Shown: in pieces, positions 1 through 50,377 of the stretch
How positions within the stretch are numbered: position 1 is the stretch's first letter
Layout of the letters: every line of letters starts with the position of its first letter
Origin: Deltaproteobacteria bacterium
Lineage (GTDB): Bacteria; Desulfobacterota; Syntrophia; Syntrophales; Smithellaceae
Assembly (NCBI GenBank): GCA_021372815.1
Contig: JAJFTS010000119.1
Span: 1 to 50,377, forward strand
Direction of reading: 5' to 3'
Length of the DNA stretch: 50,377 bases
Program-made: the position numbers and the translations under genes
Notes under the pieces: model-generated
What the model was told of the DNA's origin: nothing
What the model saw: only the letters and a program-made list of their open reading frames with translations
Database searches by the model: none

Positions 1-660
1 CAGTTTCATGGCCTGATCGATATCTTCCGCACGGGCATCACCCCGGTCAATCATATCGGCCGCTTCATTATAGATAAGGCACAGGAAACGGTTAACGATA
101 AAGCCCGGAATATCTTTGACGACAATAGGCGTTTTACCAAACTTTTTGCAGATCTCGACGGTCTTGTCGGCCGTGGCATCGCTGGTTTCTTTCCCCCGGA
201 TGACTTCCACCAGACGCATGGCTGGAACGGGACTGAAATAATGTGTGCCGATCACGCGGTCCGGATGCTTCGTAACGGCGGCAATGGACGTAATGCTGAG
301 CGTCGATGTATTGCTGGCCAGGATGACCTGGGGAGGACAGAGGGCATCCAACTTTTGAAAGATTTCCTTTTTCAGATCAAACTTTTCAAAGACGGCCTCC
401 ACGACCATCGCCACGTCTTTGACGGCCACGGCCATGTCGGTTGTTCCGGAAAGACGCGACAAGATCGCGTCGCACTGGGTTTGATTCAGTTTGCCTTTTT
501 CAACCTTCTTTCCAATAAATTTGCGAATATTGGCCATGCCCCGGTCCACAAATCCCTTCTCCGTATCCACCAGGCTCACCTGAAAACCCGCTTCCACGGC
601 GACCTGGGCAATGCCCGACCCCATCGTTCCCGAACCGATGACGGTAATTTTTTCTGTCAT
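1..660 (-). CDS. 3-hydroxyacyl-CoA (3-hydroxybutyryl-CoA) dehydrogenase, C-terminus cut by window edge
   Basis: NAD-dependent oxidation of 3-hydroxyacyl-CoA to 3-oxoacyl-CoA, the third step of beta-oxidation (or the reverse in butyrate synthesis). The first 220 residues are present and the frame is open to the left edge. The N-terminus has the Rossmann motif GSGTMGSG at residues 9-16. The family NTST segment follows, then THYFSPVP, which carries the catalytic-type His, and then PGFIVNR, which begins the C-terminal helical domain. The ATG at 658-660 is preceded by a strong AAGGAGG ribosome site. It lies 31 bases after the SDR gene and is probably the last visible member of the same minus-strand operon. 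Substrate chain length cannot be read from the sequence. Confidence 0.93.
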   Translation of the reverse strand, partial: MTEKITVIGSGTMGSGIAQVAVEAGFQVSLVDTEKGFVDRGMANIRKFIGKKVEKGKLNQTQCDAILSRLSGTTDMAVAVKDVAMVVEAVFEKFDLKKEIFQKLDALCPPQVILASNTSTLSITSIAAVTKHPDRVIGTHYFSPVPAMRLVEVIRGKETSDATADKTVEICKKFGKTPIVVKDIPGFIVNRFLCLIYNEAADMIDRGDARAEDIDQAMKL

Positions 661-691
661 AGTAAAATACCTCCTTGTAATGTATTTCTAT

Positions 692-1453
692 TTATAAATA
701 ACCATAGGCCAGCCAGCCGCCGTCGATGTTGACGATGCTCCCGGTCATATAGGAAGATTCATCACCGGCCATGTATACGGCCAGCCCGGCGATATCCTCC
801 ACCTCACCGATTCTGCCTTGCGGTGTGCGCTTGATAATGGCCTCCAGCGAAATGGCGCCTTTGTCAATGACGTCCTGGACCAGCTCCGTTCGCACATATC
901 CGGGAGCAATGGCGTTCACGCGAATCTTCCGGTCGGCCCATTCAATGGCCAGCACCTTGGTCAGTTCGTTAACCGCCGCTTTGCTGGCGCAATAGGCGGC
1001 GCGCTTCGGAGCGGCAAGAATCCCGTTCACCGATGAGATGTTGATAATGTTGCCGCCGCCCTGAGGGATCATGACGCGTGCCGCTGCCTGAGAAGCAAAG
1101 AAAACGCCGAACAAATCCGTTTCCAGCGCTGCGCGCCAATTTTCCGGTGAAATATCCTCGGAGGGGCCGCCCATGGTGATCCCGGCGTTGTTGACCAGCA
1201 GATCCAGACGGCCATACCGGTCAACGGTTTTTTTAACCAGATCATTGATGCTCTCAACTTTTCTGATATCGACCGAAACGGCCATAGCCTCGCCGCCGGA
1301 TTTCTTGATTTCCTGGACAATATCCTCCAAAGCATTCAGCGAACGGCTGGCCAGAACAACCGAAGCTCCTTCTCTGGCAAATCTTATGGCAATGGCTTTG
1401 CCGATGCCCTTACTGGCGCCCGTAACAATGGCCACTTTATTTTTCAGTTTCAT
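692..1453 (-). CDS. Short-chain dehydrogenase/reductase (FabG-like)
   Basis: A 253-residue classical SDR that should interconvert an alcohol and a ketone with NAD(P). Visible are the cofactor motif TGASKGIG (11-18), NNAG (88-91), Ser141, and the YxxxK pair Tyr154/Lys158, so the catalytic set is complete. The length is normal for the family. The start overlaps the stop of the upstream CoA-transferase gene (ATGA), which indicates translational coupling. In this operon, between a CoA transferase and a 3-hydroxyacyl-CoA dehydrogenase, it most likely acts on a CoA-linked or cyclic hydroxy intermediate of the imported substrate. A biosynthetic FabG role is less likely because no fatty-acid synthesis genes are nearby. 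Confidence 0.93.
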   Translation of the reverse strand: MKLKNKVAIVTGASKGIGKAIAIRFAREGASVVLASRSLNALEDIVQEIKKSGGEAMAVSVDIRKVESINDLVKKTVDRYGRLDLLVNNAGITMGGPSEDISPENWRAALETDLFGVFFASQAAARVMIPQGGGNIINISSVNGILAAPKRAAYCASKAAVNELTKVLAIEWADRKIRVNAIAPGYVRTELVQDVIDKGAISLEAIIKRTPQGRIGEVEDIAGLAVYMAGDESSYMTGSIVNIDGGWLAYGYL

Positions 1454-2307
1454 TTCATTCTCCTCGCCTGCGCTCCGCCAATTATTTTTTCGGAACGCAA
1501 ATTTGCTTTTTCCTTAATGCAGGCGTCCCTCAATTCAACGGCCAACTCGCGTCCGGCGGACAGTTCCGGAGCGAAATTACGGATAAAGTCGATTTCATTA
1601 TCCGTGGGGCGCTGTGTTTCCGACAGGTCGGCGGCCACTTTCAAATCCCACGGGATGTCTTTTTTTACAGCTTCGAGTTTGACACCGGGATGAATCTGGG
1701 CAAGATATATCTCCTTGGTTACAGGATCGAACCGGAAAATGCCTTTGGTGCTGATCAATGCCGACGGACCCGACCCCTTGGGGAACAAGCCTGTTTTGTC
1801 CCGGCTGTCGCCTCCCTCGAGGTAACCGGGAGAGGTGAAATAATCCAGTTTATTGACGAACGTTCCGCCCCGCATGGTGAGGACAGTTCTTTTCGAATAG
1901 GCGATAAAATCAGCGGCACCGCCGGATCCCGGTAAACGTATAGTTGGTTTTTCATAGTCGCCGATTGCGGTGGTGTTGAGGTTCCCGTATTTATCCACTT
2001 GCCCCACTCCGAGAAAACAGACGTCAACAAAACCACGATAGGTAACGGTAAAGGCGGAAAAAAGATCCGTGGAAAAAGAAAATCCGCGACAGGAGTGTGC
2101 GTCGGCAATATTGTTCAGGGATAAAAGAGGACGGATATCCACAATGCCCGATTCCATCATCAGGGTTGCGTGCGGCGCGAACAACGCTTTCGCCAGGGCT
2201 CCCGCCGTCATGGGCACACCAACGCCCAGAACCACGTTTTCATAATCGTTAATTTCCCTGGCCACAGCAATAGCCAGCAGTTCATCCAAGGTATAGGGTT
2301 TACTCAT
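1450..2307 (-). CDS. CoA-transferase family I, beta subunit (glutaconate CoA-transferase B-like)
   Basis: The 285-residue second subunit of a heterodimeric or tetrameric CoA transferase, resembling GctB/IpdB. The region MMESGIVDIRP puts Glu52 where family I enzymes carry the glutamate that forms the acyl-glutamyl-CoA intermediate. Further on are FLGVGQVDKYGNLNTT and the glycine-rich PGSGGAADF loop, both typical of the family. It overlaps the alpha-subunit gene by 8 bases and the SDR gene by 4, so the three are translated from one message. The presumed role is to activate the imported acid using acetyl-CoA or another acyl-CoA as donor. IpdB of actinobacteria is a ring-cleaving hydrolase, but the glutamate here favours a true transferase. 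The acid itself is unknown. Confidence 0.88.
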   Translation of the reverse strand: MSKPYTLDELLAIAVAREINDYENVVLGVGVPMTAGALAKALFAPHATLMMESGIVDIRPLLSLNNIADAHSCRGFSFSTDLFSAFTVTYRGFVDVCFLGVGQVDKYGNLNTTAIGDYEKPTIRLPGSGGAADFIAYSKRTVLTMRGGTFVNKLDYFTSPGYLEGGDSRDKTGLFPKGSGPSALISTKGIFRFDPVTKEIYLAQIHPGVKLEAVKKDIPWDLKVAADLSETQRPTDNEIDFIRNFAPELSAGRELAVELRDACIKEKANLRSEKIIGGAQARRMK

Positions 2308-3349
2308 ATGTTTTCCCTCTTTCTTTCAATAACGTTTCCAGTTGCGGAAGGGTTACGCCCATGCTTCTCTCTTTACCGTCCTGATTCCAGTGGGAGGTAA
2401 AGGCCGACCCGTAATTGGCGGGAGCGGAATAAAAGGGCTTGGCCCGCAGTTCATCCAGCGCGGCGCTGCCGAATTTCCGGATATAGTGATCAATGTAAGC
2501 GGCGCGGTCCGGACAACTATAAACCCATTCGTCCATCCAGGCGGCGAGTCCGTCAGCCGTGGCCGCAGCAGAGGAAAACAGGCCATTATACATAAAATTA
2601 TCCACATTATAGTATCCCAGCACTTCCGTGGGATGGGCGCCCCAGGGCACCTCGATGACTGCGTTGACGCGATAGGCCGGAATGATTGTCAGATGAGGGC
2701 TTGATTCAATGATTTCGTGATCGACAATCTCCTCACAGGAGACAATGATTTTTTTGCTGGACAACGCCGCGGAAGCCACACTGCCCATCGCCCCCCAATA
2801 TTGCGCGTTGCCGTATATATCAGCCCGCTGAACATGGATGATACACACATCCGGCGTCGCCGCCGGCACCGTGACGATGTCCTTTCCCGTGTAGGGACAC
2901 TTGATCACCCGGAATTTGTTTTCGCCCATGAATCCCCGCTTCCGGAAGATATCCGTCACCATGACGCCTTCCAAAACCGGTAGAAAGGAAAAACCATGCA
3001 TGCCGGCTACCAGTCGCGCATTATATTCAAAGTTAGTATAATCTTCAATTTCGAGTGTTCCTGCATTCAGGGATCGCTCCACGGCGGAACCACCCTTCTT
3101 CCCGCCGGAACGCATGACATAGGTTGTAACCAGCCGATGAACACATCCGCCGGCGACAAGAACCTCAACATCAAAGATGCCGGATTGAGAATACAGGGTG
3201 AAGCCTTTTTTGCCTTGTCTGGTAATCTCATAAACAAGCTCGGCGCAGCTTCCGACGGTATAATTGCCAATCACCAGTTCGTCGTCGTCATGGACAAATT
3301 TTTCAACTGCTTCTTTGGCGCTCATGACTTTACCGTTTATTTCTCCCAT
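2300..3349 (-). CDS. CoA-transferase family I, alpha subunit (glutaconate CoA-transferase A-like)
   Basis: A 349-residue partner of the following beta subunit. It begins with a short segment typical of GctA/IpdA (MSAKEAVEKFVHDDDELVIG). It has the family core: FDVEVLVAGGCVHRL, then a CoA-binding half with CIIHVQRADIYGNAQYWG. Length is near the 320-350 usual for GctA-type subunits. The start ATG is preceded by GCGAGGAC. Upstream, the 208-base gap to the binding-protein gene contains two stem-loops (3392-3475 and 3499-3538), so the CoA-transferase part may be transcribed at a different level from the transporter part. Confidence 0.88.
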   Translation of the reverse strand: MGEINGKVMSAKEAVEKFVHDDDELVIGNYTVGSCAELVYEITRQGKKGFTLYSQSGIFDVEVLVAGGCVHRLVTTYVMRSGGKKGGSAVERSLNAGTLEIEDYTNFEYNARLVAGMHGFSFLPVLEGVMVTDIFRKRGFMGENKFRVIKCPYTGKDIVTVPAATPDVCIIHVQRADIYGNAQYWGAMGSVASAALSSKKIIVSCEEIVDHEIIESSPHLTIIPAYRVNAVIEVPWGAHPTEVLGYYNVDNFMYNGLFSSAAATADGLAAWMDEWVYSCPDRAAYIDHYIRKFGSAALDELRAKPFYSAPANYGSAFTSHWNQDGKERSMGVTLPQLETLLKERGKTYE

Positions 3350-3374
3350 ATTAACGTCCTCGCTTTTTTATCAA

Positions 3375-3388
3375 CTTAAAACTTAAAT
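3375..3388. repeat. Short heptamer pair (CTTAAAA CTTAAAT)
   Basis: Two contiguous 7-base units (3375-3381 and 3382-3388) of the same motif that forms longer arrays near 27.95 and 28.79 kb. It lies just upstream of the CoA-transferase alpha gene. Confidence 0.5.
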
Positions 3389-3391
3389 CGG

Positions 3392-3475
3392 ATTCCTCCT
3401 TTCCGTCTGATGAGGGATGACCCCTTTCATCAACATCGGTGTCCGGGGTCATCTCATAAGGAAAGGAGGGAATTA
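3392..3475. other. Long imperfect stem-loop in the livK-ctfA gap
   Basis: The left arm runs from ATTCCTCCTTTCC (from 3392) through ATGAGGGATGACCCC (3410-3424). The right arm is GGGGTCATCTCAT (3445-3457) followed by GGAAAGGAGGGAAT. The two arms pair over more than 25 bases with small bulges around a 20-base loop. On the minus-strand message it would sit in the 5' region of the CoA-transferase genes. No long U-run follows, so it looks like a processing, stability or attenuation element rather than a simple terminator. Confidence 0.6.
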
Positions 3476-3498
3476 TTACTTTAAAACATAAAAGTTAT

Positions 3499-3538
3499 CG
3501 ATGCATCCCGGAGTCATAAGGCATTCCGGGATGCATCG
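3499..3538 (-). terminator. Probable intrinsic terminator or attenuator after the binding-protein gene
   Basis: A perfect 14-bp stem, CGATGCATCCCGGA (3499-3512) with TCCGGGATGCATCG (3525-3538), and a 12-base loop. On the minus strand it is followed by a T-rich stretch (ATAACTTTTATGTTTT). It lies 20 bases after the binding-protein stop codon, the expected place for a terminator. The operon may read through it in part. Confidence 0.65.
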
Positions 3539-3557
3539 GGTAAGTACTTTGTCGATG

Positions 3558-4772
3558 TTACTTCATCTTGCAGCCGGTTTCCGCTAACGGCACTTCCACG
3601 GACTTCGCGGTTGCCATGCCCCGGGGTGTCTCGAAAGCATGCTTGAAATATTTGTTCTTGGCCACAATTTCAGTGTACCAATAAGGCACCTGTCCCTGAT
3701 GATCGCCGGCCCTCATCGTCCATACGCCGGCAGGGCCGTCAAAAGAAAGGCCTTCCCACGCTTTAATAACGGCTGCTATATCCGTTGACCCGGCTTTTTT
3801 AACGGCTTCGGCCCAGAACATCGTAGCCGTATAAGCTTTACCGGCACAGTATGACGGCCAGCGCTTCTTTTCTTTGTAAAACTTTGCCACAAATACTTCA
3901 TTCTTTTTTGTAGGCATGGAAATGGTCCAGATTTCCGCGCCCATACTGCCAATAATGAGACTGTCGTTGCCCAGCCCCTGGATGGTCACTTCATCATTGA
4001 TGTAGTAATCGAATATTTTCTGCTTCATTCCCATGGGACGCCCCTGCTTGAGAAGCAGCGTGAGGTCATTGCCCCAGTTAGGCGTGAAGATGGCATCCGG
4101 TTTTGCCGCAATGATCTGACTGACATAAGGGGCAAAATCCTTGGTGCCGGCCGGGTGATAAAGTTCACACACGATTTTTGTGGAAGGGCTGATCTGGGCG
4201 ATTCTTTTCTTGAAGGCCGACAATGCTTCATGACCGAAGGAATAATCCTGGCCAATAATAGCGATCTTCTTGTAACCCATTTTCACGACCAGCTGCGCCA
4301 GAGCGAAAGAACGGCCGTCGGTGCTGCCTCCGGGACGGAAGAAATTCTTGTTACACTTTTCGCCGGTCATGCTGGCGGCATCCATTCCGTAGGTGTACAT
4401 AATCGCATTTTGTTTTTCCGCCAGCTGGGCCATGGCCGCACCTACCGAGCTTCCCGTGCCGCCGCAAAAGAACTTCACACCGTCTTTCAGGATCAGGCTT
4501 TGAGCTTTACGTGTTGCCACATCCGGTTTCAGTTCCGAATCAATCGGAACAACTTCCACTTTCTTGCCCAGAAGACCGCCGCTCTCATTGATTACTTGAG
4601 CGGCGTACAACACGCCGTCAAGATAACGTTCGCCGATATCCTTGAACGTTCCCGACAGGGGTTCCGTAACCCCGAGCTTAATGGTGCCTTCAGCCGCTAC
4701 TGAGAAGGCGGGCAGCGACAGCATTAAGACCATGGATAAAAAACACAAACCATAAACAAGCTTTTTTCTCAT
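3558..4772 (-). CDS. Branched-chain amino acid-type ABC transporter, periplasmic binding protein
   Basis: A 404-residue LivJ/LivK-family (type I periplasmic binding fold) receptor. A signal peptide of about 27 residues ends in FSVAA. The mature start TIKLGVTEPLSGTFKDIG is the usual first beta strand and ligand loop of the family, and KKIAIIGQDYSFGHEAL is the second-lobe hinge region. It delivers ligand to the LivHMGF complex encoded directly upstream. Liv-type receptors of anaerobes often bind organic acids, amides or aromatic acids rather than leucine. The adjoining CoA-transferase genes suggest a carboxylic acid here, which is inference. The ATG is preceded by GGGAGGT. Confidence 0.9.
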   Translation of the reverse strand: MRKKLVYGLCFLSMVLMLSLPAFSVAAEGTIKLGVTEPLSGTFKDIGERYLDGVLYAAQVINESGGLLGKKVEVVPIDSELKPDVATRKAQSLILKDGVKFFCGGTGSSVGAAMAQLAEKQNAIMYTYGMDAASMTGEKCNKNFFRPGGSTDGRSFALAQLVVKMGYKKIAIIGQDYSFGHEALSAFKKRIAQISPSTKIVCELYHPAGTKDFAPYVSQIIAAKPDAIFTPNWGNDLTLLLKQGRPMGMKQKIFDYYINDEVTIQGLGNDSLIIGSMGAEIWTISMPTKKNEVFVAKFYKEKKRWPSYCAGKAYTATMFWAEAVKKAGSTDIAAVIKAWEGLSFDGPAGVWTMRAGDHQGQVPYWYTEIVAKNKYFKHAFETPRGMATAKSVEVPLAETGCKMK

Positions 4773-4859
4773 AAAAACCTCCCATACTTTCTGTTGTTCA
4801 TTTCTTTCTCACGCTTATTAAACGCATAAAAGCAGTGACTCAGCATTACGCGCAACGCA

Positions 4860-4893
4860 GCAATTCTCCCCCCGTAAAAAACAGGGGAATTGC
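4860..4893. other. Intercistronic stem-loop between livF and the binding-protein gene
   Basis: GCAATTC-T-CCCC (4860-4871) pairs with GGGGAATTGC (4884-4893), a stem of about 10-11 bp with one bulge and an A-rich loop. It lies just after the livF stop on the minus-strand message and has no U-run. Such hairpins can protect upstream 3' ends and allow the receptor gene to be expressed at a different level from the transporter core. Confidence 0.5.
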
Positions 4894-4900
4894 AAAGTTG

Positions 4901-5611
4901 TTATACCTCCAGATAATTTTTTCTTATCTCTTCAGCCGCCAGAAGTTCTTCCGTGTTTCCCGCAAAAACAATCTGCCCCTTGCTCATAATATAGTAGCGG
5001 TCCGCAACCTTGATGGCCGCCTTGAAATTCTGTTCCACCATCAGGACTGTTACGCCTGATTTTCGAACGGTTGCCAGCATATCCAGCACGTCTTTTACGA
5101 TCAGAGGGGCCAATCCTTCCGTTGGTTCGTCCACCAGAATAACGCGGGGGTTCCCCATCAGCGTCCTCACCACGGTGAGCATCTGCTGTTCGCCGCCGGA
5201 AAGATGACTGCCTTTGTTATTTTTCCTTTCCTCCAGTCTGGGGAATAGTTTATAAACCCGTTCGACGGTCCAGCCTCCTTCCCCGATATTTTCCTTCTTC
5301 CCGTTTTTGATACCCATCAGGAGATTCTCATGAACGGTGAGACTACGGAAAATCCGCCGGTCTTCGGGAACATAGCCGACGCCCAGGCGGGCGATTTCAT
5401 AGGGCGCAAGGCCTACCAGTTCCCGATCATGGAATCGAATGCTGCCCTGCTCAGGCTTTACGACACCCATAATGCTCTTTAATGTGGTGGATTTGCCGAC
5501 GCCGTTTCTCCCCAGGAGACAAACGAGTTCCCCTTCTTTTAAATCCAGAGAAACACCATGCAAAATATGGCTCTTACCGTAGTAGCTGTGAATATCTCTT
5601 ATTTCTAACAT
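4901..5611 (-). CDS. livF: Branched-chain amino acid-type ABC transporter ATP-binding protein LivF
   Basis: A 236-residue ATPase that powers the LivHM permease from the cytoplasmic side. Walker A GRNGVGKST lies at 34-42, the signature LSGGEQQ at 137-143, and Walker B with VILVDEPTEG at about 157-166. The switch histidine is not obvious because the family region reads LMVEQNFKAA. Length and motif order match LivF rather than LivG. It starts 2 bases after livG ends, so the two are tightly coupled. Confidence 0.94.
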   Translation of the reverse strand: MLEIRDIHSYYGKSHILHGVSLDLKEGELVCLLGRNGVGKSTTLKSIMGVVKPEQGSIRFHDRELVGLAPYEIARLGVGYVPEDRRIFRSLTVHENLLMGIKNGKKENIGEGGWTVERVYKLFPRLEERKNNKGSHLSGGEQQMLTVVRTLMGNPRVILVDEPTEGLAPLIVKDVLDMLATVRKSGVTVLMVEQNFKAAIKVADRYYIMSKGQIVFAGNTEELLAAEEIRKNYLEV

Positions 5612-5613
5612 GT

Positions 5614-6357
5614 TTATCCTTCCCCCAGATAGGCGTCCTTGACGCGCTGGTCATTGCGAATTTTTTCCGGCGTATCGGAGACGAGAATCGTCCCGTAATG
5701 AAGAACGGAAATAATATTGGCAAGCGAAAAAACGACTTCCATGTCATGCTCGATGATAATCAGCGTGTGGCCTGCTGTTACCTTATCAATCATTTGGATA
5801 GCCTGATTCGTTTCTTCACGCGTCATGCCTGCGGTAGGCTCGTCCAGGAGAATCAGTTCCGGATCCGTGGAGAGGGTAATGGCGATTTCCAGCGCTCTCT
5901 GCTGGCCGTAAGACAGGGAACTGGCGGGTTGATCCTTGACATCTACGAGTCCGACATCTTCCAGGATGGACTCTACTTTTTCACAGATATTCCGGTCATG
6001 ATCGGGCATTTTGAAGAAATTGTACCGCAATCCATGATGGGAGCGAACTCCGGCGAGAACATTGTAGAAGACGCTCAATTCCTGGAAGACGTTGGTGATC
6101 TGGAATGAACGAGCCAAACCGTAGTGGTTCAGGACGTTAGGAGGCTTTCCGGATATATCTTTTCCCTTGAAAAGGATGGCCCCGGATGAAGGTTTGAACT
6201 TGCCGCTGATAATATTGAGCAGTGTTGTTTTCCCGGCTCCGTTCGGGCCGATCACGGCATGACGTTCTTTTTCTGTGACCTTGAACTCAACGCCCGTCAG
6301 GACCTTCAAACCCGAAAAGTCCTTGTGAATATTCTGGATATGGAGATAATCGCTCAT
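5614..6357 (-). CDS. livG: Branched-chain amino acid-type ABC transporter ATP-binding protein LivG
   Basis: The second ATPase of the importer, 247 residues from the chosen ATG at 6355-6357. A start further upstream would add 25 residues inside livM. The internal start is preferred because it has AGAGGAAG at proper spacing, lies 4 bases after the livM stop, and begins like LivG proteins. Walker A is GPNGAGKTT (37-45), the signature is LSYGQQRALEI, and Walker B is LILLDEPTAGM. IIEHDMEVVFSLA carries the switch histidine. The long insert between Walker A and the signature is typical of LivG. Confidence 0.94.
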   Translation of the reverse strand: MSDYLHIQNIHKDFSGLKVLTGVEFKVTEKERHAVIGPNGAGKTTLLNIISGKFKPSSGAILFKGKDISGKPPNVLNHYGLARSFQITNVFQELSVFYNVLAGVRSHHGLRYNFFKMPDHDRNICEKVESILEDVGLVDVKDQPASSLSYGQQRALEIAITLSTDPELILLDEPTAGMTREETNQAIQMIDKVTAGHTLIIIEHDMEVVFSLANIISVLHYGTILVSDTPEKIRNDQRVKDAYLGEG

Positions 6358-6361
6358 GGTT

Positions 6362-7360
6362 TCACACTTCCTCTGCCGTGGCGGATTTGCCGCCGTTATT
6401 GTCTTTCTTTTCAAAAAACCGTTGCCATACATTCATAATGACGTCAGACAAACCGCCGGGAACATACAGAACCATCAAGACAAAGATGACTCCGATAACC
6501 AGCGGCCAACGATCCGTGATATTACTAAGGTAGTTCTGGAGAATAATATAAACGAAGACGCCCAGCAGGGGTCCCCAAAATTTCTTCGTTCCTCCAACAA
6601 AGACCATGAGCAGAACCGCCGTCGTCATATCGGGACTGATTGCCGAAATGGAAACAAACTGGAAATGGAGCGTGTAGAAAACGCCCGCAAGGCCGGCCAG
6701 AGCTCCGGTAAAGGTGAAGAGGATAAGCCTGCTGATATTCGTGTTGAATCCCAGAAATTTCATCCGTTCCTCGTTCTCACGCATCAGCAGAACCGTCTTG
6801 CCCATGGCCGTATGCGTAAAATACCAGCAGAAAACAATCGCCGCGCCCATGATCACCAGGGTCAGATAATAAAAGTTTGTCAGACTGTCCAGCGGAATGG
6901 ATGTAAACCCCAGATCAAGACCCGGTCGGGTAATGCTGAGTCCGTCGTCACCACCCGTAACGGAGTGCCATTTGGTCGCTATGGCATAAAAGAGAGCATT
7001 AAAGGCCAGTGTCAGCAGGGCAAAATAGGACCCTTTATGCCGTAAAAGCAGACCGCCGATGATAAAGCCGACGATTACGGCTGCTCCGACACCGATCAAT
7101 ATGACGTTCCACAGGGACAAACCTGGAATATGAATGATCGCTATGGCCGTCACGAAGGCGCTCAAACCGAAGAACATCGCATGACCGAAAGACAGGAGCC
7201 CGGCGTAACCAAGAAGAAGATTGTAACTGACGGCAAAGAGCGCAAAAATGATAATTTCAGTCAACATGTTCAAATGGTACTGTTTGAGGATAACGGGCAT
7301 AAAAATCCCCAACAGAAATAATGCGATAATAGTGATGAGGGGCATGATTTTCTGTTTCAT
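6362..7360 (-). CDS. livM: Branched-chain amino acid-type ABC transporter permease LivM
   Basis: A 332-residue inner-membrane permease with about nine to ten hydrophobic segments. The family signature region GYAGLLSFGHAMFFGLSAF lies near residue 53 and GALAGLAGVFYTL is in the second half. The C-terminal hydrophilic tail is slightly longer than usual. It forms the channel with LivH. The start shares one base with the livH stop (TAATG). Confidence 0.94.
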   Translation of the reverse strand: MKQKIMPLITIIALFLLGIFMPVILKQYHLNMLTEIIIFALFAVSYNLLLGYAGLLSFGHAMFFGLSAFVTAIAIIHIPGLSLWNVILIGVGAAVIVGFIIGGLLLRHKGSYFALLTLAFNALFYAIATKWHSVTGGDDGLSITRPGLDLGFTSIPLDSLTNFYYLTLVIMGAAIVFCWYFTHTAMGKTVLLMRENEERMKFLGFNTNISRLILFTFTGALAGLAGVFYTLHFQFVSISAISPDMTTAVLLMVFVGGTKKFWGPLLGVFVYIILQNYLSNITDRWPLVIGVIFVLMVLYVPGGLSDVIMNVWQRFFEKKDNNGGKSATAEEV

Positions 7361-8223
7361 TATTGTTCCTCCCCGAATAGCCCCGAAGGCTTAACAACTA
7401 AAACAATAGCCATGAGCAGGTAAACAAGGGCCACCGACAACTTGGGGATCAGAAGAACGCCAAAGGACTGGAGCTGGCCGATGAGCAGGGAAGCGACAAT
7501 AGCGCCGCCCAGACTTCCAAAACCGCCTACGACGATCACAACAAACGCATCGATCAGAATTTCCTGGGCCATACCCGGGAAAGTGGAAAGAAGCGGTCCC
7601 GCGATTACACCGGCAAATCCTGATAGCGCCGTACCGAAGGCAAAAACGCCCATCAACACGAGAGGCACGTTCACCCCAAGGGTGTTGGTCATTTCGCTGT
7701 CGTTGACCGACGCCCGGAGGATAATGCCCAGACGGGTCTTGTAAAGGATAAGGGCCATGACCCCTCCGACCAAAACAGCGCAGAGGAAAATGAAGATGCG
7801 GTATATCGGATAAATGAACCCAAAAATCGTGATGGTTCCGCTGAGGAACCCGGTGATGTTGACGGCCAGTGGATAATTACCCCAATACCATTTAACCAGT
7901 TCCGTGACAATATAGGCCAAACCGAAAGTCAAGAGAAGTTCGCCAAGATGGCCGTATTTGTGCACACGCCGCAGGAGAAAGCGCTCGATTAGTGCACCGA
8001 TGACGAAGAGGATCAGGGGGCACAGGATCAGGGCCATCCAGAATTGGCCGGTCAACTGCATGATGATGGTATACGAAAGATAGGCACCTAGCATGTACAT
8101 GGCCGCATGGGCAAAGTTCAGGACGTTCATCATCCCGAAAATAAGGGTGAGGCCTGCCGAGACCAGAAAAAGAAGACCTGCATAGGCCAGACCGTGGAGA
8201 AAAAAGACGGGAATGTCGCTCAT
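7360..8223 (-). CDS. livH: Branched-chain amino acid-type ABC transporter permease LivH
   Basis: A 287-residue permease from the ATG at 8221-8223, chosen because AAAGGA precedes it. A longer frame to 8277 adds 18 mostly charged residues and is unlikely. It has the family region GLTLIFGMMNVLNFAHAAM, repeated hydrophobic helices, and a conserved segment VVIVVGGFGSLGGAIVASLL near the C-terminus. Along with livM it forms the membrane pore. It lies 81 bases after the regulator gene, on the same strand. Confidence 0.94.
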   Translation of the reverse strand: MSDIPVFFLHGLAYAGLLFLVSAGLTLIFGMMNVLNFAHAAMYMLGAYLSYTIIMQLTGQFWMALILCPLILFVIGALIERFLLRRVHKYGHLGELLLTFGLAYIVTELVKWYWGNYPLAVNITGFLSGTITIFGFIYPIYRIFIFLCAVLVGGVMALILYKTRLGIILRASVNDSEMTNTLGVNVPLVLMGVFAFGTALSGFAGVIAGPLLSTFPGMAQEILIDAFVVIVVGGFGSLGGAIVASLLIGQLQSFGVLLIPKLSVALVYLLMAIVLVVKPSGLFGEEQ

Positions 8224-8304
8224 GTATTTTTTCCTTTCTTTTACAGTCGCCGTTAAAGTAAGAATCCTGTTTCCCACGCTTGCGGAGAACTGCGTTATGG
8301 TTTT

Positions 8305-8886
8305 TTATCTGCTGTCCGGGTTGAAAATAACCATGAAGCATTTGACCGCCGTATTCCCCGCAGACTCTCCAAAATGGGGGATATTGGAGTCAAAGTAAAC
8401 ACAGTCACCTTCTTCGGCTATTAATTCTTCCGCGCCATGATGAAATTTCATTGTTCCTTCCAGAACAAAGAGGAGCTCCTGTCCTTCATGCTGATAATGA
8501 ATTTGCTTTTTTGGATGAACCGGAAGCGACAAAACAAAAGGATCCATCATCTTATTTTTAAATTTATGAGCTACAGCTTCATAGGAATAGCCGGTGCTTG
8601 TTCCGGTTCTTGTGATCAGGGGTCTTTCGTTCTTTTTAACGAGACAGATGGGCGCGTCCGGACTATCTTCGCCGAGGAGAGTGGAAATGCTGACGCCGAG
8701 AGCGCGCGCGATAATGCCCAGCGTGGAAACCGGAGGAGCTTTTTGAGATGTTTCGACTTTGGACAGATAACCTTTTGTGAAACCTGTCCAAGTGGCAAGA
8801 TTCTCCAGCGTGATCCTTTTTCCATTGCGCAGGGACTTGATTCTTCTTCCGATATCCGCTTCATTGATGATGGGTTGTTGTTTCAT
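8305..8886 (-). CDS. XRE-family regulator with C-terminal cupin domain
   Basis: A 193-residue transcription factor. Residues about 11-66 form a Cro/C1-type helix-turn-helix (LENLATWTGFTKGYLSKVET). Residues about 110-180 form a small cupin barrel with HEGQELLFVLEGTMKFHHG and GDCVYFDSNIPHFG. The HxxxxE and later His residues could bind a metal or a small ligand. Such proteins commonly control neighbouring uptake or catabolic genes. As the first gene of the minus-strand cluster it is the best candidate to regulate livHMGF, the receptor and the CoA-transferase genes, probably in response to the substrate or its CoA ester. Confidence 0.9.
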   Translation of the reverse strand: MKQQPIINEADIGRRIKSLRNGKRITLENLATWTGFTKGYLSKVETSQKAPPVSTLGIIARALGVSISTLLGEDSPDAPICLVKKNERPLITRTGTSTGYSYEAVAHKFKNKMMDPFVLSLPVHPKKQIHYQHEGQELLFVLEGTMKFHHGAEELIAEEGDCVYFDSNIPHFGESAGNTAVKCFMVIFNPDSR

Positions 8887-8989
8887 ATCAGAAAACCTTC
8901 ACCTTTCAGAAATCAGGAACGCCAGTAATCATTTGACGAAAGAAAAATCTTAAAATCAATCTCATTTCGTCGTTATCTGTTGGGAAACT

Positions 8990-9018
8990 TTTATTTCATA
9001 ATAGCATACTTTTGTCAA
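8990..9018 (-). promoter_or_regulatory. Possible sigma-70 promoter for the XRE-cupin gene
   Basis: On the minus strand TTGACA (9018-9013) is followed after 17 bases by AATAAA (8995-8990), about 100 bases before the regulator start. The -35 is perfect and the -10 weak. The rest of the 239-base gap (8887-9125) is AT-rich with no recognisable gene. Confidence 0.35.
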
Positions 9019-9125
9019 TAGGAGATCTTCATATAAGTTAATTAAAAAAATATTATAAAAGATATTGAAAACTTACATCAGAAGATAATTCGGCAAACAG
9101 AAGAATAATTTTTTCTTTGAGGAAA

Positions 9126-10043
9126 CTAATGTTTCCTGGTTTTGCGGCGACGATAGTAGCGCAACGGAATCACGATGACGAAAAAGGGGATCATGTACAT
9201 GGCGGCGACCAGCGGTTCGATGGGACCGAAAAACTCGGATGAGAAAACAATCACCAGCACGTTATTGATATTGCCCAGCATGACGGCACCCGCCAGTTGA
9301 TTTTCCAGTGAACCTTTACGGAAGAAAAGAATCCCGACGATGCAGTAAATTGCCGCCAGGATAAAGACGACGATTGTCGCCATAATAATCACCATGGACT
9401 CTTTTTTAAAAAACGATGCGTAGCGATAGAACACGCCTAAATTGATCAGCGCGAACATGAAAAGCGAAACAGGAAACTGAATTTTCAGAATCGGCGCGAC
9501 AAGCTTCGGTGTCAGATACCGGATGATCTCCACGATGGCAATGGGAATAAAAATCACCACCGCCAGCATCTTGAGCATAGCCAGAAAAGAGATCGCCACT
9601 TCTTTGGCAACGACAACCTTGATGAGCGCCGGCAGTGTAAACGGTGCGAGCGCCGATGTAATCACAACAAACACCAGGACCAGCGAGCTGTTGCCTTTGA
9701 CCATATTCGAAATCATCGGCGAAACCACACCGCTGGAAACACCCGTCAAAAGCAACGCAGACAAGGCGTATTGGGGCGCGATAAAATAAATAATGACCGG
9801 CAGAATGGCGAGCTTGAGCACGGTAAATCCTAGAATCTCCCGGCTGTGTCCTTTGAGCACCTTCCAGACATCCGCCAGATCAATGGACAGATAGCTCAGA
9901 AAAAAATTGATCATCAGGCAATAGAAAGGCAAGGCCTGAAACCGCGCGCCGAAGTCGGGGAAAACAATGGCCGCGGCCATGGAAGCAATGACGACGATGA
10001 CCAAAACAATATCATTCAGACGAAACAGTGTTTTCATGGACAT
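9126..10043 (-). CDS. BASS-type (bile acid:sodium symporter-like) membrane transporter
   Basis: An integral membrane protein of about 305 residues with some nine to ten hydrophobic helices. The segment GVSSGVVSPMISNMVKGNSS resembles the conserved helix-break motif of the bile acid/sodium symporter and arsenite-exporter superfamily. GNINNVLVIVFSSEF is a second discontinuous-helix region in the C-terminal half. These proteins move organic anions with sodium. The ATG at 10041-10043 was chosen over an upstream TTG (10109) because the upstream frame is hydrophilic and lacks a ribosome site. The true start may instead be two codons later. It points away from the acyl-CoA dehydrogenase gene. Substrate is unknown. 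Confidence 0.72.
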   Translation of the reverse strand: MSMKTLFRLNDIVLVIVVIASMAAAIVFPDFGARFQALPFYCLMINFFLSYLSIDLADVWKVLKGHSREILGFTVLKLAILPVIIYFIAPQYALSALLLTGVSSGVVSPMISNMVKGNSSLVLVFVVITSALAPFTLPALIKVVVAKEVAISFLAMLKMLAVVIFIPIAIVEIIRYLTPKLVAPILKIQFPVSLFMFALINLGVFYRYASFFKKESMVIIMATIVVFILAAIYCIVGILFFRKGSLENQLAGAVMLGNINNVLVIVFSSEFFGPIEPLVAAMYMIPFFVIVIPLRYYRRRKTRKH

Positions 10044-10094
10044 GAAATACCAGATAGCGCTTATCTTATCAAGATCTTTAACATTTGTAACATA

Positions 10095-10123
10095 TTGACT
10101 TGCGGTCAAATTTTACTTACAAT
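10095..10123 (+). promoter_or_regulatory. Sigma-70 promoter for the acyl-CoA dehydrogenase gene
   Basis: TTGACT (10095-10100), a 17-base spacer, and TACAAT (10118-10123), ending 54 bases before the ATG. Both boxes are close to consensus and the spacing is ideal. Confidence 0.75.
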
Positions 10124-10177
10124 GCGCTCGCTCGAAAGTATATATTATACCGGGCATAAGGAAGGAGAACCAAAGTT

Positions 10178-12010
10178 ATGGCATCAAATTTTTTGTATTC
10201 CACCCGTGAGCACAAGTTTATTTTAAAAGAATGGCTCGACATGTCCAAGGTCTTTGAGGTTGGACGCTTCAAAGGAGGCTATACGGTTGACGATATCGAT
10301 TCCATCCTGGAAAACGCGATGAAAATAGCCAAGGAAGCAGTGGCGCCCACCAACGAAGACGGCGACACCATTCACGCCGTGTATAAGAATGGCAAGGTCA
10401 CCACCCCCGAATCTTTCAAGAAGCCTTACTGGACGGTTCAGGAAAACGGTCTCGGCTCCAGCAATGCCGATCGCAGTGACCCCAGTTCTCTGCCTTTGTG
10501 CCTGATGGGCGCGACCAATGAATACCTGGCCGCCGCCAATGCCGCATCCGGTCCTTACGTCATGGCTACTACCGGCGCATCCGGCCTGATTCGTGACTTC
10601 GGCAGCGAAAAAGTCAAGAACATCTTCCTGCCTAAAATGTTTTCCGGCCAATGGGCGGGCACGATGGACCTGACGGAACCCAACAGTGGTTCGGACGTGG
10701 GCGACCTCGTGACCAAGGCCACCCCCACCGGTGAACCGGGCATTTACAACATTGTCGGCACCAAATGCTTCATCACCGGCGGCGATCAGGACATCACCGA
10801 AAACATCATTCACCTGACGCTGGCCCGCATCGAGGGCTGTGCTCCGGGCACAAAAGGCATCTCCCTGTTCGTCGTTCCCAAATTCTGGCATACCGAAAAT
10901 GGCGAAAAAGGCGAGTTCAACGATGTAAACTGCGGCGGCGTCGAACACAAGCTGGGTCTCCGGGGATCGGCTACCAGCATTATTAATTTTGGCGAAGAAG
11001 GCAAGTGCCGCGGCTATCTGCTGGGCGAACCTCCCGTAGACGGCAAGGGCGCGGGAATGGCCCAGATGTTCAATATGATGAACGAAGAACGCACCGTCAC
11101 AGGGCTGGCTGCGCTGGCGGCCGCCACGGTTTCTTACAACAATGCGGCAATGTATGCCGCCGGGCGTATCCAGGGGCGTCAGATCACCAATCCCAAAGCA
11201 GGCCGTGTCCCCATTATCAATCATGAAGATGTGCGCCGCATGCTGATGTATCAAAAGTCCATCACCGAGGCCAGCCGGGCCATGATTGAGATGTCTTACT
11301 ATTGCATGGATATCGCGGAAAACACCGACGACGAAGCCGAACGAAAGCGCGCCAAGGCTTTTGTGGAGGTCAACATACCGATCGTCAAGGCCTGGTGTTC
11401 GGATCTGGCGTTCCTCAGCATCTCCGAGGCCATGCAATGTTACGGCGGTTATGGATTCTCCGAGGATTACCCGATCGCGCAGCAGCTTCGCGACAGCCGG
11501 ATCTACCCCATCTGGGAAGGCACGAACTTCATCCAGTCCATGGACCTCATCGGCCGCAAGTGGATGATGGCCGGAGGACAGGTTTTTGCTTTGTGGTTTG
11601 CGGAACTGGAAAAATTCGCGGCAGACAACAAAGACAATCAAGCTGTGGCCGCAGAAGTGGCTCTATTGGCTGAAGCGCTGGGCCAGTACAAGGAAATTCA
11701 AACAACAATGGCCGGCTACCTGGGCCAGGGCAAGTTCGGCATGATCGGTTTCTTTGCGACACGAATTCTTCACGCAACCGGCTACATTTACGGCGCCAAA
11801 CTGCTTTTGGAACACGCCCTCATCGCCCTGAAAAAGATTGACGCGATTGGCAAAGAGCATTTTGAATATCCATATTACGCGGGCAAAGTGGCTTCGGCTA
11901 AATTCTTCGCCCACAATATTCTTCCCAATGTCGGCATGATCCTGCGGGTCATCAAGGAAGGCGACAATTCGGTCATGGAAATCCCCGAAGCGTCCTACAT
12001 GCTGGAATAA
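10178..12010 (+). CDS. Large acyl-CoA dehydrogenase (about 610 residues, DmdC/FadE-like)
   Basis: A flavoprotein that should oxidise an acyl-CoA to the 2-enoyl-CoA and pass electrons to ETF. At 610 residues it is longer than the usual 380-residue enzymes. It has the extra N-terminal segment and C-terminal helical domain seen in DmdC-type and related dehydrogenases. The FAD/substrate loop TMDLTEPNSGSDVGDL lies near residue 165. The C-terminal region has CYGGYGFSEDYPIAQQLRD and then IYPIWEGTN, whose Glu is the probable catalytic base. AAGGAGA precedes the ATG. A good promoter is 54 bases upstream and a GC-rich hairpin follows the stop, so it is probably transcribed alone. The exact substrate cannot be assigned. 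Confidence 0.92.
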   Translation: MASNFLYSTREHKFILKEWLDMSKVFEVGRFKGGYTVDDIDSILENAMKIAKEAVAPTNEDGDTIHAVYKNGKVTTPESFKKPYWTVQENGLGSSNADRSDPSSLPLCLMGATNEYLAAANAASGPYVMATTGASGLIRDFGSEKVKNIFLPKMFSGQWAGTMDLTEPNSGSDVGDLVTKATPTGEPGIYNIVGTKCFITGGDQDITENIIHLTLARIEGCAPGTKGISLFVVPKFWHTENGEKGEFNDVNCGGVEHKLGLRGSATSIINFGEEGKCRGYLLGEPPVDGKGAGMAQMFNMMNEERTVTGLAALAAATVSYNNAAMYAAGRIQGRQITNPKAGRVPIINHEDVRRMLMYQKSITEASRAMIEMSYYCMDIAENTDDEAERKRAKAFVEVNIPIVKAWCSDLAFLSISEAMQCYGGYGFSEDYPIAQQLRDSRIYPIWEGTNFIQSMDLIGRKWMMAGGQVFALWFAELEKFAADNKDNQAVAAEVALLAEALGQYKEIQTTMAGYLGQGKFGMIGFFATRILHATGYIYGAKLLLEHALIALKKIDAIGKEHFEYPYYAGKVASAKFFAHNILPNVGMILRVIKEGDNSVMEIPEASYMLE

Positions 12011-12023
12011 CACATCTTTCTCC

Positions 12024-12051
12024 GGGGCGGGGGCAAACAAACTTCCGCCCC
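12024..12051. terminator. GC-rich hairpin after the acyl-CoA dehydrogenase gene
   Basis: GGGGCGG (12024-12030) pairs with CCGCCCC (12045-12051). No U-run follows directly, so it may act as a 3'-end stabiliser or weak terminator. Confidence 0.4.
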
Positions 12052-12138
12052 ACTTCATGTATATTTTTTGTATCCTTTTTAATTCTCCTTTCGTCTAATC
12101 AGGCAAGAAGTTAATTTTTGTAACAAAAGGAGAAAAAA

Positions 12139-12672
12139 ATGGAAAAAATTCAGGACAGTCCCTTATCCAATCAGGAAAAAGTTCTCATCGGGATGGGCGC
12201 AGCCATGGGTGCGGGTTGCCGGACATGTGCCGATAAGCTTTATGAAGCGGCGACATCGCTGGATATCCCGAAAGGCGAAATGCTCAAAGCTTTTCTTCTG
12301 GGACTTGAGGCCAAAGCCCAAGCTGTTAAAACCATGCAGGATAAAGTTAAGGCGCTGATGGATGGAAATGCAGGCGACACTAAAGAATTTTCACCTAAAC
12401 TCGCCACCATGATACGTATGGCTTCTTTTACTGCCGCCAACTCCGCACCGGATTACCTGGCTGAAATCAGGCAGGCCTTGTCTAAAGAAATAACCGATGA
12501 GCAAGTACAACTTTGCGTTGCCACGGCCAAAATGGTGCGAACACATGCCATGGGTTTTTCCGATAAGGAAATCTCGGACAAAATCAGCGGCTCTGAGCCG
12601 AATGTCCAAGGCGCCGGCGACTGCGGCTGCGGTTCTGCAAACAAGCAAAATTCAACCGGATGTTGCGGGTGA
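12139..12672 (+). CDS. AhpD/carboxymuconolactone decarboxylase-like protein with cysteine-rich tail
   Basis: 177 residues, mostly helical. Near residues 27-31 the segment GCRTCADKLYEAA carries a CxxC followed by helix, as in AhpD-type peroxidase partners. The second half repeats a helical layout (LAEIRQALSKEITDEQVQ). The last 20 residues are rich in Gly and Cys, with CGCG and GCCG groups, which suggests metal binding or redox chemistry. It has a good ribosome site (AAAGGAG). The ECF sigma-factor gene begins about 35 bases after its stop in the same orientation, so the two probably form an operon. A redox or metal-sensing role linked to the sigma factor is inference. The family assignment is moderate. 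Confidence 0.6.
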   Translation: MEKIQDSPLSNQEKVLIGMGAAMGAGCRTCADKLYEAATSLDIPKGEMLKAFLLGLEAKAQAVKTMQDKVKALMDGNAGDTKEFSPKLATMIRMASFTAANSAPDYLAEIRQALSKEITDEQVQLCVATAKMVRTHAMGFSDKEISDKISGSEPNVQGAGDCGCGSANKQNSTGCCG

Positions 12673-12707
12673 CAAGTTGCTTGCAGAAGGAGTATGGGCA
12701 TAGTAAA

Positions 12708-13379
12708 ATGATCACAAATCCGGTAAATCCAAAGACAATTTCTTCCAAAAGGATGGCAATGGTCAAACAGGAATTGGACTTTAATAATATACACGATACT
12801 TACGCACCACGGATCAAACTTTATCTGGGGAAACTTGCCGGCAGCGATGAAGCGGACGATCTGACTCAGGAAACTTTCACCAGAGTCAGCCAGTCTCTGA
12901 ATAATTTTCGGGGTCAATCCAGCCTCTCAACCTGGATCTATAAAATCGCCACGAACACCGCCATAGATGGAATGCGAAAAAAGAAACGCAACAAATCTGA
13001 TCTTGCTGAAGACACATTGGAGGATGTGGAAGATAAAGATATCTGGACCGGGGAAAGACGTGCTCCTGATGATCATGTCATCCGCAGGGAAATGAACGAC
13101 TGCATTCGTAACGTGGTTTTCAAGCTTCCCGAAACGTTTCGAACGGTCATCGTGCTGAGCGATTTTGAAGGTTTAAAAAATGAGGATATTGCCATCATAC
13201 TGGGACTCAAGCTGGAAGCGGTCAAGATGAGACTGCACAGGGCAAGGTTAAAATTAAAAGAGGAACTCTCGAAACAATGCATCCTGTATCGAGACGAGTA
13301 CAATGAATTTGCCTGTGAGCAGAAAAACGATTCGCTAGTGGGAAAAGATCAGATCATTTCTTTGGTTAAAAACAAATAG
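12708..13379 (+). CDS. ECF-type RNA polymerase sigma factor
   Basis: About 223 residues from the ATG at 12708. A later start at 12759 with AAAGG upstream is also possible. Region 2 contains the typical DEADDLTQETFTRV followed by LSTWIYKIATNTAIDGMRKK. Region 4 has LPETFRTVIVLSDFEGLKNE and IAIILGLKLEAVKMRLHRAR, the -35-binding helix-turn-helix. A C-terminal extension of about 35 residues holds two cysteines (CILYRDEY, FACEQK), which could bind a metal or respond to redox state. No anti-sigma gene is visible nearby. The preceding cysteine-rich AhpD-like protein is the only candidate partner. It converges with the DUF2784 gene. Confidence 0.9.
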   Translation: MITNPVNPKTISSKRMAMVKQELDFNNIHDTYAPRIKLYLGKLAGSDEADDLTQETFTRVSQSLNNFRGQSSLSTWIYKIATNTAIDGMRKKKRNKSDLAEDTLEDVEDKDIWTGERRAPDDHVIRREMNDCIRNVVFKLPETFRTVIVLSDFEGLKNEDIAIILGLKLEAVKMRLHRARLKLKEELSKQCILYRDEYNEFACEQKNDSLVGKDQIISLVKNK

Positions 13380-13403
13380 ATAGCGATACTTGTCCACCGG
13401 CGG

Positions 13404-13817
13404 TTAATTGTTTACGCCGTGATTTCTTCTTTTGCCCCGATAGCGAAGGGCTGCTTGTTTGCGGATGATCAACGCATAGATAATCAGGTTTACCACAATG
13501 ACCACGCCGCCTAAGATATATTGGATAGATACGGTAAGATGAGCAGGATAAATTACCGGAATAAGATATTGCACGATAAAATCACCGCTGTATGCGCTTT
13601 CGCCGCCCAGCAGGCGCAGTCGATTTTCCAGAGGCGTCAGCGGACAAATCCAGCCGGCAAATTCAATTACAGTTCCCCAGAGAGCCGCGGGCAGATGTAA
13701 CCAGGCTAACCAAGGCCAGCGTAGAACAAACAAACCGCCTGCTACAACAAAGGCTATGAACAAAAAATGGATGACAATGACCGCATCGGCAAGTAGCGAA
13801 TACAAGTTGCCTCCCAA
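13404..13817 (-). CDS. DUF2784-family membrane protein
   Basis: About 137 residues with four hydrophobic segments. The N-terminal helix LLADAVIVIHFLFIAFVVAG and the later WLHLPAALWGTVIEFAGWICPLTPLE match the conserved core of the DUF2784 family, small inner-membrane proteins of unknown role. The start uses TTG, either at 13817 or four codons later after GGGAGG. No ATG is suitably placed. A 97-bp repeat begins 33 bases upstream. Confidence 0.75.
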   Translation of the reverse strand: MGGNLYSLLADAVIVIHFLFIAFVVAGGLFVLRWPWLAWLHLPAALWGTVIEFAGWICPLTPLENRLRLLGGESAYSGDFIVQYLIPVIYPAHLTVSIQYILGGVVIVVNLIIYALIIRKQAALRYRGKRRNHGVNN

Positions 13818-13850
13818 GAAGCCTCTGTATAGAACCTGAATTCCACTGAA

Positions 13851-13947
13851 TCAACCACCTCGCAGCAAGCTGTCGAGGTATCAAATGAACGTTATTATAT
13901 CGCAGCAAGCTACGGAGAATTAACGCTCGTCCCGCAGCAGTGGGATT
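13851..13947 (+). repeat. 97-bp three-hairpin intergenic repeat, copy 1
   Basis: First of three 97-bp copies in the window (others at 16377-16473 and 21627-21723). It consists of a hairpin ACCTCG...CGAGGT, a short variable spacer, the conserved stretch TATATCGCAGCAAGCTACGG, and a terminal hairpin CCCGCAGCAGTGGG. It lies between the 5' end of the DUF2784 gene and the 3' end of the outer-membrane protein gene. Confidence 0.9.
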
Positions 13948-13949
13948 AA

Positions 13950-13980
13950 AAAAGGGCTGACTTATTTCGTCAGCCCTTTT
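13950..13980 (-). terminator. Intrinsic terminator of the outer-membrane protein gene
   Basis: AAAAGGGCTGAC (13950-13961) pairs perfectly with GTCAGCCCTTTT (13969-13980). On the minus strand the stem runs into TTTTTT. It lies 14 bases after the gene's stop codon. Confidence 0.9.
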
Positions 13981-13994
13981 GACATATCCTGCAA

Positions 13995-14654
13995 TTAAAA
14001 TTTGAAGCTCAGGCCCACCTTGAATGCGGAAGCGTCAATCTGAACATCCGTATCGTCGTAGTAATCGTATTCGTCTCCGGATTTGAAGAAATAATAAAAG
14101 GAGTATTCTGCCCGGACAAGAAGATTCTTCGTAATGGCAAACTCAAAACCGATTCCGGGGGTAAAACCGAAATATCCATTGTCGCTGCCATATTCTCTGC
14201 CCGTGGATAAATGCTTCATGTAAGTTTCCGCACCACCATAAGCCCAGCCTATCGTAACATAGGGTAAAAAGCGGTCTAACGCATAACCAAACCGCCCGTG
14301 CGTTGAACCGATCCAGTTAACATCCGTATGACAGGAATAACTCGAGTTGGGACAGATCGATGAGCCGTCAACACGGCCAAAATTCATTTCCGTTTCGATG
14401 CCGACGACTAGCTTAAAGGGTGTCTGGTAATTATAGCCGATGAAAAATCCTCCCATCCCCCCGTCGATATTATGGTCAAGCCGACTACCGCTATAGTGAC
14501 TTTCCCATTCACTGTCGCCGGTAAGATAACTTCCCTGCAAACCAAAGTACAAACCGGTCCAGTTATAGGGTTTGTATGATTGATTCTGGGCCAACGCGTT
14601 TGTCGAAACCACCATGACTGTACACAAAATAATCGAAAAAAGAATTCTTTTCAT
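13995..14654 (-). CDS. Outer-membrane beta-barrel protein (Omp25/OmpA-like)
   Basis: 219 residues with a cleavable signal peptide (MKRILFSIILCTVMVVSTNALA). The mature start is followed by YNWTGLYFGLQGSYLTGD, the usual first strand of small porin-like barrels. Alternating hydrophobic strands then lead to a C-terminal FKVGLSFKF with terminal Phe, as expected for Bam-dependent insertion. The ATG at 14652-14654 is preferred over an upstream TTG because AAAGGAGG precedes it and the promoter overlaps the longer frame. It is probably an eight-stranded barrel with structural or adhesive function. There are two cysteines in one loop (SSICPNSSYSCHT). Confidence 0.85.
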   Translation of the reverse strand: MKRILFSIILCTVMVVSTNALAQNQSYKPYNWTGLYFGLQGSYLTGDSEWESHYSGSRLDHNIDGGMGGFFIGYNYQTPFKLVVGIETEMNFGRVDGSSICPNSSYSCHTDVNWIGSTHGRFGYALDRFLPYVTIGWAYGGAETYMKHLSTGREYGSDNGYFGFTPGIGFEFAITKNLLVRAEYSFYYFFKSGDEYDYYDDTDVQIDASAFKVGLSFKF

Positions 14655-14682
14655 TTTCTTGTCCTCCTTTTCCCTGACGGAT

Positions 14683-14711
14683 AATATACCGCCATTATGA
14701 CTTTGTTTCAA
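14683..14711 (-). promoter_or_regulatory. Sigma-70 promoter for the outer-membrane protein gene
   Basis: On the minus strand TTGAAA (14711-14706), a 17-base spacer, and TATATT (14688-14683), 29 bases before the ATG. Confidence 0.7.
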
Positions 14712-14735
14712 TGAAAAACAGAGCCATAATGCCGC

Positions 14736-15365
14736 TTAATCGATCGCACCGCTTTTTTTCAAAAGTCCGGCAACGGACTCGGCCAGACGGCGGTATCCGG
14801 CTGCATTAGGATGAATTAAATCCGACTTCAGAGAATTATCGGCCAGGATGGAGGATAATGTTTTTTCTTCAAGAGGAACGTTCAGTTCTTTGGCAATGTC
14901 GCGATAGAGAGGCGCAGGCGTTACGGACAGCCCGAGGGACGGCACTGCAATCAGAACAGCAGCCGCGCCTTTTTGCCTGGACAGACTGACCATTGCCCGG
15001 ATGTTGTCGGCAACCTGTTTGCGGTTCAACCGCCGAATATGGTCGTTGCCGCCGTGGCAGATAACGATTATTACCGGCTTTTCCTGATCCAGAACTTTCG
15101 CGAGGCGGGAAAGGCCTTCGGCTGTAACTTCTCCCGGAACACCGGCATTCACCACCCGCCTGCCGATAATTTTTTCCAGAACCGCAGGATAACTCTCCAG
15201 CGCTTCGGCCCCGGTGCCGAAAGTGATGCTGTCGCCAAAGGCGACAACGACATCATCTTTGCTAAGAACAGGCAATCGGGCCGGCGCCGAACAGGCGGCC
15301 AGAATGAGACTTGTCAGAATCGCCAGTAATGGAAAGATGACTTTCAGATATCTTTTCACGCTCAT
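14736..15365 (-). CDS. SGNH/GDSL-type esterase lipoprotein (TesA-like)
   Basis: 209 residues. The N-terminus is a lipoprotein signal with lipobox LILAACS. Four SGNH blocks are present: VVAFGDSITFGTG (nucleophile Ser), the conserved Gly in NAGVPGEVT, CHGGNDHI (Asn), and SDLIHPNAAGY (Asp and His). Length and layout resemble TesA-like acyl-ester hydrolases or lysophospholipases, but here the protein is anchored to a membrane. The substrate is an ester of unknown nature. Confidence 0.88.
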   Translation of the reverse strand: MSVKRYLKVIFPLLAILTSLILAACSAPARLPVLSKDDVVVAFGDSITFGTGAEALESYPAVLEKIIGRRVVNAGVPGEVTAEGLSRLAKVLDQEKPVIIVICHGGNDHIRRLNRKQVADNIRAMVSLSRQKGAAAVLIAVPSLGLSVTPAPLYRDIAKELNVPLEEKTLSSILADNSLKSDLIHPNAAGYRRLAESVAGLLKKSGAID

Positions 15366-15421
15366 ACATGACCTCCGGCAACATAACTATCCGCGGGCAT
15401 CATGCTGCTCCGATTAATTCC

Positions 15422-15450
15422 ATTAATAAACGATTATGAATGCCTGTCAA
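15422..15450 (-). promoter_or_regulatory. Probable promoter of the SGNH-esterase gene
   Basis: On the minus strand TTGACA (15450-15445), a 17-base spacer, and ATTAAT (15427-15422), 57 bases before the ATG. The -10 is only moderate. Confidence 0.5.
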
Positions 15451-15537
15451 GAAAAGACTTTTTTCAAAATGCCATTTTTCATATGAATGTTTTTATGCTA
15501 CATATTTAACCACTGCCTGTACAAAGAGGAATCGGAA

Positions 15538-16344
15538 ATGTTTGACTGGTTCACAAAACGCCGACGCCAGAAACTCACTGAAGTGCCATTTCCTTCCGAC
15601 TGGGAAAATATGATTCGTCGCAACATGGTTCATTATGGCATGCTGGATGATGATGAACGCAGGCGTCTGCGTGGGCTGATCCAGATCTTCATTGTCGAAA
15701 AATCATGGGAGGGCTGCGGAGGGCTGGAACTCACGGATGAAATCCGCGTCACGATTTCCGCCGGAGCCTGCCTTCTTATTTTGAACCTTCCCCACAACAC
15801 TTACGAAAACGTCGAAACGATTATCGTCTATCCTTCCGACGTAGTAGTACCCGAGCGCAAGCTTGGCTTTTTTGAAACCGCGCTGGCTCCCCTGGAGCCC
15901 GCCACCCCCGTTTCCGGTCAGGCCTTTGAACAGGGACCGGTGATTCTGGTCTGGGATGCGATTCTGGAAAGCGTCCGTCATCAAGGTTCAGGCTACAACG
16001 TGGTGTATCACGAATTCGCCCATAAACTTGACATGCAGGACGGCGTGGCGGACGGCACCCCGAGGCTTCGCGACCGCGCGGAATACCGCGACTGGGTCAA
16101 GACCTGTTCCCGCGAATACCTGCGACTGCTCAAGGATGTGGAAAAAGGCAAACGAACTTTTCTCGACGAATACGGCGCGACGGATGAAGCGGAATTTTTC
16201 GCAGTGGCTACGGAGCACTTTTTTGATCAGCCGCAGCAAATGATCAAATACGCGCCTGAGCTTTACCGCGTTTTGAAAGAATACTATTGCCAGGACCCGG
16301 CAAGGCGCATGGAAAGAAATTTATGTGCCGGTCAACAGGGCTGA
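15538..16344 (+). CDS. mtfA: MtfA-type zinc metallopeptidase (M90 family)
   Basis: 268 residues from the ATG at 15538, which has AGAGGA upstream. A longer frame to 15487 lacks support. The catalytic zinc motif VVYHEFAHKLDMQDG (HExxH) sits near residue 158. The later EYGATDEAEFFAVATEHFF supplies the third ligand region typical of MtfA. In E. coli MtfA binds the Mlc repressor and so affects sugar uptake. The family is wider, so the target here is unknown. The protein is cytosolic, with no signal peptide. A 97-bp repeat starts 32 bases after the stop. Confidence 0.9.
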   Translation: MFDWFTKRRRQKLTEVPFPSDWENMIRRNMVHYGMLDDDERRRLRGLIQIFIVEKSWEGCGGLELTDEIRVTISAGACLLILNLPHNTYENVETIIVYPSDVVVPERKLGFFETALAPLEPATPVSGQAFEQGPVILVWDAILESVRHQGSGYNVVYHEFAHKLDMQDGVADGTPRLRDRAEYRDWVKTCSREYLRLLKDVEKGKRTFLDEYGATDEAEFFAVATEHFFDQPQQMIKYAPELYRVLKEYYCQDPARRMERNLCAGQQG

Positions 16345-16376
16345 AACTCTCTTTTATGCATATGGGAATAAAACTA

Positions 16377-16473
16377 TCAACCACCTCGCAGCAAGCTGTC
16401 GAGGTATGCAAGGAATGTCATTATATCGCAGCAAGCTACGGAGTATCAACACTCGTCCCGCTTAAGCGGGATT
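16377..16473 (+). repeat. 97-bp three-hairpin intergenic repeat, copy 2
   Basis: Same length and order as copy 1. The terminal hairpin is a perfect CCCGCTTAAGCGGG. The spacer between the first hairpin and the TATATCGCAGC block differs from copy 1, while flanking blocks are almost identical. It follows the mtfA stop codon. Confidence 0.9.
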
Positions 16474-16572
16474 GAATTTAAGAACCAGGTGGATTAATCT
16501 TGAGTATAAAAAAACAACGCCGATGTTTTTTCCAAAGATGGGGCATATTTTCAAAAGGCAGAAAGGCATATT

Positions 16573-16920
16573 ATGATTGACTATATCAAACGCCATGAAC
16601 ACTATATTGAGGAGATGCTGAAGACAAATCCGGGCCAGGAGGCAATCCGCGAGCTTCTTGCCTATCATGAAAAACAGATTTCATGGATACAACATGAACG
16701 GCTGGCCCATCTGATCACCATGATGTTTGTCAGCCTCTTCTTCCTGCTTTCATTTGGATTCACCCTTGTCCATCCATCTTTGCCGTGTGCGATGCTCACG
16801 GCGCTGCTCCTGATCCTGACGGTTGCCTACATTTTCCACTATTACCGGCTTGAAAACAACGTGCAGCGATGGTATTCATTATCCAACCAAATCAGGCTGG
16901 ACCTACTTCAGCTAAAATGA
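16573..16920 (+). CDS. Small two-helix membrane protein of unknown function
   Basis: 115 residues. Residues 1-45 are hydrophilic and helical (HEHYIEEMLKTNPGQEAIRE). Residues about 46-85 form two adjacent membrane helices separated by HPSLPCAM. The C-terminus is again hydrophilic (ENNVQRWYSLSNQIRLDLL). The ATG follows AAAGGCATATT, a modest ribosome site. I do not recognise a family. It lies 70 bases before the exosortase gene, in the same direction, and could be cotranscribed with it. Confidence 0.65.
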   Translation: MIDYIKRHEHYIEEMLKTNPGQEAIRELLAYHEKQISWIQHERLAHLITMMFVSLFFLLSFGFTLVHPSLPCAMLTALLLILTVAYIFHYYRLENNVQRWYSLSNQIRLDLLQLK

Positions 16921-16990
16921 AAAATAATTTATCTCAATAATTGTAACAACTTTCAAAATATGCTACTAAACTTTTTACAGGAGACGCCTC

Positions 16991-17893
16991 GTGAAAATTG
17001 GTCCCCAACAGATCAAGTTAATAATGAAAGAGCTCTCAACCGGAAGAAATGCTTTATTTCTGCTATTTGCCACGGTCGCTTTCATGATGGCCTTTGCGCC
17101 GATCAAAGCCTTCTATGCAACGGAGATGGGCGGATATTACACACATATCGTACTCATCCCCCTGGTCAGCCTTTACCTGCTGTACTTGAAACGCACAGAA
17201 ATACTGGCCAATCCAAAATATTCATTAACCAGTGGTCTGCCGGTCCTGATCGCCGCTGTCGTGCTTTTCATCGGCGGTTGGATGCTGTGCACTGATTTTG
17301 ATAAAAACAATTTTGCTTCGCTGATTGCTTTATCGGTCGTCATATTCGTCAACGGCGCGTTTATCCTGATCTATGGATTACAGGCCTATCGGGCATGTCT
17401 TTTCCCTCTTTTATTCCTGATCTTTATTATTCCGGCGCCTACCGTCATCATGAATGGCATGATCCACGTTTTGCAGGTCGGTTCCACGGAATTCACGAAC
17501 CTGCTGTTTATGGCTTCCGGCGTTCCGTTTGTCCGGGATGGCTTCGTTTTTCAGTTGCCGAATCTCAGCGTGGAAGTCGCCAGGCAATGCAGCGGCATTC
17601 GATCGGCTATGGCAATTTTTATCGTCGCGATTCTTGCCGGCTATTTGTTTCTGAAATCAACCTGGAAAATCATTTTTCTGGCAGTTTGCGCCGTGTTGAT
17701 TGCCATGTTGAAAAACGGCATTCGCATACTCACCCTGTCCTTGCTGAGCAATTATGTTAATCCGCAGATTCTGCAAAGCTCTCTGCACCGGGAAGGCGGC
17801 ATACCTTTTTTCATTGTGGCGCTGGTTTTACTGGCGCCGATATTGTTCTTTTTGATCAGATTGGAAAAGAAGAAAGTAGTGAATCGTGCATAG
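16991..17893 (+). CDS. Exosortase (EpsH/XrtA-like transpeptidase)
   Basis: A 300-residue multi-pass inner-membrane protein that processes PEP-CTERM-type sorting signals on exported proteins. It starts with GTG after CAGGAGA. The active-site Cys lies in VARQCSGIRSA (about residue 199), the essential Arg in LKNGIRIL (about 240), and the His in LHREGG (about 259), so the catalytic triad is complete. It is followed by PrsK and PrsR, its usual regulatory partners. No PEP-CTERM substrate or exopolysaccharide gene lies in the window. The last codons are part of a heptamer repeat array. Confidence 0.9.
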   Translation: MKIGPQQIKLIMKELSTGRNALFLLFATVAFMMAFAPIKAFYATEMGGYYTHIVLIPLVSLYLLYLKRTEILANPKYSLTSGLPVLIAAVVLFIGGWMLCTDFDKNNFASLIALSVVIFVNGAFILIYGLQAYRACLFPLLFLIFIIPAPTVIMNGMIHVLQVGSTEFTNLLFMASGVPFVRDGFVFQLPNLSVEVARQCSGIRSAMAIFIVAILAGYLFLKSTWKIIFLAVCAVLIAMLKNGIRILTLSLLSNYVNPQILQSSLHREGGIPFFIVALVLLAPILFFLIRLEKKKVVNRA

Positions 17894-17967
17894 TGAATTG
17901 TGGATGGTGGATAGGCACTATCAACCCGTTATCCGTTACCATCCACTATACACTATTCACTATCCAC
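17879..17967. repeat. Inverted pair of heptamer arrays between exosortase and prsK
   Basis: Five contiguous 7-base units of the form GTGNATN (17879-17913) are followed by a 26-base spacer. Four units of the complementary form YATNCAC (CATCCAC, TATACAC, TATTCAC, TATCCAC; 17940-17967) come next. The two arms could pair as an imperfect hairpin. The left arm covers the last codons and the stop codon of the exosortase gene. Confidence 0.75.
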
Positions 17968-17986
17968 CAATTGAGGTTGCGGAAAA

Positions 17987-20104
17987 ATGAATTTCAGCAC
18001 TGTTCTGGCATTTATGACTGCCGCTTTAACACTGATTGTTGTTGCCGTCGCGATCTACCGCGGCCGCCGTTCTTTTGTTCAAAGCACTTTTGCGACGGGC
18101 ATGTTTTTATTTGCCGTGGAAGCGGCTCTGACCGGCATGGTGTTCCAGGCCGCAACACTCGATAATTTTCTTTTCTGGCAGCGAATTCGTCTGACGGTGT
18201 CTTCCCTGTTGCCGGCAACCTGGTTGATGTTCAGCGTCAGTTTTGCACGGGCAAACTACCTTGAACAAATTTCCAAATGGAAATGGGTGATCATCCTGGC
18301 TTTTGTTGCTCCATTGATGATGACCACCCTTTTCCATAACGCCTTTATCGCTTTAGTGTTGGCGCCCCTTAACACGTCAACTCTCTTTATACGCATCGGC
18401 TGGGCCGGTTACCTGTGGCATATTTTCTGGATAGTCACAACCATTGGTATCCTGATGAACCTGGAAAGAACGTTTCGCCACTCCACCGGTCACATCCGCT
18501 GGCAGACAAAATTCATTTTCATCGGCGCCGTCGGCATTTTCGGCATTCGCCTGTTTACCCAGAGCCAGACGATACTTTTTCAGGGTGTCGATACCGGCCT
18601 TTTTGTCGTCAATCTGGGTGCGTTGCTGGTTGCGGACATCTTTATCCTCCGCTCGCTTTTCCGGGGCAAGCCGATGAACGTCAGTATTCAACTGTCGCAC
18701 CAGTTTCTCTATACATCTTTTACCGTCGTTATTGTCGGCGTCTATTTCATCGCCTTGGGACTTATTGCCTGGATTTCCGTTCATTTTGAATGGTTGCGCA
18801 ATATCAATCTGGTCATTTTCCTGGTTTTCCTGACGGTGGTCGGGCTGGCGGTTGTTTTACTTTCCGACCGTCTGCGCATGAAAAGAAAACGCTTCATCAG
18901 CAGGCATCTGAAACGGCCCATTTACGATTACCAGAAAATCTGGGAAAACTTCACGGAAAGAACAACATCCATTACCAACACCCGTGACCTCTGCGATATC
19001 ATCGTCAGGATCGTCTCGGAAACACTGGAAATTCTCTCCGTCAGCATCTGGCTGGTTGATGAAAAGCAGGAGAGATTAACTTTCGGCGGTTCGACAGTGT
19101 ATACAGCGGCGCAGGTGGAAAACCTCAATCTCTTCAGTCAGGGCGGCACGGATTTGATCCGCGCCATGTCCAGCCAGAATATGCCGGTCGATCTGAAGCT
19201 GCAGGAAGATAACTGGGTGGAAGACTTAACCCGCACCTACGAGCTGGAAACCAAGGAGTCACGCTCCCGTTATTGCGTGCCCCTGAACGCGGCAGGCCAG
19301 CTCATCGGCATTATGACGCTCAGCGAAAAAGTTTTTTATGAACCGCTCAATTTTGAGGAATCCGATCTCATTAAAACCATTGCCGATCAGGCGGCGGCCA
19401 GCCTGCTCAATCTTCGTCTTTCAGAAAGCCTCCGTCAGGCCAAGGAACTGGAAGCTTTTCAGACCATGTCCGCATTTTTTATGCACGACCTGAAAAATCT
19501 GGCGTCCAAGCTGTCGCTGGTCACGCAAAACCTGCCGCTGCACATGGATAATCCGGAGTTTCGCGCAGACGCCTTAAAAACCATTTCGCAAAGCGTCCTC
19601 AAAATCAACACCATGAGCAGCCGTCTGGGCCTGCTAAACCGCAAAATCGATCTTGTTTTCAAAGAAACAAATATCAATGAATTGATTGGGGTTGCCGTCG
19701 CCGATGCGAAAAAATTTGTCAGTTCACCCATCGAGCAGGAAATTGATTTCTCTATATCAAGACTGTCTATCGATCAGGAACAGTTATATAAAGTTCTTGA
19801 AAATCTCTTCATGAATGCATACGATGCTACAAATCCGGGTGGGCAGATTAAGGTATCCTCAAAACTTCAGGACAACTGGGCTGTTATTTCCGTATCCGAC
19901 AACGGCTGCGGTATGTCGAAAGATTTTATTGAAAAAAGACTTTTCCGCCCGTTTCAGACAACTAAAAAGCAGGGCATGGGCATCGGCCTTTACCATTGCA
20001 AAACAATCGTGGACGCACACGGCGGAAAACTGAACGTTGAAAGTGAAGAAGGCAGGGGAACAACCTTTAAGATTTTACTGCCGATCAAGAAAAGAGAAGA
20101 ATAA
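17987..20104 (+). CDS. prsK: PEP-CTERM system histidine kinase PrsK
   Basis: A 705-residue membrane sensor kinase. Residues 1-285 contain about eight hydrophobic helices, residues about 310-470 a GAF-like domain, and the last 220 the kinase core. The phospho-accepting His is His500 in FFMHDLKNLASKLS, the form typical of PrsK. The ATPase boxes are NLFMNAYDA, SDNGCGM and GMGIGLYHC. It should phosphorylate PrsR, encoded next. Together they are known from exosortase loci and are thought to control exopolysaccharide and surface-protein genes through sigma-54. Confidence 0.93.
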   Translation: MNFSTVLAFMTAALTLIVVAVAIYRGRRSFVQSTFATGMFLFAVEAALTGMVFQAATLDNFLFWQRIRLTVSSLLPATWLMFSVSFARANYLEQISKWKWVIILAFVAPLMMTTLFHNAFIALVLAPLNTSTLFIRIGWAGYLWHIFWIVTTIGILMNLERTFRHSTGHIRWQTKFIFIGAVGIFGIRLFTQSQTILFQGVDTGLFVVNLGALLVADIFILRSLFRGKPMNVSIQLSHQFLYTSFTVVIVGVYFIALGLIAWISVHFEWLRNINLVIFLVFLTVVGLAVVLLSDRLRMKRKRFISRHLKRPIYDYQKIWENFTERTTSITNTRDLCDIIVRIVSETLEILSVSIWLVDEKQERLTFGGSTVYTAAQVENLNLFSQGGTDLIRAMSSQNMPVDLKLQEDNWVEDLTRTYELETKESRSRYCVPLNAAGQLIGIMTLSEKVFYEPLNFEESDLIKTIADQAAASLLNLRLSESLRQAKELEAFQTMSAFFMHDLKNLASKLSLVTQNLPLHMDNPEFRADALKTISQSVLKINTMSSRLGLLNRKIDLVFKETNINELIGVAVADAKKFVSSPIEQEIDFSISRLSIDQEQLYKVLENLFMNAYDATNPGGQIKVSSKLQDNWAVISVSDNGCGMSKDFIEKRLFRPFQTTKKQGMGIGLYHCKTIVDAHGGKLNVESEEGRGTTFKILLPIKKREE

Positions 20105-20108
20105 AAAA

Positions 20109-20153
20109 AGGCTGAAGGCTGAAGATCGCCCCCTGAAGGGGGCACGAGGCTGA
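20109..20153. repeat. AGGCTGA heptamers flanking a small hairpin
   Basis: Two AGGCTGA units (20109-20122), a CCCCCTGAAGGGGG hairpin (20129-20142) and a third AGGCTGA (20147-20153) lie in the 148-base gap between prsK and prsR. The hairpin may limit read-through. A related C5/G5 hairpin with AGCCTAT/AGCCTGT units lies at about 21790-21820. Confidence 0.55.
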
Positions 20154-20252
20154 AGGAAAAGGAAATAAATCATTTATCGATTGATCTCACAATACGATAA
20201 TTTATAAATTGAATGCTAAAAATGAGAAACTGATTTTTTCTGAGGGAAAAAG

Positions 20253-21608
20253 GTGAAAAAACAGAAACTATTAATTATTGATGATGATGAAGATCTGCGC
20301 ACTCAGATGAAGTGGGCAATGGTTGATGAATACGACGTTTTTCTGGCTGAAGACCGCACCAGTGCAATAACAGCGATGAATAAGGAACAACCCGCCGTAG
20401 TCACTTTGGATTTGGGTCTGCCGCCCTTGCCCGCCGGAGTGGAAGAGGGTTTTGCGGTTCTCGACGAAATTCTGAATGAATATGGGCGCACGAAAGTAAT
20501 TATTATTACCGGCCGGGGTGAAAAAGAGCATGCCCTGCGCGCCGTGGAAAAAGGCGCCTATGATTTTTTCTATAAACCCATCCAGCTCGATGAACTCAAA
20601 GTCGTCCTGCACCGGGCCTTCCATGTATCGCAACTTGAACAGGAACAGCGGGCATTGCAACAGAAATTAAGCACGGATAATTTTCAAGGGATGATTGGAA
20701 CAAACCAGAGAATGCAGGATGTTTTTTCCGATATCCGTAAAGTGGCTTCAACGGACGAACCCGTTCTCATTACGGGTGAAAGCGGCACGGGAAAGGAACT
20801 GGTCGCCCGCGCCCTCCATCACACGAGCCTCCGTAAGGATAATAAGTTTGTCCCCATCAATTGCGGCGCGATTCCGGAAAACCTGATCGAAAGTGAACTC
20901 TTCGGCCATGAAAAAGGCGCGTTCACCGGTGCTCATATCCAGCGCAAGGGGAAATTTGAAATGGCGGATGGCGGCACTTTATTCCTGGATGAGATTGGCG
21001 AACTACCCCTGAATCTCCAGGTCAAACTGCTCAGATTCCTCCAGGACGGTATGGTCGAACGCGTCGGCGGCAGAGAGACAATTCCCGTCAATACGCGAGT
21101 CATCGCCGCGACAAACCGCGACCTAAAAGAAGCCATGAAGGACGGAAAATTCCGTGAAGATCTTTTTTTCCGTCTTGGCGTCATTATGATCGACCTTCCA
21201 CCACTGCGAGAAAGGAATGAAGACATTCTTCTACTGGCGAAAGTTTTTCTTGACCGCTACACTCAGGCCAACAAGAAAAGAATCAAAGGCTTCACCAATC
21301 ATGCCCTCGACGCCATTGAACAGTATCTCTGGCCGGGCAATGTGCGCGAACTGGAAAACCGCATCAAACGCGCTGTGATTATGGCGGACGGCAAAAAGAT
21401 AACGCCCGAAGATCTGGAAATCGGCGAATCTTTTCAAAAGCGGGAGCATGTCGGACTCAAGGAAGCCAGGGACATGCTGGAAAAAGAACTTGTCGTAAAA
21501 TCGCTGGCCCGCAACGACGGCAATCTCACAAAAGCCTCCGTGGATTTGGGCGTCAGTCGGCCTACTTTATATGATTTAATGGAAAAATACGGCATCCCGA
21601 AAGAATAA
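20253..21608 (+). CDS. prsR: PEP-CTERM-type sigma-54-dependent response regulator PrsR
   Basis: 451 residues, GTG start after GAGGGAAAA. The receiver domain has the acidic pocket Asp10-12 and the phosphorylation site Asp53 in VTLDLGLPP. An insert around PAGVEEGF is typical of PrsR. The AAA+ domain contains Walker A GESGTGKE (about 175) and the sigma-54 contact loop GAFTGA (about 222). Walker B is GGTLFLDEIGEL. The C-terminal Fis-type helix-turn-helix ends in LTKASVDLGVSRPTLYDLME. It should activate sigma-54 promoters when phosphorylated by PrsK. Its targets are probably outside the window. Confidence 0.94.
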   Translation: MKKQKLLIIDDDEDLRTQMKWAMVDEYDVFLAEDRTSAITAMNKEQPAVVTLDLGLPPLPAGVEEGFAVLDEILNEYGRTKVIIITGRGEKEHALRAVEKGAYDFFYKPIQLDELKVVLHRAFHVSQLEQEQRALQQKLSTDNFQGMIGTNQRMQDVFSDIRKVASTDEPVLITGESGTGKELVARALHHTSLRKDNKFVPINCGAIPENLIESELFGHEKGAFTGAHIQRKGKFEMADGGTLFLDEIGELPLNLQVKLLRFLQDGMVERVGGRETIPVNTRVIAATNRDLKEAMKDGKFREDLFFRLGVIMIDLPPLRERNEDILLLAKVFLDRYTQANKKRIKGFTNHALDAIEQYLWPGNVRELENRIKRAVIMADGKKITPEDLEIGESFQKREHVGLKEARDMLEKELVVKSLARNDGNLTKASVDLGVSRPTLYDLMEKYGIPKE

Positions 21609-21626
21609 TTGTTTTTATCTTGTTTA

Positions 21627-21723
21627 ATCCCGCTATTGCGGGACGAGCGTTAATTCTCCGTAGCTTGCTGCGATATAATGATCTTCATTTCATACCTCGA
21701 CAGTTTGCTGCGAAGTGGTTGAT
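21627..21723 (-). repeat. 97-bp three-hairpin intergenic repeat, copy 3 (inverted)
   Basis: Reverse complement of copies 1 and 2 with the same 97-bp length. The terminal hairpin is CCCGCTATTGCGGG as read on the plus strand. It starts 18 bases after the prsR stop codon, between two converging genes. Confidence 0.9.
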
Positions 21724-21728
21724 TGAAA

Positions 21729-21758
21729 AGCCCCTTGTCCGCGAGGACAAGGGGCTTC
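21729..21758. terminator. Bidirectional terminator between prsR and groEL
   Basis: AAGCCCCTTGTCC (21729-21741) pairs perfectly with GGACAAGGGGCTT (21746-21758) around a GCGA loop. The minus-strand side continues with TTTTC, so it best serves groEL. It also lies downstream of the converging prsR. Confidence 0.85.
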
Positions 21759-21826
21759 ACTTTATAACCTGACAGTTTACAGTCTTGCGCCCCCGTCAGG
21801 GGGAATAGCCTATAGCCTGTTTTTTC

Positions 21827-23787
<1,961 letters not shown>

Positions 23788-23848
23788 ACGTTTTACTCTC
23801 CTTTCTTTCTTTTTATGATTATACTAAGAGTGCCGATTTAACAGGGGT

Positions 23849-23876
23849 ATTTTATGCACCATTTTTCATATGTCAA
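23849..23876 (-). promoter_or_regulatory. Promoter of groES-groEL
   Basis: On the minus strand TTGACA (23876-23871), a 16-base spacer, and TAAAAT (23854-23849), 62 bases before the ATG. A second TATAAT at 23823-23818 is closer but lacks a good -35. A full CIRCE element is not visible, only one GCACTC half (about 23830), so HrcA control is not supported. Confidence 0.6.
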
Positions 23877-23900
23877 GGGCACGGAGGGCATTTATATTAA

Positions 23901-25259
23901 TTAAAATAAATAATCCAGCATTTCTTTGAGAGAACTGATTTTACAGATCTCCATCCCGGCTGTTTTTCCCAATTGTGCCCCGTTTGTTTTAGGCACCAGA
24001 CAGCGGCTAAACCCCAGGCGCGCCGCCTCCTTTACGCGCACATCCATCTGCGAAATCGCCCGAACCTCCCCGGCCAGTCCCACTTCTCCCAGAACAATCG
24101 TCCGCGGGTCAATGGGTTTGTCTAAAAAACTGGATGTCATGGCGGCAACTATGCCCAGATCCACTGCCGGCTCCTCCACCCGCACCCCTCCGGCAACATT
24201 AATAAAAATATCCGAACCGCCCAGGTGCAGGCCGCAGATTTTATCCAGCACCGCCACCAGCAGCGAAACACGGTTATAATCCACACCAATGGCCGTGCGC
24301 CGGGGAGTGCCAAAACTGGTGGCGCTGACCAGAGCCTGAATTTCCACTAAAATAGGCCTCGTACCTTCCAGAGAAGGAACAACGACCGAACCGGCCACGT
24401 TCTGCGGCCGCTCCGCCAGAAAAAAAGTGGAAGGATTGGGCACTTCCTTCAAACCCTTATCCTGCATTTCAAAAACGCCGATTTCATTGGTCGGGCCGAA
24501 ACGGTTCTTCATGCCCCGGACAATGCGATAACTGTGAGAACTGTCGCCTTCGAAATAAAGAACCGTATCCACCATGTGTTCCAGCACTTTGGGACCGGCG
24601 ATGGAACCGTCTTTGGTTACATGACCCACCAGAAAAACAGGAATGCCGAATTTCTTGGAAAAAAGAATCAGCCGCGATGAAGACTCGCGAACCTGTCCGA
24701 CACTGCCGGGCGCGGACATGAGTTCCGCCGAATAAACCGTTTGAATGGAATCGATAACAACAATCGCCGGCGAAACAACTTTAATCTGCTCCAGAATTTT
24801 TTCCAGGGAAACCTCGACTAGAACAAATAAATCTTTTGACGCGGCGCCTATCCGTTCGCTGCGCAGTTTAATCTGACTGGCTGATTCTTCGCCGGAAACA
24901 TATAATACCTTCAACCCTTTCTCAGCCAGATTATGCATCATTTGCAGCATAAGAGTGGATTTGCCGATGCCCGGCTCTCCGCCGATCAGAATTGCCGAAC
25001 CTCCGACAATACCGCCGCCCAGCACACGATCAACCTCCGCAATTCCGGTAACGGTGCGCTTGCCGTCTTCTACCGAAATATCCTCGATGGGCAGGGGCTT
25101 GCCGCCATAGTTCATATCGGCGCGGCTGCCGGAATCGGAATCAACGATTAATTCCTCGGCAAAGCAGTTCCAGCCGCTGCAGGAAGGACACTTCCCCAGC
25201 CACTTGGGAGACATGTAACCGCAATGCTGACAAAAGAAACTTGTCTTGCTTTTTTTCAA
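23901..25259 (-). CDS. radA: DNA repair ATPase RadA
   Basis: 452 residues from a TTG at 25257-25259. No ATG precedes the zinc finger. This TTG has GAGGAG nine bases upstream and gives the usual RadA length, so it is preferred over a TTG at 25319. A C4 zinc finger with Cys10, 13, 24 and 27 comes first. Next is the RecA-like core with GGEPGIGKST (93-102). The RadA-specific KNRFG motif is followed by a Lon-like domain (GGVRVEEPAVDLGIVAA) without the Lon catalytic Ser. RadA drives branch migration of recombination intermediates. Its start region faces the secreted Ig-like gene. Confidence 0.95.
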   Translation of the reverse strand: MKKSKTSFFCQHCGYMSPKWLGKCPSCSGWNCFAEELIVDSDSGSRADMNYGGKPLPIEDISVEDGKRTVTGIAEVDRVLGGGIVGGSAILIGGEPGIGKSTLMLQMMHNLAEKGLKVLYVSGEESASQIKLRSERIGAASKDLFVLVEVSLEKILEQIKVVSPAIVVIDSIQTVYSAELMSAPGSVGQVRESSSRLILFSKKFGIPVFLVGHVTKDGSIAGPKVLEHMVDTVLYFEGDSSHSYRIVRGMKNRFGPTNEIGVFEMQDKGLKEVPNPSTFFLAERPQNVAGSVVVPSLEGTRPILVEIQALVSATSFGTPRRTAIGVDYNRVSLLVAVLDKICGLHLGGSDIFINVAGGVRVEEPAVDLGIVAAMTSSFLDKPIDPRTIVLGEVGLAGEVRAISQMDVRVKEAARLGFSRCLVPKTNGAQLGKTAGMEICKISSLKEMLDYLF

Positions 25260-25388
25260 ACTTAATTTCTCCTCGGTGGGAATGATCTCAGAAAAGCATA
25301 TTTCTTCCGGCGATGTCAATATTAATTAATTGTTATTGCTGTGGTTCACGGAAACACCTTTGTGCCGGAAGAAGCGGCCAAAATATTC

Positions 25389-25417
25389 TTGACACTCAAG
25401 ACCTCGTTTCTTATACT
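25389..25417 (+). promoter_or_regulatory. Sigma-70 promoter for the secreted Ig-like protein gene
   Basis: TTGACA (25389-25394), a 17-base spacer, and TATACT (25412-25417), about 75 bases before the ATG at 25493. Near consensus. Confidence 0.75.
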
Positions 25418-25492
25418 TCCCGCCATAAAAAGGAAGTTCTTGTCAATGCAATATTTTTCCGTTGCAACAGAATTTCATTCATGGAGGGGAAA

Positions 25493-26227
25493 ATGCGAAA
25501 ACTTCTATGTTCAGCACTGCTTGTAATCATCGGGCTACTGCCATCCATAACCATGGCGGCAATGCCGACTGCGGCAGACAAACTTAAATCCTCAAGAACT
25601 TCTCAAATTATTAATCAGGCGACTGTGCCCGTCATCGCGGTTTCCGTTGTTGAACCGAAATCCGGCCAGACGCCTTATGTTCCCGGATGGCCCCTTCCCG
25701 TCAAGTGGACCTACGCGGGAACACCGCCCGGCCTGGCCAAAATCATTCTTTTAAAGGGGAATCAGGAAGTCTTCACGTTTACACAGGGAACACCCTGGGG
25801 AAACGGCGGTCAGGGAAGCTTTTCCGCCACCATGCCCGTCAATGAATTCGGATTCAACGTCTACAAGGTCAAAGTGGTCAGCACCACGAACAGCGCCTGG
25901 TCCGCCACAAGCGGAGAGTTTATATCCATGCCGATTCTCAAAGTGCAGTCGCCCGCGAATGACGGACAGACCTGGAAAGTCGGAGAAACCCATACCGTCA
26001 CCTGGAAATATTCAGGCGGCTGCGGCAACACCCTGGGCATTAAAGCGATTCTTACCAACGATCAATGGGCGTATGATCTGAAAACCAACTGGCCGATCGG
26101 TTCCAACTGGAACGGTTCGTTTTCCTGGACAATCCCGGCCAGCATTCCGGCCGGAGAATACCGCGTTTACCTGCAGAGCGGCACGTCCTGCAGCGACCGG
26201 ACCGCCAAATTTACAATTGTACACTAG
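25493..26227 (+). CDS. Secreted protein with two Kre9/KNH-like Ig-type domains
   Basis: 244 residues from the ATG at 25493, which follows GGAGGGG. The upstream frame to 25313 is not used because it overlaps the promoter. A signal peptide of about 23 residues ends in TMAA. Two domains of about 95 residues follow. Each has the pattern of a proline, then G-x-W-x-V-G, then V-x-W-x-Y-(A/S)-G, then a final strand: PLPVKWTYAGTPPG in the first and THTVTWKYSGGCGN in the second. This resembles the Kre9/KNH-like domain found in bacterial surface proteins. Function is probably carbohydrate or surface binding, which is inference. The second domain has two cysteines likely to pair. Confidence 0.72.
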   Translation: MRKLLCSALLVIIGLLPSITMAAMPTAADKLKSSRTSQIINQATVPVIAVSVVEPKSGQTPYVPGWPLPVKWTYAGTPPGLAKIILLKGNQEVFTFTQGTPWGNGGQGSFSATMPVNEFGFNVYKVKVVSTTNSAWSATSGEFISMPILKVQSPANDGQTWKVGETHTVTWKYSGGCGNTLGIKAILTNDQWAYDLKTNWPIGSNWNGSFSWTIPASIPAGEYRVYLQSGTSCSDRTAKFTIVH

Positions 26228-26339
26228 CTCTCCTGGTTCAATCTGATGCGGGATATATATTTGGATAAGCAAAGAGGAAGTTCTTATCAATCCATTATTT
26301 ATAATGACCGACAATTTAAATTTGTAGGAGCAGCATCAC

Positions 26340-26882
26340 ATGGCCAATGTAAAAGCAACTGACATCGTTATCATTCGCGAAATGCTGAAGGAAAAGGGGG
26401 CTGAGAACATCAATGCTCTGGCCCCGGCGCTCAGGCCGGAAGTATTCCAGATTTTCAAAAGCACTCTCTCTGTCAACTGGGTTCCTCTGGAAATGGAAGC
26501 AGAAATACTGCAGGGAGCTTCCAAACTGTTTTTTCCCAACGATCCAAGGCCTTTATTTAAACTGGGCTACAAAGTGGCAGGAAAACAGTTCACGGGAATT
26601 TACAAGATTTTTCTCAGGATTCCCAGCGTTTCCTTTGTAATAAAAAACGTTTCGGCAACCTGGAATACCATGAACGACAAAGGCTCCGTCCGGGTCGACG
26701 GATTGACTTCCAACGGCGGAATGTTTGTTATCTCCAATCTGCCCGAATTATCGGCCATTCAAAGAGAATACATCTGCGGCGTAATCTCCTGCATCCTGGA
26801 ATTAACCGGCGTGAAGAATGTTAAAGTGGATAAACTGGAAAACAATCCCAGCGAATGGAAATGGAAAATAAGCTGGAATTAA
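26340..26882 (+). CDS. Conserved hypothetical cytosolic protein, 180 residues
   Basis: The ATG follows TAGGAGC at good spacing and codon use matches neighbours, so it is a real gene. The sequence is compact and globular with no membrane segment. It has helical N-terminal residues (IVIIREMLKEKGAENINALA), a central LFKLGYKVAGKQFTGIYKIF, and a C-terminal beta-rich part ending KWKISWN. The overall shape recalls sensor-type proteins of the V4R/heme-NO-binding or DUF2378 kind, but the similarity is weak. It lies between a secreted protein and an acid phosphatase, with short gaps (112 and 45 bases). Confidence 0.5.
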   Translation: MANVKATDIVIIREMLKEKGAENINALAPALRPEVFQIFKSTLSVNWVPLEMEAEILQGASKLFFPNDPRPLFKLGYKVAGKQFTGIYKIFLRIPSVSFVIKNVSATWNTMNDKGSVRVDGLTSNGGMFVISNLPELSAIQREYICGVISCILELTGVKNVKVDKLENNPSEWKWKISWN

Positions 26883-26927
26883 ATTTTTCCATAAACATTT
26901 TGAAAACGAAAGGAAAACGATCCCGCC

Positions 26928-27773
26928 ATGAAATTCGTCCGCACTAATCCATGGAGCAGGATAGCAGCCATAGCGTTTTGCCTTGTTGTAATATCAGGCT
27001 GCGCCGGTTACGGACTGAAAAGTAAACCCGCCGGCGTACCGGAAGTGCGGCCGGGAATTCTGGCCGGTTATTTACCATTTAACGATCTCCCCGACAGCCT
27101 GGCTCTGCTTCCGCCGCCTCCCGCCGCCGGCTCGGCTGCCACAGCGCTGGATGAAGAAGTCCGGCTAAAAAATCTGGCTCTGCAAGGGTCGCCGCGCTGG
27201 GCGCAGGCGGCAAGCGACGCCGATCTGACGTTTCCTCATGCAGCCCAAACTTATTCCTGCGCACTTGACATAGCGATCTCCGAAGAAGAGACGCCGCATC
27301 TCTATATGCTCCTGCGCCGCACTTTTACAGACGCCATCGTCGCCACGCTGAACGCCAAAGGCCATTATCTGCGCACCCGCCCCTTTGTCATGCACCACAC
27401 CTCCACCTGCTCGCCGGATCAGGAAAGCGAACTGAAGGAGGACGGCTCCTATCCCTCCGGCCATACTTCCATCGGCTGGACCTGGGCGCTCATTCTCAGC
27501 GAAATCGCCCCCGAACGGGGGGATGCCATCCTCGCGCGTGCCCGGGCTTATGAAGAAAGCCGTCTGGTCTGCGGCGTACACTGGCAGAGCGACGTCATCG
27601 GCGGCCGCTTCATAGGCTCCGCCGTTGCGGCAAGGCTGCACAGCAGCCCGGATTTTCTTGCCGACCTAAAAGCGGCCAAAGCAGAAATTGCCGCCGTTCG
27701 CGCCAGAAATCTTCACCCGACGCGCAATTGCCGCGAGGAAGCTGCAGCCCTGTCTGAGCAAAAGGCACCGTGA
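26928..27773 (+). CDS. Class A acid phosphatase, PAP2 superfamily, probable lipoprotein
   Basis: 281 residues. The N-terminal signal has a lipobox at VVISGCAG (Cys25). The PAP2 catalytic motifs are complete: KxxxxxxRP as KGHYLRTRP, PSGH as GSYPSGHTSIG (about 173-183), and SRxxxxxHxxxD as SRLVCGVHWQSDVIGG. GSYPSGHT is the class A bacterial non-specific acid phosphatase signature. It would remove phosphate from organic phosphomonoesters in the periplasm. Proline-rich and alanine-rich linker sequence follows the lipobox. Confidence 0.9.
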   Translation: MKFVRTNPWSRIAAIAFCLVVISGCAGYGLKSKPAGVPEVRPGILAGYLPFNDLPDSLALLPPPPAAGSAATALDEEVRLKNLALQGSPRWAQAASDADLTFPHAAQTYSCALDIAISEEETPHLYMLLRRTFTDAIVATLNAKGHYLRTRPFVMHHTSTCSPDQESELKEDGSYPSGHTSIGWTWALILSEIAPERGDAILARARAYEESRLVCGVHWQSDVIGGRFIGSAVAARLHSSPDFLADLKAAKAEIAAVRARNLHPTRNCREEAAALSEQKAP

Positions 27774-27817
27774 CGATTGATTTGTCATCCTTCTGTCGTG
27801 TCATTCCCCTGCCTCTT

Positions 27818-27888
27818 GTCATACCAGCGAAAGCCGGCATCCAGCTCATTCATGTTATCATTCCCGCATGAGCTTGGCGGGAATCCAG
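27818..27888. repeat. Two REP-like short palindromes
   Basis: GTCATACCAGCGAAAGCCGG...CCAG (27818-27844) and TCATTCCCGC...GCGGGAATCCAG (27858-27888) are the common bacterial REP form: a hairpin flanked by TCAT and TCCAG. A half copy, GTCATTCCC, precedes them at about 27799. They occupy the 3' side of the acid phosphatase gene. Confidence 0.7.
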
Positions 27889-27901
27889 TTTCCATTATTT
27901 C

Positions 27902-27998
27902 CATCCACCATTCACCAGCCACCTGTCTTTTCTTCCTTCCTTAATACTTAAATCTTAAAACTTAAAACTGTCTTTTCCTATCCACTATCCACTATTTC
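27902..27998. repeat. Mosaic heptamer array upstream of the acyltransferase gene
   Basis: Three 7-base units CATCCAC/CATTCAC/CAGCCAC (27902-27922), a pyrimidine linker, and four CTTAAAA-type units (27940-27967) are followed by CTGTCTTTTCC and two TATCCAC units (27979-27992). The order CTTAAAA-type, CTGTCTTTTCC, TAT(C/T)CAC recurs at 28781-28861. The 27774-28122 gap holds the REP-like hairpins, this array and a promoter, but no gene. Confidence 0.75.
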
Positions 27999-28000
27999 TA

Positions 28001-28029
28001 TTGACACGCAAAATCATTCCTCGTATAAG
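28001..28029 (+). promoter_or_regulatory. Sigma-70 promoter for the acyltransferase gene
   Basis: TTGACA (28001-28006), a 17-base spacer, and TATAAG (28024-28029). It directly abuts the heptamer array and gives a leader of about 87 bases. Confidence 0.7.
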
Positions 28030-28122
28030 CGCCTTGAGAAAAAAGACATTCTTATCATGAAGAACATCTATTCTCTGTATGTTTCAATAATATACAATCC
28101 TGTTTAAACGTAATGATTTTTT

Positions 28123-28707
28123 ATGTTCACTAAATTGATTGGCCGCGCCATATTTGCTCTGACCGGCTGGACGTTTAATAATAATTTGCCGCCGGGTATT
28201 AATCGATGCGTCATGATCGCGGCGCCCCACACCACTAACTGGGATTTTCTTTATACCCGTGTTGCTTTTTCTTTAATGGACATTCCTGTCAGGATTACTA
28301 CTAAAAAAAGTTATATGCGCTTCCCCTATGGTCCTTTTGCCCGCGCCCTGGGTTGCATCGGCATTGACCGCAGTCCCAAAAAAGAAGGAGAAAAACGACC
28401 CAGCATGGTGCAGGCGATGGCTGATTTGTTTAAAGAGCATGATGATTTAATCATGCTGGTGACACCGGAAGGCACACGTTCTCTGGTTACCAAATGGAAA
28501 ACCGGTTTTTATCATGTTGCTGTTCTGGCAAAAGTTCCTGTCGCCTTGGGTTATTTGGATTACAAAAAGAAGGAAGCCGGTGTAGGCAAAGTGGTTTATC
28601 CCAGCGGCGATATGAAAAAAGACATGAAGGAAATTATGGCTTTTTATAAAACCATTGCGCCGCACACACCGGAAAAATTCAGCATCGATTTGGATTACGA
28701 CTCTTAA
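28123..28707 (+). CDS. PlsC-like acyltransferase
   Basis: 194 residues. The acyltransferase motif APHTTNWDFLY has the catalytic HxxxxD pair near residue 38, and the substrate motif is TPEGTRSLVTKWKTG (about 113). It should transfer an acyl chain to a lysophospholipid-like or other hydroxyl acceptor. A first hydrophobic stretch (LIGRAIFALTGWTF) may attach it to the inner membrane. It is shorter than canonical PlsC (about 240), like a family of compact acyltransferases in many bacteria. No recognisable ribosome site is seen near the ATG, but the frame and motifs are clear. Confidence 0.85.
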   Translation: MFTKLIGRAIFALTGWTFNNNLPPGINRCVMIAAPHTTNWDFLYTRVAFSLMDIPVRITTKKSYMRFPYGPFARALGCIGIDRSPKKEGEKRPSMVQAMADLFKEHDDLIMLVTPEGTRSLVTKWKTGFYHVAVLAKVPVALGYLDYKKKEAGVGKVVYPSGDMKKDMKEIMAFYKTIAPHTPEKFSIDLDYDS

Positions 28708-28780
28708 GATCGCCTTTGAAAATAAGACAACCGCAACACCTGCTGATTCAGTTATTCTCAGGCTTTTAGATTCGTTTTTA

Positions 28781-28929
28781 CTTAAAACTTAAATCTTAAA
28801 ACTTAATACTGTCTTTTCCTATTCACCATTCACACTTCACTCTTCGCTATTCACCATTCACTTTTTACCAGTAGTGAAACATTGAACATTGAACTTTGAA
28901 CATAGAACTTTGACCGTTGAACGTCGAAC
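28781..28929. repeat. Long mosaic heptamer array
   Basis: Four CTTAAAA-type units (28781-28808), CTGTCTTTTCC, and six units ending in CAC or CGC (28820-28861) come first. A 19-base spacer follows, then seven units ending in GAAC or GACC (28881-28929). All follow a strict 7-base period. The 28708-29268 gap contains only this array and AT-rich sequence without a gene. Confidence 0.8.
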
Positions 28930-29268
28930 ATTTTTCTTTTTCACCCCCTCTTTCGAGGGATATTAATTATTTAAAATACCTAAAGTTTTTCCTTGAAATA
29001 TTTTAGAAAAAGGCGTTAATAAAATTCCGTCCCACAAAATGCAGAGAGCGCCGAGTGGCACTTTTGATTCTGCATGTTTCATTAAAACAAAGTTTCATAA
29101 TTGTTAAGCAATAACTGATAAGTATGGATCTATTCCCATTTTCCGATAAACTCTGTAATAAATTGTAATATTATGATAAGAATCTTTTCAAGGTTAAATT
29201 TTATTCATTGTTATTTTTTATTTCAGTTGTAATTGTTATCAATAAAATCTCTTAATGTTAGAAATAAG

Positions 29269-31677
29269 ATGACGGTAATGAAAAAACAACCTAAAAAGCA
29301 ACTAACTGATTTAAAAAATAAACTATTCGAGTCAATACGATCTGGAAATGAGCAAACAAAAATAGATTTAATCGCAAAACAACTCATCGAAAATTACCCT
29401 CATGATCCATATGCATTTCAAGAACTAGCTTTTGTTGCTTTTAAAAAGCATAAAAAATATGCGGAAGCAGCACAGATAGCGGAACAAGGCTTAAAATATA
29501 ACCCCACAAATATAAGACTAAAGAAATTATTAGCTGAATCCTTGAGCCACTTAACTGGAGAGGAAAATCGTGCAGATAAACTTTTTAAAGAATTGGTTTC
29601 TGAATATAATGGCAAAGAAAAAAGAAAACTGGCATCAACATATGCTGATTTTTCGGTACGACGCGGAGATATAAAACAAGCTCAAGACATATACAAGATG
29701 CTCCTAAAGGAAAAACCGAATGATGCACTTGCACGAGTAGATCTAGCAAAATCATATCGTATCGATCATGATTATGAAGAATGTCTAAAATGCCTAACAA
29801 GTTATCCCCTACCTGAAAATATTCACTGGCTGATAGAAAAAACGCATTGTCACATTGATCTTGGACAGATTGATGAAGCAGAATCGTTAATTAATGAAAT
29901 TAAAAAAATTATTTCAAGTTTATCTCCTTTTACAAAAGCAAAGACTATTAAAAAAATTATTCCATTCGAGAAAGCTATAGATGCGGAAAAGGGCGACTGG
30001 AAAAAGACTATTTCCTGGTTAATAAAGGAAAAATACAACAAGGGAACCTCATCCATTTACAATGCTATAATTAATCGTCTAATAAAGAATGATGAGATTG
30101 ATGAAGGATTAACTTTTTTACTGAATTCTTTGTCAAATAATAAAGACTCTATTTCAATTATTTACATGATTGATAGAATCATGCAGAAAGGAAATGTGAC
30201 TAAAGAAAAGACGCAGGAAATAGTAAAAAAATGTTTAGAAATTGCACCAAATAATTGGATGGCATTAATGATTGCGGCCCAAGCAAACCAAGAATCTTCA
30301 CCGGAGCAAGCATTAGCCTTGTGGAATGAAGCGTGGCAATTAGTGACTGAGAAATCTGTAGATACATTAAACAAAAAGATTATTAAAAATGCAGCCATTG
30401 ACAATGCTACTTTTTTAAGAAAGCTAGAAAAATATCAAGAAGCTTTACTCATTTTAGATCAAGTTAAAACTAACCAAGATATAAATACTTGGGCGATTGA
30501 TTTGGAACGCGCGATAAATCTTGTGCGACTGGGTAGTTATTCAGAGGCTTATGACATATTATTAAATGTGAATAAAATTCAACCAAATAATCATGTGGTT
30601 CTTGACCAATTAGGTGTATGTCTCCGCTTGATAGGCAGACATGAGGAAGCAATAAAAATATACGAACATAAAGTTTCTTTATTTGAAAATGATAGATCTG
30701 GTTGGCAAGGACTTGGTATTACTCAATATCAATTAGGTCAACATGACGAAGCATTAAAGTCTTTTGAAAGAATTTTAAAGATTGATCCGACAGATATTGA
30801 TGCGAAATTACTCATTGCTGAAATTTATGTTTATAAAAAAGAATTAGACAAAGCAAAAGAATTTTTGTCGGGAATAGACCCTGCTTTCGTATTACAGAAA
30901 GGATCCAAAATTGATATTGAAAGTAAGCTGGCTAATATTGAACGACACCAAATTGAACAACTTGCTGAAATAGAGGAAGCGAAAAAACTTAGTTATTTAG
31001 GTGTAATGGCAACTGCTACCGCGCATGAATTGAATCAACCAATAGGTATTATCCGTGCAACTACAGATGCCGCGTTGAATGATTTCAATGATGGTTATTT
31101 AGAAACCAATGATATAAAACCAATATTGCAACGTATATTTAATCAAACTGAAAGATTGGCCGCGATTATTGAAAATTTTAGAAGATTTGCGAGAGGTGAT
31201 AGAACACACAGGGAAAAAGTTGACCTTAATAAATTAGTTGAAAAAACTATTGAAGGATTTGAAGAACAATTTAAGCATCGCAACATAAAACTTAGAATTA
31301 ATTTACATGATAAAAAGCCGCTGCCAGTAGCATGGGCAAATTATTTTCAATTAGAAGAAGTTCTAATTAATTTACTTACCAATGCAAGAGATGCAGTTGA
31401 AGGGAAAAAGGATGCATACGTTTTTATAAATGTTGGTAGAATGCAAAATGGAAGTCCTGTGTTTTCGGTTAGTGATAATGGACCTGGCTTACCCGAGGAA
31501 TATCGAAAAAATATGTTCGTTCCATTTGTCAGCACAAAATCCACAGAAAAAGGAACGGGCTTAGGTTTGTTTATATCTCGCAGAATTGTAAATAGTCTTG
31601 GTGGACAACTTCGTTATATCGATAATGTGAAAGGTGGGGCACGATTTATTGTAACATTACCACCTTTGAAAGGATGA
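29269..31677 (+). CDS. Cytosolic TPR-repeat sensor histidine kinase
   Basis: About 802 residues from the ATG at 29269. An ATG three codons later or a TTG at 29233 is possible, and no start has a strong ribosome site. No membrane helix is visible. Residues 1-560 are made of many tetratricopeptide repeats, for example GRHEEAIKIYEHKVSLF, GQHDEALKSFERILKIDP and KKYAEAAQIAEQGLKYNP. A short coiled coil (IERHQIEQLAEIEEAKKL) leads to the kinase core. The phospho-accepting His586 lies in TATAHELNQPIGIIRA. The ATPase boxes are NLLTNARDAVEG, SDNGPGLP and GTGLGLFISRR. Codon use is much more AT-rich than flanking genes. It lies 6 bases before a receiver gene, its probable partner. The TPR part likely senses a protein or peptide. 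Confidence 0.9.
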   Translation: MTVMKKQPKKQLTDLKNKLFESIRSGNEQTKIDLIAKQLIENYPHDPYAFQELAFVAFKKHKKYAEAAQIAEQGLKYNPTNIRLKKLLAESLSHLTGEENRADKLFKELVSEYNGKEKRKLASTYADFSVRRGDIKQAQDIYKMLLKEKPNDALARVDLAKSYRIDHDYEECLKCLTSYPLPENIHWLIEKTHCHIDLGQIDEAESLINEIKKIISSLSPFTKAKTIKKIIPFEKAIDAEKGDWKKTISWLIKEKYNKGTSSIYNAIINRLIKNDEIDEGLTFLLNSLSNNKDSISIIYMIDRIMQKGNVTKEKTQEIVKKCLEIAPNNWMALMIAAQANQESSPEQALALWNEAWQLVTEKSVDTLNKKIIKNAAIDNATFLRKLEKYQEALLILDQVKTNQDINTWAIDLERAINLVRLGSYSEAYDILLNVNKIQPNNHVVLDQLGVCLRLIGRHEEAIKIYEHKVSLFENDRSGWQGLGITQYQLGQHDEALKSFERILKIDPTDIDAKLLIAEIYVYKKELDKAKEFLSGIDPAFVLQKGSKIDIESKLANIERHQIEQLAEIEEAKKLSYLGVMATATAHELNQPIGIIRATTDAALNDFNDGYLETNDIKPILQRIFNQTERLAAIIENFRRFARGDRTHREKVDLNKLVEKTIEGFEEQFKHRNIKLRINLHDKKPLPVAWANYFQLEEVLINLLTNARDAVEGKKDAYVFINVGRMQNGSPVFSVSDNGPGLPEEYRKNMFVPFVSTKSTEKGTGLGLFISRRIVNSLGGQLRYIDNVKGGARFIVTLPPLKG

Positions 31678-31683
31678 GGTTCA

Positions 31684-32121
31684 TTGGACAGAAAATTTAA
31701 AATTTTGATTGTTGATGATGAAAAAGAAATATTATCGACTTATAAAGATTTTTTTACGAAGCGTGGCTTTATAGTTGATACAGCGCATAACGGTTTAGAA
31801 GGTCTTGAAAAACTACAGAAAGATGAATTTGACGTCGCAATCGTTGACATAAAAATGCCTAAAATGAATGGCACGGAAATGATAGAAGAGGCTATTAAAA
31901 AAGGGATTGACACTGAAATGATAATTTTAACGGGTCATGGCGGGAAAGATGATGCAATTAGGCTAATAAATATGGGTGGGGTAAAGGCTTGGTTTGAAAA
32001 GCATAATATAAAAATGAATAAATTGTTGGATAAGGTTACTGAAGCAATTGAAGTCATATCATTAGATGAAATGCGTAAAATATTGTCATCAATTCCTGAT
32101 GTCAAGTTGAGAAAAGAATGA
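31684..32121 (+). CDS. Single-domain-type response regulator partner of the TPR kinase
   Basis: 145 residues from a TTG with GGATGAGG upstream. The receiver fold is complete: acidic pair in LIVDDEKEIL, phosphorylated Asp55 in VAIVDIKMPKMNG, switch Thr in MIILTGHGG, and a Lys in AWFEKHNIK where KP is usual. Instead of a DNA-binding output there is only a helical tail of about 30 residues (LLDKVTEAIEVISLDEMRK). The stop overlaps the start of the PIN-protein gene (ATGA), so both are translationally coupled. The short tail could bind the kinase or the PIN protein. Confidence 0.88.
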   Translation: MDRKFKILIVDDEKEILSTYKDFFTKRGFIVDTAHNGLEGLEKLQKDEFDVAIVDIKMPKMNGTEMIEEAIKKGIDTEMIILTGHGGKDDAIRLINMGGVKAWFEKHNIKMNKLLDKVTEAIEVISLDEMRKILSSIPDVKLRKE

Positions 32122-32606
32122 TAAAATCTGAAGACAAAAGATATTATTTCGACGCCGCAGCTTTTTTAAAATTCTATAGAGATGAAACTGGTTCAATAAA
32201 AATTCGACGATTGGTCGCAAGTGCATCTCAACAAATTCTTATTTCATCAGTTACAATATTAGAATTCGTTAATGTTATATTAAAATATCACAGAAAGGGG
32301 CATTTTAAGAAAAAAACAACTAGAAAAATTATTCAACGATTTAGACGGGATGTATCAATAAACTCAAAAACTAGACCATTTACTGTGGTTGAATCATCTA
32401 ATACATTACTCATTACGGCAAAAATCATTTTGTTACAATATGCGTATTATAATAATATTGAATCAATGGATGCATTGCATTTAGCTGTTATTGAAGATCT
32501 TAAATCTAAGTTTATGAATATTCTTTTCGTTACTTCAGATCATGGGTTAATTTCTGTTTGCAAAAAGTCAAATATTGATTTTTGTGATCCTGAGACTGAT
32601 ATTTAG
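32118..32606 (+). CDS. PIN-domain protein (VapC-like ribonuclease), third gene of a two-component operon
   Basis: 162 residues. The four acidic PIN positions are visible: Asp in YYFDAAAFLKFY, Glu in SVTILEFVNVIL, Asp in ESMDALHLAVIED, and Asp in FVTSDHGLIS. This is the catalytic set of VapC-type Mg-dependent RNases. There is no VapB-type antitoxin gene next to it. Instead it is coupled by an ATGA overlap to the receiver gene and kinase. A phosphorylation-controlled RNase is one reading, and an ancestral toxin taken over by a signalling operon is another. AT-rich like the two upstream genes. Confidence 0.82.
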   Translation: MIKSEDKRYYFDAAAFLKFYRDETGSIKIRRLVASASQQILISSVTILEFVNVILKYHRKGHFKKKTTRKIIQRFRRDVSINSKTRPFTVVESSNTLLITAKIILLQYAYYNNIESMDALHLAVIEDLKSKFMNILFVTSDHGLISVCKKSNIDFCDPETDI

Positions 32607-32646
32607 GAATTCAGGAGAACAAGAATCTTCGGAATTCGGGGAACAC

Positions 32647-32707
32647 AACACTTAATAAATGAAAAAACCGGATCGCCCAATCAAGTTGGGCAATGACAGA
32701 GAAGGAC
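32647..32707 (+). repeat. Hairpin repeat family 2, copy a
   Basis: It begins AACACTTAATAAATG, like copies at 33686 and 39913. The hairpin is TCGCCCAA (32673-32680), loop TCAAG, TTGGGCAA (32686-32693), followed by TGACAGAGAAGGA. One arm mismatch relative to the perfect palindrome. Confidence 0.8.
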
Positions 32708-32766
32708 ATCAATAGAATCAAATCTTTGCTCTTGATAAATGTCACTAGTAACGTTACACATTATCT

Positions 32767-32881
32767 ATGATAGAAAAGTTTGTCGATTTCAGGCGTAAAT
32801 GCCCGAGGTAAGAATATGAGCATAAAATTTAATGGAAAAAGAAAAGGGAATAATGGGGACGGTTCTATTTTATCCCGATAA
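32767..32881 (+). pseudogene. Decayed higBA copy (two truncated reading frames)
   Basis: A 14-residue frame MIEKFVDFRRKCPR (32767-32811) matches the start of the intact downstream HigB (MIKTFADKH). A 21-residue frame beginning MSIKFNGKRK (32816-32881) matches the start of HigA (MSIKYDGKRK). Both stop early. The upstream 95 bases, with hairpin and promoter, also match those before the intact higBA. The simplest explanation is a tandem duplication whose first copy lost most of both genes. The 32607-32987 gap holds this remnant and two hairpin repeats. Confidence 0.8.
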
Positions 32882-32885
32882 TATC

Positions 32886-32930
32886 GGAACTGGATTGCCC
32901 AATCAAGTTGGGCAATGATAGAAAAGACAT
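32886..32930 (+). repeat. Hairpin repeat family 2, copy b
   Basis: Hairpin TTGCCCAA (32895-32902), loop TCAAG, TTGGGCAA (32908-32915), then TGATAGAAAAGACAT. It lies between the decayed and intact higBA, in the same position relative to the promoter as copy a. Confidence 0.8.
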
Positions 32931-32952
32931 TATTAGAATCAAATCTTTGCTC

Positions 32953-32981
32953 TTGACAAATGTCACGAGTCACGTTACACA
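32953..32981 (+). promoter_or_regulatory. higBA promoter with probable HigA operator
   Basis: TTGACA (32953-32958), a 17-base spacer, and TACACA (32976-32981). An imperfect palindrome, TGTCACGAGTCACGTTACA, runs from the spacer into the -10 (32961-32979) with 14 of 18 symmetric bases matching. It is where an autorepressing HigA dimer would be expected. Confidence 0.6.
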
Positions 32982-32987
32982 ATACGC

Positions 32988-33269
32988 ATGATCAAGACGT
33001 TTGCCGACAAACATACGCGTGATTTGTTCATTACCGGTAAATCAAAGAAGTTTCAGCCTGATATTCTTAAAAGAGCTATCAGGCGTCTTGAATACATAGA
33101 TTTAGCAATGTGCATCGATGATTTAAAAGTTCCGCCAAGCAATCATCTGCATGCGCTGAAGGATGACAGGGCGGGTCAGTATTCAATATCCGTTAATGAC
33201 CAATGGAGAATATGTTTCAGGTTTATTGACGGCGATGCATACGATGTTGAAATAACAGATTATCATTAA
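32988..33269 (+). CDS. higB: HigB-type toxin (RelE superfamily mRNA interferase)
   Basis: 93 residues. It starts MIKTFADKHTRDLFI and ends FRFIDGDAYDVEITDYH, both hallmarks of HigB. ALKDDRAGQYSISVNDQWRI contains the basic and aromatic residues of the RelE/HigB active site. It should cut mRNA on the ribosome when free of HigA. The toxin gene precedes the antitoxin, the usual higBA order. A decayed partner copy lies directly upstream. Family assignment is strong, activity in this host is not shown. Confidence 0.93.
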   Translation: MIKTFADKHTRDLFITGKSKKFQPDILKRAIRRLEYIDLAMCIDDLKVPPSNHLHALKDDRAGQYSISVNDQWRICFRFIDGDAYDVEITDYH

Positions 33270-33282
33270 AAGAGGTAAAAAT

Positions 33283-33597
33283 ATGAGCATAAAATATGAT
33301 GGAAAAAGAAAAGTAAAGCCAACGCATCCGGGCGAAATACTGAAGGAAGATTTTATGCCTGATTATAATCTGAATGTAGCGAGTCTGGCCAAAGCGCTAG
33401 GCGTATCGCGTCAGACGGTTAATGAATTGTTAAGGGAGAGCCGCGCGCTGACACCGGTTATGGCGCTGCGCCTGAGCCGTTTGTTCGGTAATACGGCTGA
33501 ATTCTGGTTAAACGCACAGCGCGCCCATGATCTCTGGGAGGCGCAGCAGGCGCATCAGTCTGAAATAAAGAAAATCCATCCGTTGAAAGCGGCGTAA
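33283..33597 (+). CDS. higA: HigA-type antitoxin (XRE helix-turn-helix)
   Basis: 104 residues, 13 bases after higB, with AAAGAGG upstream. It contains KPTHPGEILKEDFMP, then the helix-turn-helix LNVASLAKALGVSRQTVNEL, and RLSRLFGNTAEFWLNAQRAHDLW, which is diagnostic of HigA. It should bind HigB and repress the higBA promoter. Confidence 0.94.
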   Translation: MSIKYDGKRKVKPTHPGEILKEDFMPDYNLNVASLAKALGVSRQTVNELLRESRALTPVMALRLSRLFGNTAEFWLNAQRAHDLWEAQQAHQSEIKKIHPLKAA

Positions 33598-33685
33598 AAG
33601 CAAATCAGGAAACGCCATTCTGGTTTTCGTTTTTCAATCCTCCCTCGGTCCCTCCCATCAAGGGCAGAAAGATCAATAGTAACAT

Positions 33686-33744
33686 AACACTTAATTAACA
33701 AAAAACTGGTTTGCCCAATTAAGTTGGGCAATGACAGAGCAGGA
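33686..33744 (+). repeat. Hairpin repeat family 2, copy c
   Basis: AACACTTAATTAAC start, hairpin TTGCCCAA (33711-33718), loop TTAAG, TTGGGCAA (33724-33731), then TGACAGAGCAGGA. It lies after higA and before the cytochrome operon promoter, so copies of this family flank the toxin locus. Confidence 0.85.
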
Positions 33745-33788
33745 AGCAGTTCCGTCATCAACCAACTTTCTTCAAATTATATCTTTAC

Positions 33789-33817
33789 TTGACATACCTT
33801 GCATAAATCCTTACAAT
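33789..33817 (+). promoter_or_regulatory. Sigma-70 promoter of the porin-cytochrome operon
   Basis: TTGACA (33789-33794), a 17-base spacer, and TACAAT (33812-33817), nearly consensus. It leaves a leader of about 125 bases before the first gene. Confidence 0.75.
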
Positions 33818-33888
33818 AAGCATACTTATCATGCTATAAATCTTTGTTCTACTCTATCTCCTCCGAGTATGTCGTTTTTTTTCTGTAG

Positions 33889-33926
33889 ATCGTTCCCTGA
33901 AGGGATCGATGCCGGTTCGTAACCGG
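33889..33926 (+). promoter_or_regulatory. Two adjacent leader hairpins upstream of the cytochrome operon
   Basis: ATCGTTCCC/GGGATCGAT (33889-33910, one mismatch, TGAA loop) and CCGGTT/AACCGG (33912-33926) stack just before the GGAGG ribosome site of the first gene. A T8 run precedes them. They could form a structured 5' leader. It does not fit any riboswitch I recognise. Confidence 0.45.
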
Positions 33927-33949
33927 TCCTTCTTGTATTGGAGGCAACC

Positions 33950-35026
33950 ATGAAGAAGAACCACCGCTGTTCGGTCGTAAGAACAATCACCTCCCTTATT
34001 ATCGCCATAGTCTGGCTGGCATTTGCGACTCACGCTGGTGCAGCAGGGATGCAGAAAGCCTATATTTCCGCCCAGGACGGCTCGAAGCTTTATATTGTGG
34101 ACCTGTCCAAGAACATCATTGTCAAGACAATCGATATCTTTACCCCGACACCGCTGGAGAAGGCCCTGCCGCCGAACATAAACGATGTCCTCGCCGTAGG
34201 CAAAAAAATCTTCATGACGGTTCCCGGTCCTGAAATATCGCCTTCGGGGGTCAATGTGATCAAAGTCATTGACAGCCGGACCGACAGTGTCATTGCGACG
34301 CTGAAAACGGACATGACCCCTTCAGGACTGCTCGAGCATAACGGGAAAGTCTACGTGGTCAATCGTTACGGAAGCACTATTCAGGAAATCGATCCGGAAA
34401 CCCTTCGGATCACGAGAACCATACCGTTCCCCGCGCCGAAATCCACAGCCATGAACCCGCCTCTCTTCATGGAAATTGCCAACGGTAAAATCTATCTCCC
34501 CTTTCCCGGCGGCATTTCACGCCCCGGCGGCATCCAGATTCTCGATTTGAAAACGGGCGCGGTCAAGGATTTCATCGATTTCGTTCCCATCAGCAACTAT
34601 GGCCCGTTAGCCATTAAGAAGGTGGGGGAAGACAAGATATACCTGGGAGGCGCCAACAACGTGGCCGTTTTGAATACGAATACGGATAAAATCACCAAGA
34701 TTATATCCATATCGACAAAGGACCCGTATGTGGAGTCTTTCGCCTTTTACAACAACAAGATATACACGGCCAATGGCGTGAGCACGGTGAGCGTGATTGA
34801 TACCCGGAACGATACGTTTATCAAAGAGATCGACATTGGCTTTCACCCCTATGCTTTTCACCTGAAGGCCGGCATCGTTGCCACGGAAAATGAGGTCTAC
34901 GTAGCCGACGCGGGGCGAGGTGTGAAGATCATCGATGTGGCAGCGGACAGGTTGAGCACAACCCTGGCGACGGAAGAGCCCATCGGGGCTATAGCCATCA
35001 TTGGCGATAAGCAGGTTGTCAAGTAA
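33950..35026 (+). CDS. Secreted YncE/YVTN-type beta-propeller protein
   Basis: 358 residues from the ATG at 33950, after TTGGAGG. A TTG 12 bases upstream is not needed. The signal peptide runs to about residue 32 (FATHAGAAG). The mature part is repeats of about 45 residues with the YVTN-style core, for example GSKLYIVDLSKNIIVKTIDI, NVIKVIDSRTDSVIATLKTD and STVSVIDTRNDTFIKEIDIG, predicting a seven-bladed propeller. It is the first gene of the electron-conduit operon, 10 bases before the decaheme cytochrome. It may scaffold the conduit or act as an accessory periplasmic protein. No heme motif is present. Confidence 0.85.
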   Translation: MKKNHRCSVVRTITSLIIAIVWLAFATHAGAAGMQKAYISAQDGSKLYIVDLSKNIIVKTIDIFTPTPLEKALPPNINDVLAVGKKIFMTVPGPEISPSGVNVIKVIDSRTDSVIATLKTDMTPSGLLEHNGKVYVVNRYGSTIQEIDPETLRITRTIPFPAPKSTAMNPPLFMEIANGKIYLPFPGGISRPGGIQILDLKTGAVKDFIDFVPISNYGPLAIKKVGEDKIYLGGANNVAVLNTNTDKITKIISISTKDPYVESFAFYNNKIYTANGVSTVSVIDTRNDTFIKEIDIGFHPYAFHLKAGIVATENEVYVADAGRGVKIIDVAADRLSTTLATEEPIGAIAIIGDKQVVK

Positions 35027-35036
35027 AGGGATATCC

Positions 35037-35951
35037 ATGATGAGAAAGTTCCTGTGCTTTTTTACAGTTGTTTTGATCATTATCTTCCTGACCTTCGTCA
35101 TCTTAAGCGCCGCCGAGAATGATAAAATAAACTACGTCGGGACCAATACCTGCCGTTTATGTCACGAACCCCAGACCCAGTCCCTGATCAGGAGTCTGCA
35201 TTGGAAGAAGGGAATCAAGAACTCTCCTCTCTCCGATAAAGGATGCGAAACATGTCACGGCCCGGGAGCGACTCATGTGCGGGCAGGCGGTGGCGCCAAA
35301 AAGGATTTGGTAACCTTCACAAGATCTGAGCGGCCCGAGGACAAATCGCGTGTCTGTCTGAACTGTCATGAAAATTCACCGTCCATATCTTCCTGGGATG
35401 CAAGCCTCCACAAGAAAAACGATGTGTCCTGTGAAGATTGCCACACCATTCACACCAATAGCCGCCTCAATCTCAAAAACACCCAGCCGGCCATGTGCAC
35501 CTCCTGCCACAAGGAGGTGAGAAGTCAACTAGCCAGGCAATCCCACCACCCCGTGGCCGAGGGAAAAGTCAAATGCACCGATTGCCATACGACTCATGGA
35601 GGTTTCGGCAAACACATGCTTAATGCCGATTCCATCCCGGATCTTTGTTACACGTGTCATGCGGAAAAGAAAGGGCCTTATGCTTTTGAGCATCCGCCGG
35701 TGGCCGAGAACTGCGGCACCTGCCATCAGGTACACGGGAGTAACCACGGCAATCTGCTTGACAGTAAAGTGCCCCAGCTTTGCGAGAGCTGCCACAACAT
35801 CGGTGCGGGGCACACTTCACGGGCTTACACGCAGCAACACGGTTTTTCGGGATTGGCGACGGCAAACAAGAATAAATTCTTTGCCCGGGGATGTCTCAAC
35901 TGCCACGGCAATATCCATGGCAGCAACAGAGATCCTTCCTTTCTCCGATAG
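35037..35951 (+). CDS. Periplasmic decaheme c-type cytochrome (MtrA/DmsE family)
   Basis: 304 residues from the first of two adjacent ATGs at 35037, after AAAGGGA. The N-terminal hydrophobic segment exports or anchors the protein. Ten CxxCH heme-binding motifs are present (CRLCH, CETCH, CLNCH, CEDCH, CTSCH, CTDCH, CYTCH, CGTCH, CESCH, CLNCH). Ten hemes, the size and the neighbouring barrel gene fit the MtrA/DmsE family. In the known model it sits inside the outer-membrane barrel and carries electrons across. It lies 10 bases before the barrel gene. Confidence 0.95.
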   Translation: MMRKFLCFFTVVLIIIFLTFVILSAAENDKINYVGTNTCRLCHEPQTQSLIRSLHWKKGIKNSPLSDKGCETCHGPGATHVRAGGGAKKDLVTFTRSERPEDKSRVCLNCHENSPSISSWDASLHKKNDVSCEDCHTIHTNSRLNLKNTQPAMCTSCHKEVRSQLARQSHHPVAEGKVKCTDCHTTHGGFGKHMLNADSIPDLCYTCHAEKKGPYAFEHPPVAENCGTCHQVHGSNHGNLLDSKVPQLCESCHNIGAGHTSRAYTQQHGFSGLATANKNKFFARGCLNCHGNIHGSNRDPSFLR

Positions 35952-35961
35952 GTGAGCGGCC

Positions 35962-37986
35962 ATGAAATCAAAACTAGCTATTTTCGTCCTGATCGCCGGT
36001 CTCGCCGGGAGTCTCACCGCCGCTTCTTCTGCCTCCTCCCAGGAACCTGAGAAGGAACCATCCCAGGAGCCTGTAATGATGGGCGGGGCGGGCATAGAGG
36101 GACGGCTATATGATGTAAACGGTAACGAAGCGAAATTTCATGAATACTCAGACATCAAATCCGGAGGCGCTTTCGTTAACGCTGATGTTACCTATGTTTC
36201 TCCAAATCACTTTATATGGCTCCAGGTCACCGACCCCGGTTATGACACTCAGCGTTACCGGTTGGAAACAGGGTCTTTCGGAAAATATAAATTCTGGTTC
36301 GACTATAATGAAATTATTCACAATATCACATCCGATGCAAAGACATTCTACTCCGGCGCGGGTACAAACCAACTCACGGGCACTCCGAATACGGAACCCG
36401 CCACATGGCGGGGCGATTTCGATTACTCCACAAAGAGAAAGCGTATCGATGCGGGAATAAAATTCGATCTGGCGCAGCCGTTTTTCTTCAACATCAGTTT
36501 TCCCTATGAGAAAAAAGAAGGCATCAAACCGGCGGGTGTCTCTACAAGCAGTTCCCGGGATGCTGCCCTGGAACTGCCGGAACCGGTCGATTACCGGACA
36601 AGCGGTCTCAGGGTGGACGCCGGATATTCCCTGAAACCCTTTCTTGCATCACTCAGTTACTCCTACGGTGAATTCAGGAATGATGCGCACGATCTGCTTT
36701 ACGACGTTCCCGATGGCTGGACGCCCGGACCGTTATCCCTTCCGCCGGACAGTGAATTTTACAAATTCAATTTCAAAGGGAGTGCCAAGCTCCCCTGGGA
36801 CAGCAAGTTCAATATCAATATCAGCGATGAGAAGACGAAGTCCGATACGTCGAGCTTTACCGATTTCAAGGGCAAGGTTGATACGAGAATTTATGACTTC
36901 ATGGCCTCCACCTACCCTTTCCGCTTCCTCGAAGGAAGAATCTATTACAAGTACTATGAACGGGACAATACATCGACCGGCAGTACGCTCATCAACAGCG
37001 TCCTGGTGCCGACACGCCCCCTTTCTTACGAAATAAACACGTATGGAGCCGAAGCCGGCTTCAGGCTGCCGGCGAAGCTTCATCTGAATGCAGGGTATAA
37101 ATATACCGATACGGAAAGAAGCATCCGCCATGAAACGGACCCCGCCGCAGTTCTGCCGCATAACGAGGACCATATCTTCTTCACGGAACTGAAATGGACC
37201 GGCCTCGATTTTCTGTCGGCCAGACTGGCTTATGAAGGAATGAACCGGAAAGCCGACTACCGGACGGACGCGAGCGAGGACGCGCTGAACCAGCAGTTCG
37301 CATACGCGGCACAGAAGAGGGATACCTTCAAGGCAACCGTCGATCTCTTCCCAATCAATGCATTGAATATGAGTTTTGAGTATCGGTTCAGGAGATCCAA
37401 CTACGACGAAACGATTTTCGGCTATACGGCCGATACAAGAAACGCCGCCGGCTTTACCCTTGATTATTCTTTCCGGAAACTGGCGCGCTTCTTCGGATAC
37501 CTCGACCTGGAAAAGAGGGAGCTGTGGCAACGCGCCCTTCTCGGATCGGATGGATGGGTGTCGAAACAGGATGAAAAAACTTATGCCTGCGGAATCAAGA
37601 CGGACGTCTATGCAATCCCCCAAAAGCTGACCTTCACCCTCCAGTACGATTACCTGAAATCGGACGGGTTCAACGACTTCGATTTCACGAGCGGCGTCCT
37701 GAGCGCCAGCGGCATACCTGACGGCCTTCCCGTCGACATACCGGATTGGGATGATTACACGAAGTCCTCCTTTACCCTCACGGCTGTCTATAACTGGTCG
37801 GAAGCCATCCTGCTGAAAGGCGGATATACTTATGCCCGGTATGATTATACCGACGACCAGTTGAAACATTACCGGTACTACGCCGGCGGGGACGGTTCAA
37901 GCCAGGGGTACCTCACCGGCGCTTACAATGACACATCCTACGAAGCCCATATCGCATTCCTTTCTCTGGTGTACCGGTTCCGCTGA
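35962..37986 (+). CDS. MtrB/PioB-family outer-membrane beta-barrel
   Basis: 674 residues with signal peptide MKSKLAIFVLIAGLAGSLTA. It is made of many alternating strands with charged turns and ends in IAFLSLVYRFR. The family pattern is seen in GIEGRLYDVNGNEAKFHEYSDI at the N-terminus, in repeated YxYxRYDYTD-type strands, and in the overall 26-28-strand size. It should hold the decaheme cytochrome as a sheath. There is no N-terminal CxxC as in Shewanella MtrB. It follows the decaheme gene by 10 bases. Confidence 0.9.
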   Translation: MKSKLAIFVLIAGLAGSLTAASSASSQEPEKEPSQEPVMMGGAGIEGRLYDVNGNEAKFHEYSDIKSGGAFVNADVTYVSPNHFIWLQVTDPGYDTQRYRLETGSFGKYKFWFDYNEIIHNITSDAKTFYSGAGTNQLTGTPNTEPATWRGDFDYSTKRKRIDAGIKFDLAQPFFFNISFPYEKKEGIKPAGVSTSSSRDAALELPEPVDYRTSGLRVDAGYSLKPFLASLSYSYGEFRNDAHDLLYDVPDGWTPGPLSLPPDSEFYKFNFKGSAKLPWDSKFNINISDEKTKSDTSSFTDFKGKVDTRIYDFMASTYPFRFLEGRIYYKYYERDNTSTGSTLINSVLVPTRPLSYEINTYGAEAGFRLPAKLHLNAGYKYTDTERSIRHETDPAAVLPHNEDHIFFTELKWTGLDFLSARLAYEGMNRKADYRTDASEDALNQQFAYAAQKRDTFKATVDLFPINALNMSFEYRFRRSNYDETIFGYTADTRNAAGFTLDYSFRKLARFFGYLDLEKRELWQRALLGSDGWVSKQDEKTYACGIKTDVYAIPQKLTFTLQYDYLKSDGFNDFDFTSGVLSASGIPDGLPVDIPDWDDYTKSSFTLTAVYNWSEAILLKGGYTYARYDYTDDQLKHYRYYAGGDGSSQGYLTGAYNDTSYEAHIAFLSLVYRFR

Positions 37987-38095
37987 TGCGGAGCATCGGC
38001 CGCGGGGCCGCGATCATATCGAACAGGCATGAACAATTATTTTGGAGAGGTGAACCAAGCAACATAAACGGCAGCAAAGTACCAAGGAGGGATTT

Positions 38096-39898
38096 ATGAA
38101 ACCCAGACATTTACTTGTTCTCTTATGGTTGGCGGGCGTCATTGCCACTGGCTGCAGCGGAGGCGGCTCGGACGCCAACGTGGAAACGACGCAGCCGGGC
38201 GATGAGTTTCCCACACTCAATACGGAATCGCAAGTCTGCGCGGGGTGTCATTCGAAGAACGTAGCAGCCGTTTATCTCGATGCGACGGAAACGCCCGTAG
38301 CCGGCTCTCCGACAATCATTCAGGAGTATGCGCGCTCGGTCCACAATACCGAAGTCTTCGCAACTTGCGCCCAGTGCCATAAACCCGCCACAGGTCACCC
38401 CAATCCTACGACGGCGGATGTCAATCCCGATGCGACCGGAACGTGCCTGGACTGCCATTCATTTCTCGCTCTTCCCCACCTGCAGGATAATCCCGCCACC
38501 TTCGATGCTCTTGCCCCCGCCCAGTTTGTCGATCTGGCGCTTACCGGCTACGACACCGGCGCAAAAGGAGGATGCAGAAGCTGCCACAATCCTCACGACA
38601 CAACATCCCGGATCGCCCTGTTTAAAGACTACGTGAATTCTTCCGGACACGGTGACACCCAGGGAGAAGCATGGATTCACTACCGCTGGAAGGGAACCAA
38701 CAGGACGGCATGTCAAAGATGCCATACGACCAGCGGATTTATCTCGCAGGTTACCGGGGGAACGGGCATCGTTGCCTTTGATACGGCGGACAATACGAAA
38801 CAGACGTTGTATTGTAACGGCTGCCATGAGAATTACAGCTATAAGGTGAGGAGCGCGAGCGCGGTCAACGCCGTATACCAAAGCGGGACGTCCACTGATC
38901 CCATTTACGGAACCTTCAGTGACGCTTCAGACCCGAACCCCGTCATCGATCCGGTCACCGGCTCCCAGACAGCAGCCAATACATTCCCGAATATCGGCAA
39001 GTCGAATCTTTGCCTGAACTGCCACTCAGCCAGAACGATCGGCGACAACATCAAAAAAACGGCGATCAACGCCGCATATGATTTCAAGAATCTCGGTTTC
39101 ATCAATTCCCATTATCTCACAGGAGGAGCCATTGTGTATGCGGTAGGCGGGTATGAATTCGCGGGCCAGACGTATGCCAATCCGTCCTATTATGCACACA
39201 ATCAGATAGGCACCAGTCTGCAGCCCGCGACGGGAACGGGCGGCCCCTGCGTCGGATGCCACATGACGCCGGCAAGACATACCTTCAAGGGTTGGACGAA
39301 AGATTCAGCGACGGAAAAGTTGACGGCCATTGTCAGCCGTGCCTGTATCACATGCCATTCGGAAATAACCGCCGAGGGAATGAACGAGGAAAATGAACGG
39401 TTCCAAGCAGCACTGGCCGCACTCGAAGCACAACTCGGCATGACAGGCTTCTATTTCTCTCCGAACAACCCGTACTTTTTCACGGCGCCATATGATCCGA
39501 CATACATCGAGCCTACAGACGCCTGCCCGACGAATAACCTTGCGGTCTTGAACTGGCAGACCGGCGGCACCGTCGTTCGAACATGGAATACCACTACAAA
39601 GAAGTGCGTCATTTCTGTTGGTGTTTCCGGCACGGATGGTACGGGTGAGAAGAACATGGGTGCAGCGTACAACCTAAATCTCCTCATCCATGATCCGGGC
39701 GCCTATACCCACAACCGGCTGTATGCAAAGCGTCTGATCTGGGATTCTATCGACTGGGCGGATGACGAAACGATGAACAACAGCGTCATAGCAACGCTAG
39801 ATGCCTTAGTCACGGCGGGCAAGTTGACTTCGGCCCAGAGGGATAGCGTCGTTGCTTATTATACCCCGAGTTCGGGGCCTCCGCCGGCAAGGCCTTAA
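38096..39898 (+). CDS. Surface-type nine-heme c-type cytochrome lipoprotein
   Basis: 600 residues. The lipoprotein signal ends VIATGCSGGG (Cys20). Nine CxxCH motifs are present (CAGCH, CAQCH, CLDCH, CRSCH, CQRCH, CNGCH, CLNCH, CVGCH, CITCH), all in the first 430 residues. Distal His residues such as HNTEVFATC and GHGDTQGEAW may be ligands. The last 170 residues lack hemes (YFFTAPYDPTYIEPTDAC). By position it is the outer-surface electron-transfer partner of the conduit (OmcA/MtrC or Geobacter-type role), but the fold is not assigned. The 109-base gap from the barrel gene contains AGGAGG before the ATG. The final residues are proline-rich (PSSGPPPARP). Confidence 0.88.
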   Translation: MKPRHLLVLLWLAGVIATGCSGGGSDANVETTQPGDEFPTLNTESQVCAGCHSKNVAAVYLDATETPVAGSPTIIQEYARSVHNTEVFATCAQCHKPATGHPNPTTADVNPDATGTCLDCHSFLALPHLQDNPATFDALAPAQFVDLALTGYDTGAKGGCRSCHNPHDTTSRIALFKDYVNSSGHGDTQGEAWIHYRWKGTNRTACQRCHTTSGFISQVTGGTGIVAFDTADNTKQTLYCNGCHENYSYKVRSASAVNAVYQSGTSTDPIYGTFSDASDPNPVIDPVTGSQTAANTFPNIGKSNLCLNCHSARTIGDNIKKTAINAAYDFKNLGFINSHYLTGGAIVYAVGGYEFAGQTYANPSYYAHNQIGTSLQPATGTGGPCVGCHMTPARHTFKGWTKDSATEKLTAIVSRACITCHSEITAEGMNEENERFQAALAALEAQLGMTGFYFSPNNPYFFTAPYDPTYIEPTDACPTNNLAVLNWQTGGTVVRTWNTTTKKCVISVGVSGTDGTGEKNMGAAYNLNLLIHDPGAYTHNRLYAKRLIWDSIDWADDETMNNSVIATLDALVTAGKLTSAQRDSVVAYYTPSSGPPPARP

Positions 39899-39912
39899 GA
39901 ATACGGGCACAT

Positions 39913-39971
39913 AACACTTAATTAACGGAAAAACCGGATTGTCCAATCAGTTTGGACAATGGCAGAGCAGG
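39913..39971 (+). repeat. Hairpin repeat family 2, copy d
   Basis: AACACTTAATTAAC start, hairpin TTGTCCAA (39939-39946), loop TCAGT, TTGGACAA (39952-39959), then TGGCAGAGCAGGA. Relative to the other copies both arms have changed together, keeping the pairing. It sits 14 bases after the cytochrome lipoprotein stop. Confidence 0.85.
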
Positions 39972-40095
39972 AATCCGTCTTTTTAAGCGACCAACTTTCT
40001 TCTTGATTATTGAACGATACTAAAATAAACAACATAAATAATTCTTTTAAAGGTATGCGTACCATGGCACTTCGTGCCTGGTATAATTTGACTTA

Positions 40096-40138
40096 CAAAT
40101 TTCACTATGCTTCGCTTGTGAAATTTGAGTCTCATTAA
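40096..40138. repeat. Hairpin repeat family 3, copy A
   Basis: A perfect 10-bp stem CAAATTTCAC (40096-40105) with GTGAAATTTG (40118-40127), followed by AGTCTCATTA. Three related copies lie at the right edge of the window (50209-50375). It overlaps the sequence just before the helicase gene. Confidence 0.6.
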
Positions 40139-40160
40139 AAATCAAGGACTCATTATCATT

Positions 40161-41621
40161 ATGGCAGAAAACAACGAAACAGATTCAAAGGATATTCAAC
40201 CGGATGATGTTCTGCCGGAAATTTCGGTGGAACAGCTCTCCGATGTAATGCGCGACGCCTGCGACCGCGCCGGATGGAAAAGCCTGGTACCCGTGCAGGC
40301 CAAGTCCATTCCTTATTTTTTAGCGGGCCGCGACATGATGGTGCAGTCCCGCACCGGCAGCGGGAAAACCGGCGCCTACATTCTGCCTATTATAGAGAAA
40401 ATTAACGCTCAGCAAAATTTTGCCCAGGCCCTCGTTCTTGTTCCCACCCGCGAACTGGCTCTTCAAGTATCCAGAGAAGCCGAAATGCTGACAAATGGAA
40501 CAAATATAAAAATAGCTGTAGTTTATGGAGGTGTGGGCTACAACGCACAGTTGGAAGCTTTTCGCGGCGGCGCTCAGATTGTGGTCGGCACGCCGGGACG
40601 GATTCTGGATCATCTGCTGAAAAATACTTTGTCTCTTGACCATCTGAAAATTTTGATTTTCGATGAAGCCGACCGGATGTTGTCCATGGGTTTTTATCCC
40701 GATATGGTAAAAATCCGCAAATACATCCCTTCGAATAAAATACTCAGCTCCATGTTTTCCGCGACTTTTCCGCCGCAGGTAATTCGTTTATCCGATCAAT
40801 TCCTGCATAAATCTAAATTATTGAGTTTGAGCGGCAATCAGGTACATATCGCTGAAATCGAGCACATTTATTATGTAGTCCCCGGCATGCGCAAAGACAG
40901 GTCGCTCGTCCGCATTATCGAAATCGAAAATCCCTCTTCGGCTATTATTTTCTGCAACACCAAAGACACCGTGCATTATCTTTCGGTCGTACTCAAACGT
41001 TTCGGTTACGATGCTGATGAACTCAGTTCCGATCTTGCCCAGAACATGCGGGAGAAGGTCATGGCGCGCGTGCGGCGCGGCGCTCTTAGATTCCTTGTCG
41101 CAACCGATGTTGCCGCCCGTGGGATCGATATTCCCGATTTGTCCCATGTTATTCAATATGAGCCGCCGGAAGACCCGGAAGCCTATATTCACCGGGCCGG
41201 GCGCACAGGACGCATGGGCTCAAGCGGCGTGGCGATTTCACTGGTCGCCGAAATGGAAAAATTCAAACTGCAGAGCATTGCCCGTTATTATAACATTAAT
41301 ATGCAGGAACGTCTTTTACCCGATGATGAAGAACTGGAAAGGGTTGTCTCCGAAAGGATCACAGCGCTTCTGGAAGCAAAACTTCGCGCCCGTGATAATC
41401 TGCAAATTGAACGAATGCAGCGTTTCTTGCCGTTGGCGCACAATTTAGCGCAATCGGAAGAAGAACTTTCGTTGATTACCATGCTACTGGATGATTATTA
41501 TCAGTTATCGCTGCACGCGCCTCCTGCTTCGACTGCCGATATTGATCAGGAACAAGGTTCCGGACAAAAGAAAAAAGGCAAACCAAGGTCAAGAAATAAA
41601 AAAAGGAATCAAAATACTTAA
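40161..41621 (+). CDS. DEAD-box ATP-dependent RNA helicase
   Basis: About 486 residues from the ATG at 40161. Motifs in order: Q-motif region VPVQAKSIPYF, Walker A SRTGSGKTGA, PTRELALQVS, TPGRILDH, DEADRMLSMGF, SAT, the helicase C segment SAIIFCNTKDT, ATDVAARGIDIPDLSHVI and HRAGRTGRMG. The C-terminal tail ends in a basic stretch (KKKGKPRSRNKKRNQ) that may bind RNA. It should unwind RNA duplexes in ribosome assembly or mRNA decay, often a cold-related role. A start 12 codons upstream is possible, but AAGGA sits closer to this one. Confidence 0.95.
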   Translation: MAENNETDSKDIQPDDVLPEISVEQLSDVMRDACDRAGWKSLVPVQAKSIPYFLAGRDMMVQSRTGSGKTGAYILPIIEKINAQQNFAQALVLVPTRELALQVSREAEMLTNGTNIKIAVVYGGVGYNAQLEAFRGGAQIVVGTPGRILDHLLKNTLSLDHLKILIFDEADRMLSMGFYPDMVKIRKYIPSNKILSSMFSATFPPQVIRLSDQFLHKSKLLSLSGNQVHIAEIEHIYYVVPGMRKDRSLVRIIEIENPSSAIIFCNTKDTVHYLSVVLKRFGYDADELSSDLAQNMREKVMARVRRGALRFLVATDVAARGIDIPDLSHVIQYEPPEDPEAYIHRAGRTGRMGSSGVAISLVAEMEKFKLQSIARYYNINMQERLLPDDEELERVVSERITALLEAKLRARDNLQIERMQRFLPLAHNLAQSEEELSLITMLLDDYYQLSLHAPPASTADIDQEQGSGQKKKGKPRSRNKKRNQNT

Positions 41622-41867
41622 AAGCAGGCAATAATCCTATCAAAAGGATTTTTCCGTAAAAGTCTTTTTTGTGAATATCAGTCATTATTTTTCCTGGTTT
41701 AAAAATCAGCAAATTTTCTCTTTTATTCCAATATTTTACAAAATACGGCAATAAATAAGGCAAACCTTCGACCGTTGAAAAATAAACGAAATTTTCTTGA
41801 GTAAAAATTTTAATGCTGATATGAGTACAAACAGGTTTTAAAAAATTTACTTTAAGGATGTTTAATT

Positions 41868-42995
41868 ATGCAAAACCCTAATTTTAGTTCCGGTCCCTGC
41901 AGTAAGAGGCCAGCGTGGAGTATAGACGCGCTGAAGAGCGCGCCGGTCGGCCGCTCACACCGTTCCGCTCTGGGAAAAGAAAGAATCGTTAAAGCCATCA
42001 ACGATACGAGAAAAATCTTAAATATTCCGGCAGATTACCTTGTGGGCATCCTTCCGGCTTCAGATACCGGCGCTTTTGAATGCGCCATGTGGTCACTTTT
42101 AGGTCCCAAACCGGTTACCGTTCTGGTCTGGGAGAGTTTTTCCAATGGCTGGGCAACCGATGTCAACAAACAGCTTAAACTCAAACCGACCATTATCAAA
42201 GCCGACTACGGCAAGATTCCCGATCTTTCCAAAGTTGATTGGAAAACAGACGTGGTTTTCGTAGCCAACGGCACAACCAGCGGCGTGAGAATTCCCGATT
42301 GGAACTGGATTCCCGCCGAACGCGAAGGCTTGTCCCTCTGCGATGCCACCAGTTTCGCTTTCGCCAATGAAATCGACTGGAGCAAAATCGATGTCTTGAC
42401 GTTCTCCTGGCAGAAATGTCTGGGCGGCGAAGCCGCGCACGGCATGATGATTCTGAGCCCCAAAGCCATCGCCCGCCTCGAATCCTACGATCCGGCCTGG
42501 CCGATGCCCAAGATTTTCCGCCTGAAAAAAGGCGACAAGATCAACAAGGCAATTTTTGACGGCGACGTCATCAACACGCCCTCCATGCTCTGCGTGGAAG
42601 ATTATCTGGACGCTCTGGATTGGGCAGGCAAATTCGGTATTGACGGCCTGATCAAGAAAAGCAAAGCCAATCTGCAGGTTGTGGCCGACTGGGTCGCCAA
42701 AAACGACTGGATTGAATTCCTGGCCGACGATCCCAAAGTCCGCTCCAATACGTCTGTCTGCCTGAACGTGATTCATCCCAAAGTCAAAGCAATGGACGAA
42801 GACGTAAAGAGCAAGTTCCTGAAGAGCATTACCTCCGATCTGAGCAAGAAAAACATCGCTCATGATATAAATTCCTATAAGGAAGCACCGGCTGGTTACC
42901 GCTTCTGGTGCGGACCGACAATCGAGGAGGCTGATCTGAAAGCGGCGCTTGCCGAACTGGAAAAGGTTTTCAACGAAAAAGTTAAAAGCCTTTAA
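41868..42995 (+). CDS. serC: Phosphoserine aminotransferase (SerC, Methanosarcina-type subfamily)
   Basis: A 375-residue PLP enzyme converting 3-phosphohydroxypyruvate and glutamate to phosphoserine. The start MQNPNFSSGPCSKRPAW and the GRSHRSALGK segment match the subfamily, distinct from the E. coli SerC type. The PLP Lys lies in TFSWQKCLGGEAAHG (about residue 185), and VANGTTSGVRIPDW supplies phosphate-group contacts. The ATG follows AAGGATG. It ends 25 bases before purA, so the two are likely cotranscribed. The 246-base gap before it shows nothing clear. Confidence 0.93.
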   Translation: MQNPNFSSGPCSKRPAWSIDALKSAPVGRSHRSALGKERIVKAINDTRKILNIPADYLVGILPASDTGAFECAMWSLLGPKPVTVLVWESFSNGWATDVNKQLKLKPTIIKADYGKIPDLSKVDWKTDVVFVANGTTSGVRIPDWNWIPAEREGLSLCDATSFAFANEIDWSKIDVLTFSWQKCLGGEAAHGMMILSPKAIARLESYDPAWPMPKIFRLKKGDKINKAIFDGDVINTPSMLCVEDYLDALDWAGKFGIDGLIKKSKANLQVVADWVAKNDWIEFLADDPKVRSNTSVCLNVIHPKVKAMDEDVKSKFLKSITSDLSKKNIAHDINSYKEAPAGYRFWCGPTIEEADLKAALAELEKVFNEKVKSL

Positions 42996-43011
42996 ACCTG
43001 TTAAAGTATAG

Positions 43012-44325
<1,314 letters not shown>

Positions 44326-44344
44326 CTTCATACCGTAAAAAAGC

Positions 44345-44373
44345 TTGACACATTCAAAACTTGTTGTTAATAG
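44345..44373 (+). promoter_or_regulatory. Probable tRNA-Lys promoter
   Basis: TTGACA (44345-44350), a 17-base spacer, and TAATAG (44368-44373). The start would lie about 20 bases before the tRNA. The -10 is weak. Confidence 0.5.
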
Positions 44374-44400
44374 GGCACGCCTTGAAAATTTAAGAGACGT

Positions 44401-44475
44401 GGGCTGTTAGCTCAGCGGTAGAGCAGTGGACTTTTAATCCATTGGCCGTGGGTTCAATCCCCACACAGCCCACCA
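44401..44475 (+). tRNA. tRNA-Lys (anticodon UUU)
   Basis: The acceptor stem GGGCTGT pairs with ACAGCCC, then discriminator A and an encoded CCA end. The D-loop is AGCTCAGCGGTAGAGC, the anticodon arm TGGACTTTTAATCCA with TTT, and the T-arm GTGGGTTCAATCCCCAC. All canonical tRNA elements are present. It is followed by a strong terminator. Confidence 0.97.
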
Positions 44476-44480
44476 AAATC

Positions 44481-44507
44481 AAGGGGTTACGCGAGTAACC
44501 CCTTTTT
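44481..44507 (+). terminator. Intrinsic terminator after tRNA-Lys
   Basis: AAGGGGTTAC (44481-44490), loop GCGA, GTAACCCCTT (44494-44503ff) and a run of T. A textbook rho-independent terminator. Confidence 0.92.
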
Positions 44508-44832
44508 TTGTATGTTCGATAACTTTCAAATTTATATGCTTTTTCAACAGCCCACCCAAAAAACCTTTCTATATAGATAGCCTATTTTTCGAAAAATTGA
44601 CAAATCCTCTAAATATTATTTTATTAAATTCCAATTTGTATTAAAATAAGAAAAAAACATTACGGCATACCGTAAGCAGACAGAGAATAAGTTTTACTTT
44701 AAATATTTTTATTAACAATTTCAAAATTCTGGAACAGGAATTTTAGTCTAATAATAAAAATGAAAACCTGCATAAAATACGTCAAGAGTTTAATGAGTCT
44801 TTATCAATTCATTATTAAAAGGACGGATGTTT
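44508..44832. other. AT-rich intergenic stretch without a recognised gene
   Basis: About 325 bases. It contains a TTGACA at 44597-44602 with only a weak -10 (TTTATT) 17 bases on, which may be the promoter of the delta-60-repeat gene. No RNA gene or hairpin stands out. Confidence 0.6.
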
Positions 44833-46395
44833 ATGAAAAAATTAAACGATTTAATCGGGTTATTATTTTCCCTTATAATGATCATGCTGTTTTTTGCCGG
44901 TTGCGGCGGTGGTGGCGGTGGCGGCAGCGCAGCCATCCTTGTTTCTATCTCCGTCACGCCAGCTAATCAGAGCATTATCATCAACGACACACAACAGTTC
45001 ACCGCAACAGGAACCTACTCGGACAGCACCCAGAAAGATATAACAACAGCAGTTACATGGACTTCTTCAGATACAGGCGTAGCTGAAATCAGCACGACAG
45101 GAATCGCCATACCAGCTGATTTTGGTTCTACCACCATCACTGCTACCTCAGGAAGTATTTCGGGAAGTACCACCCTCACAGTGGTTGGCCCCCCCGGAAG
45201 CCTTGATACAACCTTTGGCACAGACGGTATTGTCACCACACCCGTTGGAAGCGGCGATGACATTGCCAATGCTCTTGGCATCCAGTCTGACGGAAAAATT
45301 GTGGTCGCAGGAACCGCCTACAACGGCAGCGACTATGATTTTGCGGCTGTACGATATAATTCAGACGGAAGTCGTGATTCAACTTTTGACACAGACGGCA
45401 TTGTCACCACACCCATTGGCAGCAGTGATGATTCTGCCAACGCCCTCGGCATCCAGTCTGACGGAAAGATTGTGATCGCAGGAAGCACCTATAATGGCAG
45501 CGACTATGATTTTGCCGTTGTCCGGTATAATTCAAACGGAACCCTTGATACAACCTTCGGCACAGGCGGCATTGTCACCACACCCATCGGCAGCAGTGAT
45601 GATTCTGCCTATGCCCTCGGTATCCAGTCCGACGGAAAGATTGTAGTCGCAGGATACACTTATAATGGCAGCGACTATGATTTTGCCGTTGTAAGATATA
45701 ATTCTGATGGAAGCCTTGATTCAACCTTTGACACAGACGGCATTGTCACCACACTCATTGGGAGCACTTATGATCTTCCCAATGCCCTGGGCATCCAGTC
45801 CGACGGAAAGATTGTGGTCGCAGGAAGCACCTTTAATGGCAGTAACGATGATTTTGCCGTTGTCCGCTATTATTCAAACGGAACCCTTGATGCAACTTTT
45901 GGCACAGGCGGCATTGTCACCACATCCATTGGAAGCAGTGATGACATTGCCCATGCCCTGGGCATCCAGCAGTCTGACGGAAAGATTGTGATCGCAGGAA
46001 GCACCTTTAATGGCAGCAAATATAATTTTGCAGTTGTCCGGTGCAATTCAAACGGAACCCTTGATACAACCTTTGGCACAGGCGGCATTGTCACCACATC
46101 CATTGGAAGCAGTGATGACATTGCCTATGCCCTGAGCATCCAGTCCGACGGAAAGATTGTGGCAGCAGGATACACTTATAATGGCAGCGACTATGATTTT
46201 GCGATTGCAAGGTACAATTTAAACGGAACCCTTGATACAACCTTCGGCACAGGCGGCACTGTCACCACACCCATTGGAAGTGGTGATGATATGGCCTATG
46301 CCCTCGGCATCCAGTCCGACGGAAAGATTGTGGCGGCAGGAAGCACTTATTATGGCAGCATCAATAATTTCGCAGTTGTCAGGTATTGGCCATAG
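44833..46395 (+). CDS. Lipoprotein with Big-2-like domain and seven delta-60 repeats
   Basis: 520 residues from the ATG at 44833, nine bases after AAGGA. A start two codons upstream is too close to it. The N-terminal lipoprotein signal ends FAGCGGGGGGGS. A bacterial Ig-like domain follows (VSISVTPANQ, QQFTATGTYS and WTSSDTGVAEI). Then come seven 57-residue repeats of the delta-60 kind, each with LDTTFGTGGIVTTPIGS and IQSDGKIVVAG followed by DFAVVRYN. Such repeats form propeller-like surface modules. The DNA repeats are highly similar at a 171-base period, and repeat 5 has one extra Gln codon. It probably acts as a surface adhesin or binding protein. Confidence 0.9.
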   Translation: MKKLNDLIGLLFSLIMIMLFFAGCGGGGGGGSAAILVSISVTPANQSIIINDTQQFTATGTYSDSTQKDITTAVTWTSSDTGVAEISTTGIAIPADFGSTTITATSGSISGSTTLTVVGPPGSLDTTFGTDGIVTTPVGSGDDIANALGIQSDGKIVVAGTAYNGSDYDFAAVRYNSDGSRDSTFDTDGIVTTPIGSSDDSANALGIQSDGKIVIAGSTYNGSDYDFAVVRYNSNGTLDTTFGTGGIVTTPIGSSDDSAYALGIQSDGKIVVAGYTYNGSDYDFAVVRYNSDGSLDSTFDTDGIVTTLIGSTYDLPNALGIQSDGKIVVAGSTFNGSNDDFAVVRYYSNGTLDATFGTGGIVTTSIGSSDDIAHALGIQQSDGKIVIAGSTFNGSKYNFAVVRCNSNGTLDTTFGTGGIVTTSIGSSDDIAYALSIQSDGKIVAAGYTYNGSDYDFAIARYNLNGTLDTTFGTGGTVTTPIGSGDDMAYALGIQSDGKIVAAGSTYYGSINNFAVVRYWP

Positions 46396-46402
46396 TATGT
46401 AA

Positions 46403-46448
46403 AGCTAAAAAAGGTTTTCAGTGTAAATACTGAAAACCTTTTTTAGCT
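46403..46448. terminator. Strong bidirectional terminator between delta-60 gene and oxidoreductase
   Basis: A perfect 20-bp inverted repeat, AGCTAAAAAAGGTTTTCAGT (46403-46422) with its complement (46429-46448) and a six-base loop. Its A- and T-rich flanks serve both converging genes. Confidence 0.9.
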
Positions 46449-46497
46449 AGGGCCGGCCGCAGCCCGTAAGGCTGCTCCGGCTCCGCTCTTAATCGCG

Positions 46498-49170
46498 TTA
46501 TTTGTTTCCGGTTTGCTCTTTCTTGAGGCGCTCCGCAATCTTCTGCTGACGTTCCGCCGCATACAGCATCACGGTCTCCACGGTTTTTTCAAGCGGGACC
46601 ATCTTGCCGTCGAACTTCTTTTCCAGCGTAATCGCATCAAACTTGCATTTCGTGGTGCAGACGCCGCAGCCAAGGCAGATATTCTGGTCTACGATGCTGA
46701 CACCGCAGCCCAGACAGCGCTCCGTCTCCTTCTTAAGCTGCTCCTCCGTGAAGGTGCGCCGTTGATCATGGAAGCCCGCCTTAGCATCTCCCGGGGTGCG
46801 GTTCGGCTTCTGACGCGGGGTATGGTCGTAATCTTCCACGACAACATCGCCCTTGTCGAGCATCTTGTAGACGCGGCGATCCCGGCCAATGGTCAGGCTC
46901 TGGCCCGGCCATACCTTGCGGTGCAGCGAGATCGCGGCCTGCTTTCCGGCGGCAATCGCATCGATGGCAAATTTCGGACCGGTGTAAACGTCGCCGCCCA
47001 CGAACACGTCTGCTTCGCGTGTCTGGTAGGTCAGATCATCGGCCTTTGCGGTGCCGTTGCCGTTAATATCCACGCTCAGCCCGACGAGCAGATTGCCCCA
47101 GACAATGGACTGACCGATGGAAACGAGAACACAGTCGGCTTCAACGGTGACGGTTTTTTTCTCATTATACTTCGGTGCAAACCTGCCGTTCTTGTCAAAT
47201 ACGGCCGTGCACTTCTTGAATTCCACACCTATCACCTTGCCGTTCTCGACGATGATACGCTTCGGGCCCCAGCCGTTTTTGATCGTGATGCCTTCTTCGA
47301 CCGCCTCCTCGATCTCGTCGGCGGTTGCCGGCATTTCTTTTGCGGATTCGAGGCAGTACATGGCCACGGAAGCGGCATCCGTGCGAACGGCCGCTCTCGC
47401 CACATCCACCGCAACATTGCCGCCGCCAATGACTACAACCTTGCCGCTGATATCGACGGATGTGCCCAGATTGATTTTCCGGAGGAAATCCACGCCGGAA
47501 ATAACACCCTGTGCGTCCTCGCCTTCAACGCCAAGCTTCCGGCCGCCCTGCGCGCCGATGGCGACATAAAAGGCTTCAAAGCCCTCCGTGCGGAGTTCCG
47601 GAATAGCGACGTCCTTACCGACTTCAACGCCGGTTTTGAACTTTACACCCATTTCTTTAAGGATGTCGATCTCCGCTTCGATAACATTCTTTTCCAGACG
47701 GAAAGAAGGAATGCCCAGCGTAAGCATGCCGCCAAGTTTGTTTTCCTTCTCGAAGACCGTCACTTCGTAACCGTCAATCGCCAGATAATAGGCGCAGGAA
47801 AGACCCGCCGGGCCGGAACCGATGATGGCGATCTTTTTGCCGTAGTCGTGCATCTTCTGCGGAATGAAGCGCGTCGCTGGATTAAGTTCCTGATCGGCGA
47901 TGAACTTCTTGATCTCATCGATGGCGATGGGCTGGTCGATATCGCCCCGGGTGCACTCAAACTCGCAGCGGCGATTGCAGATGCGTCCGCAGACAGCCGG
48001 CAGTGGATTCTCCTTGCGGATGAGTTCCAGCGCCTCCTTGTATTTCCCGAGGGCGGCAAGCTTGATATAGCCCTGCACGGCGATGTGCGCGGGGCAGTTG
48101 ACCTTGCAGGGCGCGGTGCCTGTGGGAACCACGTTGACCTTGCTGTCGCGGAAATTGGGATTCCACATCTTCTCACTCCATTCGTGGTCGTCGGGCAGTA
48201 TGGTTTCCGGCTGTGCGATAGAGGTTTTAGAGGCGATCTTCTGACCCAGCTTGACCGCGTTGGCGGGGCAATATTCCACGCACTGACCGCAGGCGACGCA
48301 TTTTTCGTCGTCAATCTTTGCCACAAAGTTGGAGCGGGACATATTCGGTGTGTTGAAGAACTGCGAAGTGCGCAAGCCGAAGCAGGAGCAGCGGCAGCAG
48401 TTGCATATGCCGAAGATTTTGTCCGGCCCGTCGACGTTGGTGATCTGATGCACCAGGCCGTTGTCCTCGGCCTTCCTGAGGATGTCGAGACACTCCTCGT
48501 AGGTGATCTTGTGCGCCCTGCCGGTGCTCACGGCAAATTCGGCCACGTCGCCCAGCGCGATGCACATGTCTTTTTCCAGATGGCCGCAGCCCTCGCCCAT
48601 CAAGCGGCGCGTGATGCGGCAGGAGCAGTCGCCGACGGCAATCTTGTCGTATTTCTTCAGCCAGTGCGAAAGCTGTTCGTAGGAAGCTGTTTTGGTTTCC
48701 GCGGGAATGGCCGTTTCAACGGGAATGACGTGCATACCCAGGCCGCCGCCGCCCACGGGAATCATTGGTGTCGCCCCCTTGAGAGGCTGTAAAGATAATT
48801 GTTCAAACGCACGGGCGATCTGCGGATATTTCTCAACCTGTGCGACATTCATCACCATGAATTCCATGACGCCCGGCACGAAGATGGGCAGTGTATACTC
48901 CAGTTCACCATGCTCCCGGGTAGCTTCCACGACCCCGATGACGAGCAGTTCCTCTAAAATCCGCGTCGTCTCCTCAATCGACTTACCGCTCTTTTGAGAA
49001 AGTTTCGCCGGCGAGATCGGAACGCGGACATCCATGTTCAGCGCCACGTCCGCCTGTTCGTCCGTTACCACGCATTCCAGGGCATAGTATTCCGGATCCT
49101 GTTGTGTGAACTCCTTTTTGGAACTTGCGATTTTTTGCGCAAGCGCCACGATTTTTTGTCTTACCGCCAT
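46498..49170 (-). CDS. Iron-sulfur flavoprotein: FeS clusters plus GltD-like FAD/NAD(P) oxidoreductase
   Basis: 890 residues. Residues 1-130 resemble a winged-helix module (LSQKSGKSIEETTRILEELL). Residues about 175-275 carry many Cys in GDCSCRITRRLMGEGCG and ICNCCRCSC, probably another cluster. A ferredoxin motif CVACGQCVEYCP lies at about 290. The GltD-like part follows: CKVNCPAHI, ICNRRCEFECTRGD, the FAD motif IIGSGPAGLS (about 448), GIPSFRLEKNVIEAEI, and the NAD(P) motif VVIGGGNVAVDVA (about 580). Two C-terminal 4Fe-4S groups are ERCLGCG and ICLGCGVCTTKC. Electrons probably pass between NAD(P)H and a ferredoxin-like partner. AAGGAGG precedes the ATG. It is divergent from a GntR gene with paired operators. 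Confidence 0.87.
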   Translation of the reverse strand: MAVRQKIVALAQKIASSKKEFTQQDPEYYALECVVTDEQADVALNMDVRVPISPAKLSQKSGKSIEETTRILEELLVIGVVEATREHGELEYTLPIFVPGVMEFMVMNVAQVEKYPQIARAFEQLSLQPLKGATPMIPVGGGGLGMHVIPVETAIPAETKTASYEQLSHWLKKYDKIAVGDCSCRITRRLMGEGCGHLEKDMCIALGDVAEFAVSTGRAHKITYEECLDILRKAEDNGLVHQITNVDGPDKIFGICNCCRCSCFGLRTSQFFNTPNMSRSNFVAKIDDEKCVACGQCVEYCPANAVKLGQKIASKTSIAQPETILPDDHEWSEKMWNPNFRDSKVNVVPTGTAPCKVNCPAHIAVQGYIKLAALGKYKEALELIRKENPLPAVCGRICNRRCEFECTRGDIDQPIAIDEIKKFIADQELNPATRFIPQKMHDYGKKIAIIGSGPAGLSCAYYLAIDGYEVTVFEKENKLGGMLTLGIPSFRLEKNVIEAEIDILKEMGVKFKTGVEVGKDVAIPELRTEGFEAFYVAIGAQGGRKLGVEGEDAQGVISGVDFLRKINLGTSVDISGKVVVIGGGNVAVDVARAAVRTDAASVAMYCLESAKEMPATADEIEEAVEEGITIKNGWGPKRIIVENGKVIGVEFKKCTAVFDKNGRFAPKYNEKKTVTVEADCVLVSIGQSIVWGNLLVGLSVDINGNGTAKADDLTYQTREADVFVGGDVYTGPKFAIDAIAAGKQAAISLHRKVWPGQSLTIGRDRRVYKMLDKGDVVVEDYDHTPRQKPNRTPGDAKAGFHDQRRTFTEEQLKKETERCLGCGVSIVDQNICLGCGVCTTKCKFDAITLEKKFDGKMVPLEKTVETVMLYAAERQQKIAERLKKEQTGNK

Positions 49171-49296
49171 AGTTAAATCCTCCTTGCTCTATTGCTGCGA
49201 GGTCCTGACCTTTTCATGCCGCCATTGCGTCCATTCTTCACATTAATGCGATATAGCTCCATAATGCGCTCGCTTAGAGAATTTCAAATTCCGTTA

Positions 49297-49307
49297 TGGT
49301 CTTACCA
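49297..49307. promoter_or_regulatory. GntR/FadR-type operator, left copy
   Basis: TGGTCTTACCA fits the TGGTnnnACCA half-site symmetry of FadR-subfamily regulators. It lies about 4-14 bases after the likely minus-strand transcription start of the oxidoreductase gene. Confidence 0.7.
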
Positions 49308-49317
49308 ACGCATATCA

Positions 49318-49346
49318 AGAGTAGAGCAAAAAATATTTACTGTCAA
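49318..49346 (-). promoter_or_regulatory. Possible promoter of the oxidoreductase gene
   Basis: On the minus strand TTGACA (49346-49341), a 17-base spacer, and TACTCT (49323-49318). The -35 is perfect and the -10 weak, as in a regulated promoter. It lies about 148 bases before the ATG. Confidence 0.45.
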
Positions 49347-49363
49347 TAATAACCTTGTATAAT
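49336..49363 (+). promoter_or_regulatory. Probable promoter of the GntR gene
   Basis: TTTACT (49336-49341), a 16-base spacer, and TATAAT (49358-49363), upstream of the right operator. It overlaps the minus-strand promoter, so the two promoters face apart within 50 bases. Confidence 0.55.
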
Positions 49364-49396
49364 AACAATCATTATGATAGATTGATGATGTGGTCG

Positions 49397-49407
49397 TGGT
49401 CTGACCA
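49397..49407. promoter_or_regulatory. GntR/FadR-type operator, right copy
   Basis: TGGTCTGACCA, a near copy of the left operator with one base changed in the spacer. It lies exactly 100 bases from it and 32 bases before the GntR start codon, downstream of the plus-strand promoter. Confidence 0.75.
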
Positions 49408-49428
49408 ATATACAGGAGGTGATCCATT

Positions 49429-50142
49429 ATGCAATTTGGCGTGATAGTTGCCCCTACCATTCGAAACCTGTTTGTGGAAAAGATTGTGGCGATGATCCTC
49501 ACGGGCAAGCTGTCGGTGGGCGATCGCTTACCCTCTGAACGCGAGCTCGCCGAGCAGATGCGGGTATCCAAAACGGTTATCCATGCCGGGTTGAAAGATC
49601 TGGAGCGTATGGGATTTGTGTACGTAAGTGGACGGCAGGGTACGTTTGTGGCAAATTATGCGGAAAACGGCACGTTCGAAACCCTGGCAACGATCCTCAA
49701 ATTCAACGGGAGGCGGCTGGATCGTGAAACCACCAAATCGCTTTTGGATATGCGCCTTGCCATTGAAGGCCAGGCTTCCCGGATTTTTGCTAAATCACAT
49801 ACTAAAGAAGATATTGCGACGCTTCGGCGTATGATCGACGAGATCCGGAAATACGTATCGAAGCAGGAGCGCATGGACCCAAGCGAAATGGCGCATATGC
49901 TCTTTCGCTTTCATCGCTTCATCTGTCTGAAGAGCGGCAATACGTTCTTTCCTGTGCTGATGAACGCTTTTCGGGATATCGGCATACTTCTCTGGGAATC
50001 CTCCATTAAGATTCTGGGTATAGAAAAAAGCATTGAACACTTAGAGCACTTTACTTCCCTTTTAGAAGAAGGCAAGGGCGAGGAAACCGTGCAGGCTCTT
50101 TCCGATATGTTCGACACCTGCCTGTCGCTTGCCTATAAATGA
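49429..50142 (+). CDS. GntR-family regulator, FadR/FCD subfamily
   Basis: 237 residues; the ATG follows ACAGGAGGTGATCC. An N-terminal winged helix-turn-helix (residues about 17-78) contains GDRLPSERELAEQMRVSKTV and GLKDLERMGFVYVSGRQGTF, typical GntR signatures. The C-terminal helical FCD domain (about 95-220) includes DMRLAIEGQASRIFA and LFRFHRFICLKSGN, where the family binds an organic acid and a metal. It is divergent from the FeS flavoprotein gene. Two FadR-like operators between them suggest that it represses both itself and the flavoprotein until an acidic metabolite binds. Confidence 0.9.
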   Translation: MQFGVIVAPTIRNLFVEKIVAMILTGKLSVGDRLPSERELAEQMRVSKTVIHAGLKDLERMGFVYVSGRQGTFVANYAENGTFETLATILKFNGRRLDRETTKSLLDMRLAIEGQASRIFAKSHTKEDIATLRRMIDEIRKYVSKQERMDPSEMAHMLFRFHRFICLKSGNTFFPVLMNAFRDIGILLWESSIKILGIEKSIEHLEHFTSLLEEGKGEETVQALSDMFDTCLSLAYK

Positions 50143-50208
50143 TTTCCATGAGCTGCGTTTCTCTCGCTCCGCCCCTACCGGCTGCACCGGAGGGATAGTT
50201 CGTCCAAC

Positions 50209-50375
50209 ATATTTCAGTACGTTTCACTTCTGGAATTTGGGACTCACTACTTCGCTTCGGGGATAATTCGACCATCAAGCTTCAGTGCACTGCGTTTCTG
50301 AATCTTGGGTCTTATTACAACTTACGCTTCAAACTTCATTTCATTCGTTTTCAGCGAGTGTCGGATCCCACTACG
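50209..50375. repeat. Hairpin repeat family 3, copies B, C and D
   Basis: Three degenerate units at 50209-50250, 50277-50318 and 50332-50375. Each has a TTTCA or TTCAG start, a short G/C-containing loop, a partly complementary arm, and then GGGACTCACTAC, GGGTCTTATTAC or GGATCCCACTAC. They match the 40096 hairpin and its AGTCTCATTA tail. No gene is seen in the last 235 bases. Confidence 0.55.
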
Positions 50376-50377
50376 CT

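Follow-up and report, generated by a model that had tools for sequence, protein, structure and literature searches.

A probable MtrAB-type outer-membrane electron conduit with a non-MtrC surface cytochrome and an additional β-propeller in a Smithellaceae genome

The window, i.e., the whole 50,377-nucleotide stretch of DNA analyzed here, carries four co-directional ORFs on the forward strand between positions 33950 and 39898, separated by intergenic gaps of 10, 10 and 109 bp. In gene order these code for an exported β-propeller of 358 aa (33950–35026, +), whose signal peptide was recognized by inspection; a periplasmic decaheme cytochrome of the MtrA/DmsE family (304 aa; 35037–35951, +); an outer-membrane β-barrel of the MtrB/PioB family (674 aa; 35962–37986, +); and a surface-type lipoprotein cytochrome with nine hemes (600 aa; 38096–39898, +), hereinafter cyt9. 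The coordinates, the gaps and the CXXCH tally of 0, 10, 0 and 9 across the four ORFs agree with a preliminary description of the locus as a four-gene operon behind a near-consensus promoter. The latter is a sigma-70-like TTGACA-17-TACAAT element (33789–33817, +) identified as a consensus match only: it agrees with the consensus at 11 of 12 bases, and when the 352-bp intergenic region is simulated with a first-order Markov model, 0.5% of the runs reach that level. A sequence scan listed no terminator-like sites in the gaps between the operon genes, the 109-bp gap included, and neither the leader (z of -1.1) nor the mtrB–cyt9 gap (z of +0.35) folds better than its shuffles. An RNA regulator was also considered and set aside, with the Rfam search matching tRNA and nothing else. 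The GC content of the operon (0.51–0.55) is the same as that of most window genes; hence, composition gives no signal of transfer.

The two central genes provide the core of the system. The decaheme cytochrome scores 250.2 bits against TIGR03508 (MtrA/DmsE), above the curated cut-off of 192.2, and matches chain A of 6R2Q, which we take to be the MtrCAB structure of Shewanella baltica, with an E-value of 1.5e-56. All ten of its CXXCH histidines and exactly ten other histidines align with histidines of that chain; the latter ten are the predicted axial ligands, by which all ten hemes would be bis-histidine coordinated. The barrel scores 255.5 bits against PF11854 over residues 53–673 (gathering score 23), matches 6R2Q chain B with an E-value of 3.4e-12, and reaches 184.2 bits against TIGR03509, under the curated cut-off of 240.05. 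By these profile scores it classifies as a divergent MtrB/PioB member in the Pfam sense that falls under the stricter subfamily line of NCBI. As alignments, the matches of both proteins to the 6R2Q core chains far exceed chance, and they support the earlier identification of a ten-heme MtrA/DmsE-type cytochrome, an MtrB-type barrel and, from the two together, a porin–cytochrome conduit across the outer membrane.

The surface cytochrome departs from the known set. In an alignment of cyt9 with nine relatives, the lipobox cysteine (C20) and all nine CXXCH motifs are invariant across the ten members. The nine hemes and the lipoprotein character initially described stand, with the surface localization being a prediction, but by family the protein is not MtrC-like: TIGR03507 (OmcA/MtrC) gives no match to cyt9 at E-values up to 1, and none at 1e-5 within the ten-member alignment, and the family models that do match are generic multiheme ones. 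The single-sequence structure model of cyt9 has a pLDDT of 34, and a plasmid search recovered no cyt9. On these profile results, cyt9 is assigned to an uncatalogued lipoprotein family of the Desulfobacterota distinct from the MtrC family, and the operon, with cyt9 failing the MtrC/OmcA model, is classed as an MtrAB-type conduit but not as the MtrCAB set.

We consider it quite probable that the operon specifies an MtrAB-type outer-membrane conduit with cyt9 in the place of MtrC, likely serving to dispose of electrons outward. The conduit is well supported at the sequence level by its gene content, protein families, heme motifs with conserved histidines, lipobox and the gene order of relatives; from these we infer that a complex forms, where it is located, which way electrons flow, and what supplies and accepts them. 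MtrA, as a chain of ten bis-histidine hemes, would lie inside the MtrB barrel and bring electrons through the outer membrane. From MtrA they would go to cyt9, which would be anchored on the outer face and hand them to an extracellular acceptor, filling the MtrC position though it lies outside the MtrC family. Accounting for its parts, this is a known core (MtrA in MtrB) combined with another kind of surface cytochrome and with a propeller added, that is, a variant and not a new machine. It shares with Shewanella MtrCAB (6R2Q) the ten-CXXCH MtrA with ten more conserved histidines, the MtrB barrel and a surface-type multiheme lipoprotein, all in one operon; it differs in its surface protein, which carries nine hemes and is not matched by TIGR03507, in its gene order of propeller-A-B-cyt9, and in its barrel, which has only a single cysteine (543) and thus no N-terminal CXXC.

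DmsEF, which feed the surface enzyme DmsAB, offer a different precedent, under which the barrel and MtrA would supply a surface enzyme and a soluble substrate would be reduced by cyt9 itself. The score of MtrA against the DmsE family model and the weak likeness of the cyt9 profile to the nitrite reductase NrfA (best E-value 6e-7) are in keeping with such an extracellular reductase. Nevertheless, the operon contains no molybdoenzyme or other reductase gene, and the NrfA likeness covers the CXXCH-bearing stretches and may be compositional; we regard this alternative as unlikely.

The preliminary description placed the leading propeller gene outside the classic MtrCAB set, and this is borne out. 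The protein consists of DUF5074/YVTN repeats (PF16819, 64 bits; TIGR02276, 63 bits), and the structure prediction suggested at that stage, made for the propeller alone, gave an AlphaFold model (from three sequences) with a pLDDT of 81 that is all β from residue 36 and adopts a β-propeller fold. The best Foldseek match is 1l0q, a YVTN propeller, with YncE and BtuG also recovered; for a predicted model, such structural matches indicate fold class and not function. BtuG is a B12-binding surface propeller that caps the BtuB barrel. By virtue of its conserved gene neighborhood and its likeness to propellers that partner barrels, we would guess that the exported propeller is probably located at the barrel itself or at its periplasmic opening, where it might act in assembly or docking.

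Homologues of the propeller, with 56–57% identity, were found only in the Smithellaceae genus g5 (loci L068 and L069; JANYAF010000201 and JAUYFM010000049), where they adjoin mtrAB. In the g5 genomes G071 and G063 the propeller gene is divergently oriented beside mtrAB, followed by a triheme cytochrome; unlike the window, these loci lack a nine-heme gene and their MtrAB belong to another clade. Among the family genomes searched with the propeller, only the window genome and G035 match. In G035 the propeller and mtrAB lie at facing contig ends, and their adjacency there is thus inferred. Elsewhere in the 395 genomes of the phylum sample there was no propeller at 1e-10. As G071 and G063 were located by looking near mtrB, they do not add wholly independent evidence to the count of propeller neighborhoods; a scan of named genomes with the propeller as query does not share this dependence and returned two clear relatives, both within Smithellaceae. 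The window genome is a 3.26-Mb MAG of 329 contigs (91% complete, 4.5% estimated contamination), and the presence of the propeller argues that the contig truly belongs to Smithellaceae.

The conduit itself is rare and patchy. MtrB was detected at an E-value of 0.001 in 3 of 17 genus genomes and 10 of 51 family genomes (9 of these over the cut-off), MtrA in 9/51 family genomes, and MtrB at 1e-8 in 26 of the 395 genomes of the phylum sample. At 0.001, cyt9 has matches in 35/395 phylum genomes, the weak end of which probably includes general multiheme similarity, and the cyt9 gene is present in none of 59 other relatives. A first contig scan with the barrel as query had found nothing. Other Smithellaceae possess a different MtrAB operon: in the same-genus genomes G009 and G014, and also in G025 and G026, mtrA-mtrB precedes a multiheme/Fe-S segment and a membrane protein of the NrfD type (PF03916); further downstream, where the contig allows, come a monoheme cytochrome and ResB/CcsA-like genes (by inspection). 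The same-genus versions (L039, L038) share 46–48% identity in mtrA and 34% in mtrB (BLASTP) with the window genes but belong to a different clade, carry their own NrfD-type membrane module and have no surface lipoprotein cytochrome nearby. Absence from syntrophic relatives had been named beforehand as an outcome that would speak against the initial reading; for the operon as a whole, such absence is largely what we observe, and it is no hallmark of syntrophs. Since most relatives are without the conduit, it is not a general trait of syntrophy.

The phylogeny of the barrel, which had been proposed as a further check, sets the window protein apart from those of its own family. The window MtrB pairs with that of G247 (family f74) with support of 100/100, and the pair joins two f28 genomes at 98/95, whereas the other Smithellaceae form a separate clade with G268 (96/98). 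The same group of four is recovered at 99/97 in the MtrA tree. This grouping of the window MtrAB with G247, and not with other Smithellaceae, makes horizontal acquisition of the window mtrAB likely as read from the trees; ancient duplication followed by many losses is a possible alternative. G247 (locus L089) also has mtrA-mtrB-cyt9 in the window order (55, 50 and 41% identity) and differs in having no propeller gene at an E-value of 1e-10. Most simply, this lineage would have received mtrAB-cyt9 from another member of the Desulfobacterota, and a propeller from the Smithellaceae pool would have been joined to it.

The neighborhoods of the cyt9 relatives extend beyond MtrAB. A ten-heme relative lies immediately upstream of mtrAB in G262, a split one lies beside mtrAB in G346, and in G391 the gene is about 2.5 kb from an mtrB. 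In three further genomes (G099, G248 and G294), cyt9 relatives occur directly 3′ of two genes, one for a porin-like protein of ~400 aa and one for a cytochrome with 8 or 10 hemes, an arrangement shared with Pcc clusters of the OmbB-OmaB-OmcB type (PMC4245776). Neither Pfam nor NCBIfam gives a match to these porins, and we provisionally call them Pcc-like from their size, signal peptide, aromatic C-terminus and gene order. The window differs from the Pcc type in having a 674-aa PF11854 barrel and a TIGR03508 cytochrome in place of a ~400-aa porin and a non-MtrA cytochrome. MtrAB has been proposed to be a core with exchangeable surface cytochromes (Baker et al., PMC8805035), and the surface cytochromes of Pcc systems co-evolve poorly with their porins (PMC4245776). 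We tentatively suggest, with slightly less than even confidence, that surface cytochromes are exchangeable between two unrelated types of wire, with cyt9 capping both MtrAB and Pcc-like porins, and that the Smithellaceae-specific propeller is a dedicated extra of MtrAB. If the cyt9 family is indeed common to MtrAB and Pcc-like loci, wire modularity as proposed by Baker et al. becomes testable across systems.

The most likely family placement of the genome, in Smithellaceae (Syntrophales), agrees with its earlier description as a probable syntroph lineage. The host would be an uncultured relative of Smithella, itself a fatty-acid degrader, and Smithellaceae degrade fatty acids in methanogenic settings, with electron disposal usually ascribed to hydrogen or formate transfer. 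The window has fatty-acid-type genes, namely an acyl-CoA dehydrogenase (10178–12010), a CoA-transferase (2300–3349) and a short-chain dehydrogenase (692–1453). Candidate periplasmic carriers elsewhere in the same genome are a 12-heme cytochrome (contig C12) beside CcsA- and ResB-like maturation genes (by inspection) and 4- and 6-heme cytochromes that adjoin two TAT-type flavoproteins (contig C315). Of the CymA/NapC-type quinol dehydrogenase known from the MtrCAB respiratory chain, no candidate was found over the PF03264 cut-off in this 91%-complete genome, a result that weighs against the main reading. That no outward CymA-type donor was found would suit inward flow, in which electrons would be taken up from Fe(II), from a cathode or from a partner in the manner of PioAB and MtoAB, MtrAB homologues that work or are proposed to work inward (PMC8805035). 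Yet the iron oxidizers with MtrAB homologues in that work are without MtrC, while the window operon has a surface cytochrome, and we consider uptake very improbable.

Outward disposal being the preferred reading, the host can probably pass electrons to something outside the cell, as judged from its gene content. A narrower proposal is that the conduit specifically serves direct interspecies electron transfer in syntrophic fatty-acid oxidation, with a methanogen as the recipient. The Smithellaceae placement and the above fatty-acid-type genes are consistent with this. So is a metatranscriptome study (PMC7382037) in which, among the Desulfobacterota and Spirochaetota species that degrade fatty acids, 53% are reported to express multiheme cytochromes. 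Against it, nearly all such Desulfobacterota, Smithellaceae among them, expressed formate generation in the same study, and MtrB is confined to the minority of genus and family genomes given above; we hold this specialization to be rather doubtful. The genes as read here do not separate interspecies transfer from a mineral, humic or soluble acceptor. Most likely, the conduit would relieve fatty-acid oxidation of its electrons whenever minerals, humics or a partner cell are available to accept them.

A 2025 study (PMC12133095) reported mtrCAB for the first time from Desulfobacterota, chiefly from Desulfuromonadia, where mtrC is often situated away from mtrAB. A limited search of open-access papers found none that describes an MtrAB conduit from Smithellaceae or a propeller that accompanies MtrA. 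The complete-looking conduit described here and the different MtrAB operon of sister lineages offer specific genes for probing direct electron disposal.

A palindromic repeat flanks the operon. Its upstream copy (33682–33773, +; stem TTGCCCAA/TTGGGCAA) is 80% identical to the downstream copy (39909–40002, +), which begins about 10 bp past the cyt9 stop and whose stem, TTGTCCAA/TTGGACAA, shows compensatory change. An integron cassette array was considered as the carrier and rejected: the repeat has a short palindromic core, and visual inspection recognized no attC-like arrangement of core sites, which is why we interpret it as REP-like and dispersed. Four copies, at 32642, 32888, 33682 and 39909, punctuate HigBA and the operon.

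A second kind of MtrAB operon, incorporating an NrfD-type membrane module, occurs in two other genomes of the genus (loci L039 of G009 and L038 of G014) and is found in several genera of the Smithellaceae; it apparently constitutes a self-contained quinone-to-surface chain. In the genome under study, locus L071 (contig C315, 3393-9945) codes for two TAT-signal FAD_binding_2 flavoproteins, each accompanied by the gene of a multiheme cytochrome, with 4 hemes in one case and 6 in the other, and these pairs are likely to be periplasmic respiratory reductases. A further locus, L157 (contig C12), encodes a twelve-heme cytochrome with c7-like repeats, adjoined by CcsA- and ResB-like genes, which is a candidate periplasmic carrier.

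Just upstream of the conduit operon lie genes for a TPR-histidine kinase, a response regulator and a PIN-domain protein (29233-32606), and this block is probably foreign because the GC content of its genes is 0.28-0.33 as compared to about 0.50 in the surroundings. Four stretches of the window (32642-32706, 32888-32981, 33682-33773 and 39909-40002) are copies of a dispersed repeat that reaches ~95 nt in length and has the stem TTGCCCAA/TTGGGCAA; the last of them shows a compensatory change in its stem. Contigs C116, C209 and C170 of this genome carry the repeat as well. Both the conduit operon and the HigBA pair, an HTH antitoxin and a HigB-like toxin (32988-33597), are flanked by copies of it. 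Downstream, a lipoprotein-like protein (44827-46395) combines seven DUF5122 propeller repeats with a Big_2 domain.
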